The notes under the pieces were generated by a model. The model saw only the letters and a program-made list of their open reading frames with translations, did not search any database and was not told the origin of the DNA. From NCBI GenBank assembly GCA_947474995.1, contig CANJNJ010000014.1, forward strand, positions 1-53,218: DNA of 53,218 bases, given 5' to 3'. Numbering within the stretch: the stretch's first letter is position 1; the number at the start of each line of letters is the position of its first letter. This document shows, piece by piece, positions 1-53,218 of this stretch. The translations under genes and the position numbers were made by a program. This DNA comes from Opitutaceae bacterium. Lineage in GTDB: Bacteria > Verrucomicrobiota > Verrucomicrobiia > Opitutales > Opitutaceae.

Positions 1-318
1 CGGCAAGTGGAGATTTGCGGCGAGCACGGATCGGTGGTCTTGGAAAACGATCATCTCGCGCGTTGGGAATTCCGCGTGTCGCAGCCGGGTGACGAGGCGA
101 TTCGCGCGGCGAAGCCCAATGCGGCGCTCGGCTCCGGAGCGAGCAAGCCGGACGCGATCAGCATCGTTGGCCACCAGCGGCAATTGCAGGATTTGACGGA
201 CGCGCTTCGCGCCGGCCGGGCGCCGGCGCTCGATGGCCACGAGGGTCGCAAAGCCGTCGCGCTCGTGCGCGCGCTGTACGCCTCGGCGGCGAGTGGGCAG
301 CCGGTGACGCTCGGGTAG
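1..318 (+). CDS. Gfo/Idh/MocA family oxidoreductase, C-terminal part (cut by window edge)
   Basis: The frame is open from the first base and stops with TAG at 316-318, so only the last 105 residues are present. The tail has the form usual for the end of NAD(P)-dependent sugar or inositol dehydrogenases of the Gfo/Idh/MocA family: a stretch resembling the substrate-domain strand (EICGEHGSVVLEND), then a conserved end of the type DGHEGRKAVALVRALYASA, where a helix follows the Gly-x-Glu/Ala-x-x-Ala motif. The Rossmann domain would lie outside the window. The gene ends 27 bases before a perfect hairpin that it shares with the convergent regulator gene. The family call rests on the C-terminal pattern only; the substrate cannot be read. 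Confidence 0.7.
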   Translation, partial: RQVEICGEHGSVVLENDHLARWEFRVSQPGDEAIRAAKPNAALGSGASKPDAISIVGHQRQLQDLTDALRAGRAPALDGHEGRKAVALVRALYASAASGQPVTLG

Positions 319-345
319 GAGACCGGTCGTTGCGGGTGAAAAATT

Positions 346-428
346 GGGCCGTGTTCGTAGTTCCGCCTTCAGGCGGAATCCGAGGCCCCCAATCCTTCCG
401 CCTGAAGGCGGAACTACGAACACGGCCC
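346..428. terminator. Palindromic repeat, family A; likely bidirectional terminator
   Basis: Two arms of 32 bases (346-377 and 397-428) are perfect reverse complements around a 19-base loop. The core is TTCCGCCTTCAGGCGGAA flanked by GTTCGTAG. It lies between two convergent genes, so it can end transcription from both sides. The same core recurs at seven other gaps in this window. Confidence 0.75.
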
Positions 429-433
429 AACGA

Positions 434-1423
434 TCATTTCTCCCGATAAACCGCCGTCAGCGCCGTCACCGTCTTCTGCAGGTTGCGGCGCAACTCTGGC
501 GGCGAGATCACTTCGGCGGCCGCGCCCCAGCCCAGAATCCATTGTTCCACCTCGGTGAGCGCGCCCAGCCGCAGGCGTAGTTCCAATCCCCCGCCCGGCA
601 GCTCGCGCATTTCCTGCGACTCGTGCCACTCGCGTTCGCGCACGCGTTCGGCTACCACCGGGGCAAAGTGCACGAGCACGCGGTAGTCGCCGGTTCCGCC
701 CATGACACCGAGCGCGCTGGCAAAAAATTTGTCCGGCGAAAAATCCTCCGGCCGGATGAATTTTACCTTCGTGACGACGGCGTCGGCGATTCGCGGGAGG
801 GCAAACGTGCGCAACGCCTGTCGCTCGAGGTCGAAGCCGACGAGGTACCACGAATTTTCCCGGTTGGCCAAATGGTACGGCCGCACGCGCCGGGGCGATT
901 TGCCCGCCTGGCCCGGCTTGCGGTAATCGAACGTCACCTCCTCCTGGCGCAGGACGGCGCCGCTCAGGCTGTTGAACACCGCGAGGTCGGTCTTGCCGAG
1001 GCCGATGTTCTTGAACGAGACCGCACTCAGTTCGTCCGCGGGCGAAAAAGAAATCCGATCGCGCAATCCGCCCGCCAGTTTTTCGAAGGCGACCTCAAGC
1101 TGGCGGTGAAACGGCGTGCCGCGGTACTGCTGCAGCGCGCGTTGCGCGACGAGCAGGGCGAGCAATTCGCCCTCCGTCATGTGCACCGTGGGAAAGGCCG
1201 TGACCGGCTGCGTGTACCGGTAGGCTTGGATTTGCACATCGAACTCGATCGGGAGGTCCAGCCGATCGCGCATGAAGGCGATGTCGCGCACCACGGTCTT
1301 GCGCGAGACCTCGAGCATTTTCATCAGTTTCGTGCAGTTGACGAGCGCGCCCCGCCGCAGCTCATCGTGAATCCGGAGCATGCGCTCGAGGGGCGGACGG
1401 GAAAGCTGGGCGCGCGGGGTCAT
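434..1423 (-). CDS. HTH/WYL-domain transcriptional regulator (YafY/PafC type)
   Basis: 329 residues. An N-terminal winged helix-turn-helix (about residues 10-65, with SRKTVVRDIAFMRDRLDLPI typical of DeoR-like HTH_11 domains) is followed by a WYL ligand-sensing domain around residues 140-240 (strand pattern VTFDYRKPG, RRVRPYHLANRENSWYLVGF) and a WCX-like C-terminal part. Proteins of this class bind DNA and answer to small ligands or nucleic-acid fragments. I chose the ATG at 1421-1423 because the frame can be read 24 codons further upstream only by running into the divergent gene at 1494 with a non-conserved, proline-rich extension. The 70-base gap to the divergent gene must hold both promoters, so that neighbour is its most obvious candidate target. 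The ligand is unknown. Confidence 0.85.
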   Translation of the reverse strand: MTPRAQLSRPPLERMLRIHDELRRGALVNCTKLMKMLEVSRKTVVRDIAFMRDRLDLPIEFDVQIQAYRYTQPVTAFPTVHMTEGELLALLVAQRALQQYRGTPFHRQLEVAFEKLAGGLRDRISFSPADELSAVSFKNIGLGKTDLAVFNSLSGAVLRQEEVTFDYRKPGQAGKSPRRVRPYHLANRENSWYLVGFDLERQALRTFALPRIADAVVTKVKFIRPEDFSPDKFFASALGVMGGTGDYRVLVHFAPVVAERVREREWHESQEMRELPGGGLELRLRLGALTEVEQWILGWGAAAEVISPPELRRNLQKTVTALTAVYREK

Positions 1424-1493
1424 CGAAAATAAAGCTGAAGGTATTTTTAGGCTGGGACAAGCTATGACCCACCCCCCGGGGTAGGATGGGCGC

Positions 1494-2120
1494 ATGAAAC
1501 CTTCCTCCCGCGCAAAGAAATTCGCCCTGCCCCTGGCCCTGACGTGGTCGCACCTCGGTGTCGCCTACCGCGTGACGCCCTGGCCCGAGGTTCAATTTGA
1601 GCGTTGTTACGGGGAGGAGTGGATCGCGACCTCACCCAGCGAGGACGTCCTGGCCTCGGCGGCGCAGACCTGCGGGGCGCTGGAGTGGCGTTCCTACCTG
1701 GAATTCATTCCGGCGGACGTCCGGGAATACCTGGTGCAGTTCTCGTTCACGCGGATGGAGGCGTTGCAGGTGATCGCCCGCTGTCCGGCGCTGCTCACGG
1801 AATTGGCCGCGACCCCGGCGCTCACGGCGTTCGTCGCAGCCCACGAGAGTCTGCGCGGCACCTCCCGGCCCGGCTGGGACGAAATCAACGCCGTCTACGA
1901 ACGCAGCAGCGTCTTCGGGTTGCTGGAGTGGCTCGGCCTGCCCGCGTCGCGTCAGACCCTCGCGATCCTCGGGAACGTCGTGGACCCCGATGTGCCGAAA
2001 CGTTTTCTCGATCCGCTTCGGACGCTGCTCTGGGAGCCACGGACCCTCTTCGCCTTGCAGCAGATGCCGGTCATCACCGACCGCCTCCTTGCGCGCGCCT
2101 GCCATGCGCTCGCGGCCTAA
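1494..2120 (+). CDS. Conserved-looking protein of unknown function
   Basis: 208 residues, no signal peptide and no membrane segment. I do not recognise a domain. The sequence starts with a basic stretch, has an aromatic-rich first third (YRVTPWPEVQFERCYGEEW) and is then largely helical with many Leu/Ala residues. Codon use and GC match the neighbours, and the start ATG at 1494 is separated by 70 bases from the start of the divergent WYL regulator. The divergent arrangement suggests control by that regulator (inference). The gene ends just before a family C palindrome that it shares with the convergent MFS gene. Confidence 0.6.
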   Translation: MKPSSRAKKFALPLALTWSHLGVAYRVTPWPEVQFERCYGEEWIATSPSEDVLASAAQTCGALEWRSYLEFIPADVREYLVQFSFTRMEALQVIARCPALLTELAATPALTAFVAAHESLRGTSRPGWDEINAVYERSSVFGLLEWLGLPASRQTLAILGNVVDPDVPKRFLDPLRTLLWEPRTLFALQQMPVITDRLLARACHALAA

Positions 2121-2121
2121 A

Positions 2122-2180
2122 GTAGCGCCGGTCTCCGACCGGCGTTGGCCGGCGCACGCCAAAGTTCACGACCGGCGCTA
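2122..2180. repeat. Palindromic repeat, family C, at convergent gene ends
   Basis: Outer arms TAGCGCCGGTC (2123-2133) and GACCGGCGCTA (2170-2180) are perfect reverse complements, with two smaller GC-rich palindromes between them. The last three bases of the right arm (2178-2180) are the TAG stop codon of the minus-strand MFS gene, and the left arm begins three bases after the stop of the plus-strand gene. It probably acts as a terminator for both. Confidence 0.7.
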
Positions 2181-3434
2181 CGCGGTCCGATTTGACGCGT
2201 GACGGCGCAGTGAGAAGAGCAGGAACGCGGAGAGCACGAGATTGATGGCGGCGAATTGGAAGATGCGGCTGACGTTCACGTGGGCGTCCCGCAGGAGTCC
2301 GCCGGCGTAAATTCCGGCGCCGCCGATCACGCAGCTGAAAAAGGTGGAAATGCCCCAGCTCGTGGCCCGGTAACGCGAGTCCACGATCATGCACAGGATC
2401 GGCATCATGTTGGCATCCGAGAAAAAGCGGGTCACCCCGTAGAGGATCAGGCCCGTGAGGGCGAGGCCCAGTACGGAAGTGCTGGAGAGGAGCAACACGG
2501 CGGGGGCGGCGATGAACATGCCGATCACGGGAACATAGATCCGGGCGCGCTCCTGGGTGCGGCTCCAGCGGTCGGCCCAGGTGCCACCGATGAGCATGCC
2601 GAAGAGCGCGGCCACGTTGACGCTGACCGTCGTCAGCAGGCCGGCCTTCCCTTGGGAGAGATTGAACTGCTCCTGGATGTAGGTTGGCATCCAGCCAGCC
2701 ACCGACCATGCGACGATGCCGAGGACGCAGGCGTAGACCAACATCACCAGGTACGCGCGGTTGGTCAGCAGGCTGGTGAAAGCCTCGCTGAGGCGGACCG
2801 CGGGAGCGGCCGGTTTTCCCAACGGCGTCGCGGTTTCGATCGCGGGTGCATCCCGAAGCAGGAGCAACATCACGAAAGAGTAGACGATGCCGATCACGCC
2901 GAAGATCTTGAACGCGTAATCCCAGCCGTGGCCTTCGGCCAGCCAGCCTCCGAGTCCGCCCAAGGCGCCGCCGGCCATTGCCCCGCTCAGGAGCAACCCG
3001 GAGGCCACCGAGCGGGTTGGGCCGCGATGGTAGTCCACGATCAGCGCCACCGAGGCCGGCATGCACGCCGCTTCGCTCAGTCCCATGAGGGCGCGGGTCG
3101 CGAGCAGTTGCTCGTAGGTTTGGGCAAAAGCGGTCAGTCCGGTGACGACTGACCAGAGAAACACGCTGCCGATGATGACGCGGCTGCGATTGAATTTATC
3201 CGCGAAATAGCCGGCGAACGGACTGGCGATCGCATAGACCACCAGGAACACCGACGTCAGCAGCCCGAACTGGGCCTCGGTCATCGGAATCGCGTCCTTG
3301 ATCGACCCGCGCATGGTCGTGATCATCAGCCGATCGAGGTAATTCAGGCAGGCCGCGCCCCACAGCAATCCGACGATCAACCAGGCACGGGCGGGAAGGT
3401 TTGGAGGGGCGGACAAGGGGACCAGATGGAGCAA
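2178..3434 (-). CDS. MFS transporter, anion:cation symporter / hexuronate-like family
   Basis: 418 residues with about 12 hydrophobic segments. The start of the first helix carries LNYLDRLMITTMRG, the form of the NYxDR signature of the ACS family (hexuronate, glucarate and related organic anion carriers), and the loop between helices 2 and 3 has FAGYFADKFNRSRV, the MFS motif A (GxxxDRxxRR-like). A cytoplasmic central loop lies around residues 195-220. It acts in the inner membrane. It sits beside a DapA-family lyase gene on the same strand (178 bases downstream in map terms), which fits import of a sugar acid that the lyase would cleave; the substrate is not provable from sequence. Its stop codon lies inside a family C palindrome. 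Confidence 0.85.
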   Translation of the reverse strand: MLHLVPLSAPPNLPARAWLIVGLLWGAACLNYLDRLMITTMRGSIKDAIPMTEAQFGLLTSVFLVVYAIASPFAGYFADKFNRSRVIIGSVFLWSVVTGLTAFAQTYEQLLATRALMGLSEAACMPASVALIVDYHRGPTRSVASGLLLSGAMAGGALGGLGGWLAEGHGWDYAFKIFGVIGIVYSFVMLLLLRDAPAIETATPLGKPAAPAVRLSEAFTSLLTNRAYLVMLVYACVLGIVAWSVAGWMPTYIQEQFNLSQGKAGLLTTVSVNVAALFGMLIGGTWADRWSRTQERARIYVPVIGMFIAAPAVLLLSSTSVLGLALTGLILYGVTRFFSDANMMPILCMIVDSRYRATSWGISTFFSCVIGGAGIYAGGLLRDAHVNVSRIFQFAAINLVLSAFLLFSLRRHASNRTA

Positions 3435-3452
3435 ACCAAATTAGGAAGCAAC

Positions 3453-3532
3453 CCGGGTTCGTCGTTCCGCCTTTAGGCGGAAGGTCAGGTCCGCCCGGAT
3501 TCCGCCTGAAGGCGGAACTACGAGCGACCCGG
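3453..3532. repeat. Palindromic repeat, family A
   Basis: Core arms GTTCCGCCTTTAGGCGGAA and TTCCGCCTGAAGGCGGAAC pair, extended outwards by CCGGGTTCGT / ACGAGCGACCCGG with a few mismatches. It lies between the MFS gene start and the DapA-family gene end. Confidence 0.7.
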
Positions 3533-3611
3533 ATCTCTTCTTTGGGCGTGAGGGCGCGTTTGGCGGTGAGGGTTGCATGAATCCGGCCAGTAAGCAGGGA
3601 GGTGCTCGCGC

Positions 3612-4544
3612 CTAGTCGAGCAGGCCCAGTTTCTTCAAGCCGTGCGCGAACGCCTCGAGTTCACGATCGCTCAGACTGTGATACGGCTTCCGGCGCCAGC
3701 GCTTCGCGATGCCGTTCAATTCGAGCATGGCTTGGATGCCCGCGTTGAAGCCGCCGGGCTGCCCCAGCACGAGATCGAAGAACGGATTGTCGTAGTCGCG
3801 AATGATGCGACGGGTCTCCGCCGGGTTGTTCGACGTAATCGCCGCCCAATACGCGTGCGTGAGTCTCGGTTGGAACGTGAGGAACGTCGAAAGATAGCCG
3901 TCGCAGCCGTAGGGCTGGTTGTTGAGATGGTTCTGTTTCTGGCCGCCGGAGATGACGGCCCAGCGGTCCTGGACGAGGAGCGACATCTTGCGGGCGAACT
4001 CGCCGCACATGTCGTCCTTGATCGCGACGACGTGGTCCGTGGCCTCCAGGACGAGCTTCATCGTTTCCAACCCGAATTTCTGCCCGCGGGAAATAAAGAC
4101 ATTGGAAACGAGCATCACCGGCATGACCTCGGCCACGGTCTGGTAGTGCTCCGCGAAAGACTGCGGCGTGCTGGAGCCGCCCCAATCCGGGGGCATGACC
4201 ATCAGCACATCCGCGCCGACGCCCTTGGCGAACTGGGCAAACTCAATCGCCTGGGCCGTGTGGTAATAGCGGTCCGCGGCGATGACCAACGCGCGGCGGG
4301 CCGTGTGCTCGACCGTGACTTTTGTGACCTCGGCGATCTCCTTTTCGGTCAGCGCGACATAATGGCTGTCGCCCGCGGTCAACATCAGGGCCTTGGCCCC
4401 ATGGGCGAGGTTTCGGTCGATCAGGTTCCTCAACCCTTTGTAGTCGACGCTCCCGTCCTGATGAAAGGGGGTCTTGAGCGATGGAATCGGGCCGGCCAGT
4501 CGGGCCCGGAGTTCGGCCGGACAGCCGCGGAATTTTGGGGTCAT
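3612..4544 (-). CDS. DapA-superfamily aldolase/lyase (DHDPS/NAL family)
   Basis: 310 residues, the usual size for class I pyruvate- or keto-acid aldolases with a single TIM barrel. The Schiff-base lysine is visible at K176 in HVVAIKDDM. The GTTGE-like phosphate/carboxylate loop is replaced by TAGDS (residues 56-60). The family tyrosine of the YN(V/I)P motif, which shuttles the proton in DapA and NanA, aligns with S147 in MLVSNVF, so the reaction may differ from classical members. No signal peptide. It is followed on the same strand by an MFS carrier gene. Sugar-acid aldolase or dehydratase activity is the likely role; I cannot name the substrate. Confidence 0.82.
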   Translation of the reverse strand: MTPKFRGCPAELRARLAGPIPSLKTPFHQDGSVDYKGLRNLIDRNLAHGAKALMLTAGDSHYVALTEKEIAEVTKVTVEHTARRALVIAADRYYHTAQAIEFAQFAKGVGADVLMVMPPDWGGSSTPQSFAEHYQTVAEVMPVMLVSNVFISRGQKFGLETMKLVLEATDHVVAIKDDMCGEFARKMSLLVQDRWAVISGGQKQNHLNNQPYGCDGYLSTFLTFQPRLTHAYWAAITSNNPAETRRIIRDYDNPFFDLVLGQPGGFNAGIQAMLELNGIAKRWRRKPYHSLSDRELEAFAHGLKKLGLLD

Positions 4545-4604
4545 GCGGGAAAATTGCCCGAAAAATTTCTATCCAAATCAAGCCAAGGGAGGAGTCACGG
4601 AGGG

Positions 4605-4814
4605 CTAGAGGAGGTCGATCACTTCGATCACGCGTTCGAGCGCCTTTTGCAGCAGGTCCTTCTTCCCGGTGTTCGGCATGGCGCTCGGGGCGGTTTCCAT
4701 CCGGCTCATCCGGTTCGAAAGAATTTCGGAATTGTAGGCTTCAACCACCAGTTTGGTCGCCTCGAGTGGTCCGACCACTTCCGAAATTTTCCTCATCATC
4801 TCTTTTTTCGTCAT
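4605..4814 (-). CDS. Small protein of unknown function
   Basis: 69 residues, no signal or membrane segment, two predicted amphipathic helices (residues 1-30 and 50-69) with alternating hydrophobic and charged residues and an unbroken frame. It starts with MTKKEMMRK and the ATG is preceded at about 17 bases by an AGGA. It lies 60 bases upstream of the DapA-family gene on the same strand, so the two may be cotranscribed. I recognise no family. It could be chance, but no overlapping frame is better. Confidence 0.45.
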   Translation of the reverse strand: MTKKEMMRKISEVVGPLEATKLVVEAYNSEILSNRMSRMETAPSAMPNTGKKDLLQKALERVIEVIDLL

Positions 4815-5162
4815 GGCTATATTGGGTTTATCCTGGCTCGCACCGCAGCGCGGTAGGGCAACGGCATCAAGACGACGAGTGCGGCCGGCTGTCTAACTCA
4901 ATTTCCATGCACAGGGCAGTGTCCGATTTTGATCGTGGATCAATTAGAACGGGTTGATTTCGGGCGGGGCGCCTCTCCGATCCGTACCTGCCTGGTCGAA
5001 TCAAACGGAGATACGCCTGGTTTCCTGGCTTCTGCATTTGCCACCGGGCCTTGGGGGATCCGCGCAAGAGGGGCCCGGGCCGATGCCCCCAATCAGCTCC
5101 GCCATGGCGCTGGAGCATCGACTTTTTTGGCGCAGCCGGCAACCTGACCGCCTTCCCCCCCC
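4815..5162. other. Divergent intergenic region
   Basis: 348 bases between the start of the small minus-strand gene and araD-like on the plus strand. It has a lower GC stretch around 4890-4950 that could hold promoters. No repeat of the families seen elsewhere and no convincing ORF; no clear ribosome binding site precedes the ATG at 5163. Confidence 0.4.
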
Positions 5163-5858
5163 ATGCTTACCGAACTCAAACGCGAAGCTTACGAGGCGAA
5201 TCTCGCCCTGCAACAGCACGGGCTTGTCCAGCTGACTTTTGGCAACGCCTCCGCCCTCGATCGGCGCCGGGGCATCTTTGCGATCAAGCCGAGCGGCGTG
5301 CCTTACGCTAGGCTCACGGCGTCGGACATGGTGCTCGTCGATCTCGCGGGCAAGAAGGTCGAAGGGGATATGAAGCCTTCCACGGACACGCCGACCCACC
5401 GCCGCTTGTACCACGGTTTCAAGAAGATTGCGGGCGTGGTGCAGTCGCGCTCGGTGCACGCCACGGCGTTTGCGCAGGCCGGTCTCTCGATTCCCATTTT
5501 CGGCACGACGCACGCGGACTATTTCAACGGGGATATTCCCATCACGCGAAAACTCACCGCGATGGAAATCGAGGACGCCTACGAGGCCTCCACCGGCCAC
5601 ATCATCATCGAACGCTTCCTTGCGGACGATCTCGATCCGCTCGACAATCCCGGCATTCTCGTGAATCGCCGCGGGCCGTTTGCGTGGGGGGCGTCAGCGG
5701 CGAAAGCCGTCGAGGCCGCCGTCGCCATCGAAACCATCGCGCACCTGGCGATGATGACGATGGAACTCGCGCCCCGGTTGAAGACGATCGAGCCCGAGTT
5801 GCACGACAAGCATTTTGCCCGGAAGCACGGCTCGAACGCCTATTACGGGCAGCCGTAA
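5163..5858 (+). CDS. araD: AraD-like L-ribulose-5-phosphate 4-epimerase homologue lacking the zinc ligands
   Basis: 231 residues, the same length as E. coli AraD and colinear with it from MLTELKREAYEANLAL to the end AYYGQP. The phosphate-binding parts (GNASALD, KPSGV, STDTPTH) and the regions of the E. coli catalytic Asp120 and Tyr229 (THADYF, NAYYGQ) are kept. However, the three zinc ligands of E. coli AraD (His95, His97, His171) align here with Gln94, Arg96 and Arg170: VVQSRSVHAT stands where the family has VHTHSRHAT, and LVNRRGPFAWG where it has LVHSHGPFAWG. I read these codons directly. The retro-aldol chemistry of class II members depends on that metal, so this copy should either be catalytically altered or use another mechanism. 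The gene name marks homology, not activity. Confidence 0.85.
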   Translation: MLTELKREAYEANLALQQHGLVQLTFGNASALDRRRGIFAIKPSGVPYARLTASDMVLVDLAGKKVEGDMKPSTDTPTHRRLYHGFKKIAGVVQSRSVHATAFAQAGLSIPIFGTTHADYFNGDIPITRKLTAMEIEDAYEASTGHIIIERFLADDLDPLDNPGILVNRRGPFAWGASAAKAVEAAVAIETIAHLAMMTMELAPRLKTIEPELHDKHFARKHGSNAYYGQP

Positions 5859-5889
5859 CCGCTTTCACCTTTCAACTGCCTGACTTGGT

Positions 5890-6732
5890 TCAGCGCCCGC
5901 CGGACTCTTTTCGTTTCAATTCATCCCGCGCCGCATCGAGGCGCGCCCGTTCTTTCGGGGTTAGGCTGGAATAGCCGGACTGCGCGATCTTATCGAGGAG
6001 CGCGTCGACTTCGGCCATCGTGCTCGTCTTGGCTCCGCCAACGCTGGTGGTCCGCCCCGGCTTGAGATCGGGCAGCACGCGAAGTTTCGGGCGTCGCCGC
6101 AAGGTGGGCAGCCGCGGCAAAGTGAAGAGCCCCTGCTGATAACGGATGAACGCGTACGCAAAGCCCGCCGAGCTCCACAGCGAGAGCAGGCCGATGCCGT
6201 CGCGATGACTCAGGGCGATCAGAGAATAGAGCGCGACCAGCACGAGCGCGACCCACTTCGCGAGCAGGTTGAAAAGCATCAGTGCGTTGGGAAACAGGGT
6301 CGCAAAGGCGACAAAGAGCGCGAAGCCGCTGGACTCCCCCGCGAGATGGGTTGGCTGCCACCGTCCAATGAGGGTGAACAAGATCGGCGGCACCAGGTAG
6401 AGCCCGGCGTAGAGCCCGAAGAAGGTGCCGCGGCCGAGGAATTTCTCCACTTCGCGGCCGAACCACACAATCATCAGCATCTCGATCGCGAACCAGAGGC
6501 TGGGTGGATTTACCAGTCCGTAGGTAAAGATCCGCCACGCTTCGCCCTGATTCATCCCGGTGCTCGTGAACGGGAGGGAGGCGAGCAGCGAGTCGGCGTG
6601 GAGGAACAACAGCAGGCTGGTGCCGAGCATCGACGCGACAAATCCGGCCACGATCACGTGGGTCCCGTAAAGCGGATAGCCGCGCACCCAGAACAAAGGC
6701 TGGTGTTCTTCGGAATTTCCGTGGCCGTACAT
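5890..6732 (-). CDS. Rhomboid-family membrane protein with C-terminal DUF6576-like domain, probably inactive
   Basis: 280 residues. Six hydrophobic segments fill residues 25-198, followed by a soluble tail. The L1-type loop pattern (EAWRIFTYGLVNP) and the segment AGESSGFALFVAF around S134/S135 resemble the rhomboid GxSG serine motif. The helix that should bear the catalytic His (HxxGxxxG) reads LWSSAGFAYAF, without histidine, so proteolysis is doubtful. The end (about 240-275: VDALLDKIAQSGYSSLTPKE) matches the small C-terminal domain common on bacterial rhomboids. Inner membrane. A role in binding or quality control of membrane proteins is possible, as for other pseudo-rhomboids; this is inference. 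Confidence 0.72.
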   Translation of the reverse strand: MYGHGNSEEHQPLFWVRGYPLYGTHVIVAGFVASMLGTSLLLFLHADSLLASLPFTSTGMNQGEAWRIFTYGLVNPPSLWFAIEMLMIVWFGREVEKFLGRGTFFGLYAGLYLVPPILFTLIGRWQPTHLAGESSGFALFVAFATLFPNALMLFNLLAKWVALVLVALYSLIALSHRDGIGLLSLWSSAGFAYAFIRYQQGLFTLPRLPTLRRRPKLRVLPDLKPGRTTSVGGAKTSTMAEVDALLDKIAQSGYSSLTPKERARLDAARDELKRKESGGR

Positions 6733-6790
6733 CGTGGCAGCTGTAGTCGAAGATGGCGGGAGCGCAACTCGCGCGAGAGCTTGGCGGGGG

Positions 6791-7153
6791 TTACTTCGCC
6801 AATATCTCGTTGATCGCGGTCACCAACTCGGCGAGACGGAACGGTTTTGCCAGAACCTGGTGGGCGTGCAGCAGGGTCGCTGCTTCCTGGGTTTGCGGTG
6901 CCGTCAGCGGCAGGCCGGAGACCACGATGAAGGGAATCTTGGGATGTTTCTGATGGAGCTCAATCACCGCGTAGAGACTGTCCGCCGGCATGACGATATC
7001 GGTGATAATGACGTGGGGGCGTTTCTTGCGAAAGTGGGCGACCCCTTCGGCGCCCGTGGCCGCCTCGGCCACCACGTGACCCGCGCCTTCGAGGGTCATC
7101 ACGATGAGATGCCGGATGGTATTGTCGTCGTCGACCACCAGAACGCGAGCCAT
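6791..7153 (-). CDS. Single-domain response regulator (CheY-like receiver)
   Basis: 120 residues, just one receiver domain. Acidic pocket VVDDD (residues 6-10), phospho-acceptor D52 in ITDIVMP, switch S79 and conserved K103 in LAKPF are all present, so it should be phosphorylated. No output domain, so it must act by protein contact or as a phosphate relay. I start it at the ATG at 7151-7153; the frame is open further upstream but runs through a repeat-rich gap. No kinase gene adjoins; the hybrid kinase at 32-33.7 kb is the only one in the window. Confidence 0.88.
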   Translation of the reverse strand: MARVLVVDDDNTIRHLIVMTLEGAGHVVAEAATGAEGVAHFRKKRPHVIITDIVMPADSLYAVIELHQKHPKIPFIVVSGLPLTAPQTQEAATLLHAHQVLAKPFRLAELVTAINEILAK

Positions 7154-7719
7154 GCGGGTACCGTGGTGGGCGCAACGCGAGTTGGCCAGCCCTCTTCGAG
7201 GTTGCGGGGATATTTGGACCTCAGGCCGTGCTCCGGGCGCCGCGCAAAAAACGGGGCGCCCCCGAAGATCTTTTTCATCCGGTTGGCCACAAATTTCACC
7301 GCGCAGCGGAGCCGCCACCAAAGTGGAGGGCCGAGCTCCGCCGAGACCGACCTTAGTGTAGTCTTTAGAGACTCTCATGCACTTCCTCGTCGCAGCCCTG
7401 CCCGAGAGGGCAGGGCTGGAACGTTCGGTTGAACCGACCTGTTCCGCTTCTCTCGAAGCGGGCTGCTTTCGGTCGAATCGGAAACGATAGGGCAAAGTTC
7501 ATGACAGGCTCTACTCCGGTCTCGGCGGAGCTCGGCCTTCCATGAAATCCTCCTGAAAAGGTGTGATGCACCAAGGCCGCCGTGCAACGGGCAGTAGCTA
7601 AACCGCCGGCCCATTTGTGCTATTGGTGAAATCTGTGGCCAAAATCCCGACTACTTGGTTGACGTGTCTCGCGCCGGCTTTCCCCTCTGAGCAACCCGGC
7701 GGTTCCCGATCGCCACCCC
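7154..7719. repeat. Repeat-rich divergent gap with a long composite palindrome
   Basis: 566 bases without a gene. A perfect 21-base inverted pair (7329-7349 and 7517-7537) encloses a series of small palindromes: AGCCCTGCCC.../...GGGCAGGGCT at 7394-7417 (family F) and CCGCTTC/GAAGCGG at 7444-7461. At 7609-7637 a segment reading CCATTTGTG then GTGAAATCTGTGGCC resembles the family G element at 26479-26567. Promoters for the flanking divergent genes must lie here but I cannot place them. Confidence 0.6.
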
Positions 7720-8856
7720 ATGCCCCGCATCGCCCGCATCGAAACCTTCGTCGTAACCCAGCGGCTGCAGAAGCCGTTTTCCTATTCGCAGTGGGAATAC
7801 GACCGCCGCACGGTCTGCCTCGTGCGCGTCACCGCGGACGATGGGACGTACGGCTGGGGCGAAGGCTACGGTCCCGCGGCTGTCATCAAGTCGGGCATTG
7901 AATTTCTCGCCCCCTTGGTGATGGGCGGCGATCCGCTCGCGATCGGGGCGCTCTGGCAGGCGATGCACGTGCGGGCGACGGACTTTGCCCGGCGCGGGGT
8001 ATTGCTGGCGTCCCTCAGCGCGATCGACATCGCGCTGTGGGATTTGAAGGGAAAACTGCTGCGCACGCCGGTCCATGTTCTCCTCGGGGGCCAGCGTCGT
8101 GCCCGCGTCCAGGTGTACGCGACCGGGCTCTACTTCGATCGTGAGCCCAACCTGCGCGAGCGACTCGCCCGTGAAGCCGTCGGCTACGTCGGGCAGGGTT
8201 TTCGGGCCGTGAAGATGAAGGTCGGCCTGGGAATCGAAGAGGACGCGGGCAACGTCGAGGCGGTCCGCCGGGCCATCGGGCCCCACGTGCGGCTGATGGT
8301 CGATTCAAATCACGCGTATCTGCTGCACGAGGCGCTGGCGTTGACGCAGCGGATCGAGCCCTTCGATATTTCGTGGTTCGAAGAGCCGGTGTCGCCGGAC
8401 GACTACGCGGGCTACGCCGAACTGCGGCGCCAGTCGAAGATTCCGATCGCCGGCGGCGAGTGCGAGTACGGCGTCCACGGGTTTCACCAACTTTTCTCCG
8501 CGGCGGCGGTCGACATCGCGCAGCCCGATATCTGCGCGTGCGGCGGCCTGACCGAGGCCCAGCGGATCGCCGCGCTGGCGCGGACGCACTTCGTGGAAAT
8601 CACGCCGCACTGTTGGGGGACGGGGATCGCGTTTGCCGTGGGCCTGCATTTTCTGAGCTCCGTGGACGTGCAGCCGGGCCGGTTGCGCGCCCGCGAGCCC
8701 TTCCTCGAAATGGATCGGACGGAAAATCCGTTGCGCGATTTGCTCACAACGCCTCGTTTCCAACCCGTCGATGGCTGTGTGGCGGTGCCGGATTTGCCGG
8801 GGCTCGGCGTCGACGTGGACGCGAAGCGGCTGGAAGAGTTTGCGGTTCTGCCCTAG
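7720..8856 (+). CDS. Enolase-superfamily dehydratase/racemase (mandelate racemase / muconate lactonizing family)
   Basis: 378 residues. N-terminal capping domain (1-125), then the TIM barrel with the full catalytic set: KxK at K165 and K167 (AVKMKVG), magnesium ligands D195 (MVDSNH), E221 (WFEEPV) and E247 (GGECEYG), and the Asp/His pair D270 and H297 (TPHCWGTG). The KxK plus His-Asp dyad places it in the mandelate racemase subgroup, whose members abstract a proton alpha to a carboxylate; most act as sugar-acid dehydratases. No signal peptide. The setting among sugar-acid genes supports an aldonate or aldarate dehydratase, yielding a 2-keto-3-deoxy acid that a DapA-type lyase could cleave; the specific substrate is unknown. 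Confidence 0.9.
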   Translation: MPRIARIETFVVTQRLQKPFSYSQWEYDRRTVCLVRVTADDGTYGWGEGYGPAAVIKSGIEFLAPLVMGGDPLAIGALWQAMHVRATDFARRGVLLASLSAIDIALWDLKGKLLRTPVHVLLGGQRRARVQVYATGLYFDREPNLRERLAREAVGYVGQGFRAVKMKVGLGIEEDAGNVEAVRRAIGPHVRLMVDSNHAYLLHEALALTQRIEPFDISWFEEPVSPDDYAGYAELRRQSKIPIAGGECEYGVHGFHQLFSAAAVDIAQPDICACGGLTEAQRIAALARTHFVEITPHCWGTGIAFAVGLHFLSSVDVQPGRLRAREPFLEMDRTENPLRDLLTTPRFQPVDGCVAVPDLPGLGVDVDAKRLEEFAVLP

Positions 8857-8931
8857 TCGCGCGGCTGTCCGTCGATTCGAGATTAGAACATTCGTTCGAA
8901 CCGCAAATCGCCTGTTCACAGACGAAAGGTG

Positions 8932-9015
8932 GCCCGGGTGTTCGTCGTTCCTCCTTCAGGCGGAAGTTCTGAACCGTTCGGATTCCGCCTGAAGGCGGAA
9001 CTACGAACGCCGGGC
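8932..9015. terminator. Palindromic repeat, family A; likely bidirectional terminator
   Basis: Arms GCCCGGGTGTTCGTCGTTCC... and ...GGAACTACGAACGCCGGGC pair over about 32 bases with few mismatches. It lies between convergent genes (dehydratase on plus, M28 peptidase on minus). Confidence 0.7.
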
Positions 9016-9019
9016 TGCC

Positions 9020-10657
9020 TCAATGCCCGCGCGGGCTCTCGACGAAGCGGGGCGTCGTGGGGTCGTCGCCGAAGCGCCAGGCGCTGAGGTAGGCGAGCTT
9101 CAGGATCTTCGCCATCTTCACGTAGTTGATCTTCTCCGCGGTGTCTGTGACGTGGTGATAGTCTGGATGGAACCCCGTGAACCACCAGAACGCGGGAATG
9201 TTCTTCAGCACGAACGGAAATTGATCGCTGCGAAAAAAGATATTCAGCGCCGCTTCGTGATCGAAGCGATGATCGAGCACGAGGCCGACCTGCCGGTTTT
9301 CCGCGGCGACCAAGGCATCGTAGTCGGGCGAGTAAAACGCCCCGATGAGATTCAGCCGGTTGGTCGTGTCCGCCGGAACTTCGAGCACGCCTCTGGTCTG
9401 AGCGGTTTCCTCTTCGTTGCGGCCGATCATGTCGAAATTGATCATTGCCCGGGTCGTGGCCAGCGGCCGCAGCGGATGCGCCGCCATCCAGAATGCGCCC
9501 AGCAGTCCGCGTTCTTCCGCGGTAAAGACCGTGAAAAGAATGGAGCGCTTGGGGCGCGTCTCGTTGCGTGCAAAGGCGTGGGCGAGGGCCACGACGCCGA
9601 CCGTGCCCGAGCCGTTGTCGTCGGCTCCCGGGTAGGTCTCCGGGCCGCCAAAGGCCCCTTCGTGGTCGTGGTGCCCGCTGATCAGGATCGTCTCAGGGGC
9701 GAGTTGCGGGTCGCTGCCTTCAAGCAGCCCGCAAACGTTGTATGAGATCCCCCGGCGCCGCATGGAATTTCGCAGGTGGACCGTGACCACCGTGTTCGCC
9801 AGCGGCCGGGACTGCGGCTGGAGTTTTTGATCGATCGCGGCCTGCAGGGCCGAGGGCGTCGCCCCGGCGGTGGCCAAAAGCTCTTGCGCGACGACATCGG
9901 AAATCACGACCGACGAAATGCGGATGTCATTTTCATCGAGTGACTGCAGCGCCCGCCCACCGGGCCGCAGGGCCGACCCGCCGATCTTGGGCCCCAGCTC
10001 CTGCGCGGAGGGGTGCTGGCGGTTGGGTTCCGAAACCATGAGCACCGCGACGGCGCCGTGGGCTTGGGCGTTGAGGACTTTGACCCGCGCTGTGGCGTAG
10101 CGGGTGTTGCCCGTGCCGTTGAAAATGGAGCTGGCGTCGGCTTCCTGCGGCTCGTGATCGAAGACGAGCACGATCTTTCCCTTCGCGTCCAGCGTCGCGT
10201 AGTCGTCGTAGCCGAGTTCGGGCGCGGTGATGCCGTAACCGGCGAAGAGCAATGGCGCCGTCACATCCACGTCGTCCTTGAAGCCGCCCGAAATGTGCGG
10301 AAAGGCCCAGGGTTTGTGCTGGCCGGCACGGTCGAGGGCGAGGGAACTTTCGGCGCGGTCGGGCTGAAATTCCACCAGCGGTACGCTCTGGAGAAAACCG
10401 CCCTCCGCAGCTGGTTTCAATCCGGCCTTGGCGAACTCCGAGGCGACCCACTCCAGGGCGACGGTATCACCCTTTTGCAGTGACATCCGGCCGTCGAGCG
10501 CGGGGGAGGCGAGAAACGTGAGGTCGGCGCGAAGCACGTCCTCGCGAATGGCGTTGAAGCCCGTGGCCACGCGGGCCGGCACGGGCAGGGGAGCCTGGGC
10601 CGCCGCAATCCCACCGATCGCCAGGAACAAGAGGATAAATCGGTTCAAGCGCGTCAT
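9020..10657 (-). CDS. Exported M28-family zinc aminopeptidase with PA domain
   Basis: 545 residues. Signal peptide 1-21 (basic start, hydrophobic core FILLFLAIGGIAAA, cleavage near AQA). A protease-associated insert of about residues 130-290 precedes the M28 catalytic part. The metal site is visible in order: H329 in SGHHDHEG, bridging D346 in GADDNGSG, E381/E382 in TAEERGLLG, D409 in NFDMIGRN, and a late His in YHHVTDT. Two zinc ions are usual in the family. It would trim N-terminal residues from peptides in the periplasm or outside. It stands alone, with opposite-strand neighbours on its downstream side and a repeat-rich gap upstream. Confidence 0.9.
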   Translation of the reverse strand: MTRLNRFILLFLAIGGIAAAQAPLPVPARVATGFNAIREDVLRADLTFLASPALDGRMSLQKGDTVALEWVASEFAKAGLKPAAEGGFLQSVPLVEFQPDRAESSLALDRAGQHKPWAFPHISGGFKDDVDVTAPLLFAGYGITAPELGYDDYATLDAKGKIVLVFDHEPQEADASSIFNGTGNTRYATARVKVLNAQAHGAVAVLMVSEPNRQHPSAQELGPKIGGSALRPGGRALQSLDENDIRISSVVISDVVAQELLATAGATPSALQAAIDQKLQPQSRPLANTVVTVHLRNSMRRRGISYNVCGLLEGSDPQLAPETILISGHHDHEGAFGGPETYPGADDNGSGTVGVVALAHAFARNETRPKRSILFTVFTAEERGLLGAFWMAAHPLRPLATTRAMINFDMIGRNEEETAQTRGVLEVPADTTNRLNLIGAFYSPDYDALVAAENRQVGLVLDHRFDHEAALNIFFRSDQFPFVLKNIPAFWWFTGFHPDYHHVTDTAEKINYVKMAKILKLAYLSAWRFGDDPTTPRFVESPRGH

Positions 10658-11097
10658 CCCGCTGGCATGAGTTCAAGGGCCGGGGTTGGAAAGCGCAAAG
10701 GCGGGGGCGGACGAGACCGGGGTGGTCGGTGTGTTGTCTGTGTTAACCGATTCTATCCCGCTTCTCCCGAAGCGGGCCACAAGGCAATGGTAGCCCGCCT
10801 CGGGAGAGGCGGGAATGACTTCTCGGAGATACGTCCCGCGAGACCGAGCGCGAGATTTGGGTAAACGCACCTTTTCAAACCAATCACGCCAAACCGGATT
10901 CACGCGGAGGCGCGGAGAGCGCGGAGTGGGGCAAACAACGGTCATGGAGCTTGGTTTGCTCCGTGCCTCCGCGTGAAATTGAGCCACCCTAAAATTTGCC
11001 GTCTGTCCGCTTGATGTCGGGCCGGGCGATGGACAGGATGGGCGTCCCCTCCCGGCTGAACATTGCCGACCCACCCGTTTGTCCCATCCCGTTTCCC
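10658..11097. repeat. Gap with family E palindrome and a GCGGAG-type inverted repeat
   Basis: 440 bases. Family E element at 10754-10815: two small palindromes, CCCGCTTC/GAAGCGGG and TAGCCCGCCTC/GAGAGGCGGGA. A second element, 10899-10978, begins TTCACGCGGAGGCGCGGAG and ends CTCCGTGCCTCCGCGTGAAA, the reverse complement with few mismatches. No gene seen; the frame that opens at 10996 is only an upstream extension of the esterase gene. Confidence 0.65.
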
Positions 11098-12222
11098 ATG
11101 ACCAACGCACTTCGCTTCCTGCTCCCCTTTCTTCTCGCCTCCGCGAGTGCCAGTTTCGCCCAGGCTCCGGCGGTCGTCGTCGCCGCGCCGCCGGCTGAAC
11201 CCGCGCTGGCCTGGCATCGCGTCGCCCAGTGGGGGGTCGAGGGCCGGGCCTGGCCTGACCTGGATCGGTTGCGTTATTTTGATCGGTTTCCGGCGATCGC
11301 CGAGGGCCGGGTTACCGACGCGGTGTGGAACCTGAGTCGCGACAGCGCCGGGATGATGGTCCGGTTCAAGACCGATGCCACGACCATCTGGACCAACTAC
11401 ACGCTTTACCGCGAACGGCTGGCCGGGGCCAACATGACCGCCATCGGCGCCAGCGGTATCGACCTTTATGCGCGCGACTCCTCCGGGAAATGGCGCTGGG
11501 TAGGCGTGAGTCGGCCCGCGGGAAAAATTGTCCGCCAAGAAGTCATCGCCGGCCTCGCGCCGGGAATGCGCGAATACGCCGCGTATCTACCCCTCTATAA
11601 TGGCGTGGATGAAATTTCGATTGGCGTCCCGCCGGCCGCGCACTTTGAGCAGCTCGCGCCGCGGAGCGAAAAGCCGATCGTGTTTTACGGCACGTCCATC
11701 ACGCATGGGGCCAGCGCCTCGCGGCCCGGCATGGCGCATCCCGCGATCCTCGGCCGGCGGTTGGATCTGCCCGTGGTCAATCTCGGCTTCTCCGGCAACG
11801 GCCGGATGGATGCTGCGGTCGGCGAACTGCTCGGGAAAATCGACGCGGCCGTGTACGTCATCGACTGCCTGCCGAACATGGACGCCGCGATGGTTCGCGA
11901 AAAATGCCTCCCGCTCGTGAAGCAGTTGCGGGCCGCGCGGCCCAATACGCCCATCGTCCTCATCGAGGATCGCCGGAATACCAATTCCTGGATTTTGCCG
12001 GTGCGGGACCAACACCACACGGCCAATCACGCCGCTCTGCGTGAGAGCTTCGCTGCGCTGGAAAAGGAAGGCGTGAAGGGACTGTTCTATCTGGCCGGCG
12101 ATGACCTGATGGGCGCGGACGCCGAAGCGTCCACCGACGGCTCGCATCCGAGCGATCTCGGTTTCGTGCGCCACGCCGATCTCTTCGAGCCGGTGCTGCG
12201 GGCGGCGTTGGGAAAGAAATAG
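11098..12222 (+). CDS. Secreted SGNH/GDSL-type esterase with N-terminal jelly-roll-like domain
   Basis: 374 residues from the ATG at 11098, chosen because a signal peptide (1-21, LRFLLPFLLASASASFAQA) begins there. Residues 40-185 form a beta-rich N-terminal domain; the SGNH fold follows. Block I is FYGTSITHG with nucleophile S200, block II NLGFSGNG (G232 region), block III DCLPNM with N260, and block V DGSHPSD with D347 and H350. This two-domain arrangement is that of carbohydrate esterases acting on acetylated polysaccharides or related substrates. It acts outside the inner membrane. The gap after it holds a nested repeat element. Confidence 0.88.
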   Translation: MTNALRFLLPFLLASASASFAQAPAVVVAAPPAEPALAWHRVAQWGVEGRAWPDLDRLRYFDRFPAIAEGRVTDAVWNLSRDSAGMMVRFKTDATTIWTNYTLYRERLAGANMTAIGASGIDLYARDSSGKWRWVGVSRPAGKIVRQEVIAGLAPGMREYAAYLPLYNGVDEISIGVPPAAHFEQLAPRSEKPIVFYGTSITHGASASRPGMAHPAILGRRLDLPVVNLGFSGNGRMDAAVGELLGKIDAAVYVIDCLPNMDAAMVREKCLPLVKQLRAARPNTPIVLIEDRRNTNSWILPVRDQHHTANHAALRESFAALEKEGVKGLFYLAGDDLMGADAEASTDGSHPSDLGFVRHADLFEPVLRAALGKK

Positions 12223-12245
12223 GTCGGAGCTAAGAGCATGCCCTG

Positions 12246-12503
12246 GAAACCGCAAAGGGCGCCAAGAACCGCGAAGTACGGAAAATCCGCTTCGCGGCGT
12301 TCGACAGTTCGCCCGAATCTTTGCGGCCGACAGGAAGAAATGGCCGGGTTGGTCGTTCCGCCTTCAGGCGGAAGGATCGCGCCGCCCGGATTCCGCCTGA
12401 AGGCGGAACGACCAACGCCGAATTTTCACCGCGGAGCGACTTACTCCACCGAGTGCATCAGAATCGACTTTTCTTCGCGCCGCTTCGCGTTTTTCGCGGT
12501 TCA
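12246..12503. repeat. Nested repeat: family A palindrome inside a larger inverted repeat
   Basis: Outer arms of the form ACCGCAAAGGGCGCCAAGAA (from 12248) and, on the other strand, AACCGCGAAAAACGCGAAG (ending near 12503) are imperfect reverse complements. Between them, at 12345-12420, sits a nearly perfect family A palindrome (GTTGGTCGTTCCGCC... / ...GGCGGAACGACCAAC). This makes up almost all of the 312-base gap between two exported-hydrolase genes. Confidence 0.6.
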
Positions 12504-12534
12504 ACGGCAAGACTAGCCTCAGACCTTTCATCCC

Positions 12535-14970
12535 ATGAATTTCGTCCACCCGCCTCTTTGGTGTCGTAGTATCTTTGCGCTGTTGTTCGTGCTCCTCGTC
12601 GCCCGCGCCGCCGAACCAAACCTTCCCACGACGCGCTACGAGGTCGCCGGGCTGAGTGCGCCGGTCGAAATCCTCGTCGACCACTGGGGCGTGCCGCATA
12701 TCTACGCGCCGACGGCCTACGCCGCCTATTTTGCGCAGGGCTTCAATGCGGCGCGCGACCGCCTCTGGCAGCTCGACCTCTGGCGCAAACGCGGGCTCGG
12801 CGAACTCGCGCGCGACTTCGGCCCCGCGTACGTGGCACAGGACCGGGCGGCGCGACTTTTTCTCTACCGCGGCGACATGCACGCCGAGTGGATCGCCTAT
12901 GGCTCCGATACCAAGCGCGTCGTCGAGAATTTCGTCGCGGGCATCAACGCTTACATTGCCCTCACGCGCACGCGACCCGAACTGCTCCCGCCGGAGTTCA
13001 AGCTGCTGGGCAACACGCCGGCCCGGTGGGAGCCGGCCGACGTCGTCCGCATCCGCAGTCATCTCCTGGTGGGCAACCTGCCGAGCGAGGTGGCGCGTTC
13101 GCGCGTCGTGGCGGTTTCCAACCTCGAAACCGATTTGCTTCGTCGCGGCTTGGAACCCAAATGGGAAGCACGCGTGCCCGAGGGCCTGGTGCCGGCCGAC
13201 GTGCCCGCGGACGTGCTGAAAGACTACAACCTCGCGCGCGACTCCGTGTTGTTCACGGCGGAGAAACTTCGCGGCGTCGTCGGTCCCACGCGTACCGCCG
13301 CGGCCGAGCTGGAGCACGCGCTCGACCAGGACGTCTATGCGAGCAACAACTTTACGGTCGCCCCGTCGCGCTCCTCCACGGGCCGCGCGATCCTCGCCAA
13401 CGATCCACATCGCGCGCATGGCGTGCCGAGCCTGCGTTACTTCGCGCACCTGTCGGCGCCGGGTCTCGACGTCATCGGTGCCGGCGAGCCCTGTCTCCCG
13501 GGGATTTCACTCGGGCATAATTCCGAAATCGCCTTCGGCTTGACGGTCTTCGCGATCGATCAGGAGGACCTCTATGTCTACGAGACGAATCCGGCGCAAC
13601 CGGACGAGTACCGCTACCGCGGACGTTGGGAACCGATGCAGGTGCTCACGGAAAATGTCGCGGTGAAAGGGGAGGGCACGCGATCGGTGCAGCTCAAGTT
13701 TACGCGCCACGGTCCGGTGCTGTTCGAGGATCCGGCCCATCATCGCGCTTTTGCCGCGCGCGTCGCCTGGCTCGAGCCGGGCACCGCGCCGTATCTCTCC
13801 AGCATGGAATACCTGCACGCGAAGAACTGGGATGAGTTTCTCGCCGCGATGAATCGCCATGGCATGCCGGGGCTGAACTACCTTTACGCCGATCGCACGG
13901 GCAACATCGGCTGGGCGCCTTCCGGTCTGGCGCCCGTGCGCCCGAACTGGGACGGGCTGATGCCCGTGCCGGGCGACGGGCGCTATGAGTGGCAGGGCTT
14001 TCACACGATGGATCAACTGCCGCGGCGCCTGAATCCACCCGAGGGCTGGATCGGTTCTTCAAACGAAATGAATCTCCCTGCCGGCTACGACGCGGCGGAA
14101 ACCAAGCTCGGCTTCGAGTGGTCCGACGCCGTGCGGATTAACCGGCAACACCAGATCTTCGACGGCACGGGCCGCTTCGATGTGGCCGGACTCGTGCGGG
14201 CGCAGACCGATGTCCTGAACGTGACCGGACAGCGGGTCGGGAAGTTGCTGGCGGGCGTGAACGCCCCGGCCAACTCACCCGCGGCCGCGGCACTGGCGGC
14301 GTTGCGCGCGTGGGACTTCCGCTCGGAGCGCGATTCGACGGGCGCGGCGGTTTTCAACGTCTGGTATCACAAGCACGTCCGGCCGGCCGTGGTGCGAAAA
14401 CTTGCTCCCGCCGCCGCGGTTTCGCTGATGGGCGACGGCGACGCCGCCGTGATCATCGACTACCTCGAAAAGCCGGACCCGCGCCTCGGGCCCGATCCGG
14501 TGCGGGCGCGAGATGAACTGTTTGGCGCTGCACTCGAAACCGCCGCCGCCGAGTTGACGAAGCGCCTCGGCGCGGACCCGGCGGGCTGGACGTGGGGTCG
14601 GCTGCATCAGGTTGAGTTTGTGCACGCCCTTTCCCCGGCCTTTCCGAAATCGGAGGCCGTGAAAGGATTTGATGTCGGTCCGCTGCCGAAGGCGGGTGAT
14701 AACGAGACCATCGGCCGCAGCACGTGGCGCGCCTCGGACTTCCGGCTGATCAGCGGGGCTTCGGCGCGTTTCGTGGTGGAGGTGGGAAATTGGGACAACG
14801 CACTCGCGACCAATACGCCGGGGCAATCGGGCGACCCGCGCAGTCCGCACTACCGCGATCTCTTCGCCGACTGGGCGAACAACCAGTACTTCCCGCTGCT
14901 TTATTCGCGGGCCGCGGTCGAGAAGGCGGCGGAATCTAAGATCGTCTTGGCGCCAATCGGCGCGCCGTAG
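12535..14970 (+). CDS. Exported penicillin acylase-family N-terminal nucleophile hydrolase
   Basis: 811 residues, the usual size of the precursor. Signal peptide about 1-25 (SIFALLFVLLVARAAE). Alpha-chain pattern with VDHWGVPHIYA and GFNAARDRLWQLDLWRKRGLGE, then a spacer, and the catalytic serine that becomes the N-terminus of the beta chain at S270 in VYASNNF, followed by ILANDPH. Members mature by self-cleavage just before this Ser and cleave amide bonds (beta-lactam side chains, acyl-homoserine lactones, cyclic lipopeptides). The natural substrate cannot be read from sequence; quorum-signal or lipopeptide acylation is as likely as antibiotic side chains. Periplasmic. The TAG stop lies at the start of a GC-rich palindromic stretch. 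Confidence 0.92.
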   Translation: MNFVHPPLWCRSIFALLFVLLVARAAEPNLPTTRYEVAGLSAPVEILVDHWGVPHIYAPTAYAAYFAQGFNAARDRLWQLDLWRKRGLGELARDFGPAYVAQDRAARLFLYRGDMHAEWIAYGSDTKRVVENFVAGINAYIALTRTRPELLPPEFKLLGNTPARWEPADVVRIRSHLLVGNLPSEVARSRVVAVSNLETDLLRRGLEPKWEARVPEGLVPADVPADVLKDYNLARDSVLFTAEKLRGVVGPTRTAAAELEHALDQDVYASNNFTVAPSRSSTGRAILANDPHRAHGVPSLRYFAHLSAPGLDVIGAGEPCLPGISLGHNSEIAFGLTVFAIDQEDLYVYETNPAQPDEYRYRGRWEPMQVLTENVAVKGEGTRSVQLKFTRHGPVLFEDPAHHRAFAARVAWLEPGTAPYLSSMEYLHAKNWDEFLAAMNRHGMPGLNYLYADRTGNIGWAPSGLAPVRPNWDGLMPVPGDGRYEWQGFHTMDQLPRRLNPPEGWIGSSNEMNLPAGYDAAETKLGFEWSDAVRINRQHQIFDGTGRFDVAGLVRAQTDVLNVTGQRVGKLLAGVNAPANSPAAAALAALRAWDFRSERDSTGAAVFNVWYHKHVRPAVVRKLAPAAAVSLMGDGDAAVIIDYLEKPDPRLGPDPVRARDELFGAALETAAAELTKRLGADPAGWTWGRLHQVEFVHALSPAFPKSEAVKGFDVGPLPKAGDNETIGRSTWRASDFRLISGASARFVVEVGNWDNALATNTPGQSGDPRSPHYRDLFADWANNQYFPLLYSRAAVEKAAESKIVLAPIGAP

Positions 14971-15202
14971 CGGCGAAGGCACCGGGTGGGCCGGCCACCC
15001 TGTGGGCGGCCTGACGGACCCCCGAACGAAATGGCCGCGCGACGGAGCGCACGGCCCACCTCGAGCCAGGTGCGACTGGATGAGCCGCGGAAAGGTGCCG
15101 CGGGCCCCAAGAAACGAGTTGCCCCTTTGCGCGGGGGAGCCCAGTCGTAATGGCCCGGTTTTTGGTGCCCGCTCTTAGCGCAACCCTTCCCCTCCTCCAG
15201 CC

Positions 15203-16246
15203 ATGAACACACCCGTCGTTTCCCCCGATTCCCTCAGCCGCCGCGATTTTATCGCCCGCACCGGCCTGATCGCCGCCGCAGCGTCTGTCGCCACGCTTGC
15301 CCCCACCAGCGCCAAAGCCGCGCTCGCCCCGACCGTTGCGCCGGTCAAGCCGCTCGGTGCCTACGAAATCAGCTTCCTGGAGAAGTGGTACTTCGACGGC
15401 GGCGACGGCTCGCCCGACCAGATGCGTTTCAAGTATACGCCGGAGCAGACGGCGCAGGTGTGCGACGAGATCGGCCTCGATCTCGAACTGACGCTCCGGA
15501 AGGCCGGGCATGTCACGCCGGAAAAGGCGCCCGACGAATTGCCGGCGTATGTCGCCGCGCTCGCCAAGAAGAACCGCAAGATTTCCTACGTCGCCATGGA
15601 CACCGTGCGGCCGGACGAGCCGCACTGGCAGAACGCGCTGCGGGCGGCGAAGAAGGCCGGGATCAATCGCTATCGCCATCGCGGTTTCCAGTACGATCTG
15701 ACCAAGCCCCGCAAGCCGCAGATCGCGAATTTCACGAAGTGGGCCAAGGATTTCGCGGCCTTCAACAAGGAGGTCGGGTTGCAGGCCGTCTATCAAATCC
15801 ACGCCGGGGCGCGGATGGCCGGCAGTGCGGCGTGGGATTTGGACATGATCCTCGACGACATCGACCCGCAGTATTTCGGCGTGGCCTTCGACACCCAGCA
15901 CGTCCTGGTGGAGCAGGGCCTATCCTTTGACAATGCGGTCGATGTCCTCGCGCCGCGGACCGTCGCACTGTGTGTGAAAAGTTTCCGGTGGGAGGAAGAT
16001 CCCAAGACCCACAAGGGCTTTCCTTTTCAGGTGCCCTTCGGTCAGGGCGCCGTGAAAAAGGATATGGTGCTGCAGGTGATCAAGGCCCATGGCGGGCCGC
16101 TGCCGATCATCATCCACATCGAACACTTCAAGACGGGCGGCGAGCTGTACCCGGCCCCGTTCGATCAGCGCAAAGGGATCGTCAACGCCTTCCGTAACGA
16201 TGCCAAGGTGCTTCGCGAGTGGTTGGGTTTGCCGGCCGCGACCTGA
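15203..16246 (+). CDS. Tat-exported sugar phosphate isomerase/epimerase-like TIM-barrel protein
   Basis: 347 residues. A twin-arginine signal is plain: SRRDFIARTG followed by a hydrophobic Ala-rich segment and a cleavage site near AKA (residue 39). The remainder has the AP-endonuclease-2 / xylose isomerase-like barrel pattern, with ELTLRKAGH, YQIHAG, GVAFDTQH and IHIEHFK supplying acidic and histidine residues where this superfamily binds a metal. Members are often isomerases of sugars, and export is common in Verrucomicrobiota and Planctomycetota. No partner gene is on the same operon with certainty; the aldehyde dehydrogenase gene starts 212 bases downstream after a degenerate repeat. Confidence 0.85.
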   Translation: MNTPVVSPDSLSRRDFIARTGLIAAAASVATLAPTSAKAALAPTVAPVKPLGAYEISFLEKWYFDGGDGSPDQMRFKYTPEQTAQVCDEIGLDLELTLRKAGHVTPEKAPDELPAYVAALAKKNRKISYVAMDTVRPDEPHWQNALRAAKKAGINRYRHRGFQYDLTKPRKPQIANFTKWAKDFAAFNKEVGLQAVYQIHAGARMAGSAAWDLDMILDDIDPQYFGVAFDTQHVLVEQGLSFDNAVDVLAPRTVALCVKSFRWEEDPKTHKGFPFQVPFGQGAVKKDMVLQVIKAHGGPLPIIIHIEHFKTGGELYPAPFDQRKGIVNAFRNDAKVLREWLGLPAAT

Positions 16247-16283
16247 CGCCTGCTGGCGGCGGCCTAATTTGGCCGCCGCCGCT

Positions 16284-16378
16284 TGTTGGTCGTTCCGCCT
16301 TCGGGCGGAAGGAGGATCGGAGTTTGGCTGCGAAAGTCAGAGAGCCTCGGACCGGCTGAAGCCGGGACTACAAACCCG
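16284..16378 (+). repeat. Degenerate or hybrid family A repeat
   Basis: The left half GTTGGTCGTTCCGCCTTCGG is family A, but the right half (16351-16374: CCGGCTGAAGCCGGGACTAC) has a different stem sequence. It looks like a recombined or decayed copy. Confidence 0.5.
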
Positions 16379-16458
16379 TGCGCGCCCGCCGACCCCATTT
16401 GCGTCACCCCCTTGATTCACCCTTGAACCGCGCGCCCCGGGGCGTTCCCTTTTCCTTC

Positions 16459-17916
16459 ATGCGTACGTACCAGAATTTCATCGGCGGCGAATGGGTGTCG
16501 GCTCGCGCGGGCGGCAAAATGCGCACGTTCAATCCCGCTGACACCCGCGAAGTCGTCGCCGAGTATCCCGCCAGCAGTGCGGAAGACGGTTTGGCCGCCG
16601 TGGCCGCCGCCCAGGCGGCCGCGCCGGGTTGGGCTGACACCACGGCCGTCGCCCGCGGTCGGATTCTTAGCAAGGCGTCGCAAATCCTCGAGTCGCGCAA
16701 AGCCGAGCTGGCCGAACTCCTCACCCGGGAAGAGGGCAAGACCCTGGCCGAGAGTACGGGCGAGGTGCAGCGCGCCGCGGACATTTTCCGTTATTACGGC
16801 GGTCTGAGCTACACGCTCGGTGGCCGCACCATCCCGCACGATCTGCCCGGCAACCTGCTCTACACGGTGCGCCGGCCGCTCGGCGTCGTGGCCCTCATCA
16901 CGCCGTGGAATTTTCCCGTCGCCATTCCCGCCTGGAAAATGGCGCCCGCGCTCGTCGCCGGTAACGCCGTCATCCTCAAGCCCGCCGGGGTGGCGCCGGC
17001 GCTTTCGCTCGAGCTCGCGCGGGCCCTCCAGGAAGCCGGCCTGCCGAAGGGCGTGCTCAACGTCGTCGTCGGCGAAGGTCGCGCAGTCGGCGGGGCCATC
17101 GTCACGCATCCGGCCGTGGCCGCGTTGTCGTTCACGGGCTCGCACACGGTGGGAAATGCCATTTACCAACAGCTCGCGGTGCGCATGGCCCGGGCGCAGA
17201 TGGAAATGGGCGGGAAGAATCCGACCATCGTCCTCGCGGACGCGGATCTCGACCTCGCCGTCACGCTCGTGATTCGCGCGGGCTTCGGGCTGACCGGCCA
17301 GGCCTGCACGGCCACGAGCCGCGTGATTGTCGACAAGTCGGTGGCGGCGGCATTCACCGAGAAGCTCGTCGCGAAGGCGAAGGCGTTGAAAGTCGGGTCC
17401 GGCCTGACCCCGGGCATCGACATGGGACCCGCCGTGAGCGAGGCCCAACTCACCGGCAATCTCGATTGGGTGAAGACGGCGGTGCAGGAAGGCGCGAAAC
17501 TGCTTTGCGGTGGCAACCGGCTGACCGCGGGTGAGCACGCCCACGGCTGGTTCATGGAGCCCACCGTACTGGGCAACGTGGCGCCGACCATGCGCATCGC
17601 CAGCGAAGAGGTCTTTGGTCCCGTGATCGCGGTGATTCCCGCGGAGAATTTCGACGACGCGCTGCGGATCGCCAATGGCGTCGACGTCGGTCTGTCCGCC
17701 TCGCTCGTCACGCGCGACTTCAAGAACGCGCTGCGTTACACCGAGAAAATCGAGGCCGGCGTCGTGAAGGTGAACCAGATTTCCACCGGTCTCGCGTTGC
17801 AGGCGCCGTTTGGCGGCGTGAAGCAATCGAGCACCGACTCGTTCAAGGAGCAGGGCACCGAGGCGTTCGATTTCTACACCCGCACCAAGACCGTCTATCT
17901 CGATTACTCGGCATGA
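16459..17916 (+). CDS. NAD(P)-dependent aldehyde dehydrogenase (alpha-ketoglutaric semialdehyde / succinate semialdehyde type)
   Basis: 485 residues from the ATG at 16459; upstream in-frame codons are proline/arginine-rich and unlike the family. All catalytic positions are present: N151 in ITPWNFP, K174 in VILKPAG, E249 in QMEMGGKNP and the nucleophile C283 in GQACTATSR. The closest families are those that oxidise 2,5-dioxopentanoate or succinate semialdehyde. The next gene downstream encodes a FAH-superfamily protein, and the pairing of an aldehyde dehydrogenase with a FAH-family dehydratase is typical of the non-phosphorylating (Weimberg-type) oxidation of pentonates to 2-oxoglutarate. Substrate assignment is inference from this pairing. 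Confidence 0.88.
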   Translation: MRTYQNFIGGEWVSARAGGKMRTFNPADTREVVAEYPASSAEDGLAAVAAAQAAAPGWADTTAVARGRILSKASQILESRKAELAELLTREEGKTLAESTGEVQRAADIFRYYGGLSYTLGGRTIPHDLPGNLLYTVRRPLGVVALITPWNFPVAIPAWKMAPALVAGNAVILKPAGVAPALSLELARALQEAGLPKGVLNVVVGEGRAVGGAIVTHPAVAALSFTGSHTVGNAIYQQLAVRMARAQMEMGGKNPTIVLADADLDLAVTLVIRAGFGLTGQACTATSRVIVDKSVAAAFTEKLVAKAKALKVGSGLTPGIDMGPAVSEAQLTGNLDWVKTAVQEGAKLLCGGNRLTAGEHAHGWFMEPTVLGNVAPTMRIASEEVFGPVIAVIPAENFDDALRIANGVDVGLSASLVTRDFKNALRYTEKIEAGVVKVNQISTGLALQAPFGGVKQSSTDSFKEQGTEAFDFYTRTKTVYLDYSA

Positions 17917-17945
17917 ATCCGCGTTGGGTTATCCGTTCGTACCAG

Positions 17946-18042
17946 GTAGGGACCGTTCTCCGAACGGTCCGCCGGGCCGTGGGCGCTTCGGTACGTGGTT
18001 CCAATTCGACTTGGCGGACGCCTCGGAGAGGCGTCCCTACCC
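17946..18042. repeat. Palindromic repeat, family B
   Basis: Starts GTAGGGACCG and ends GGCGGACGCCTCGGAGAGGCGTCCCTAC; internal hairpins GGACCGTTC/GAACGGTCC and GGACGCCTC/GAGGCGTCC. It fills the gap between the aldehyde dehydrogenase and FAH-family genes. Confidence 0.65.
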
Positions 18043-18060
18043 CGAACTGATTTTTTCATT

Positions 18061-18921
18061 ATGAAACTCTGTCGCTTCCACACTGGAGATAAACAACCGC
18101 GCGTCGGCCTGCTGACCAAAGCGGGCAAACATGTGCTCGATCTGACCGCCGCCGGCGTCGCCAGTCTCGAGTCGCTGCTCGAATCGAAGAATCTTTCCAG
18201 TACGCTGGCAAAACTCGGTGCGGCGAAACTGCCGCAGCTGGCGCTCGCGAAGATTGCGCTGTTGCCGCCGATCGACCGCCAGGAGGTCTGGGCCGTGGGC
18301 GTCACCTACTTGCGCAGCAAGACGGCGCGGATGGAGGAATCCGATTTCAGCGCCACGGCCTACGATCGCGTGTACGATGCGGCGCGGCCGGAATTGTTTT
18401 TCAAATCGCAGCCCGAAAAAGTCGTCGGCCACGGTGACACCGTGGGCATCCGGCGCGACGCCAAGTGGAACGTGCCCGAGCCGGAGCTGACCCTTGTGTT
18501 CAATTCCCGCGGCGCCTTGGTCGGCTACACGATCGGCAACGACATGAGTTCGCGGGACATCGAGGGTGAAAATCTGCTCTATCTCCCGCAGGCCAAGATC
18601 TACGACCGCGCCTGTGCCGTGGGACCGTGGATCGTCGTGGGGTCCGACGAGGCGGCGGCGCGCACGTGGTCCATCCAAATTACCATTCGGCGCGGTGGCC
18701 GAGTGGCCTTCAAGGGCACGACGTCGGTCGGCCAGATCAAGCGCCGGTTCGAGGAATTGCGGGGCTACCTGTTTCGCTCGCAGACGTTCCCGCGCGGCGT
18801 CGCCCTGCTCACCGGCACGGGCGTGGTGCCGCCGGACACGTTTACGCTCCGCCGCGGCGACGAGATATCGATCACGATCTCGGGTATCGGCACACTGACG
18901 AACAAAGTGACGGTGGTTTGA
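18061..18921 (+). CDS. FAH-superfamily protein, likely 2-keto-3-deoxy sugar-acid dehydratase or hydrolase
   Basis: 286 residues beginning at the ATG at 18061. A short N-terminal domain is followed by the FAH fold from about residue 75 ([12 protein letters not shown]). Metal ligands of the family appear as E140 and E142 in [10 protein letters not shown] and the acidic residue D161 in [12 protein letters not shown]. The region [17 protein letters not shown] is characteristic of the branch that contains 2-keto-3-deoxy-D-pentonate dehydratases (XylX-like) as well as fumarylpyruvate hydrolases. It lies 144 bases behind an aldehyde dehydrogenase gene, with a family B palindrome between them. Together they could turn a 2-keto-3-deoxy pentonate into 2-oxoglutarate; this is inference. 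Confidence 0.82.
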
Positions 18922-19405
18922 GTCGTCGCGCCGTTCGGAGACCGGCGACGGAGGACAGCGTCGGCCGGCCCCGGCTAAAGAGCTACGAGAAGGCTGCAGG
19001 GACTTTCGAACGACGGTCACTGGAGCTGCGACGCCCTCGTCGCGGCTTTTGGTCCGAGCACAACGCGGCGAGGGCGCCGCGGCCCGAGGAGGGCCACCGT
19101 TTTCGAGCCAACCAATGTTCAGGACAGTCTCTAAACCACACCGGTGACGTTGCGTTGGGCGCGGCCTTAGATTCGAAGGCCACGCACGGAGTGCGCCGCC
19201 CACCTGGTGCGAACATCTTTAATGATGGGCCGGGCACTCCGTGCGCGGCCGAGACGTTGATTTCGCTCTTCCTTTCGGAAGTGGAACTCCTCCGTTTCAC
19301 CCGCCCGAATAATGTTGGGCGGGGGTCTCGTCACGTCCGAGACCTGCACGGAAAGGCTCGCCCCCGGCCGGTCGGATCTCTGTCGTCCACCTTCCTTTGT
19401 CCGCG
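18922..19405. repeat. Gap with family D palindrome and a second inverted repeat
   Basis: 484 bases without a gene. Family D element at 19020-19084 (TGGAGCTGCGACGCCCTCG ... GGCGAGGGCGCCGC). A second inverted pair at 19178-19250: CACGCACGGAGTGCGCCG against GGGCACTCCGTGCGCGGCC. A promoter for the AEC transporter gene should lie near 19300-19400 but is not recognisable. Confidence 0.55.
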
Positions 19406-20353
19406 ATGCCCACCTATTGGCAACTGCTGCTCCTCGTCCTGCCCGCCTTCGTCCTCATTGGAGTCGGCGCCGTGGTTCGCCGTGTGCATTGGATTGAGGG
19501 TGAAGGGGAGGGGAGCTTCATCCGGTTTGCGATCAACGTCTGCTTTCCCAGCCTGATTTTCGAATCGATTGCTGGTAACGCCGCGCTTCGCGACCCGGCC
19601 AATTTGATTGTGCCACCGCTGGTTGGGTTCGGCCTCGCCTGGCTGAGCCTGATGTCGGGCAAGCTCGTCGCGAAGTCGATCGGTTTGCAGGTTGGCACCG
19701 GCTTGCGGACCTTCGCGCTCGCGGTGGGCATCAACAATTACGGGTTTCTCCCGCTGCCGATCATGGAGGCAATCTGGGGTCCGGAAAGCCGGGGGGTGTT
19801 GCTGGTCCATAACATGGGGGTCGAGCTGGCCCTGTGGACCGTGGGGATCCTGATTTTGAGCGGCCTCTCGCTGCGCGAGGGATGGCGGCGGGTGGTGAGT
19901 CCGATTACGCTTACGATTGTGGCGGCCGTCATGTGTAACTTAGCCGGCGTGGCTCCGCACATTCCCAAGGTGGTCACGACGAGCATTCATGCGCTCGCCC
20001 AGTGCAGCATTCCGCTCGGCCTGGTGATGACCGGCGTGAGCCTGGCAAATTTTCTCGGGGAACCGCGCCAGCTCTTCGACGTCCGGGTCACGCTGGCCTC
20101 GACGCTCCTGCGGCTCGGGGTGTTGCCCGTCGTCTACCTGCTCGTGGCGAAATACGGCCCGTTTTCGGTGGAGCTCAAACATGTGATTCTGGTGCAGGCG
20201 GCGATGCCGACGGCGATGACCTCGGTCATTCTGGCCCGGCTTTACGGGGGGCATCCGCGCACGGCGGTGCAGGTCGTATTTGGAACGACCGCGTTCGGAC
20301 TTTTCCTCATTCCGCTCTGGTTGCGCGCGGGGATGGCATGGGTGGGAGTGTGA
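19406..20353 (+). CDS. AEC-family (auxin efflux carrier-like) membrane transporter
   Basis: 315 residues from the ATG at 19406; a TTG nine bases upstream is a weaker alternative. About ten hydrophobic helices in two halves of five, with the broken helices of this fold marked by INVCFPSLIFESI in the first half and by CSIPLGLVMTGVSLA and VLVQAAMPTAMTSVI in the second, the latter with the conserved PxA/PT pattern. The family exports or facilitates small organic acids (malonate, auxin-like compounds) and sits in the inner membrane. It stands alone between two repeat-filled gaps, so its substrate has no contextual hint. Confidence 0.85.
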   Translation: MPTYWQLLLLVLPAFVLIGVGAVVRRVHWIEGEGEGSFIRFAINVCFPSLIFESIAGNAALRDPANLIVPPLVGFGLAWLSLMSGKLVAKSIGLQVGTGLRTFALAVGINNYGFLPLPIMEAIWGPESRGVLLVHNMGVELALWTVGILILSGLSLREGWRRVVSPITLTIVAAVMCNLAGVAPHIPKVVTTSIHALAQCSIPLGLVMTGVSLANFLGEPRQLFDVRVTLASTLLRLGVLPVVYLLVAKYGPFSVELKHVILVQAAMPTAMTSVILARLYGGHPRTAVQVVFGTTAFGLFLIPLWLRAGMAWVGV

Positions 20354-20360
20354 GTGGGTC

Positions 20361-20436
20361 GGATTGTTGGTAGTTCCGCCTTCAGGCGGAAGGATTGAGG
20401 TGCCCAGATTCCGCCTAAAGGCGGGACGACGAACGC
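20361..20436. repeat. Palindromic repeat, family A
   Basis: Left arm GTAGTTCCGCCTTCAGGCGG, right arm CCGCCTAAAGGCGGGACGAC, with outer GATTGTTG / CGAACGC less well paired. It follows the stop codon of the AEC transporter by 8 bases and may terminate it. Confidence 0.65.
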
Positions 20437-20533
20437 AGGCGCGGCCCGGCCGGGCCGGGTTGAATTTTTCCCCTGGATTCCACGCCGCCTTCGATTGACC
20501 GGTGGAGGGGAGTCGGACTTTCTCAGCGGCATT

Positions 20534-21283
20534 ATGGATTGGCTCACCGACCCGCAGATTTGGATTTCCCTCTTCACCCTGACCGCGCTCGAAATCGTGC
20601 TCGGCATCGACAACATCATCTTCATCTCGATCCTGGCCGGCAAACTTCCGGTGGAACGACAGGCGCAGGCGCGGCAGCTCGGGCTGATGCTCGCGCTCAT
20701 CACGCGGGTCCTGCTGCTGATGAGCCTGACGTGGCTGATGGGGCTGACGAAGCCGCTCTTCACGCTGCCGGTGCTCAACCACGGGCTTTCGACGCGAGAC
20801 CTGATTCTGCTCGTGGGCGGGCTGTTCCTGATCGGCAAGAGTGTGGTCGAGGTGCACGAGAAATTGGAAGGCGAGGACGGCGGGGCTTCCGGGGGCAGGG
20901 CGGTCGTCTCGTTTTCCGCGGTGATCGTGCAGATTCTCCTCCTCGACATCGTTTTCTCGCTCGATTCGGTGATCACCGCGATCGGCATGGCCAACAATCT
21001 CGGGGTCATGGTGACTGCGGTCGTCATCGCGCTCGGGGTCATGCTGGTCTTTGCCGGCGCCATCAGCGATTTCGTGAACCGCCATCCGACACTGAAGATG
21101 CTGGCGCTAAGCTTCCTGATTTTGATCGGCGTGACGCTTGTCGGGGAGAGTCTCGGCCAGCATATTCCGAAAGGGTACATCTACTTCTCCATGGCCTTCG
21201 CCTTTGGCGTCGAGATGTTGAACCTGCGGATTCGGGCGAAGGCGAAGACGGCGCCGGTGGAACTGCACCAACCCTATCGCTGA
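20534..21283 (+). CDS. TerC-family integral membrane protein
   Basis: 249 residues from the ATG at 20534. Seven or so hydrophobic segments. The two signature acidic motifs lie in membrane helices: ALEIVLGIDNIIFI (about 15-28) and DIVFSLDSVITAIGMA (about 140-155). TerC relatives (Alx, YkoY and others) export manganese or load metal onto secreted enzymes; some are controlled by yybP-ykoY manganese riboswitches, but I see none in the 180 bases upstream, which are mostly a family A repeat. Monocistronic by position. Confidence 0.88.
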   Translation: MDWLTDPQIWISLFTLTALEIVLGIDNIIFISILAGKLPVERQAQARQLGLMLALITRVLLLMSLTWLMGLTKPLFTLPVLNHGLSTRDLILLVGGLFLIGKSVVEVHEKLEGEDGGASGGRAVVSFSAVIVQILLLDIVFSLDSVITAIGMANNLGVMVTAVVIALGVMLVFAGAISDFVNRHPTLKMLALSFLILIGVTLVGESLGQHIPKGYIYFSMAFAFGVEMLNLRIRAKAKTAPVELHQPYR

Positions 21284-21338
21284 CCCGTGGAGCCTGCTTG
21301 GGGAGAAGCGGGATTCTTTTTGCTCCACGTGTCATCGG

Positions 21339-21360
21339 CCCCTGCCCTCCCGGGCAGGGG
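21339..21360. repeat. Palindrome, family F
   Basis: CCCCTGCCCTCCCGGGCAGG followed by GG: a perfect short hairpin, similar to those at 7394 and 41814. It lies between the terC-family and uxaE genes. Confidence 0.6.
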
Positions 21361-21447
21361 CGACGTTGAACCAGGCAATCGCGGAATCCGGGTTGAAAGG
21401 CGAAGTCGAATGTGCGCCACTATCCTTCCGCCGCTTGGCGCCCATTC

Positions 21448-23304
21448 ATGTCTGCCATCAACCGCTTCCTCCTCGAAAATAATCTGCGGATTGCGACCAA
21501 TCCCTGTGTCAGCCCGGACTTCTGTCTCGACTGGCCGGCGCTGGGCAACGAATTGCGGTTGGGGAAACCGCTGAAGGTCCACGCCAAGAGCCGGTTTGAA
21601 ACCAAGGCGGGGGCCTGGACGCTGATGGAAAACACCTCGGGCGATTGCGCCTGGCGGTTGCAGGGCCAGACCACCGCGTTGGACGATGGCATCGATTTGC
21701 CGGACGGCACGCAGGCTTACCCGGCCACGTTTTTAAATCTGCTGCGGTTGAAGAACCTCGCGCAGGAGCATAATCCGCAGTGCACGATTTTTCCCACGGC
21801 GACCGAGACGCTGGGCCGCAGCACGCTGGGGATCGGGGCGCGCTTCACGACGCTACACTGGCCGGCCGTCGATTGGGCGATGAGTGCGCTGAACCTGGGT
21901 GTGACGGCCAATCAGAATTCCATCCCGCGGGAGCTCGTCTACGACGTCGACGTGATGCTCGCGGGCAAGCTGGACTCCGTGCCGTTTCCCTTCATCGGCA
22001 CGAACGTGCCGGAGGGCCACCAGGGCCAGAGTGTCGAGGGCATGAGCCACGGCTGCGTGTTGTCCAAGCTCAAGACGGGGTTTCACCGGCGCGGGCTGGC
22101 GTGGAGTTTTAACGCCGACCATCAACCCATTGGTGGCAAATTCGACCATCGCGAAGACGCGCTGGTGGCCGGGTGCGTCCTGGCGAGCTACATCACGTTC
22201 GATCTTTCGCCCGAATTGGCGCAGACCCAGACGCCGGCGGACCCGGGCGCGTGGGTGAAGGCGAATGTGCCGGCGGCGTTGGTTGCGACCGTGAAAGCGC
22301 GGGTGGCCCAGGCCGGCGTCACGTTGCGCGAAGCCGAGTTTGCCGCGCTGCTCGCCTATGTCTGGCCGGCCCTGCAGAAGATGAAGCGGCGCGACGAAAA
22401 GTACGCGGCGGCGCGGGCGAAATTGTTCACGACGGCGGCCGGCCGGGGCTATCTGCGCGAGCTCTCCATTGACGAATTGCCCGGGCTGACCACGCCGGAA
22501 ACGACGGCCATCATGCTGGCCTTCTGTGAGGCGCTGGGGATGACGGTGCACTTTGTCGCGCCAGCGTTCGGGTTTCAGAAGAACATGCCGTTCCCCGACA
22601 ACGCGGCCCTGCAGACGCTCATCGAAAAGCAGTGGGCGGTGTGCCGGCAGTTCAACGCGAGCATCGGGTTTCACTCGGGCTCGGGCAAGTCGGCCGAGAA
22701 TTACCAGGTGATGGGAAAGGTCACGGGCGGGCGGCTCGAAATCAAAACGAGCGGCCGCTACACATACGAAATGGGCCGGGCGCTGTTTGCGTCGAAGGAC
22801 GCGGGCGACCAAGCGCTCTGGCGGGACTGGTATCGTTTCACCCTGGAGCTCGCGCTCGCGGGAGCCGTGAGCGCCGACGCCACCGAGCAGAAGATGGCGC
22901 GTTCTTTCATTGGCGATGCCCTGACGAAAGCGAAGGGCAGTGCGGCCGCTGGCGCCGAGGTGTTCGCCACGCCGGCGGCGACCCGGGCGGCGATCGAGTC
23001 CTTGGTGCCGAGTCCGGATCATATGTTCTGGTTCGAGTATAATTTCCTCCACGTGCTCGCGGGTGGCGGGCGGGCGGAGAAGGCCGCGCTGGGCGACCAT
23101 ACGCCGGCGGGTTATCGCCAACGGGCGCGTTTCTACAGCATCAGCGATCAGGGACGGCTGCTTTTCGCGAAGAACATCGCGACGTACATCGTCTTCCTCG
23201 CCGAGAACACCGGGCTGGCGTCGGCCGAAACCTGTGCCGCCGCCCGCAAACTGCTGGCCGGCTACCCGACTCTGGACGCGATGTTGAACGATGTGTCGAA
23301 GTAG
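21448..23304 (+). CDS. uxaE: Tagaturonate epimerase UxaE family
   Basis: 618 residues from the ATG at 21448. UxaE converts D-tagaturonate to D-fructuronate and replaces the reductase route in organisms such as Thermotoga. The recognisable core runs from about residue 130 (HWPAVDWAMSALNLGVTA) through the acidic/histidine site SFNADHQPIGGKFDHREDA and GFHSGSGKSAENY, ending near residue 600. It is longer than the roughly 480-500 residues of Thermotoga UxaE, with an N-terminal addition of about 80 residues. The next two genes on the same strand are a uronate isomerase and a hexuronate-type MFS carrier, which strongly supports the role. The TAG stop (23302-23304) is part of a family C palindrome. 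Confidence 0.8.
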   Translation: MSAINRFLLENNLRIATNPCVSPDFCLDWPALGNELRLGKPLKVHAKSRFETKAGAWTLMENTSGDCAWRLQGQTTALDDGIDLPDGTQAYPATFLNLLRLKNLAQEHNPQCTIFPTATETLGRSTLGIGARFTTLHWPAVDWAMSALNLGVTANQNSIPRELVYDVDVMLAGKLDSVPFPFIGTNVPEGHQGQSVEGMSHGCVLSKLKTGFHRRGLAWSFNADHQPIGGKFDHREDALVAGCVLASYITFDLSPELAQTQTPADPGAWVKANVPAALVATVKARVAQAGVTLREAEFAALLAYVWPALQKMKRRDEKYAAARAKLFTTAAGRGYLRELSIDELPGLTTPETTAIMLAFCEALGMTVHFVAPAFGFQKNMPFPDNAALQTLIEKQWAVCRQFNASIGFHSGSGKSAENYQVMGKVTGGRLEIKTSGRYTYEMGRALFASKDAGDQALWRDWYRFTLELALAGAVSADATEQKMARSFIGDALTKAKGSAAAGAEVFATPAATRAAIESLVPSPDHMFWFEYNFLHVLAGGGRAEKAALGDHTPAGYRQRARFYSISDQGRLLFAKNIATYIVFLAENTGLASAETCAAARKLLAGYPTLDAMLNDVSK

Positions 23305-23334
23305 CGCCGGTCCCGCGGCCGCGGGACCGTGTCG
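23301..23334. repeat. Palindromic repeat, family C, containing the uxaE stop codon
   Basis: GTAGCGCCGGTCCCGCGGCC followed by GCGGGACCGTGTCGC. The TAG at 23302-23304 is the stop of uxaE. Confidence 0.65.
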
Positions 23335-23562
23335 CTGAATCGGGCGAGGGAGGGCCGAGTTTCGGCGAGGCCGTTCAGGGGGCAAAGTCCTTCAGCCCCG
23401 GGGGAACTTGGCCTCCCTTGATTGGCTTTTGAACGCGGGACTGGACTGTCCGGCGGCTAAGTGGCTTTTCGGATGCCCAAACTTGAAAATTTGGAGTGCT
23501 TTTTGTCCCGACGAAGTGCCAGCATCCCTCTTTCCCGTCCCAGGGCGTCCCCGCTTTTCTCC

Positions 23563-25002
23563 ATGACCAAAACCCGCTCCCTCATTCACGACGACTTTTT
23601 GCTCAGTACGAAACAGGCGCGTGAACTTTACCACCGCTACGCGAAGGACGAGCCCATCTTTGACTATCACTGCCATCTGCCGCCGGACCTGATTGCCGCG
23701 AATCACGAATTCGCCGACCTGGCGGAACTCTGGCTCGGCGGCGATCATTACAAGTGGCGGGCGATGCGCGCCAACGGCGTGAACGAGCGCTTCTGCACGG
23801 GCGACGCCTCGCCGCGGGAAAAATTTCAGGCCTGGGCCGAGACGGTGCCGGAAACCCTGCGCAATCCGCTCTACCACTGGACTCACCTCGAACTGAAACG
23901 CTACTTTGGCGTCGACGAGCCGCTCAACGGCGCGAGCGCCGACCGCGTTTGGAAGAAGGCGAACGCCAAGCTGCCGAAGCTGCGCGTGCACGATTTGCTC
24001 GCGATGTCGAAGGTGACCGTCGTCTGCACGACCGACGATCCGGCCGACTCGCTCGAGCACCACGCGAAGATCCGCGCGAGCAAGCTCAAGACCCGGGTCT
24101 ATCCGGCCTTTCGGCCCGACAAGGCGCTCGGCGTGGCGAATCCCGGCACTTTCAATCCCTGGCTCGAGAAACTGGCCGGTGCGGCGAAGATGGCGAGCGG
24201 CATCAAGTCGTTCGACGACCTGCTGAGCGCGCTGAAGAAGCGGCACGACGATTTTCACGCGGCCGGCGGACGGCTGTCCGATCATGGACTCGAGCACGCG
24301 TTGTCGGAGCCCTGCACGCATTCGCAGGCGAAGATGATTTTCGATGCGGCCCGGAGCGGTCGCGCGGCCAGCCCCGAGGAAGCGGTGCGCTACGGTTCGT
24401 ACCTGATGCTCGAGTTTGGCCGCTGGGATGCGGCGCGCGGCTGGACGAAGCAGCTGCACCTCGGTGCGCTGCGGAACAACAACGCCCGGCTGCTCGGCAA
24501 GCTCGGGCCGGACACCGGCTTCGACTCGATCGGCGATTTTCCGCAGGCGGTCGCGCTGTCGCGTTATCTCAACACGCTCGATTCGACGGATCAGCTGCCG
24601 CGGACGATTATCTATAACAACAACCCGGTGGACAATTACGCCTTCGCCGCGATGACGGGCAATTTCCAGGACGGGAGCATCCCGGGCAAACTCCAGTTCG
24701 GCAGCGGTTGGTGGTTCCTCGACCAGAAGGAAGGCATGGAGTGGCAGATCAACGCGCTTTCGAACATCGGCCTGCTCTCGCGCTTCGTTGGCATGATCAC
24801 GGATTCGCGGAGCTTCGTGAGCTATCCCCGCCACGAATATTTCCGTCGCACGCTCTGCAATCTCCTCGGCGGCGATATGGCCCGCGGCGAAATTCCGTCC
24901 GATTACAAGCTGGTCGGCGCGATGGTGCGAAACATCTGCTTCCGCAACGCCCGCGACTACTTCGGCCTCGAACTCGCTCCCGAATTTATGGCGAAGAAGT
25001 GA
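23563..25002 (+). CDS. uxaC: Uronate (glucuronate/galacturonate) isomerase
   Basis: 479 residues from the ATG at 23563. UxaC turns D-glucuronate into D-fructuronate and D-galacturonate into D-tagaturonate. The amidohydrolase-fold metal motif is at 34-38 (DYHCHL), followed by conserved family segments: DHYKWRAMRANG, VVCTTDDP, LHLGALRNNN, FQDGSIPGKLQFGSGWWF and ITDSRSFVSYPRHEYFRR. Length and all blocks match the family. It lies 258 bases behind uxaE and is followed by the exuT-like gene, forming a uronate uptake and interconversion module. An in-frame extension to 23461 is not conserved and was left out. Confidence 0.95.
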   Translation: MTKTRSLIHDDFLLSTKQARELYHRYAKDEPIFDYHCHLPPDLIAANHEFADLAELWLGGDHYKWRAMRANGVNERFCTGDASPREKFQAWAETVPETLRNPLYHWTHLELKRYFGVDEPLNGASADRVWKKANAKLPKLRVHDLLAMSKVTVVCTTDDPADSLEHHAKIRASKLKTRVYPAFRPDKALGVANPGTFNPWLEKLAGAAKMASGIKSFDDLLSALKKRHDDFHAAGGRLSDHGLEHALSEPCTHSQAKMIFDAARSGRAASPEEAVRYGSYLMLEFGRWDAARGWTKQLHLGALRNNNARLLGKLGPDTGFDSIGDFPQAVALSRYLNTLDSTDQLPRTIIYNNNPVDNYAFAAMTGNFQDGSIPGKLQFGSGWWFLDQKEGMEWQINALSNIGLLSRFVGMITDSRSFVSYPRHEYFRRTLCNLLGGDMARGEIPSDYKLVGAMVRNICFRNARDYFGLELAPEFMAKK

Positions 25003-25024
25003 GCCCGTTGGGCGCTTTCGCTCG

Positions 25025-25055
25025 GTAGGGACGTCTCTCCGAGACGTCCGCCGAC
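25025..25055. repeat. Short family B palindrome
   Basis: GTAGGGACGTCTCTCCGAGA followed by CGTCCGCC: a single hairpin (GGACGTCTC/GAGACGTCC) representing one half of the family B element, between uxaC and the exuT-like gene. Confidence 0.6.
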
Positions 25056-25116
25056 CGTTCAAAGCGCGGTCCCGACCTCAGAATAACAATTCAGACAAAT
25101 TCGGCCCCTTACCTCC

Positions 25117-26421
25117 ATGGACACCTTCACCCCGGTCGATGGCAAACTGACTCGTTATCGCTGGATCATTTGTACGCTCCTGTTTCTCGCGACGACGATC
25201 AATTATATCGACCGGCAGATCCTGGCGCTGATCAAGCCGATCCTTGATGACCAGCTGCACTGGACGAATGAGCAGTTCGGCTACGTCAACGGTGCGTTTC
25301 AGGGCGCATATGCGACGGGCCTGCTGGCCTTCGGCTGGTTCGTGGATCGCTATGGCACGAAGATTGGCTACACCGTGTCGATTTTTGCGTGGAGCGTGGC
25401 GGCGTGCGGCCACGCGCTCGTTTACTCCATCAGCGGCTTTTTCTACGCCCGGGTGGCCCTCGGGCTGGGTGAAGGCGGCAATTTTCCCTCGGCGATCAAA
25501 GCCGTGGCGCTGTGGTTTCCCAAGAAGGAGCGCGCCCTGGCCACGAGTATTTTTAATTCGGGCACCAATGTCGGGGCGATCATCGCGCCGCTGATCGTAC
25601 CAGCCATCGCGTTGTCCCTCGGGTGGCACTGGGCGTTCATCGCGGCCGGACTCGCCGGCTTTCTCTGGCTGTTTCTCTGGATGCCGTTCTATGACGTGCC
25701 GGAGCGCATCAAGCGGATCAACGCCGCGGAGTTGGATCACATCCGCAGTGATCGCGACGACACCAGCCGCGACGGCGAAAAAATCTCGTGGCTCAGCCTG
25801 CTCGGCTATCGCCAGACGTGGTCGTTCGTGGTCGCGAAGGCGCTCACGGATCCGGTGTGGTGGTTTTTTCTGACGTGGCTCCCGGACTTCTTCAAACAGA
25901 CGCGCCACCTCGATATCAAGCAGAGCGGATTCATGCTGGCGACGATCTATGGCATCGCGACCGTGCTCAGTATTCTCGGCGGCTGGGTGGTCGGCTTGCT
26001 GACCAAGTCCGGCTGGTCCGTGACCCGCGCCCGCAAGACCTGCATGTTTATTTTTGCCCTGTGCGTGTTGCCGATCCTCATGGTCCAGTATGTCGGTGAC
26101 TGGCCGGCCGTGCTGTTGATCGGGTTTGCCTGCGCCGCGCACCAGGCGTGGTCGGCGAACCTGTTCACGACGGCCTCGGACATGTTTCCGAAGCGCGCGG
26201 TGGCGTCGGTCGTGGGCCTCGGTGGCATGGCGGGCTCAGGGCTCGGTATCTTCTTTCCGATTCTGGCCGGGCGCTTGCTCGACGTCTTCAAGGCCCAAAA
26301 CAACATCAGCGGGGGCTACGCAGTTCTTTTCGCCATCTGCGCGGGCGTCTATCTCGTGGCTTTCTTTCTCCAGCACCTGCTCGCGCCAAAATTCGAGATG
26401 GTTCACCTGAAGGCCGAGTAA
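25117..26421 (+). CDS. exuT: Hexuronate transporter, MFS (ExuT-like)
   Basis: 434 residues, about 12 membrane helices. It carries the ACS-family signature in helix 1 (TINYIDRQILALIKP), motif A-like FVDRYGTK after helix 2, and the helix 4 pattern RVALGLGEGGNFPSAIKAV typical of hexuronate carriers. Its position directly after uxaE and uxaC makes uptake of galacturonate or glucuronate by proton symport the natural reading. Inner membrane. The gene ends one base before a family C palindrome that probably terminates the module. Confidence 0.88.
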   Translation: MDTFTPVDGKLTRYRWIICTLLFLATTINYIDRQILALIKPILDDQLHWTNEQFGYVNGAFQGAYATGLLAFGWFVDRYGTKIGYTVSIFAWSVAACGHALVYSISGFFYARVALGLGEGGNFPSAIKAVALWFPKKERALATSIFNSGTNVGAIIAPLIVPAIALSLGWHWAFIAAGLAGFLWLFLWMPFYDVPERIKRINAAELDHIRSDRDDTSRDGEKISWLSLLGYRQTWSFVVAKALTDPVWWFFLTWLPDFFKQTRHLDIKQSGFMLATIYGIATVLSILGGWVVGLLTKSGWSVTRARKTCMFIFALCVLPILMVQYVGDWPAVLLIGFACAAHQAWSANLFTTASDMFPKRAVASVVGLGGMAGSGLGIFFPILAGRLLDVFKAQNNISGGYAVLFAICAGVYLVAFFLQHLLAPKFEMVHLKAE

Positions 26422-26455
26422 GTAGCGCTGGTCCCGCGGTCGCGGGACCAGCGTC
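26422..26455. repeat. Palindromic repeat, family C; likely terminator of the uronate module
   Basis: GTAGCGCTGGTCCCGCGGTC then GCGGGACCAGCGTC: near-perfect hairpin immediately after the exuT-like stop. Confidence 0.65.
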
Positions 26456-26478
26456 GTCTTCAAACTTCGTCCAATCCT

Positions 26479-26567
26479 ATTGGCCACAAATTACACCAAT
26501 GGGCACAAATCGGGCCTCGGGCCATTTGGTTCCCAGCTGTGCCCATTTGTGAAATCTGTGGCTAAAA
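26479..26567. repeat. Inverted repeat, family G
   Basis: Left part ATTGGCCACAAATTACACCA then ATGGGCACAAAT; right part GTGCCCATTTGTGAAATCTG then TGGCTAAAA. The two are imperfect reverse complements. A related half occurs at 7609-7637. Confidence 0.55.
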
Positions 26568-26664
26568 AAGCCTGGGGCTCCACGCTCGTTGGCGTGGATG
26601 CGGCCAAACCTCTTGTGGCTAGAACAACCTGGCCGTCTGGCCCGTTGTCGGGCCAATCGTCCGC

Positions 26665-26979
26665 TTAGCCCTTCTTCGGCTGGCTCGGGTTTTGGGAAAC
26701 GACGCTGCCCAAGGTCATGCTTTTCTCCGAGGTCACCACGAGGACGAATTCCCCGCCGGAGCCGACCTCGGCGACGCAGGTGATTTTCCAGCCATCCTCG
26801 ATTTCCTCTTTTTGGCCGCTCTTCACGGCGGGCTTTCCTTTGAGGACCTTGGTGAGCATCGCCTCGACCTTGGTGAGATCCGAGCGATTGAGCGGCGTGA
26901 CCTCTCCGATGGCGGCGTGAACGAGGCCGGAGATCAACGCGAATGAGACGAAATACCGGGCGAGGGAGGGGAGTTTCAT
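26665..26979 (-). CDS. Small exported protein of unknown function
   Basis: 104 residues. Signal peptide 1-22 (LARYFVSFALISGLVHAAI). The mature part is about 80 residues, mostly polar, with a lysine-rich middle (LTKVLKGKPAVKSGQKEEIE) and a beta-rich end (WKITCVAEVGSGGEFVLVVT). A single cysteine at C68 rules out an internal disulfide. No family recognised. Probably periplasmic. It is transcribed towards the uronate module end and away from the acyltransferase gene. Confidence 0.6.
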   Translation of the reverse strand: MKLPSLARYFVSFALISGLVHAAIGEVTPLNRSDLTKVEAMLTKVLKGKPAVKSGQKEEIEDGWKITCVAEVGSGGEFVLVVTSEKSMTLGSVVSQNPSQPKKG

Positions 26980-27112
26980 GAGGGAGAAAGGGGAACTTAA
27001 CTTCGACGACCGGGTTTTCGTTTAGTCCATCCTGCTCGTCCGTCAATCTTGTTGGTGGGCCGTACGCTCGGCGCGCAGTTGGTGGGCGCCGACATGAAGC
27101 CACCGCCCGGAC

Positions 27113-28288
27113 TTACGTCGCGGTTGCCTTGCGGCCAAACCGTTCCCGCCACTGCGTGGTGGGCGCTTCGTAGAAGGCGAACAGGAGTGCGCTCAGCGTC
27201 ACGGCGAGCGTGATTTTACTGACGAACAGCGCGACAGTTTGGCCAAACGCTTCCAAGCCTGGCAGCTTCGCCGCCGAGAGGATTTGAAACAGGGGCCAGT
27301 GGATCAGGTAGATGGAATACGACCACAGCGCGATCTTGCGGGCGCCGCGGTGCAGGAAGTTTTCCGTCGCGGGCTTCCAGCGCGAGGCCGCCGGCAGCAA
27401 CAGGGCGAAGCCCAGGGAAAGCAGGCTGTAGCGAAACGTTTTCGCAAAAAAACTGTTCGGCGCCTCGACGATCCCGCCCGGACCAAAGCGCCAGAATTCC
27501 AGGTAGACGGCAGCGGATACCACCAGGCCGAGGGCCAGCGCCCATGGGGCGGAGCGCTTCCACGCATCGGGAAATTCGGTCGAGACCCACGCCGCCGCCA
27601 CTCCGGTCATGATCGTGTCGAAGCGAAAGATGACCGTGCAGCGCTGGCCGCCCGTCCAATCGGAGCCCGGGACGAGCGCGCCCTGAATGCGCAGCACGAG
27701 GGAGACGAGGTAGAAGACGCAGGCGCAGACCAGGAAGACGCGGTCGGCCCGGCTCTTGGTCAGCCGCAGGACGAGATAGAGGCAGGCCGGAAAAAGCAGA
27801 TAGAACCACTCCTCGACGCCGAGACTCCATGATTCCGGAAAGAACGCCAGCGAGACGCTGCAGAAATTTCGAATCAGCAGGCCGTGTTGCACGACCTCCC
27901 CTACCGCGCGCGGCGTGTGATGAAAATAGATCTCGAGCAGGACGTTGCCGGCGAGGGCCAGCCAGAACACGGGCATGATCCGGCACATCCGACGCATGTA
28001 GAACATTCCGAGGCCGCGCGCGGAGTTGATGTAGAACTCCTGCTGCAACAGGATCCGCCCGATGAGAAACCCGCTGAGCACGAAGAAAAGCTCGACGCCC
28101 CAAAGACCGAAATGACCGGTGAGGGTGCTCCAGCGAGCCAGCGGGGCGATGAACGACGGGCCGCGCGAGAGGACATCGACCAGGAAGGCCTGCAGGCCCG
28201 CGTGCGAAAGGATGACCGCGAGGATCGCCAGCGCCCGCAGGCCATCCAGCCCGAACCCTCTTTCTTTCGACTGTGGCTGCGCGGTAAT
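27113..28288 (-). CDS. OafA/YrhL-type membrane acyltransferase (Acyltransferase_3), start codon unusual
   Basis: About 391 residues with 10 or so hydrophobic segments. Family marks are clear: the first-helix start GLDGLRALAILAVILSH, VELFFVLSGFLIGRIL, the arginine-rich loop FYMRRMCRIMPVFW, ESWSLGVEEWFYLLFP and, near the end, YSIYLIHWPLF. Such enzymes transfer acetyl or other acyl groups to sugars of lipopolysaccharide, capsule or glycolipids at the inner membrane. No ATG, GTG or TTG lies in frame between a family A repeat at 28403-28482 and the first helix. I place the start at the ATT at 28286-28288, which has a GGAG eight bases upstream and would give a short N-terminus (TAQPQSKERGFGLDG) ahead of the helix. 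A mutated start or a small upstream indel are alternatives. Confidence 0.8.
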   Translation of the reverse strand: MTAQPQSKERGFGLDGLRALAILAVILSHAGLQAFLVDVLSRGPSFIAPLARWSTLTGHFGLWGVELFFVLSGFLIGRILLQQEFYINSARGLGMFYMRRMCRIMPVFWLALAGNVLLEIYFHHTPRAVGEVVQHGLLIRNFCSVSLAFFPESWSLGVEEWFYLLFPACLYLVLRLTKSRADRVFLVCACVFYLVSLVLRIQGALVPGSDWTGGQRCTVIFRFDTIMTGVAAAWVSTEFPDAWKRSAPWALALGLVVSAAVYLEFWRFGPGGIVEAPNSFFAKTFRYSLLSLGFALLLPAASRWKPATENFLHRGARKIALWSYSIYLIHWPLFQILSAAKLPGLEAFGQTVALFVSKITLAVTLSALLFAFYEAPTTQWRERFGRKATAT

Positions 28289-28402
28289 GGTGTCGTCTCC
28301 GGAAGATTTTCGCGCATTTACGAGCGGGGCAATCGGCTGGGCAATGGAAATCGGGCGGGTGGGGCGGCGCCCACTTGGGTTTGGCGTCGAACGTGGAGAG
28401 AC

Positions 28403-28482
28403 TGGCGTGTTCGTAGTTCCGCCTTCAGGCGGAAGGACTGAGATGCCCGAAATCCGCCTGAAGGCGGAACTACCAACGCCGG
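28403..28482. repeat. Palindromic repeat, family A
   Basis: TTCGTAGTTCCGCCTTCAGG against CCTGAAGGCGGAACTACCAA, outer GGCGTG/ACGCC also pairing. It lies in the divergent gap between the acyltransferase and the PQQ dehydrogenase genes. Confidence 0.7.
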
Positions 28483-28617
28483 CCACCGGCCTTTCGCGTT
28501 GCCCTCCCAAAGGCTTTGGGCCACTGCGTTGTGATTGGTCGCCGCCGGCGAAATTTGTTTTCGCCAAGTCATCCCGCGCGACGAATCCCCACCCCTTCTT
28601 CGCCAACCTCTCCGCGT

Positions 28618-30906
28618 ATGTTCATCCGAATTCTTTTCGTCTTTCTCCTGGCTGCGTCCTGCAGCACCGCCGCCGAAAACCTCGCGCTCTTTGTCGAGAA
28701 GTGCGCGATTTGCCACGGCAACGAGGCCACCGGGACCGATCGCGGTCCGCCCCTCGCCAATAGTCGCCGGCTCCGGGGCCGCGCCGTGGCGGAAATCGCC
28801 AACGTCATTCGCAAGGGCACGACGGGCGGCATGCCGCCGGTGCCGTTGCCCGACGACCAGGTCGATCAGCTTTCGGCCTTGGTGCACTCCATGAATATCA
28901 CCGCCTTCGAGGCGGCGCCGGTCGGTGACTTGGCGGCGGGTGAAGCCTTTTTTTTCGGCAAGGGTGACTGTGCCTCGTGTCACATCGCCGCGGGCCGGGG
29001 TTCCGGCACCGGCCCCGATCTCTCGAGCGCCGGCCGCCAGCTCACGTTGGCGGAATTGACGCAATCCCTCGCGGAACCGTCCGCCCGCCTCACGCCCGGC
29101 TATGGCCGCGTGACGGTCACCTTGAAATCGGGCGCCGAACTCAAGGGCTACGCGCGCAATCGCGGCAGCCATGATTTGCAGCTGCAGACCCCCGAGGGGA
29201 AAGTTCATTTCCTCACGGAGGCCGAGTACACCCGGGTTGCGCCGGAACCCGGCTCGCCGATGAAGCCGCTGGTGGCTTCGCATGCGGATCGCGCCAACTT
29301 GATTGCCTGGCTCAGCCGGCAAACTGGCGAGACGAAGGGCCCCATCGCCGCGGCGCCGGCCGATCCGGCCGAGTTCGAGGCGATTCTCCATCCCAAGCCG
29401 GGCGACTGGCCGACCTATCAGGGCAATCTGAGTGGAAATCGGTACAGCCCGCTCGACCAGATCAACCAATCCAACGTCGGCCGCCTCCAACTGCAGTGGG
29501 TCTACCCGATGGCCTATCAACCGCTCGAAACCACGCCGCTCGTCGTGGACGGGATGATGTTTGTCTCCGCGCCCAATCAGGTCTGTGCGCTCGATGCCCG
29601 GTCCGGCCGGGAAATCTGGAAGTACACGCGCCCGCGGAGCTCGACCGGGACGGTCTCCGGCGATGCCGCGCTCGGAGCGAACCGCGGCGCGGCGCTCTCG
29701 GGCGACCGCGTTTTTTTCACGACGGATAACTGCCACATGATCTGCCTGCACCGGCTGACGGGCGCGTTGCTCTGGGAGGTGGAGATGCCCGAAACATCCA
29801 ACCGGCACTACGGCGCGACCGGGGCCCCGCTCGTGGTGAACGACCTCGTGATTGGCGGCGTGGGTGGGGGCGACGGAGGGATCCGTGGATTCATTGCGGC
29901 TTACAAGATCACGACCGGCGAACTCGCGTGGCGGTTCTGGACGGTGCCGAAGCCCGGCGAGCCCGGCTCCGAGACCTGGCAGGGCGATGCCATCGCCGTG
30001 GGCGGAGCGGCGACGTGGCTCACTGGCACCTACGATCCCGAAACCGGACTGCTCTATTGGCCCACCGGCAACCCGTTTCCCGATACCGACGGCACCGACC
30101 GCGGCGGGACGAATCTCTACACAAACTGCGATCTCGCGCTCGATCCTAAGACCGGCCAGCTGAAGTGGCACTTCCAGTTCACGCCGCACGACCTGCACGA
30201 CTGGGACGCCAATCAGCCTCCCGTGCTCGTGAACGCGAAGTTCCAAGGGCGCGACCGGAAGCTGCTGCTCCATGCGAATCGCAACGGCTTCTTCTATGTG
30301 CTGGATCGCGTGACCGGCGAATTTCTCCTCGGAAAACCGTTCGTGCGCCGCCTCACGTGGGCGTCAGGGGTCGATGCGCTGGGCGTGCCGATATTGACGC
30401 CCAACAACGTCACGACGCCCGGCGGTGTGCTGACCTGTCCGGCGGTGCGCGGCGCGACCAACTGGTTTTCCACCGCGTACAATCCCCGGACGAATCTCTA
30501 CTACGTCATGAGCGTCGAGGACTGCACCATCTACCAGCAGGCCAAGATGGGCGGCTATTCTGCCCCGAACGATCCCAACAATCCCGCCATGCGCTATCTG
30601 CGCGCGATCGACATCGAGACCGGCGACATCCGCTGGGAGATCGAGCAGGTTGGACCGGTGGAGACGACCGTCGTCGCCGGGAACTACTCGGGCGTGCTGG
30701 CGACGGCGGCCAACCTCGTCTTCTACGGCGAGGCGAGCGGTGGGTTCGCCGCGGTCGACGCAGCCAGCGGAAAGACGCTCTGGCATTTTGCCGCGGGCAC
30801 GGTGCAGTGGAAAGCCTCGCCGATGACCTACCGCGTGAACGGCCGGCAGTATGTCTCGATCGCGTCCGGCGCGAACATCCTGTCCTTCGCGCTGCCAGCG
30901 GAATGA
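28618..30906 (+). CDS. Exported PQQ-dependent dehydrogenase with two N-terminal cytochrome c motifs
   Basis: 762 residues from the ATG at 28618, which begins a signal peptide (1-19). Two c-type heme sites follow: C29-C32-H33 (KCAICHG) and C118-C121-H122 (DCASCHI). A linker (about 145-235) resembles the beta-rich tail that follows heme domains in Planctomycetota and Verrucomicrobiota proteins. Then comes an eight-bladed PQQ propeller from about 260, with WPTYQGNLSGNRYSPLDQIN, the catalytic-type segment FTPHDLHDWDANQPPVLV and repeated blade ends such as LDARSGREIWKY and IETGDIRWEI. It would oxidise alcohols or sugars in the periplasm and pass electrons through its own hemes. PQQ synthesis genes are not in the window. 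Placing both hemes at the N-terminus differs from the usual C-terminal cytochrome of quinohemoproteins. Confidence 0.9.
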   Translation: MFIRILFVFLLAASCSTAAENLALFVEKCAICHGNEATGTDRGPPLANSRRLRGRAVAEIANVIRKGTTGGMPPVPLPDDQVDQLSALVHSMNITAFEAAPVGDLAAGEAFFFGKGDCASCHIAAGRGSGTGPDLSSAGRQLTLAELTQSLAEPSARLTPGYGRVTVTLKSGAELKGYARNRGSHDLQLQTPEGKVHFLTEAEYTRVAPEPGSPMKPLVASHADRANLIAWLSRQTGETKGPIAAAPADPAEFEAILHPKPGDWPTYQGNLSGNRYSPLDQINQSNVGRLQLQWVYPMAYQPLETTPLVVDGMMFVSAPNQVCALDARSGREIWKYTRPRSSTGTVSGDAALGANRGAALSGDRVFFTTDNCHMICLHRLTGALLWEVEMPETSNRHYGATGAPLVVNDLVIGGVGGGDGGIRGFIAAYKITTGELAWRFWTVPKPGEPGSETWQGDAIAVGGAATWLTGTYDPETGLLYWPTGNPFPDTDGTDRGGTNLYTNCDLALDPKTGQLKWHFQFTPHDLHDWDANQPPVLVNAKFQGRDRKLLLHANRNGFFYVLDRVTGEFLLGKPFVRRLTWASGVDALGVPILTPNNVTTPGGVLTCPAVRGATNWFSTAYNPRTNLYYVMSVEDCTIYQQAKMGGYSAPNDPNNPAMRYLRAIDIETGDIRWEIEQVGPVETTVVAGNYSGVLATAANLVFYGEASGGFAAVDAASGKTLWHFAAGTVQWKASPMTYRVNGRQYVSIASGANILSFALPAE

Positions 30907-31236
30907 GGGACCAGGACGGGCCTCGGTCGTGAAAATTCGGCGGGCCGGATAAGGTCTCCCCTTTGGATTGAACACCCTTTCTCCATCGGGCAGCCGCGTC
31001 GGCGGCGCTGCCGAAATGGTGGTAATCGGGCGCGCCAACTTGTGGCGGGGTGTGGGAGGGCATGAGTTCGCAGCGATCGGAACCTTTCCGGAAAAATACC
31101 GGAGAACGGTTGGCCGCACCGAACCCCGTATTCCTCTTCGCCTAATTACTGTCGCCGACCGGGTTTGGAGTGGCGGTCTAAAAAGATCTTCGATCCGGCC
31201 GAAGTAATCCGATTATGGGTGCAGCGGCCTGCTCCG
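30907..31236. other. Intergenic region, nothing recognised
   Basis: 330 bases between the PQQ dehydrogenase and the small ORF. No palindrome of the named families. The frame of the small downstream gene is open back to a TTG at 31165, so its start could lie inside this stretch. Confidence 0.35.
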
Positions 31237-31461
31237 ATGGCCCGGCAAATGACAGCCCACGATCCCATTATTATCCGCGAGCTTGCGGCGATTCAAAAAA
31301 TCATCGCCGATGAAACGTGGCTCGAAGGCGAGCGCCGCGGCGGCTACGTTGCGCCCGACGATTCTGTCGTGTGTGAGAACGTGTGCCGGGTTGTGCTGCG
31401 GATCGGCCAACAACTGCGCGACTCCCTAAGACAGCAGCTGGAGTCGCCGCAGGCGGCTTAG
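31237..31461 (+). CDS. Small conserved-looking protein of unknown function
   Basis: 74 residues from the ATG at 31237, or 98 from a TTG at 31165; a second ATG is at 31249. Helical, no signal peptide, with a charged core that looks constrained: ELAAIQKIIADETWLEGERR, then PDDSVVCENVCRVVLRIGQQ. The alternation of acidic and hydrophobic residues and its lone position in the gap argue for a real gene. I do not know a function. Confidence 0.5.
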   Translation: MARQMTAHDPIIIRELAAIQKIIADETWLEGERRGGYVAPDDSVVCENVCRVVLRIGQQLRDSLRQQLESPQAA

Positions 31462-31975
31462 CCGGATTCGCGCAGCGGAAGTTTGAGAACGGAAAAGTTG
31501 AAAGCGCCATCGCTTTCGCCTGGCGCCGGCCGCCTGCGAGGCATCGCTGGGGAAGACAGCTTTGGTTGCTTCGCTCATCTGGCTGCGCTCGAGGCCCAAA
31601 CCATCTTACTGGAGGACAAGCCGAGGAGAGACCGAGGTGGGCGAACTCCTTTTCCTCGGCTCGAACTCGGTTTAGCCTCCGGTGCGAAACAAAAAATTGT
31701 TTCGGGCGTTCCCCAGGAGGGGAACCGGAGGGGGGCAGGCCGAAACCTGCAACGGGATCGGCGCCGTCCCGCGGAATTGATGCAAGTTTCGGCCTGCCCC
31801 CCTGGATCGTGGGAAAACCGGTGGAGGCAGGCGCGAGGGATTCAGGGGAATCGCGCGTGGGTGCCACCGTGGCGATGATTGGGCCGGCCGGCGGGGTGCT
31901 GGACTGGACGGTCTTGGGAAATTTCGCGCGGCGGCTTGCTCAACCTTTCCTGTCTCCCTCGCCGGGTTCAGTCAT
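31462..31975. repeat. Gap with a long inverted repeat
   Basis: 514 bases without a convincing gene. Two 22-base arms (31730-31751, GGGGGGCAGGCCGAAACCTG then CA; and 31781-31802) pair with a single mismatch. The segment 31655-31710 (CTCGAACTCGG ... CTCCGGTGC ...) resembles 35475-35535 in another gap, suggesting decayed copies of one element. It lies between two convergent units, so it may also terminate the kinase locus. Confidence 0.5.
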
Positions 31976-33001
31976 TCATTTCTTCCACTTGGGCAGGAGC
32001 TGATTGATCTCCCTGATGAGAGCCTCTCCCTCAAACGGCTTGTTCAGGAAGGCCTGGGGCCGTTCAGGGTAATCGTCTCCCATCACCTGGTCCTCGCTGA
32101 AACCGCTGACCAGAATCACCGGGAGGCCAGGCGCCAGTTGGCGCAGGGCGGCCAAGGTCTCCCAGCCGTTCATCCGTGGCATGCGCAGGTCGCTCACCAC
32201 GCAGCCGATTTCGTCCCGATGCCGCCGGAATATCTCCAGGGCCACGACGCCGTCCTCCGCTTCGAGTACCGTGAAACCCGAGCACGTGAGCATGAGCGCG
32301 AGGGTGCTGCGCAAGATCGGGTCGTCTTCCGCCACCAGCACCGTGGACCTCGGTCGGACATTTTCGGAGATCGGATCCGCTGACTCTGGGAGCGATTTCT
32401 GCGGGACGGTTACGGCGGCAGCCGACAGCGGGAAATAGACCCGGAATTTGCTGCCCCGGCCTGGATCGCTTTCCACCGTGACGACCCCATCCTGCGACCG
32501 CGCAATGCCCAGCACGACCGGCAGACCAAGCCCGCGGCCGGTGAACTTGGTGGAGAAGAAGGGATCGAAGAGTTTATCGATCTCGTGAGCTTTGATCCCG
32601 CAACCCACGTCCGCCACTTCCAGACACGCATACTCCGCGGCCGCAGTCCGCGGCTGCCAATCGATGGGAAAAGGACTTCGGGTGGAGACGAGAATATCCG
32701 CAGCGGAAACCGTCGTGACGCGCAGGAGAATGCCCCCCGGACCGGTCTCACTGGCCTCACAAGCGTTATTGAGCAGGTTGGTGAGAAGCTGTTGAAGCTG
32801 GTTCGCGTTGGCGCGGATGATCGGACCGGCGGAAGGCAGGTCGGTCTCCAAAGTCAGGTGTGCCGGCATGGCAGCCCGCAGCAGGGGCAGGCCCTGGCGA
32901 AAAACGGCGGAGAGATCCAGCGGTTCATTCTTGACCTGTTGCTGCCCGAGGTAGGTCAGCATCAGGGTGCTTACTTCCGCCGCCTCGCGGGCCGACTGCA
33001 T
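31976..33001 (-). CDS. Hybrid histidine kinase, C-terminal piece: HATPase plus receiver (split by frameshift)
   Basis: 341 residues in this frame. It begins in the second helix of the dimerisation domain (MQSAREAAEVSTLMLTYLGQ), continues with the ATPase domain (N box QLLTNLLNNACEA at 71-83, G1 VADVGCGI at 129-136, G2 TGRGLGLPVV near 155-163) and ends in a receiver domain (acidic pair VAEDDP at 223-228, phospho-acceptor D271 in VVSDLRMP). The first part of the same protein is in the neighbouring frame at 32971-33762, overlapping by 31 bases. The two join across GGGGGATG: one extra G would restore a single chain of roughly 595 residues. It may be a real mutation, an assembly error, or two polypeptides made by overlapping translation from the ATG at 32999-33001. 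Confidence 0.85.
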   Translation of the reverse strand: MQSAREAAEVSTLMLTYLGQQQVKNEPLDLSAVFRQGLPLLRAAMPAHLTLETDLPSAGPIIRANANQLQQLLTNLLNNACEASETGPGGILLRVTTVSAADILVSTRSPFPIDWQPRTAAAEYACLEVADVGCGIKAHEIDKLFDPFFSTKFTGRGLGLPVVLGIARSQDGVVTVESDPGRGSKFRVYFPLSAAAVTVPQKSLPESADPISENVRPRSTVLVAEDDPILRSTLALMLTCSGFTVLEAEDGVVALEIFRRHRDEIGCVVSDLRMPRMNGWETLAALRQLAPGLPVILVSGFSEDQVMGDDYPERPQAFLNKPFEGEALIREINQLLPKWKK

Positions 33002-33762
33002 CCCCCGGCCAACGCCGCGGCTGATTCCGAGTCTTCGGGCTGACTGAGTGTGGCCCGCTCCAAACTCAACATCACCGTCTGAAGTTGGTTGTTGAAGTGA
33101 TGGGCGATGGCTCCGGCCATGCGGCCCAGGCTTTCGGCCTTCTGGAGTTGGCGGTTCTGGGTCGCTAGTTTTTCCTTCTCCGCTTCTGCCTGCTTCTGCG
33201 CGCTGATGTCGCTCAGCACGATGCGAATGGTGGGATGGTCGTCTTTGTCCGGCACCGCGCTCGCAGTCAGGCGCGCCCAGAAATGTCCTCCGTCGCGCTT
33301 CACTATCCGCAGCTCACCAGCCCGGCCCGCGTTCGTTGAATCGGTCGTGAGGAGTCTTCTGCTCAGCAAGTAATAGGAGTCCTGATCTTCCTTGAAGATG
33401 AAGCGGGCGAACGGCTGCGCGACGAGCTCGCCCCGCGTCATGCCCAGCAGGGTGGCGAGGGTGAGGTTGGCTTCGAGGACCAACCCCTTTTCGCTGACGG
33501 TCACGTAGCCCACCGGAGCGAAATCATAGAGGTCCAAATAGCGGGCGCGCGAATCGTCGAGTTCCAGCTGCGTCCGGCGCAGTTCCTCGTTCTGCATCTC
33601 CAACTCGATTTGATGCACGTCCAGTTCGTGCAGCGTCAGCTGCATGACTTCAGGCGACAGCGCCCTCAATTCTTCCAACGAGAGCTCCGATTTTTTCTGG
33701 ATCGTCGCTTCAGCCTGCTGGCGCAGAGTAAGCGCTGAAGTGGGTGGAGGTGTGCCGGTCAT
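32971..33762 (-). CDS. Hybrid histidine kinase, N-terminal piece: PAS plus H-box (split by frameshift)
   Basis: 263 residues from the ATG at 33760-33762. A helical N-terminus (residues 15-72, many Glu/Gln/Leu, likely coiled coil) leads into a PAS domain (about 73-190: YDFAPVGYVTVSEKGLVLEA ... FWARLTASAV ... IVLSDISAQKQ), then a linker and the phospho-accepting H-box GRMAGAIAHHFNNQLQ with H221. It has no membrane segment, so it would sense a cytoplasmic signal or bind a cofactor in the PAS pocket. After LAGG the frame runs on for 9 unrelated residues (CSRPARRRK) and stops, while the missing ATPase and receiver parts continue in the overlapping frame. See the C-terminal piece. Confidence 0.85.
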   Translation of the reverse strand: MTGTPPPTSALTLRQQAEATIQKKSELSLEELRALSPEVMQLTLHELDVHQIELEMQNEELRRTQLELDDSRARYLDLYDFAPVGYVTVSEKGLVLEANLTLATLLGMTRGELVAQPFARFIFKEDQDSYYLLSRRLLTTDSTNAGRAGELRIVKRDGGHFWARLTASAVPDKDDHPTIRIVLSDISAQKQAEAEKEKLATQNRQLQKAESLGRMAGAIAHHFNNQLQTVMLSLERATLSQPEDSESAAALAGGCSRPARRRK

Positions 33763-34217
33763 TTTCAACGAGACGGCTACGTTGGGGGGTGCGCCACATG
33801 CCCCTGCGAGATCCCTTCGGCGTGCCGGCGCACGGTGACATTGTCACCAACGAGATGCTTTTCGTGTCCCATTTAAATATGGGGTTTAACCCCCATTAAT
33901 ATTTTCTAAACCCGACGTTTCGTGGTGTCGATGATAAAGCCCCGGACCCAGTAGTGGGTTGCTTATACAAATAACTGATGGATAATTTTTTACATCCAGA
34001 TTATTCGAAAGTTAAACGGTGAGATTTGAGGTGTTCCGGCCCTCCTTCGAAGCGACTTCGATGACGCTTCGGATGGGTTTTGGGTTCCCTTTTCCAGAGG
34101 TGCGGGGGAACCTTCGGGTGCCCCGGGGTGGTCCGCGCCGGGGACAGTGGGTTCGGGCCCACTGCGCTTTCGGCACGGAGGTCCCCGGAGTCGATTAAAC
34201 GAGGTCAGGCCCGAACG
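33763..34217. other. Gap with an AT-rich pocket
   Basis: 455 bases. Positions 33870-34020 are markedly AT-rich for this genome and contain a small palindrome (TATGGGGTTTAACCCCCAT, 33889-33907) and the run TTATACAAATAACTGATGGA. A promoter for the leftward kinase locus is likely in it. The remainder shows no gene. Confidence 0.45.
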
Positions 34218-35042
34218 CTAGATCTGCGAATAATCCTTCGGTGTAAGGAAGCGCGCCGTGTTCTTCGACGTGTTGTCCTTGTATTGCGGATCGGCGGACA
34301 TCGCTTTCCATTGGGGAGCGGGGCCGAATTTGGCCCAACTCGCGAGATGGGCCGCCAGATCCGGGCCGCTGGTAAAATAACGCAGATGCGGCAGGTTCGG
34401 GCCGGCGAGGCCCTGGCTGAACAGCAGGGGCGACATCCCGATTTCCTTCATGAGCGGAATCTCACCGTTGTTGAACATCGCCATCTTACTCAGGGCCGCC
34501 CGCTCGCTGTGGCTCTCGTAGTCGCGCATCTCAAACACCCGCGTCGGCACCCGGTTCTTCGAAAACGCGGAAAGTTCCATCCGGGGCATGCCCTGAAAGG
34601 CGCGGTAAAGCCACGTATCGACCCGCTCGAACGCCGGACTCGCCTTGGGCGTTGTGAGGTAATTGGCCCCCGCGGACTGCACGGTGGCGTCGGTGTTGAG
34701 ATCCGCGCTGATGCTCACAAAAGATTCCAGTGAAGCGTGCGGCACCAGTACCCAAACCGGCGAGTCGACGAGCGGCTTGGAGGTGACCGCCTTCTTGTCG
34801 ACTTCGAGTTCGGTAAACACGCCGACATTTTTCACGCCGCGCTGGTTTAACGCCGGAATGAAGGCCTTCGCCAGATAACCGTCGAGCAGCGCGGTGGAGG
34901 CGCCGGGCTTCAGCCGGTAGGCCCGCAGCTCGTAGTAGTCCCGGGCGCCGGGGGAGTTTTCGGCGGCGGCGAGCGGCGAGCGGGCCAGGGCGGCGGCGGC
35001 GGAGGCCGCCAAGGAAGTGGTGAGGAAGTCGCGACGTTTCAT
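34218..35042 (-). CDS. Tat-exported NIPSNAP-family protein
   Basis: 274 residues. Twin-arginine signal MKRRDFLTTSLAASAAAALA with cleavage near residue 27. Two ferredoxin-like NIPSNAP domains follow: the first from YYELRAYRLKPGA (about 36), the second from VFEMRDYESHSERAALSKMA (about 168). The fold is a dimeric alpha-beta barrel used for small-molecule binding; no enzymatic role is fixed. Periplasmic by its signal. The gene is monocistronic by position, with gaps over 400 bases on both sides. Confidence 0.9.
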   Translation of the reverse strand: MKRRDFLTTSLAASAAAALARSPLAAAENSPGARDYYELRAYRLKPGASTALLDGYLAKAFIPALNQRGVKNVGVFTELEVDKKAVTSKPLVDSPVWVLVPHASLESFVSISADLNTDATVQSAGANYLTTPKASPAFERVDTWLYRAFQGMPRMELSAFSKNRVPTRVFEMRDYESHSERAALSKMAMFNNGEIPLMKEIGMSPLLFSQGLAGPNLPHLRYFTSGPDLAAHLASWAKFGPAPQWKAMSADPQYKDNTSKNTARFLTPKDYSQI

Positions 35043-35683
35043 AGAGGGCAGTGGGAGTGAATCAGGTTATGAGCTGCGGTCAGTTGTCCCGCGGGAGAAA
35101 TACTGCAATGACCCGGGAGCCGAAGGTCAAATTCATCGCGGGCGAGCGCCCGGAATCGAGTTGCTCCGGATTCCAGCGGACCGAAACCGCGGCTTAGCCC
35201 GCATTTTTCCTGCCGCGGCAGCCGTAAGATGGGGCCGGCCTTACCATTCGGCTCGACCGGCGTCCGCAAGTGGCATGGGCTGGTTTCTTGCTCTCTCTAG
35301 CTTGGATTTTCCCCAACGCAGCTCCGCCGCAACCAAAGGAGCCGAGAAAACATCGAATGGCAGACCGGAAGAGATTCCTCGACTGGGTGGCGGTCTCGAA
35401 ATCGTTGAACGAACCATCCAGACCAGCCACAGGAGTTCAATCCGAGGCCGGGCAGAGACCGGAGAAATCGGAATGGCCGGGCTCGAACTCGGATGGTCCT
35501 CGGTTTGGTCTCCGGTGCACGGGTTTGGGGCTGGGAAATTGTCGCAAACCTGAGCGATCCGAACAGATCGTAGAGCGGACTTTCTCTCGCATGCGCAGCC
35601 CAGCCCGTTCGAAAATCTTGGGAGCGGTCTCAGCCGTCTCGTGCGTCCGGGCTATCGGTAAAACCGCCGCGGCCTGATTCTTC
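35043..35683. other. Long gap, no gene recognised
   Basis: 641 bases between divergent genes. Several frames are open but none shows a family pattern. A segment at 35475-35535 (GGGCTCGAACTCGG ... GGTCTCCGGTGC) resembles 31655-31710. It may be remains of a decayed element plus promoters for the NIPSNAP gene and the RND operon. Confidence 0.4.
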
Positions 35684-38887
<3,204 letters not shown>

Positions 38888-38916
38888 GTCCGAAATCGGT
38901 CGCTCTTATTTTCGCC

Positions 38917-39990
38917 ATGAAGTCTGTCGCGTTTCTCGCCGCCTTGCTCCTCACGACGTCCGCCCGCCCGGCTGAAATCGCGCCCGTCGCGGTCCGGACG
39001 ACGACCCCGAAGGCCGTGACCGCCACGCTGCCTTATCAGGTCCCGGGTCGTACCGAGCCGCTCGAAGCGGCGACGATCTTCACGCGGGCCACCGGCATGG
39101 TAAAGGAACGGAATTTCGACATCGGCGATGCGGTCAAGTCCGGCGACGTGCTGGCGGTGATCGCGGTGCCCGAGTTGGATCGCGCTGTGGAAGCCGTCCG
39201 GGCCGGGGTCGAGCAGGCGGTGGCTCGCGCCGAAAATGCGCGGGTGTCGGCGCAACGCGCCACCACGCTTCTGGAATCGCAATCCGCCTCCCGCGAGGAA
39301 GCCGATCAGCGCAACGCCACCGCGACGGAATTGGCCGCGGCCGTCCGGGTCGTCCGCGCGGAACTGGCGAAGCTCGAGGAGCAGCAGAAATTCGCCACCG
39401 TGCGCGCGCCCTTCGATGCGGTGGTCGCGGCGCGCAACTTTGATCGCGGAGATCGGGTCCGCGGTGACTCCGCCACGGCGGAAGGCTGGCTTTACCGGCT
39501 CGTCCGGATTGACGTCCTGCGCTTCACCATCGCGGCCACGCCGGATCTCGCCCTCCACCTGGCCCCGGCGCAAACCGCCACGATTCGCTTCAACGAGTTT
39601 CCCGGTCGCGATTTCGCGGCCACCGTCGCCCGCACGAGCCGGACCTTCGAACCGGCCTCCGGTACCATGCGCGTCGAACTCACGCTCGAAAACAAGGAAC
39701 TGACCGTCCCGGCCGGCCTCACCGGCACGGCGACGTTTGCGCTGAAACCCGCCGGCCATGTCCTGCTCGTGCCGACCAACGCGATTATCACGCGTGACGG
39801 CAAAAGCTTTGTCGCTGTGGTGGATGCAGGCAAAGCCGCCTTCGTCGCCATTACCACCGGCCGCAACCTCGGGCCCACCGTGGAAGTGACGGCCAGCGGC
39901 CTGACGGAAAGCACCCCCATTATCCTCAATCCGAACGCGATGTTGCGGGCCGGGGAGGCCGTGGATGCGAAGCCGCGGCCGTCGCTGTAG
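38917..39990 (+). CDS. RND efflux periplasmic adaptor (membrane fusion protein)
   Basis: 357 residues from the ATG at 38917. Signal peptide 1-19. The order is that of HlyD/AcrA adaptors: a first half of the lipoyl domain (about 40-75, GMVKERNFDIGDAVKSGDVL), a helical hairpin (about 85-140, VEQAVARAENARVSAQRATT ... ELAKLEEQQ), the second lipoyl half (FATVRAPFDAVVAARNFDRG, from about 152), a beta-barrel domain (about 190-270, with FPGRDFAATVARTSRTFEPA) and a membrane-proximal domain. It has no lipid-anchor Cys at the processing site. It bridges the permease to an outer-membrane channel not encoded here. The hairpin is short, fitting channels of small adaptors. The TAG stop lies at the start of a family E palindrome. 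Confidence 0.92.
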   Translation: MKSVAFLAALLLTTSARPAEIAPVAVRTTTPKAVTATLPYQVPGRTEPLEAATIFTRATGMVKERNFDIGDAVKSGDVLAVIAVPELDRAVEAVRAGVEQAVARAENARVSAQRATTLLESQSASREEADQRNATATELAAAVRVVRAELAKLEEQQKFATVRAPFDAVVAARNFDRGDRVRGDSATAEGWLYRLVRIDVLRFTIAATPDLALHLAPAQTATIRFNEFPGRDFAATVARTSRTFEPASGTMRVELTLENKELTVPAGLTGTATFALKPAGHVLLVPTNAIITRDGKSFVAVVDAGKAAFVAITTGRNLGPTVEVTASGLTESTPIILNPNAMLRAGEAVDAKPRPSL

Positions 39991-40058
39991 CCCGCTTCGA
40001 AAGAAGCGGCACTCAGTCATGGACTGAAGGCCATCGCTGCTCTCCCGAGCCGGGCGAC
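39987..40058. repeat. Palindromic repeat, family E, containing the adaptor stop codon
   Basis: GTAGCCCGCTTCGAAAGAAG then CGGC, a loop with CAGTCATGGACTG, and TCTCCCGAGCCGGGCGAC. The TAG of the first GTAG (39988-39990) is the stop of the RND adaptor gene. Likely terminator. Confidence 0.6.
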
Positions 40059-40214
40059 AAAAACCTTCGTTTCTTCCCGCCCGGAGCAAAACGCGTTTTA
40101 CGGTTTCGGGCTGCACGTTTCCGGCTCAGGGCGGGCTTGCGGAGGGGTCAGGGCGTTCGGTGTTCGCAAGCGTAAAGGACGTGGCTTCGAATCAAGGGTG
40201 TGGCCCGGGACTTT

Positions 40215-40237
40215 AACTATCCGGCAAACGAATAGTT
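40215..40237. promoter_or_regulatory. Candidate HigA operator upstream of higBA
   Basis: AACTAT (40215-40220) and ATAGTT (40232-40237) form an inverted pair 40 bases before the higB start. HigA antitoxins usually repress their own operon from such sites. No -10/-35 pair could be fixed with confidence. Confidence 0.3.
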
Positions 40238-40276
40238 TGGAATTGACGGAATGGAAGGGTCCGCCGAACGTTCTCC

Positions 40277-40558
40277 GTGATTAAGAGTTTCGCCGACCGT
40301 GGCACCGAGAGGTTGTGGCTGACCGGGCGCGCCCGGCGCCTTCATGGCGACATCGGGCAGCGGGCTCTCGTCAAACTACAGTTGATTGATGCTGCCGTGG
40401 AGTTGGCTTTCCTCAAGCTGCCGCCCGGCCATCGACGGGAGGCACTCAAAGGTGGTCGCCGCGGGCAGCACGCGATTCGGATAAATGATCAATGGCGCAT
40501 CTGTTTCCGTTGGTCCGGCACTGATGCCGAGCAGGTCGAAATTGTCGATTATCACTGA
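40277..40558 (+). CDS. higB: HigB-type toxin (RelE superfamily mRNA interferase)
   Basis: 93 residues starting at a GTG. It aligns over its whole length with HigB toxins: the start MIKSFADRGTERLW, the helix RALVKLQLIDAA, the segment PPGHRREALKG and the end HAIRINDQWRICFRW ... VEIVDYH, which holds the basic and aromatic residues of the RelE-type active site. Such toxins cut mRNA on the ribosome. The antitoxin gene follows after 16 bases, in the toxin-first order typical of higBA. Both parts look intact. Confidence 0.93.
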   Translation: MIKSFADRGTERLWLTGRARRLHGDIGQRALVKLQLIDAAVELAFLKLPPGHRREALKGGRRGQHAIRINDQWRICFRWSGTDAEQVEIVDYH

Positions 40559-40574
40559 GTTCATCCTTTCTCCC

Positions 40575-40874
40575 ATGAATCCGAACGCCACCCGCATCCA
40601 TCCCGGCATCATCTTGCGCACCGAGTTCTTTGAGCCGTTGAATATCACGCAGCTGTCTGCTGCCAAGGCCACGGGCATCCCGCAGAGCCGACTGAGTGAG
40701 ATCCTGGCGGGCCGTCGATCAATCACTCCGGACACCGCTGCCCGGCTCGGCCGGTATTTCCGCGTCGATCCGCGCAACTGGCTGAATCTGCAGGTAGCCT
40801 TCGATCTCTGGAAGCTCGAGTCCGAGTCAGGTCGACAGCTCAATCATGATGTCAAGCCGCTGGTCGCCGCCTGA
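40575..40874 (+). CDS. higA: HigA-type antitoxin (XRE/Cro HTH)
   Basis: 99 residues from the ATG at 40575. Typical HigA start IHPGIILRTEFFEPLNIT, then the helix-turn-helix QLSAAKATGIPQSRLSEILA with the recognition helix and the usual GRRSITPDTAARLGRYF, followed by a helix (WLNLQVAFDLWKLE) that contacts the toxin in related pairs. It neutralises HigB and should repress the operon together with it. A candidate operator lies at 40215-40237. Confidence 0.95.
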   Translation: MNPNATRIHPGIILRTEFFEPLNITQLSAAKATGIPQSRLSEILAGRRSITPDTAARLGRYFRVDPRNWLNLQVAFDLWKLESESGRQLNHDVKPLVAA

Positions 40875-40971
40875 GTCGAACGATCAAATCGGGGCGGCTG
40901 AATCAAAGGGGATCAGTTCCCCTGTCATTTTTTTTGATCGGACCCTTTCCAGTATTTCCGCCATTCTCCCC

Positions 40972-41658
40972 ATGCAAAACATCATGATTCCCTTGTTCTC
41001 CCGGAGCTTCATCCTTAGCGTCGTCCTCAGCCTCTTCGCAGTGGGCGTCCTCCCCGCCGCCCCCAAGGCTCATCCCAATACCGCCGGCTGGTCGCCCCTC
41101 TTCGCCGCGGATTTTTCCAATGCGGACACGAAGCCCGGCGACTGGGCCTTCGAAAGCGGCGTGCTCGTCGCCAAGAACCACGAGACGATTTGGACGAAAA
41201 AATCCTACACCAACTTCGTGCTCGATTTGGAGTTCAAGGTGGCGAAGGAGTCGAACAGCGGCGTGTTCCTGCGCTCGGGCAACATCAAGGACCTCCTGGG
41301 CGCGCTCGAGATCCAGGTGCACGAGAATCAGGACGGCGCGCTCTACGGCATGGTCGGAGCGATCTACAACGCCCAGCCGCCCTCGAAGGATATGTCCAAG
41401 CCGGTTGGCGAGTGGAATCACTTCACGATCACCTGCAATGACAGTCACGTGTCGCTCATCTTCAACGGCGAGGAAGTCTTCAACGTCGACCTCAACAACT
41501 GGAAAGAGCCGCATTTGAACGCGGACGGTACCAAGAACAAGTTTCCCAAGGCGCTGAAGGATTTCAGCCGCACGGGCGCCCTCGGCCTGCAGGGTCTTCA
41601 CGGCAAGGCCGAGGCCCCGGTCTGGTATCGCAACGTCCGGATCCAGGAAACGAAGTAA
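40972..41658 (+). CDS. Exported DUF1080 (3-keto-disaccharide hydrolase-like) protein
   Basis: 228 residues from the ATG at 40972; an ATG at 40984 is equally possible. Signal peptide to about residue 30 (SFILSVVLSLFAVGVLPAA). One concanavalin-like DUF1080 domain follows: WSPLFAADFSNADTKPGDWA, DLEFKVAKESNSGVFLRSG, the conserved IQVHENQDGALYGMVGAIY and the end GALGLQGLHGKAEAPVWYRN. In the family this domain cleaves 3-keto-glycosides or binds sugars; it is very common in Verrucomicrobiota. Periplasmic. It follows higA by 97 bases but is unlikely to belong with it. Confidence 0.9.
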   Translation: MQNIMIPLFSRSFILSVVLSLFAVGVLPAAPKAHPNTAGWSPLFAADFSNADTKPGDWAFESGVLVAKNHETIWTKKSYTNFVLDLEFKVAKESNSGVFLRSGNIKDLLGALEIQVHENQDGALYGMVGAIYNAQPPSKDMSKPVGEWNHFTITCNDSHVSLIFNGEEVFNVDLNNWKEPHLNADGTKNKFPKALKDFSRTGALGLQGLHGKAEAPVWYRNVRIQETK

Positions 41659-41678
41659 GAGTGGGCGAAGGCGTATTC

Positions 41679-41786
41679 GTAGCCCGCCTCGAGACAGACT
41701 GGGTGAAAAGTCTGTCATTCTTCGCTTCGCTCAGAATGACAAAATGAGTTCTTTTTCGAGTTTTCACACGGTCTGGAGAGGCGGGA
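41679..41786. repeat. Family E repeat interrupted by an 81-base inserted palindrome
   Basis: The outer parts GTAGCCCGCCTC (41679-41690) and GGCGGGA (41780-41786) make up the family E hairpin seen intact at 10790-10814. Between them, 41695-41775, lies an element with imperfect terminal inverted repeats (CAGACTGGGTGAAAA / TTTTCACACGGTCTG, 13 of 15 matching) and an inner hairpin GTCATTCT / AGAATGAC. GAGA directly flanks it on both sides (41691-41694 and 41776-41779), as a 4-bp target duplication would. Confidence 0.6.
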
Positions 41787-41813
41787 CCGAGAACAAAACG
41801 AAAATGCCATGAT

Positions 41814-41833
41814 CCCTGCCTTCTCGGGCAGGG
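41814..41833. repeat. Palindrome, family F
   Basis: CCCTGCCTTCTCGGGCAGGG, a short hairpin related to those at 7394-7417 and 21339-21360. Confidence 0.55.
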
Positions 41834-41971
41834 CTACGTCGTGCGAACCTCGAACGAAAAATCGTCACAAACGTGCCGGAAGTGGATCGATATTAGCCCA
41901 CCGTGGCCTGCGCCCGAAACCAAAGACTTGGTGGTTTTGGTTTGTCAGAGTTAGAGCGGTTTAACGAAAAG

Positions 41972-42065
41972 TGTAGCCACGAGCGCCAAGCGAGTAGACC
42001 GGCGTGACCTCGGAGCTGCGTGCGTGAGCGAGCGGAGCCTCCACTCGCTGGCGCTCGTGGCTACA
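41972..42065. repeat. Inverted repeat between convergent genes
   Basis: TGTAGCCACGAGCGCCAAGC (then GAGT; 41972-41995) and ACTCGCTGGCGCTCGTGGCT (then ACA; 42043-42065) are reverse complements apart from one extra base. It lies in the 466-base gap between the DUF1080 gene and the alpha/beta hydrolase gene and may terminate either. Confidence 0.6.
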
Positions 42066-42124
42066 AACGCCCGGGGCTACAATTTGGTTAAACTTAATCC
42101 AACGGGGGATGCCGTGAGGCAGAC

Positions 42125-44185
42125 TTACCGCGCCGTCCAGTCCCAGTGGCGACCCGCGCGCTCGACCGTATTTTCGACGTCCTCCGCCAGCAGGAACCCG
42201 TCCTTCACCAACGCGAGCGCCGAGGCACGGATCTTTTGGAGATAGTCATCGCGCCCGTGGTAGCGTTCTTCGATGGACGGACGGGGATCGTGGCGCGCCT
42301 CCCGCTCGGCCTTGGTCTTGGCGAAGGGGAGGTAGGAGCCGATTAGCGCGATGGGCGTGGTCGGGTTGCCGATTTTTTCGGACCGAAAATTCCACCCGGT
42401 CGTGGTGGCGAGCGGGACAGCCAGCTCGGGCACGCGGATTCCGGCCAGATCGTTCCCGTCGGCATCGACCTGCGGAACGAGATGCGGCAGCGGCTTCTGC
42501 GGACCCTCGATGGTGCGCGGATCGCCGGCGCCGGCGAGCGTGGGAAAGCGCACCGCGCTGATCGGTGTGAGGGTTTGATCCGCGAGCCGCGGATGCCGGC
42601 TGGCGGGCGGCGGCGTGCCCTCGGTCACCCAGCGATGTCCGGCCACGAGCAGCGCCCGCATGACGTTCGCCTGCGGCGTGGGATTGGGCAGCGACTGGCC
42701 GGGCCCAGCCGTCGGTGGAAACGCGGCTTCGCCGTGCTGCGTGCCCGCCAGCAGATAGCGCCGGACGGTGGGCAACTCGGCGACGTCGGAGCGGCCGTCG
42801 ATGGACGTGTGCGTAAGCGCCGCCGCCCGGCCCTGGCCCCAGTATTCGACGTCGGTATTCGTGTAGATAATCTTCGGCCGCTGTGCCGGCCGATACCGCG
42901 CCAGCAGGCCATCGCGCGTGCCACCGGTGTCTTGTTGCTCAAGATCGGTGTACGGAAATCTCAGCGCCGGGAACGAAGAGTAGCTGGGCGTCGCGAAGCG
43001 CTCGTTGAACGAGCCCTGGCCCGCGCCGGCGATGTGCGGCCAGACGAGGTCGAAGGCCGGTCGGTCGTGCTCGTCGAGATTGAAACCGTCATGGAGGAAT
43101 TGACGCAGGAAACGCCCGCTCTGGGAAATCCCGAGCACGTAGGCCGCGCGGCCGTGGACGGGAAGATCGGTCCGGTTTTTGAACGCCGAGGCGGCGTCAC
43201 GAATGGCGGCGAAACCGACGCCGGCCACGCGCGAACCTTTGGCGGGGAAGTCGATTTCATAGACCCGACCCGGTTCGAAGCCGCTGTCCAGGGCGAGCCG
43301 CGGCCGGCCGTTCGCGGCCGCCGCGAGAAATCGCCATTGGGCGCGAGGGAGTGTGGTCGGGTGCTCCCAGAAAAGATTGCGAACCGTCAGCGCCACCGAC
43401 GCGTCGTTGGGATCGACCGGCTGGTAATCGGGCAGGTCGCTCAACGTCATCTCGGTCTGACGCTCGGCGGGAATGAACGACAGGCGCACGCGACCCGAAA
43501 CGTCGACGGCCGGAGCTTCCATGCGCACGCCGGGAGGCGGGACATCAAACTGCCATCCCACCCACACGAGGGTATAGCCCGCTTGCATCAGGAAGCCGTC
43601 GCCCAGGTCGGCCGCGCTGGTTGGGTTGCCGCTGTTCTGCGCCCGATTGAACCGGCCAAGCAGAAATTTGTTTCCGCGATTGGAGATCTCGAAGAGCAGC
43701 GCGCCGTTGCCGCGCGCGGGGTCGGCTGGCTGCAGGGCGAACAAGTCCGCGGTAAAATGGACGCGGCCATCCGCGGCCCGCGCGGCGAGCGGCAAGTCGG
43801 CGATGGGGAGGTTGTGCTTGTCCGCGGGATCAAGGGCGAACTCGATCGTGCCGGTGAGCTTTTCGTAAGCGCCGGTCTGGCCGTAGGACTTCCCGTCGGC
43901 CACGGGTGTCCGCGAGGCGATGGTCACTTTGACGATTTCGGCGCGGACCGGAGACAGCGCGCTGACGAGCAGGGCGGCGATAATGCCGAAATTCGTCCAG
44001 AACCGGACAAGGTTGAGGTAGGGACGGCTCTCCGAGCCGGCCGCGGACGCCTGCGGAGAGGCGTCCCTCTCGCGCGGCTGAGCGAAAGACCAAATGGATT
44101 CGGTGGCCGGGATCATCGGCGATGGAAACGGCTTCATTGGCAATCGGGTGGATTTGGGCGCAGCAAAGGAAAGAGTATCGACCAT
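42125..44185 (-). CDS. Exported alpha/beta hydrolase-domain protein (PF20091-like), with a repeat in its 5' part
   Basis: 686 residues if read from the ATG adjacent to the stop of the upstream gene. A signal-peptide-like segment does not come until residues 60-82 (FWTNFGIIAALLVSALSPVRA). Residues 38-57 are encoded by a family B palindrome (44018-44070). No ATG, GTG or TTG lies between that repeat and the signal, so either the long N-terminus is made or a non-standard start is used. The mature part shows the family pattern: IVKVTIASRTPVADGKSYG, ALLFEISNRGNK, and the nucleophile elbow GISQSGRFLRQF. It probably hydrolyses an ester or lactone in the periplasm. It is the last gene of a leftward three-gene unit. 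Confidence 0.8.
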   Translation of the reverse strand: MVDTLSFAAPKSTRLPMKPFPSPMIPATESIWSFAQPRERDASPQASAAGSESRPYLNLVRFWTNFGIIAALLVSALSPVRAEIVKVTIASRTPVADGKSYGQTGAYEKLTGTIEFALDPADKHNLPIADLPLAARAADGRVHFTADLFALQPADPARGNGALLFEISNRGNKFLLGRFNRAQNSGNPTSAADLGDGFLMQAGYTLVWVGWQFDVPPPGVRMEAPAVDVSGRVRLSFIPAERQTEMTLSDLPDYQPVDPNDASVALTVRNLFWEHPTTLPRAQWRFLAAAANGRPRLALDSGFEPGRVYEIDFPAKGSRVAGVGFAAIRDAASAFKNRTDLPVHGRAAYVLGISQSGRFLRQFLHDGFNLDEHDRPAFDLVWPHIAGAGQGSFNERFATPSYSSFPALRFPYTDLEQQDTGGTRDGLLARYRPAQRPKIIYTNTDVEYWGQGRAAALTHTSIDGRSDVAELPTVRRYLLAGTQHGEAAFPPTAGPGQSLPNPTPQANVMRALLVAGHRWVTEGTPPPASRHPRLADQTLTPISAVRFPTLAGAGDPRTIEGPQKPLPHLVPQVDADGNDLAGIRVPELAVPLATTTGWNFRSEKIGNPTTPIALIGSYLPFAKTKAEREARHDPRPSIEERYHGRDDYLQKIRASALALVKDGFLLAEDVENTVERAGRHWDWTAR
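44018..44070. repeat. Family B palindrome inside an open reading frame
   Basis: GTAGGGACGGCTCTCCGAGC then CGGCCGCGGACGCCTGCGGA then GAGGCGTCCCTC. The same element elsewhere lies between genes; here it is read in frame within the 5' part of the alpha/beta hydrolase gene. Confidence 0.65.
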
Positions 44186-45703
44186 TCACCCGGTCCGCTG
44201 CAGCAGCGGTCGGAGCGTTCGCAAATCCTTCAGCGCTTCCAACGACAGCACGCTTTCGATCAAGCGGCGGCTCGGCTCCGCGCCGAGTCGCGGGGCCATC
44301 AGGTCGTGGCCTTTGGCGACGACCTCGTCGCGCGTCATGGGATTTTCGGCGGTGCCCCGGACCGCCTTGACCCGCTCAACGAGCGCGGTGCCGTCGCTCA
44401 GGGTGACTTCGACGATCGCCTGCCGCTCGGGATAAAGTTTTTCGAGTTCCTCATCGGGCACGAGTTGCACCTTCGCGCGCAGGCGGCGGACGACGGCGTC
44501 CTGCATTCGGGCTTTGTCGTGCGCGACGGAAAACGAGACGGTGCCGTCGAGCAGCATGACCGCGACCATGTGCTGCAGGGAAATGTTGGGCATGTCGCGA
44601 TCGTTGACGGTCTTCGCTTCGCTCGTCGCGACGCGGACGACGACCTTCTCCACTTGGTCGGCTTCGAACGGCTTCTTCTTCCGCAAAATCTGCAGGGCAT
44701 CGAGTGGCGCCTGAATCGGCGAACCCACGGTCCATTTCTTGATGTTCGTCCGCATGACCTCGTAGCGCGCACCGAGCTTTTCCACCAGCCGGCCCGGCTC
44801 CGCCTTCGGATTGTACGCCAGCAGAAAGTTGTCCGCCCCGGAGAGAATATCATCCACGCCGGTGGCGCCCAATTGGATCATCAACGCGGCGGCGACCCCG
44901 TTGCGGGCGGGGTTGCCGCCGAAGACGAGCGACTTGGAAACATGCTCGAGGTCGCGCATCCAGGCGGCGACCCCGGAGGACTGTTGCGCCGCGTAATCGA
45001 GCAGCCAGCGCATCTGCTGCGCGTTCAGCCCCGCCGCGCAGCCCGCGGCGGCGGCGGCGCCAAAATTCCCGCCGATGCTGTGCGTGCTGTGGTGAGTCTC
45101 CATCTGGAACGACAGCCCGCCCAGCGCCATTGTCACGCGCGGGCCGACGTCGTAGCCGAGGGCCACGGCCCGCAGGAAGTGTGCGCCGCTGACCCCAAAC
45201 TGTTCGCCGGCCGCCAGTGCGGCTGGCACCACGGCGCAGCCCGGATGCGTGTGCGAAGGCGCATGCGAGTCGTCGGTTTCGTCAGAGTGTGCCAGCATGC
45301 CATTGACGAGGGCGGCTTCGAGCGCGCCGCCCAGCACGTTCGTGCCGACGATCGTCGCCGTGCTGGCTCCACCGTAGGCGCGGGCAAATTTCAGGGCGAC
45401 CTGGGCCGGGGGCAGTTCGGCGCCGGACACCATGGCGGCGATCGTATCGAGGACGTGGTGTTTCGTCTTTTCCAGCACCGCGGCTGGAAGCTCCCGGCCG
45501 CCGGCCGCCGCCAGGTAATCGGCCAGCTGTTTCATGACCGCACCGTTGGCCGCCGTGGAATTGGCCACGGGAGTGTCCGCCCCACCGAGGCGGAAAAGCG
45601 GAAAACCGGCGGCCAGCAGTGCGCCGCCGGCACTTTGCAGCAGGCGGCGTCTGGTCAGAACCGACGGTGTCCGCCCGCCTGGGTTCAAGGGATCTTTAGT
45701 CAT
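44186..45703 (-). CDS. MmgE/PrpD-family protein with Tat-like signal
   Basis: 505 residues from the ATG at 45701-45703. The N-terminus has a twin-arginine type signal (TRRRLLQSAGGALLAAGFPL) ahead of the family fold. PrpD and relatives dehydrate 2-methylcitrate or isomerise related acids. Conserved family segments include HVLDTIAAMVSGAELP, LVNGMLAHSDETDDSHAPSH (the His/Asp-rich substrate site), THSIGGNFGAAAAAG and HMVAVMLLDG. Cytoplasmic family members have no signal, so an exported copy is unusual. The downstream hydrolase starts at its stop codon; the DapA-like gene lies upstream on the same strand across a 206-base gap with a family D repeat. Confidence 0.85.
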   Translation of the reverse strand: MTKDPLNPGGRTPSVLTRRRLLQSAGGALLAAGFPLFRLGGADTPVANSTAANGAVMKQLADYLAAAGGRELPAAVLEKTKHHVLDTIAAMVSGAELPPAQVALKFARAYGGASTATIVGTNVLGGALEAALVNGMLAHSDETDDSHAPSHTHPGCAVVPAALAAGEQFGVSGAHFLRAVALGYDVGPRVTMALGGLSFQMETHHSTHSIGGNFGAAAAAGCAAGLNAQQMRWLLDYAAQQSSGVAAWMRDLEHVSKSLVFGGNPARNGVAAALMIQLGATGVDDILSGADNFLLAYNPKAEPGRLVEKLGARYEVMRTNIKKWTVGSPIQAPLDALQILRKKKPFEADQVEKVVVRVATSEAKTVNDRDMPNISLQHMVAVMLLDGTVSFSVAHDKARMQDAVVRRLRAKVQLVPDEELEKLYPERQAIVEVTLSDGTALVERVKAVRGTAENPMTRDEVVAKGHDLMAPRLGAEPSRRLIESVLSLEALKDLRTLRPLLQRTG

Positions 45704-45799
45704 CTGATCCCGGGAGCGATTGGCGCCCATTGGGTTTCACCGCGGACGGGAGCCAGCGTTCAGACCTTGGGACGGCCGGGCATTTTCGGCCAATGTTCA

Positions 45800-45864
45800 C
45801 TGGAGCGGCGACGCCCTCGGCGCGGTCCTTTCTCCGTGCGACGCGGCGAGGGCGCCGCGTCCCC
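45800..45864. repeat. Palindromic repeat, family D
   Basis: TGGAGCGGCGACGCCCTCGG against GCGACGCGGCGAGGGCGCCG; closely matches the element at 19020-19084, including the preceding TCAC. Confidence 0.65.
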
Positions 45865-45909
45865 AGCAGAACGAACATGGCGGGACGGGTTAAAGTTCGA
45901 GACGACCTG

Positions 45910-46980
45910 CTACGCCTTGAGGTGCGGTTTCAACGAAGCCACCAGCGCCTGCAGGGTCTTCTTGCCCTCGTCGTCGAGCGGCTTGTTGCGCGTGCCACCC
46001 GTGGCGACCTTGGTCGCCTCGGCAAAGCCCCGGGTCGGCACCGTGCGGGCCGAAAAGGTGCTGAACACGCCGCGCTCCTTCAGGACGTACTTCATTCCCT
46101 CCATGCCGTAGCGGAGCATCACGTCGAGCGCCTCGAGCGTGCGGGTGTGACTCGCCCGCGCCTCGTCGTGCTTGCCGGCCTGCCAGAGATCGAACGTCGT
46201 CGCGTAGAGGTCGGCGAACCCCGCCGCCGGCATGCTGCCGGAAAAACCGGCTTCGAGCTCGGCGATCATCTTGCGGCCGTGGTTGCCGGAAAAGACCTTG
46301 ATTTCGTCGTGGCTCTTTTCGCGCAGCGGCCCGACGCGCTGCAGCGGATCGCCCGCCTCGTCCTTCACGTAGCGCATCGTCGGAATCGTGCGATAGAGCT
46401 CGAGGAGCAGGTCCTCGTCCATTTTTCCTACCGCCTGCACGAACAGCGGCAGCCCGGTCGATTTTCCGACTTCCTGGTAGTAGCTCACCAGGGCCTTGGG
46501 ATCGGAGTTGTCGCCGGGCGGCAGGGAAATGATGGCGTCGGCGCCGACGCGTTCCGCCTGCTTGATGTAGCGCCGCACCGCCGCGAGGTCCGCGCCCTGC
46601 ACGCCGAGAATGACCGCGGTCTTCGCCTTGCGCGCCGCCTGGCCGATCGCCTCCATGCCGGCCATCCGTTCGCCCTCGGTCAAGGTCGACCACTCGCTGG
46701 CGAGCTGCGGCCAGACAAAACCGTGGACGCCGCCGCGATCGATGAACTCCAACTGCCGGACGAGGGCTTCGACATCGAGCTTGTCGGCCGCGGTGAACGG
46801 TGTTTGCGCGATGGGGAAGATGCCGCGAAGACGTTTGGTGCCAGCGGGCCGATCGGTGGTGGCCGCGAAACCGCGATAGCCCAGGCCGAGACCAAGCGCG
46901 CCGGCTCCAAGCAGACGCAAAAAATTCCGACGATCGAGCGATTCAAGGCGCGAGGGGTGGGGCGCATTCATGCGCTGCAA
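45910..46980 (-). CDS. Tat-exported DapA-superfamily protein
   Basis: 356 residues (or 353 from the ATG at 46969-46971). A twin-arginine signal is visible at LDRRNFLRLLGAGALGLGLG, cleaved near residue 40. The barrel follows from RLRGIFPIAQTPFT. The Schiff-base lysine is kept in MRYVKDEAG. The YN motif of classical members is absent (LPLFVQAVG), so the tyrosine proton shuttle is missing, as in the homologue at 3612-4544. Around residue 88 the GTTGE-like loop reads WPQLASEWSTLTEGER. Class I aldolases normally act in the cytoplasm, so export is notable. It heads a leftward unit with the MmgE/PrpD and alpha/beta hydrolase genes, suggesting that they work on one compound in the periplasm (inference). 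Confidence 0.83.
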   Translation of the reverse strand: MQRMNAPHPSRLESLDRRNFLRLLGAGALGLGLGYRGFAATTDRPAGTKRLRGIFPIAQTPFTAADKLDVEALVRQLEFIDRGGVHGFVWPQLASEWSTLTEGERMAGMEAIGQAARKAKTAVILGVQGADLAAVRRYIKQAERVGADAIISLPPGDNSDPKALVSYYQEVGKSTGLPLFVQAVGKMDEDLLLELYRTIPTMRYVKDEAGDPLQRVGPLREKSHDEIKVFSGNHGRKMIAELEAGFSGSMPAAGFADLYATTFDLWQAGKHDEARASHTRTLEALDVMLRYGMEGMKYVLKERGVFSTFSARTVPTRGFAEATKVATGGTRNKPLDDEGKKTLQALVASLKPHLKA

Positions 46981-47076
46981 CTCAGCCGTTTCGCCGGGCT
47001 ATCGCAAGTCACAACCGACGGGCAAATTTCAGATTTCAGATTCAAGGGTTCCGGATTCGATAATCTTGGCCCTTGG

Positions 47077-47160
47077 GTAGGGACGTCTCTCCGAGACGTC
47101 CGCGAATTACGGAAAGAAGATCAAAACGTCCGCGAACGCCTGCGGAGAGGCGTCCTTACC
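47077..47160. repeat. Palindromic repeat, family B
   Basis: GTAGGGACGTCTCTCCGAGA then CGTCCGCG, and GCGAACGCCTGCGGAGAGGC then GTCCTTAC. Both hairpins of the family are present. It lies in the gap downstream of the Tgt fusion and upstream of the DapA-like gene. Confidence 0.65.
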
Positions 47161-47178
47161 TTTGAATTATGAAACGTC

Positions 47179-49218
47179 TTATGCCGCCGGAGCGAATTGC
47201 GGGTGCCCTGCGATCCGGCGTTCGAACGCGGCCTTGGCCGCTTCTTCCAAGCCCGCCGGATATTTCGAACCGCTCCGCCGCCAGCGGGCGAGCCACTCGG
47301 CGCCGAGCAGGCGCGGCGCATCGGCCGCGGCGATTTGGTTTTCCCGACGGGTGAGCGCCACCGTCGTCGTCGCTTTCGGCCCCGTGCCCACGCCTTCCGC
47401 GACATAGAATCCCGCCACCAGCAGCGCGACGCGCACCGCCGTCGCGGCCGAGTAGGTGTAAAGCTCCGCGGCGCCCGGCTGACAATGGCGGTGAATGCGG
47501 GCAAATACGTCAGCCTGCCACAGCGCCGTGTCGGTCTTGGCCGAAAACGGGTCGTAATAGATCAGGTCCGGCGCCGGCGCCGTCTCGAGCAGCGTGAGAA
47601 AGTCCCCGCGGAGCAGCCGCCAGTCGATGAGGCCCGAAGCGTGGCGCCAGTGTCCGGCGCGGAGGAGCCCTTCGGGGGCGCCGTGCCGGAGGTGGTGAAA
47701 GCGTGCGGCGTTGCGCGCGGCGAGCGTGAGCGGATCGAGGTCGCGCTCAAAGCTGATGAGGTGCAGGGGTCGCAACGCGGCTGGGCCGGTTTCGGCCAGT
47801 TCCTTTTCGGCGCGATGGACCGCGGCCATGGCGTTGGAGGCCGCGCCGAGTCCGACGTCCCAAACCACGAGCGGCTGTTCGTCGTCGGCGTGACGTCGGC
47901 GCAGCCGGGTCGCGAGGCGGGATTGCTCGATGTAGAGCCGGTTCGCTTCCTCGGCGGGCGCCGAAACCGAATGCATCACCTCGCCGGAACTGAGTTGGCG
48001 AATGCTGGAAAACCCCTGGGGCGAGGCGAGCACCTCGTAGTCGCCCAAGCGGGGCAGCCGGCGCACGCGGGCCCGGGCCGGGTGGACCGGCGGATTGGCT
48101 TCGTCGTCGCGCCCGAGTTCCAATCGCTGGCGCTCGTAGTACCCGAGAAATTCGCCCCGCAGGATATGCGCGCGCATTTCGCCCATGAGCCGCTGGTAAA
48201 AAGCGAGGTTGTGCATGGCCAGCAGCTGCCAGCCGAGTGTCTCATCCGCCTTGATCAGATGGTGGAGGTAGGCCCGCGGGTGCGTGCGGCAGGTGGGACA
48301 GTCGCACGCGGCATCCAACGGCTCCTCGGAAAATTTGTAAACCGAGCGACGGCAGTGAATCCGGCCGTGCGACGTGAATGCCGTCCCGCGCTGGGCCAGC
48401 TGCGTGGGAATGATGCAGTCGAACATGTCCACCCCGCGGTGCACGGCCTCGAGAATATCGGTCGGCGTGCCCACGCCCATCAGGTAGCGCGGGCGATCCT
48501 TGGGCAGGTGGTCCGTGGCGAGGTCGGTGAATTCGTAGCGCTCGGCGTGCGTCTCGCCGACGGCGAGTCCGCCGATGGCCAGGCCGTCGAACGGCATCGC
48601 CCGCAAGAATTCCGCGCTGCGAATGCGCAGGTCGCGATGACATCCACCCTGCACAATGCCGAAGAGCGCGGGTGGCTCGTCGCCGCGGGCGCGGAGCGAG
48701 CGTTCGGCCCAGCGGTGCGTCAGGTGCATGGCCGCTTCGGTGTCGGCGTGCGACGCGGTGGACGCGATGCACTGGTCCAGCACCATCATGATGTCGCTGC
48801 CGATCGTGAGCTGCATCTCGATGCTGGACTCGGGCGAAAGGAAATGGAGTTCGCCGTCGACGTAGCTGCGAAATTCCGCCCCGGCTTCGGTCATGACGCG
48901 GTCGGCCGACAGGGAAAAGATCTGGTAGCCGCCGGAATCAGTGAGCACGGGTCGGTCCCAGTTCATGAACCGGTGAATCCCGCCAAATTTCTTGAAGACC
49001 TCCGGACCGGGTCGAAGCAGCAAGTGGTAGGTGTTGGCGAGCAGGACCTGGACATCGAGGGCCCGCAAGCCGTCGCCCGTCATGTTCTTGACGGTCGCCT
49101 GCGTGCCCACCGGCATGAAAACCGGAGTGCGCACCTCGCCGTGCGCGGTTTGGAAGCGCGCGGCCCGGGCCTTGGAGCCGGGCGATTCCTTTTCGAGCGT
49201 GAACGGGAGGCGGGACAT
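47179..49218 (-). CDS. tgt: tRNA-guanine transglycosylase fused to an MnmC-like methyltransferase domain
   Basis: 679 residues from the ATG at 49216-49218, against about 375 for normal Tgt. Residues 1-370 are Tgt: base D94 (LTDSGGYQIFSL), D148 and C150 (MVLDQC), Q190 (GIVQGG), nucleophile D267 (DMFDC) and zinc ligands C305, C307, C310 and H336. It swaps G34 for preQ1 in GUN anticodons. Residues from about 393 to 620 match the methyltransferase half of MnmC: GDYEVLASPQGFSS, GEVMHSVSAPAEEANR, the SAM loop WDVGLGAASNA (453-463), FERD, and YYDPFSAKTDTALWQADVF near 555-572. MnmC makes mnm5U34. So one chain carries two wobble-base activities. In the Tgt loop after the nucleophile, the usual TRNARNG reads TQLAQRG. 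The reading frame is continuous through the junction. Confidence 0.9.
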   Translation of the reverse strand: MSRLPFTLEKESPGSKARAARFQTAHGEVRTPVFMPVGTQATVKNMTGDGLRALDVQVLLANTYHLLLRPGPEVFKKFGGIHRFMNWDRPVLTDSGGYQIFSLSADRVMTEAGAEFRSYVDGELHFLSPESSIEMQLTIGSDIMMVLDQCIASTASHADTEAAMHLTHRWAERSLRARGDEPPALFGIVQGGCHRDLRIRSAEFLRAMPFDGLAIGGLAVGETHAERYEFTDLATDHLPKDRPRYLMGVGTPTDILEAVHRGVDMFDCIIPTQLAQRGTAFTSHGRIHCRRSVYKFSEEPLDAACDCPTCRTHPRAYLHHLIKADETLGWQLLAMHNLAFYQRLMGEMRAHILRGEFLGYYERQRLELGRDDEANPPVHPARARVRRLPRLGDYEVLASPQGFSSIRQLSSGEVMHSVSAPAEEANRLYIEQSRLATRLRRRHADDEQPLVVWDVGLGAASNAMAAVHRAEKELAETGPAALRPLHLISFERDLDPLTLAARNAARFHHLRHGAPEGLLRAGHWRHASGLIDWRLLRGDFLTLLETAPAPDLIYYDPFSAKTDTALWQADVFARIHRHCQPGAAELYTYSAATAVRVALLVAGFYVAEGVGTGPKATTTVALTRRENQIAAADAPRLLGAEWLARWRRSGSKYPAGLEEAAKAAFERRIAGHPQFAPAA

Positions 49219-49337
49219 GCGGTGCGCGAGGAACGCTGCACCGGTGACGGATCTCAAATCTCAAATTGCCGATCTCAGCCGTAACGATGCCGCCCCCGCG
49301 GCAAAACACGTCTGCTCCGGACGGAAAGAAACCGATC

Positions 49338-49410
49338 CGTTTGTCGTTTCGCCTTCAGGCGGATTTTGATCCGTTCAAACCTTCCGCCTGAAGGCGGGAC
49401 TACAAACCAG
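49338..49410. repeat. Palindromic repeat, family A
   Basis: TTTGTCGTTTCGCCTTCAGG then CGG, against CCGCCTGAAGGCGGGACTAC then AAA. It lies upstream of the tgt fusion and downstream of the small periplasmic gene. Confidence 0.65.
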
Positions 49411-49496
49411 GCGCTGTTTCCTAGGGTCCATACGAAAGCCAACCCCGGTTGGGCGGAATCTTCGCTAACGCGCAGAATGACAAACCGGGAGGCTCA

Positions 49497-50081
49497 TCAG
49501 TTCATCGTCGGATTGAGCATGATGTGCGCGCGGTGCGTACCGGCGTCCATGATCCAGGGGCCGCCAGGAATTTCGGGCTTGGTGGGCAACCCGGTACTCT
49601 CCGACGTCGCGAACGGAATGTAGATGACGTACCGCAGCGCGCCCTTAACGTCTCCGGTCGTCCGATCGTAGTTTTCTTCCTTCGCGAAATAAACCGCTAG
49701 GGTGGTCGGACCCTTGGGCATGGGCAGCGCGCCGGACTTCACCTCGGTTTCGCGGATGTCGAAGACCTGCTTCCCGTTTTTACCCTCTTTGCGCAGGGCG
49801 CGGCCGCGGGCCATGAAGGGTTCGAGGTCCTTGTGGTAGCAGGCGGCGCTGAAGTCCTTCGCGGCGGGATCGTCGGCGAGACAAATCAGGTTGTTGGTCC
49901 CCGGGCGAAGGACCTCGAGTTCGCCCTTTTCATCGTAGCCCAAAACCATGGCGCCGTCCCGCCATTGGGGGGCCGCGGCCAGCAAGGCGGCCTTGATCTG
50001 AACGTCCTTTGGCGGGATGACCACGGGCTCGGCAGCGGCAACCAGGGCGGCAAGGGGAAGAAGGAGAAAGAACCGTTTCAT
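49497..50081 (-). CDS. Conserved exported protein of unknown function
   Basis: 194 residues from the ATG at 50079-50081; signal peptide 1-17 (KRFFLLLPLAALVAAAE). The mature protein has the look of a conserved soluble family: APQWRDGAMVLGYDEKGELE, GTNNLICLADDPAAKDFSAA, CYHKDLEPFMARGRALRKEG, and an end GGPWIMDAGTHRAHIMLNP. Two cysteines (C67 and C81) may form a disulfide. Several histidines near the end could bind a metal. I know of similar hypothetical proteins in other Gram-negative phyla but no function. It is transcribed alone. Confidence 0.75.
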   Translation of the reverse strand: MKRFFLLLPLAALVAAAEPVVIPPKDVQIKAALLAAAPQWRDGAMVLGYDEKGELEVLRPGTNNLICLADDPAAKDFSAACYHKDLEPFMARGRALRKEGKNGKQVFDIRETEVKSGALPMPKGPTTLAVYFAKEENYDRTTGDVKGALRYVIYIPFATSESTGLPTKPEIPGGPWIMDAGTHRAHIMLNPTMN

Positions 50082-50184
50082 GAAAAAGGTTGGGAGGTTG
50101 GAATAACGTGCGGCCGCGAGAGTGTAGAGGCACGCGTCCGGTGCGGTCACGTTGAATTCAAAGGCGCGGCCAGAGTTTGGAGTG

Positions 50185-50229
50185 CGGCGACCCGGCGCCG
50201 CTGTCCGAAAAAGCGGCGCCGGGTCGCCG
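50185..50229. repeat. Perfect hairpin upstream of the phosphotriesterase-like gene
   Basis: Arms CGGCGACCCGGCGCCGCT (50185-50202) and AGCGGCGCCGGGTCGCCG (50212-50229) are perfect 18-base reverse complements around a 9-base loop. It lies in the divergent gap, about 65 bases before a plus-strand start, so it is unlikely to be a terminator of either neighbour. Confidence 0.65.
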
Positions 50230-50293
50230 TACTTCAAAGAACGACGAATAATTTGACCGCCACCGGCAGATTCGCGACGTTCCTTCGAACTGC

Positions 50294-51247
50294 GTGAGCG
50301 CGCCTTTTATCACCACTGTCACGGGAGATATTGCGGCCGGGAAACTCGGCCCGACCCTGGCGCACGAGCACCTGTACTGCGATGTGTCGATTCATTCGGG
50401 CCGGCCGGACAATCGCGTTATGGACGTGCCGCTGATCGTGCGGGAACTCGCTTATTTTCGCCAGGCGGGTGGCGGCTCGATCGTGGAACTGACGCCCGAA
50501 GGGATTGGGCGCAATCCGGGCAAGCTGCGGGAGATTAGCGAGGCGTCGGGCATACCGATTGTATGCGGGACGGCTTTCTATGATGAATCCACCTACCCGG
50601 ATTGGCTGAAAGTCGCGCCCGTCGACCAGATCGCCGACTATTTCGTGCGGCAGATCGAGGAGGGCGAGCAGGGTGTCCGTTCCGGTTTGATCGGCGAAGT
50701 GGCGAGTCACAACGAGCCGACCCCGAATCCCCATTATCAATTGCGCGAAAACGAGCGCCGGGTGTTCGTGGCGGCGGCCCAGGCACAACGGCGCACGGGC
50801 GTGGCCATTTCCACGCATGCGGCCTTGGGGCGGGCCGGCCACGCGCAACTGGATGTGTTGGAGTCCGCGGGCGCCGACCTGACGCGGGTGGTCATCGGGC
50901 ATTGCGATGCGCACTGGCACGAAGATCCGGAAATCGATCTGAATTACTACCTGCCGATTCTGGCGCGGGGAGCGTACTGCGAGTTCGATATGATCGGCTG
51001 GACCAGTCTCGCGCCGGACGAAATTCGCGCCGAGCGCATCGCGACGCTCGTGAAATTGGGCTGGGCCTCCAAAATCACCCTCGCGACCGATACGTGCCGG
51101 CTGTCGCAGCTGCACGCCAACGGTGGTCGCGGCTACGATTCGCTGTGGCATTCCTTCCTGCCCCGGCTGCGAAAACTCGGCGTGAGCGAGGCCGCCATCC
51201 AGACGATGCTGGTCGAGGCGCCATGCACGGTGCTGGCGAGAAACTGA
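50294..51247 (+). CDS. Phosphotriesterase-family metal-dependent hydrolase
   Basis: 317 residues from a GTG at 50294. The binuclear metal site of the amidohydrolase superfamily is complete: H24 and H26 in LAHEHLYCD, bridging residue E135 in GLIGEVAS (a glutamate as in the lactonase and PHP-like branches, where phosphotriesterase has a carboxylated Lys), H175 in ISTHAALG, H203 in VIGHCDAH and D266 in LATDTCRL. Members hydrolyse lactones, phosphodiesters or organophosphates. No signal peptide. It is the last gene with typical GC content before the AT-rich right end. Confidence 0.88.
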   Translation: MSAPFITTVTGDIAAGKLGPTLAHEHLYCDVSIHSGRPDNRVMDVPLIVRELAYFRQAGGGSIVELTPEGIGRNPGKLREISEASGIPIVCGTAFYDESTYPDWLKVAPVDQIADYFVRQIEEGEQGVRSGLIGEVASHNEPTPNPHYQLRENERRVFVAAAQAQRRTGVAISTHAALGRAGHAQLDVLESAGADLTRVVIGHCDAHWHEDPEIDLNYYLPILARGAYCEFDMIGWTSLAPDEIRAERIATLVKLGWASKITLATDTCRLSQLHANGGRGYDSLWHSFLPRLRKLGVSEAAIQTMLVEAPCTVLARN

Positions 51248-51742
51248 GGTGTTGGCGTTGGTTCATTCGGGAGGAAAAGCCCCCGCTTGCAATCAGGCGG
51301 GGTCTCCGCATGTTGCGCGGTCCTGTTCTTTGATTGGTTAGCACACCAATTAACCGTCATCAGTCCGTTTCCGGTCCGCCGGAATTCCGGACGGCTGACT
51401 TTTAGAATTTCGGGGGTGTTCCGGATTCTACCCTTGGTTAGAGTCGCGCCTTAAGGCGGACTCAGCCTAAACTATTCGAAGTGAGCAGTAAGAACGTTTC
51501 CGACCAATCAAGAGAGCCGCCAGTTACACGCCCAGTGCCACATTTTCCGCGGTTGTGCGCAGTTGTTGTGAGTTGATCGCAGTATTTTTTACTCCGCCCT
51601 CAAGCATGCGGATTCTTGAATTCGTAGCGTTTCATAAGCGCCCTTAGAGTGGGTTTATTAGCTCTCTCTGGCCGAATGGGTTGGGCAGGTGGCTACCACA
51701 TGCGTTCTTGTGGGGCGTCTGAGTTTGCTGCAGAACTCGTCA
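51248..51742. other. Compositional boundary gap
   Basis: 495 bases in which the sequence turns from GC-rich to AT-rich (clearly by about 51540). A weak hairpin CCCCGC/GCGGGG at 51281-51302 has no T run after it. No repeat of the named families, tRNA or integrase remnant is seen. It probably marks the edge of an acquired segment. Confidence 0.4.
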
Positions 51743-52705
51743 ATGCCTGGATTGACGATTCTGTATGATGCCCCTCAAGAAGCTGCTTGGTTCCGCCGAC
51801 TTCACCCTGATCTAGCGGATGTTCCAGAACTGCCAATCTCAGTGGGCAAGAATATGTCGAGCGTCGAAAGGGTCTTGGGGTATGACAGGCCTGACATCGT
51901 CTTGCTGGACAATGACCAACCGATCTTAGTCGTGGAGGAGACCGTTGAGGTGCCGAGTGGGCACAATGTTGGGCAACGTTTTGCTAGGATCGCCGCTGCA
52001 GCGGAATGTTCGGTGCCGTGTTTCTACTTCGGTCCCTACGCTGCTCAAAAGCATGGAGGTAAAACGGCAGGGCCCCGATACATGAACGTCCGCCTTTTTC
52101 ATGCTATTAACGCCATGTCTCTGGCAACTAACTCTGCCATCACAACGATCAACTGGCCAGTTGATGCAAATTTCGAAGTGAGGCGAGATCGTGAAAAGGA
52201 CAATGACCCGCGTGATTACATGCTAACTTTTTTCCAAATTTATCGGAAAACCGGCATCAGAAGTATTAACAGTGAACTCTTGCGTTCGGATATTCACAAG
52301 AGAATGGTCACTGAGCGCGATCGCTTTGTGCGAGAAAAGATTCAAGGCCCTGAACAATATGACAGCCCTCCGCCATCCGTCGAAATTCTTTCGCGGGAGA
52401 CCTTTTGCAGTCGCTATCATGTGGCTTCAAACCGTTTGGCGCCGATAATTAGTGAAGTTGTTATATATAATGTGGGAATGAACTACATTCGCTCAGACCC
52501 TTACACCGGGATGGCGATACTTTATAAATACCTGTACCTTACGGGTGTCGAAAACCGAATGCTCGTATTGTGGTTCCCAAATATCTCGGCATCGGAATGG
52601 AGAAAAACCGCAGGTAGCGGCAAACGCAAAGACATCAGGCTATTCCGCGTTTCGGCGGACGCGATATTGTTTTCCGATGGATTTTCGCTCAAGTCCGAAC
52701 TTTGA
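51743..52705 (+). CDS. Putative PD-(D/E)xK-like nuclease / restriction endonuclease, unusual
   Basis: 320 residues from the ATG at 51743 (or 338 from a GTG at 51689); no clear ribosome binding site decides. Base composition and codon use differ sharply from the genes to the left. I recognise no exact family. Residues 49-66 (RPDIVLLDNDQPILVVEE) have the strand-turn-strand form of restriction-endonuclease folds, with D51 and E65/E66, but the lysine of the (D/E)xK triad is replaced by T67 in EETVEV. The C-terminal part (RSDPYTGMAILYKYLYLTG ... NRMLVLWFPN) may bind DNA. It faces a DNA methyltransferase gene 22 bases away, which supports a restriction-modification or related defence pair. Function is inference. 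Confidence 0.6.
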   Translation: MPGLTILYDAPQEAAWFRRLHPDLADVPELPISVGKNMSSVERVLGYDRPDIVLLDNDQPILVVEETVEVPSGHNVGQRFARIAAAAECSVPCFYFGPYAAQKHGGKTAGPRYMNVRLFHAINAMSLATNSAITTINWPVDANFEVRRDREKDNDPRDYMLTFFQIYRKTGIRSINSELLRSDIHKRMVTERDRFVREKIQGPEQYDSPPPSVEILSRETFCSRYHVASNRLAPIISEVVIYNVGMNYIRSDPYTGMAILYKYLYLTGVENRMLVLWFPNISASEWRKTAGSGKRKDIRLFRVSADAILFSDGFSLKSEL

Positions 52706-52727
52706 CCACGGGAAGCAAAGTAATTCG

Positions 52728-53218
52728 TCAGTTTCTATTTTGAAAAAAAAGTAAGTGTTCGTCTCCCATTTTGTTCGCACGTCGATTCACGCCTTTGCGC
52801 GTCGTTTGCACAACAAGCCGTAGTCCTGCAGCTTTAGCTAACTCGACTGTCATTTCCGCTAGGTCTATTTTTTTACCCTTAACAACAGGATTTCCTACCA
52901 TTAGAAACATATAGCGACCTGGTCGGAGCACTCTCGCGCTTTCGAGAAGCATTTGCGTGTAACCGCTGCGAAATCTTGCTACAACGTCGGCCGTCTGCCT
53001 ATTTCCGCCTGTAAGTTGCTTATCTAATATTTTTGCATCAAAACCGAGCCACTTTAGGCTAAGTGCGCCATATTCTGCGTATGGTATAGAACCAATATAT
53101 GGAGGATGCGATATGACAGCATCAACAGAGTGATCTTTGAGCGTAAGCGCTGTGTTGTTTCCAAGCTTAACTCGAATACGGTTCCAATCAGCCTTTGATG
53201 TTTCAAGTGACGCGACCA
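52728..53218 (-). CDS. DNA methyltransferase (SPPY/DPPY type), C-terminal part cut by window edge
   Basis: The frame is open to the right edge and encodes at least 162 residues, ending at a TGA at 52728-52730. The catalytic motif IV reads ISHPPYIGSIPYAEYGALSL, the (D/N/S)PP(Y/F/W) form of N6-adenine or N4-cytosine methyltransferases with an S-H-P-P-Y variant. A further segment (MLLESARVLRPGRYMFLMVG) is the usual strand of these enzymes where the chain passes over the SAM site, and the end GDEHLLFFQN is typical. AT-rich like the nuclease-like gene that converges on it. It is likely the modification partner. Confidence 0.82.
   Translation of the reverse strand, partial: VASLETSKADWNRIRVKLGNNTALTLKDHSVDAVISHPPYIGSIPYAEYGALSLKWLGFDAKILDKQLTGGNRQTADVVARFRSGYTQMLLESARVLRPGRYMFLMVGNPVVKGKKIDLAEMTVELAKAAGLRLVVQTTRKGVNRRANKMGDEHLLFFQNRN

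Follow-up and report, generated by a model that had tools for sequence, protein, structure and literature searches.

A gene fusion of Tgt and an MnmC2-like methyltransferase in Opitutaceae and other bacteria, with a possible role in methylating preQ1 at tRNA position 34

A fused gene read in one frame

In the window (the whole 53,218 nt stretch of an Opitutaceae contig that was analysed) we identified a gene of 679 aa plus stop on the reverse strand at 47179..49218, which starts with an ATG at 49218, stops at 47179 and shows no internal stops when the window is translated. Its product comprises, all encoded on the reverse strand, a Tgt domain (residues 16–363; 48130..49173), a linker (about residues 367–391; 48046..48120) and a region resembling the SAM-dependent methyltransferase MnmC2 (residues 392–679; 47182..48045). 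A sequence-only reading of this DNA had described the gene as a joining of Tgt to an MnmC-like domain; its coordinates, strand and frame were correct, and profile and structure searches alike show the fusion to be real, with a Tgt domain that is complete and a methyltransferase domain that resembles MnmC2. The linker was modelled with low confidence (pLDDT 60–64 in residues 371–390), and the model of the whole chain had a pTM of 0.57.

For comparison, 80 loci were kept out of 486 stretches encoding a relative. In 74 of these, which derive from independent assemblies, the Tgt and methyltransferase parts lie in one frame, and no stop or frameshift is present at residues 370–393, the segment in which the sequence-only reading had considered that the join might fail. 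Five of the remaining six loci end at a contig edge before the Tgt motif, and one (L069) is split between frames. All 10 fusion proteins of the first alignment (that of the window and nine relatives) begin with MSRL, and purifying selection acts on both halves, with dN/dS values of 0.03–0.22 against six relatives, the lowest of which coincide with near-saturated dS. A sequencing, assembly or frame artefact, for which we found no support beyond the single split locus, is rejected as virtually inconceivable because of the frame shared by 74 of the 80 loci and the low dN/dS in both halves.

Clustering of the ORFs around the 80 fusion loci and in the window revealed no neighbour common to all loci; the largest clusters were discarded, since their positions and letters make them look like frames that overlap the fusion gene or run antisense to it. 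No preQ1 riboswitch was matched by Rfam at gathering scores in the window, and an Rfam search of 20 related loci returned one tRNA only. Plasmid records gave 72 matches, none covering more than 80 % of the query, and the fusion protein had no match in PHROGs.

Conserved and altered residues of the two halves

The N-terminal half matched Pfam TGT (PF01702) over residues 16–363 with 483.8 bits (cut-off 26.3) and the NCBIfam Tgt equivalog TIGR00430 with 443 bits, above its cut-off of 306.75; the archaeosine TgtA model TIGR00432 scored 137 bits, below its cut-off of 350. Its structure matched Zymomonas mobilis TGT with a Z of 53 at 1.7 Å. As in the bacterial Tgts of Z. mobilis (1Q2R) and Escherichia coli, the fold is complete and the LAV base-pocket motif is present, together with the equivalents of the general acid/base Asp102 (Asp94; 48937..48939), the nucleophile Asp280 (Asp267; 48418..48420), Asp156, Gln203 and the zinc ligands, namely Cys305, Cys307 and Cys310 (48289..48306) and His336 (48211–48213), all on the reverse strand. 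These residues are invariant wherever a fusion row has a letter (95–97 of 97 rows; 95/95 for Asp94, 96/96 for Asp267 and 97/97 for each of the four zinc ligands), which upholds the earlier statement that the catalytic and zinc residues are intact, and the preQ1-pocket residues of the Tgt half are likewise invariant across the fusions. Such invariance of the catalytic, zinc and preQ1-pocket residues would be superfluous in a domain that served for docking alone. Equivalents of Phe92, Trp95, Tyr330 and His333, which are presumably dimer-interface residues, are also kept.

The fusion Tgts differ from bacterial Tgt in an altered loop past the nucleophile, FDCIIPTQLAQRG (48385..48423, reverse strand), in which Arg286, Arg289 and Asn290 of Z. 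mobilis are replaced by Gln, Gln and Arg, respectively. We take Arg286 and Arg289 to have a role in reading U35. The former is absent from 95 and the latter from 94 of 96 fusions, whereas both are kept in 26/26 canonical rows (a set without the L069 fragment and L230). Arg289 is kept by two fusions (L143 and L067), one of which also keeps Arg286. Both arginines are additionally found in the Z. mobilis and 10fb Tgt sequences, in seven of seven plasmid-borne Tgts (one of them judged by eye) and in L230, a divergent third Tgt. PMC5395182 places Arg286 by the ribose-34/phosphate-35 pocket. In a Tgt tree built with a quick method, leaving out L069 and L230, the fusion Tgts formed a group of their own, set off by a long branch (∼1.0 change per column; SH-aLRT 100); a C-terminal methyltransferase and, in nearly all genomes, a stand-alone Tgt alongside set them further apart from bacterial Tgt. 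As the two arginines are replaced, we have filed the fusion Tgt as a Tgt subfamily and not as an ordinary Q34 Tgt, and the changed specificity that had been raised as one option now has direct sequence support (R286Q and R289Q). The altered loop points to a different recognition of the anticodon loop by the fusion Tgt, and the tRNAs that it modifies may accordingly not coincide with the GUN set.

As a PDB search with the whole chain gave only Tgt among the matches listed, the methyltransferase half was folded separately (pLDDT 92.5). Its six best structure matches were all MnmC or MnmC2 (Z 19.6–23.8), headed by Aquifex MnmC2 (3vyw; Z 23.8 over 237 residues), in agreement with the MnmC-like assignment, and all matches in a PDB profile search with this region were MnmC. 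Pfam Methyltransf_30 (PF05430) matched residues 531–622 with 50.4 bits (cut-off 22), and the MnmC2 domain model NF033855 matched residues 411–621 with 77.8 bits, short of its 136-bit cut-off. In common with MnmC2/MnmC(m) (the E. coli MnmC N-domain and Aquifex 3VYW), the fusions retain the fold, PF05430 and the equivalents of the SAM/RNA residues Glu101 (93/97), Asp178 (94/94) and Lys236 (K in 86/94, R in 8/94). They depart from these proteins in the NF033855 score below cut-off and in the loop DPFSAKTD (47530..47553, reverse strand), which carries Asp556, the equivalent of E. coli MnmC Asp178, and is remodelled as DPFSxKTD versus D-[GA]-F-[AS]-P-x-K-N-P. Thus, the P-x-K-N-P that follows the Asp178 motif in E. 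coli, Yersinia and Aquifex MnmC2 has become x-K-T-D in nearly all fusions (in rows with letters, Asp 94/94, Lys 94/94, Thr 93/94 and Asp563 88/94). The Pfam matches of the fusion protein included no FAD-dependent MnmC1 domain; unlike in bifunctional MnmC, the partner is Tgt and not this FAD oxidoreductase. MnmM (YtqB) belongs to a different family (PF06962), which was not among the fusion protein's Pfam matches at E-values up to 1.

Distribution and companion tRNA-modification genes

The fusion is a conserved family: the 80 loci are mostly from Verrucomicrobiota (Opitutaceae), with 13 from other phyla. The window's genome also encodes a second, stand-alone Tgt, 44 % identical, and the fusion is therefore an accessory paralogue, a status that had been missed in the sequence-only reading. 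Of the 12 genomes of the genus that carry the fusion, 11 also have a stand-alone Tgt; two further sets of fusion carriers gave 30/31 (fragments only in G055, a partial gene in G048) and 21/21 (partial in G164), to which three of three genomes with a truncated fusion are added, some genomes occurring in more than one of these sets. Same-family genomes without the fusion had one Tgt each (19/19 tested), and 13 of the 25 genomes from the same genus showed no fusion. In G253, G256 and G265, all of one genus, the methyltransferase half has been lost while the active site of the Tgt half is intact and the genome encodes another Tgt besides; the second Tgt therefore has some value without methylation.

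That two ordinary enzymes were joined by chance and keep their usual jobs, with no functional coupling, is quite improbable: the known cofactor and catalytic residues kept in both domains would fit such a history, but it accords poorly with a single Tgt group across several phyla, with a canonical Tgt alongside in nearly all genomes, with changed residues on both sides and with the concordant distances of the two halves among the fusions (correlation 0.90; best of 999 shuffles 0.42). We also consider it unlikely that the Tgt half, as a second transglycosylase, has come to act on a different RNA (another tRNA or some other RNA), with a methyltransferase that modifies something else in that RNA or the base prior to its insertion, so that the resemblance in the aminomethyl group is coincidental. 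Two arginines found in every canonical Tgt checked are replaced in almost all fusions (95/96 and 94/96), one genus retained Tgt and lost the methyltransferase, and the methyltransferase loop is remodelled, all of which point in that direction, but the nearest solved methyltransferase relatives are all MnmC2, whose known substrate, an aminomethylated base at position 34, bears the very group that Tgt installs.

QueA was present in 30 of 31 fusion genomes and in each of the 25 genomes of the same genus, whether or not they carry the fusion. Among the 13 fusion genomes from phyla other than Verrucomicrobiota, eight have the stand-alone Tgt adjoining queA and a ninth has it 3.3 kb away; with these nine genomes as positive controls (9/9), neither QueA nor MnmG was found near the fusion at any of 81 fusion loci. 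MnmG matches occurred in 38/38 relatives (35 above cut-off), and nm5U or cmnm5U is therefore probably made. Given these QueA (25/25) and MnmG counts, a link of the fusion to QueA or MnmG loss was dropped. According to PMC9976899, MnmM is an alternative nm5s2U34 methyltransferase, and MnmC and MnmM are mutually exclusive in bacteria. MnmM was absent from all 31 fusion genomes and from all 25 same-genus genomes, with or without the fusion; as the fusion was undetected in 13 of the latter, an empty nm5U methyltransferase slot is normal in the genus and is no proof that the fusion fills it.

A separate mnmC gene, which the sequence-only reading had suggested looking for, is absent from the window's genome, where the fusion is the sole PF05430 match. 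Furthermore, a strong PF05430 gene apart from the fusion was lacking in 36 of 38 fusion genomes, and in a phylum scan the fusion was the sole match in each of 22 fusion genomes (≤ 6 candidates scored per genome). The L036 genome carries the fusion plus a strong, separate MnmC2-like gene of 335 aa that scores 94 bits, and two stand-alone relatives occur in G067. Weak PF05430 matches (22–29 bits) in nine same-genus fusion-free genomes and in G003 were rejected as replacements, their best matches being spermidine-synthase/aminopropyltransferase models, and a further four weak matches of this kind, from G060, G068 and G168, were not counted as separate MnmC.

A possible, albeit rather unlikely, explanation of these patterns is that the C-terminal domain is an nm5(s2)U34 methyltransferase producing mnm5U34, with Tgt serving either as an additional Q34 enzyme or as a module that docks onto the anticodon loop. 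The fusion would then couple or co-recruit two wobble modifications made on different tRNAs, and would be the missing nm5U34 methyltransferase in part of these lineages. The MnmG matches, the scarcity of other PF05430 genes and the lack of MnmM argue for this explanation, and the 22 genomes of the phylum scan fit the MnmC/MnmM exclusion pattern reported in PMC9976899. It is weakened by the same-genus fusion-free genomes, which also lack MnmM (0/25 overall), the vacancy thus not being filled by rule, by the additional genes of L036 and G067 and by the loss of P-x-K-N-P, and it leaves the retention of a second catalytically intact Tgt unexplained. From the earlier interpretation, therefore, the fusion, domain names and residues stand; the coupling of Q34 to mnm5U34 is not our first choice, given the canonical Tgt and QueA already present, the different Asp loop and the extra MnmC2-like gene of L036.

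Possible methylation of preQ1-34

Over this coupling we favour, at a probability of roughly 40 %, the explanation that the fusion is a dedicated second Tgt with its own tailoring methyltransferase, which methylates the preQ1-34 made by the same protein. In the first predicted step, the Tgt domain would exchange G34 of the tRNA for preQ1 (7-aminomethyl-7-deazaguanine); in the second, the MnmC2-like domain would use SAM to methylate the exocyclic amine of preQ1-34, leaving 7-(methylaminomethyl)-7-deazaguanosine, or its dimethyl form, at position 34. QueA acts on the same Tgt product, preQ1-34, en route to queuosine, and transfers and isomerises ribosyl from SAM; it is an unrelated enzyme, encoded apart from the fusion in 30 of the 31 fusion genomes. 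Methylation of the amine would probably bar the tRNAs concerned from the QueA step, and queuosine would be made by the canonical Tgt and QueA on their own tRNAs. A more specific version, which we regard as doubtful, is that preQ1 is written at G34 of non-GUN tRNAs and N-methylated in place, queuosine and methylated preQ1 constituting two parallel deazaguanine wobble systems.

In support of preQ1 methylation, the aminomethyl group of preQ1-34 occupies the position at which MnmC2 acts; MnmC2, according to PMC3648344 and PMC9976899, N-methylates an aminomethyl group borne by the base at position 34. Methylation of preQ1 is further favoured by the invariant catalytic, zinc and preQ1-pocket residues of the Tgt half, by the methyltransferase residues kept beside a departing Asp loop, by the second Tgt and the QueA found in nearly all fusion genomes, by the placement of the stand-alone Tgt, but not of the fusion, near queA, and by the agreeing distances of the two halves. 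Counting against it, however, pure preQ1 methylation leaves the Tgt kept after methyltransferase loss (G253, G256 and G265) unexplained, neither QueA nor MnmG lies near the fusion, and most fusion genomes have no other nm5U methyltransferase, as the mnm5U34 explanation predicts. Moreover, the kept Lys236 equivalent and the methyltransferase fold suit nm5U equally, Arg289 persists in two fusions (with Arg286 in one of them), and stand-alone relatives intrude among the fusions in the methyltransferase tree described below.

In addition to the ordinary Tgt, many environmental bacteria possess a second one joined to a methyltransferase, which may produce a wobble base that is methylated and not yet described. 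The open-access literature searched contained no description of a Tgt–MnmC fusion or of a natural methylated preQ1 nucleoside in tRNA, an absence that is weak as most subscription papers and preprints fall outside that scope; neither is described in the accessible parts of PMC3648344, PMC9976899, PMC13416341, PMC5395182, PMC6165067, PMC4425180 and PMC8136771. If preQ1-34 methylation proves true, several phyla would make a methylated 7-deazaguanine wobble base via one two-headed enzyme, in parallel to queuosine, adding a modified nucleoside, and an aminomethyl methyltransferase would have moved from a pyrimidine to a deazapurine. The Tgt with changed anticodon reading would also be of use for RNA labelling.

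In a tree of the methyltransferase halves, from which the truncated L174 and L176 were left out, five stand-alone relatives were placed among the fusions, on long branches. Among the genes tested beside such relatives there were no Q or mnm genes. Their neighbours included SpoU methylases, DUF885, an ABC transporter, an FAD-binding protein and a ComM-like ATPase, as well as an esterase, a sigma factor, leucyl-tRNA synthetase, AcrB and a DusB-like frame that scored below cut-off.

Domain content and spread of the fusion gene

Translation of the gene at 47179–49218 on the minus strand gave 679 codons with no stop. A complete Tgt makes up its N-terminal half (PF01702, 483.8 bits; TIGR00430, 443 bits against a cut-off of 306.75 bits), whilst the C-terminal half matched Methyltransf_30 (PF05430) at 50.4 bits (cut-off 22 bits) and the MnmC2 model at 77.8 bits, under its cut-off of 136 bits. 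A profile of the C-terminal half, built from ten fusion proteins, matched five PDB sequences, all of them MnmC or MnmC2 and one of them yfcK, the E. coli MnmC domain. In the AlphaFold2 model of the whole chain (mean pLDDT 88.6, pTM 0.57) both domains are predicted to be well folded, with their mutual position not fixed at this pTM. By superposition of the model, the Tgt half aligned with Z. mobilis TGT at Z 53 and 1.7 Å. Modelled alone, the methyltransferase half (pLDDT 92.5, pTM 0.91) had MnmC or MnmC2 entries as its first six structure matches (Z 19.6–23.8), followed by spermidine synthases (Z up to 17.9). The sequence-only reading, in which one gene joins Tgt to an MnmC-like methyltransferase, was thus borne out by the unbroken frame and by Pfam, profile and structure matches for both domains, the six best structural entries confirming the MnmC-like character of the second.

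On scanning 387 Verrucomicrobiota genomes with the methyltransferase half, we found matches to it in 102: the full fusion in 22, a fusion with a shortened methyltransferase in three, a close stand-alone relative in three and other matches in 74. These last were mostly frames of about 550–670 residues, the length expected for ordinary bifunctional MnmC, with about ten being shorter. Within the window's family, the same sample held the fusion in 15 genomes of nine genera and at least 20 genomes without it; in the window's genus it occurs in 12 of 25 genomes. A scan of a species-genome collection with the methyltransferase half returned 486 stretches encoding a relative. Among the best 80 of these 486, which were kept, 74 had Tgt and methyltransferase in one frame, five reached a contig end and one was split between frames. 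The split locus (L069, 6818–8885), from a record titled Deltaproteobacteria, carries the fusion gene in two frames, reflecting either sequencing error or a decaying gene. Going by record titles, thirteen of the best 80 come from beyond Verrucomicrobiota (five from Deltaproteobacteria, four from Riflebacteria, and single ones from Spirochaetes, Bacteroidetes, Oligoflexia and an unplaced bacterium), and may result from transfer or binning error, which are indistinguishable case by case.

A second Tgt beside the queuosine route

A stand-alone Tgt accompanied the fusion in 11 of the 12 carriers within the window's genus (the exception, G006, is 85 % complete), in 30 of 31 genomes reached via the loci (the exception being G068, with fragments only in G055 and a partial gene in G048) and in 21 of 21 from the phylum sample (partial in G164), these three sets overlapping in part; it also accompanied the shortened-methyltransferase form (3/3). 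Genomes of the same family without the fusion had one Tgt in all 19 tested, and the 13 same-genus genomes without it had one in 12 and none in a single incomplete genome. Searches for QueA, which acts after Tgt toward queuosine, succeeded in 30 of the 31 fusion genomes and in every one of the 25 same-genus genomes. Among the 13 fusion genomes from outside Verrucomicrobiota, eight have the stand-alone Tgt adjoining queA and a ninth has it about 3.3 kb away; the two are on separate contigs in three, and neither was found in G068. In the window's genome and the other Opitutaceae genomes compared by position, the stand-alone Tgt lies away from queA. We looked for QueA and MnmG around 81 fusion loci, taking in at most 8 kb of flanking sequence, and found neither at any of them; the search recovered nine of nine queA-near Tgts as positive controls. 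Together, the accompanying Tgt and the presence and positions of queA indicate a separate Tgt for queuosine synthesis, to which the fusion is an addition.

The neighbours of the fusion in the window (42125–46980 and 50294–51247) match alpha/beta hydrolase, MmgE/PrpD, dihydrodipicolinate synthetase and phosphotriesterase families, with no link to tRNA. Zinc ligands Cys318 and Cys320 are gone (e.g. LDNYTCR) from the stand-alone Tgt of several Opitutales rows, namely L002 (the window's own genome, G000:C1:58569–59654), L215–L217, L232, L236 and L237, and this stand-alone gene is the sole Tgt found in relatives without the fusion. A third, very divergent Tgt (L230, 375–1541 of G046:C16), in the genome of fusion locus L036, carries GGWPLSE where the base-pocket motif is usually GGLxVGE.

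Active-site residues and a candidate preQ1 methylation

Across 97 fusion rows, the equivalents (Z. mobilis numbering) of Asp102, Asp156, Cys158, Gln203, the Gly-Leu-Ala-Val base pocket, Met260, Asp280 and the four zinc ligands were invariant wherever the letter was present; Phe92, Trp95, Tyr330 and His333, which we take to be dimer residues, were also conserved. The loop after the nucleophile differs: ordinary Tgts have P-T-R286-x-x-R289-N290-G, whereas fusions mostly have P-[TSG]-Q-L-A-Q-R-G. Arg286 was kept in one and Arg289 in two of 96 fusion rows, which are related rather than independent, whilst both occur in 26 of 26 ordinary Tgt rows and in seven of seven plasmid-borne Tgts from Pseudomonadota and Bacillota (one judged by eye); Z. 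mobilis Tgt and 10fb, the latter presumably E. coli Tgt, have both as well. In the 1Q2R structure, the two arginines are presumed to read U35. Arg286 is described as lying at the cavity linking the ribose-34 and phosphate-35 pockets (PMC5395182). Given this placement and presumed role, we reasonably infer from the loss of both residues that the fusion Tgt would read the anticodon loop differently.

The methyltransferase half conserves the residues that match Glu101, Asp178 and Lys236 in E. coli MnmC, which are described as important for SAM or RNA (PMC3648344). From Asp178, however, the loop reads D-G-F-A-P-A-K-N-P in E. coli and Yersinia MnmC and D-A-F-S-P-Y-K-N-P in Aquifex, but D-P-F-S-x-K-T-D in most fusions; stand-alone relatives have N-P in four of five cases and C-P in the fifth, which of the five has the highest identity to the window's protein.

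MnmC2 is described as N-methylating a 5-aminomethyl group carried by the position-34 base (PMC3648344, PMC9976899), and the natural substrate of bacterial Tgt as preQ1 (PMC8136771), or 7-aminomethyl-7-deazaguanine (PMC11897656); preQ1 inserted by Tgt thus presents an aminomethyl group at the tRNA position on which MnmC2 acts. The simplest explanation, held tentatively at a probability of roughly 0.4, is that the Tgt half would put preQ1 into tRNA and the methyltransferase half would then methylate it in place, as suggested by the intact Tgt site, an aminomethyl-type methyltransferase with a rebuilt loop, and retention beside the queuosine route. The sequence-only reading had instead coupled Q34 with mnm5U34, such that the C-terminal domain would methylate nm5U34 with Tgt as its partner. 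The lack of a separate strong PF05430 gene in 36 of 38 fusion genomes and of MnmM (PF06962), an alternative nm5U34 methyltransferase, in all 31 examined would suit such coupling, but MnmM is equally missing from all 25 genomes of the window's genus, with or without the fusion, and present in seven of eight other Opitutales families tested (G025–G028, G031, G032, G034 and G035); the gap is therefore lineage-wide and not tracked by the fusion, and we consider this role somewhat unlikely. Weak PF05430 matches in same-genus genomes were rejected as separate MnmC genes, all ten being spermidine-synthase-like. That one genus kept Tgt and lost the methyltransferase would agree with a Tgt directed at another RNA, combined with an unrelated methylation, which we judge improbable.

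Both parts of the fusion belong to known superfamilies, and it may make a new nucleoside; in the open-access literature, to which the search was confined, we found neither this fusion nor any naturally occurring methylated preQ1 nucleoside of tRNA described.

Probable joint evolution, and losses of the methyltransferase

In an unrooted tree of 46 fusion and 27 ordinary rows, the fusion Tgts formed one group (SH-aLRT 100), whose branch measures about 1.0 change per column, and a smaller, more careful tree supported this group at 100/100. Tgt and methyltransferase distances across 44 fusions correlated at 0.90, compared with at most 0.42 in 999 permutations. The single group and this correlation fit one fusion event, which would have been followed by long joint evolution. 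Counting against a single event, five stand-alone relatives fall inside the fusions in the methyltransferase tree, beside four divergent fusions (SH-aLRT 83, long branches), pointing to possible later release of the methyltransferase or to long-branch error. In the Tgt tree, the shortened-methyltransferase forms nest among the fusions and thus represent losses. They belong to one genus (G265 with L182, 4655–6559; G253 with L183, 6350–8086; and G256), in which the methyltransferase stops before the catalytic Asp while no catalytic or zinc residue of the Tgt half is lost; these genomes also have a second Tgt. Genome G067, titled Oligoflexia, has the fusion and two stand-alone methyltransferase relatives (L184, 5893–6732, and L185, 5531–6511), one of which lies beside a leucyl-tRNA synthetase gene.
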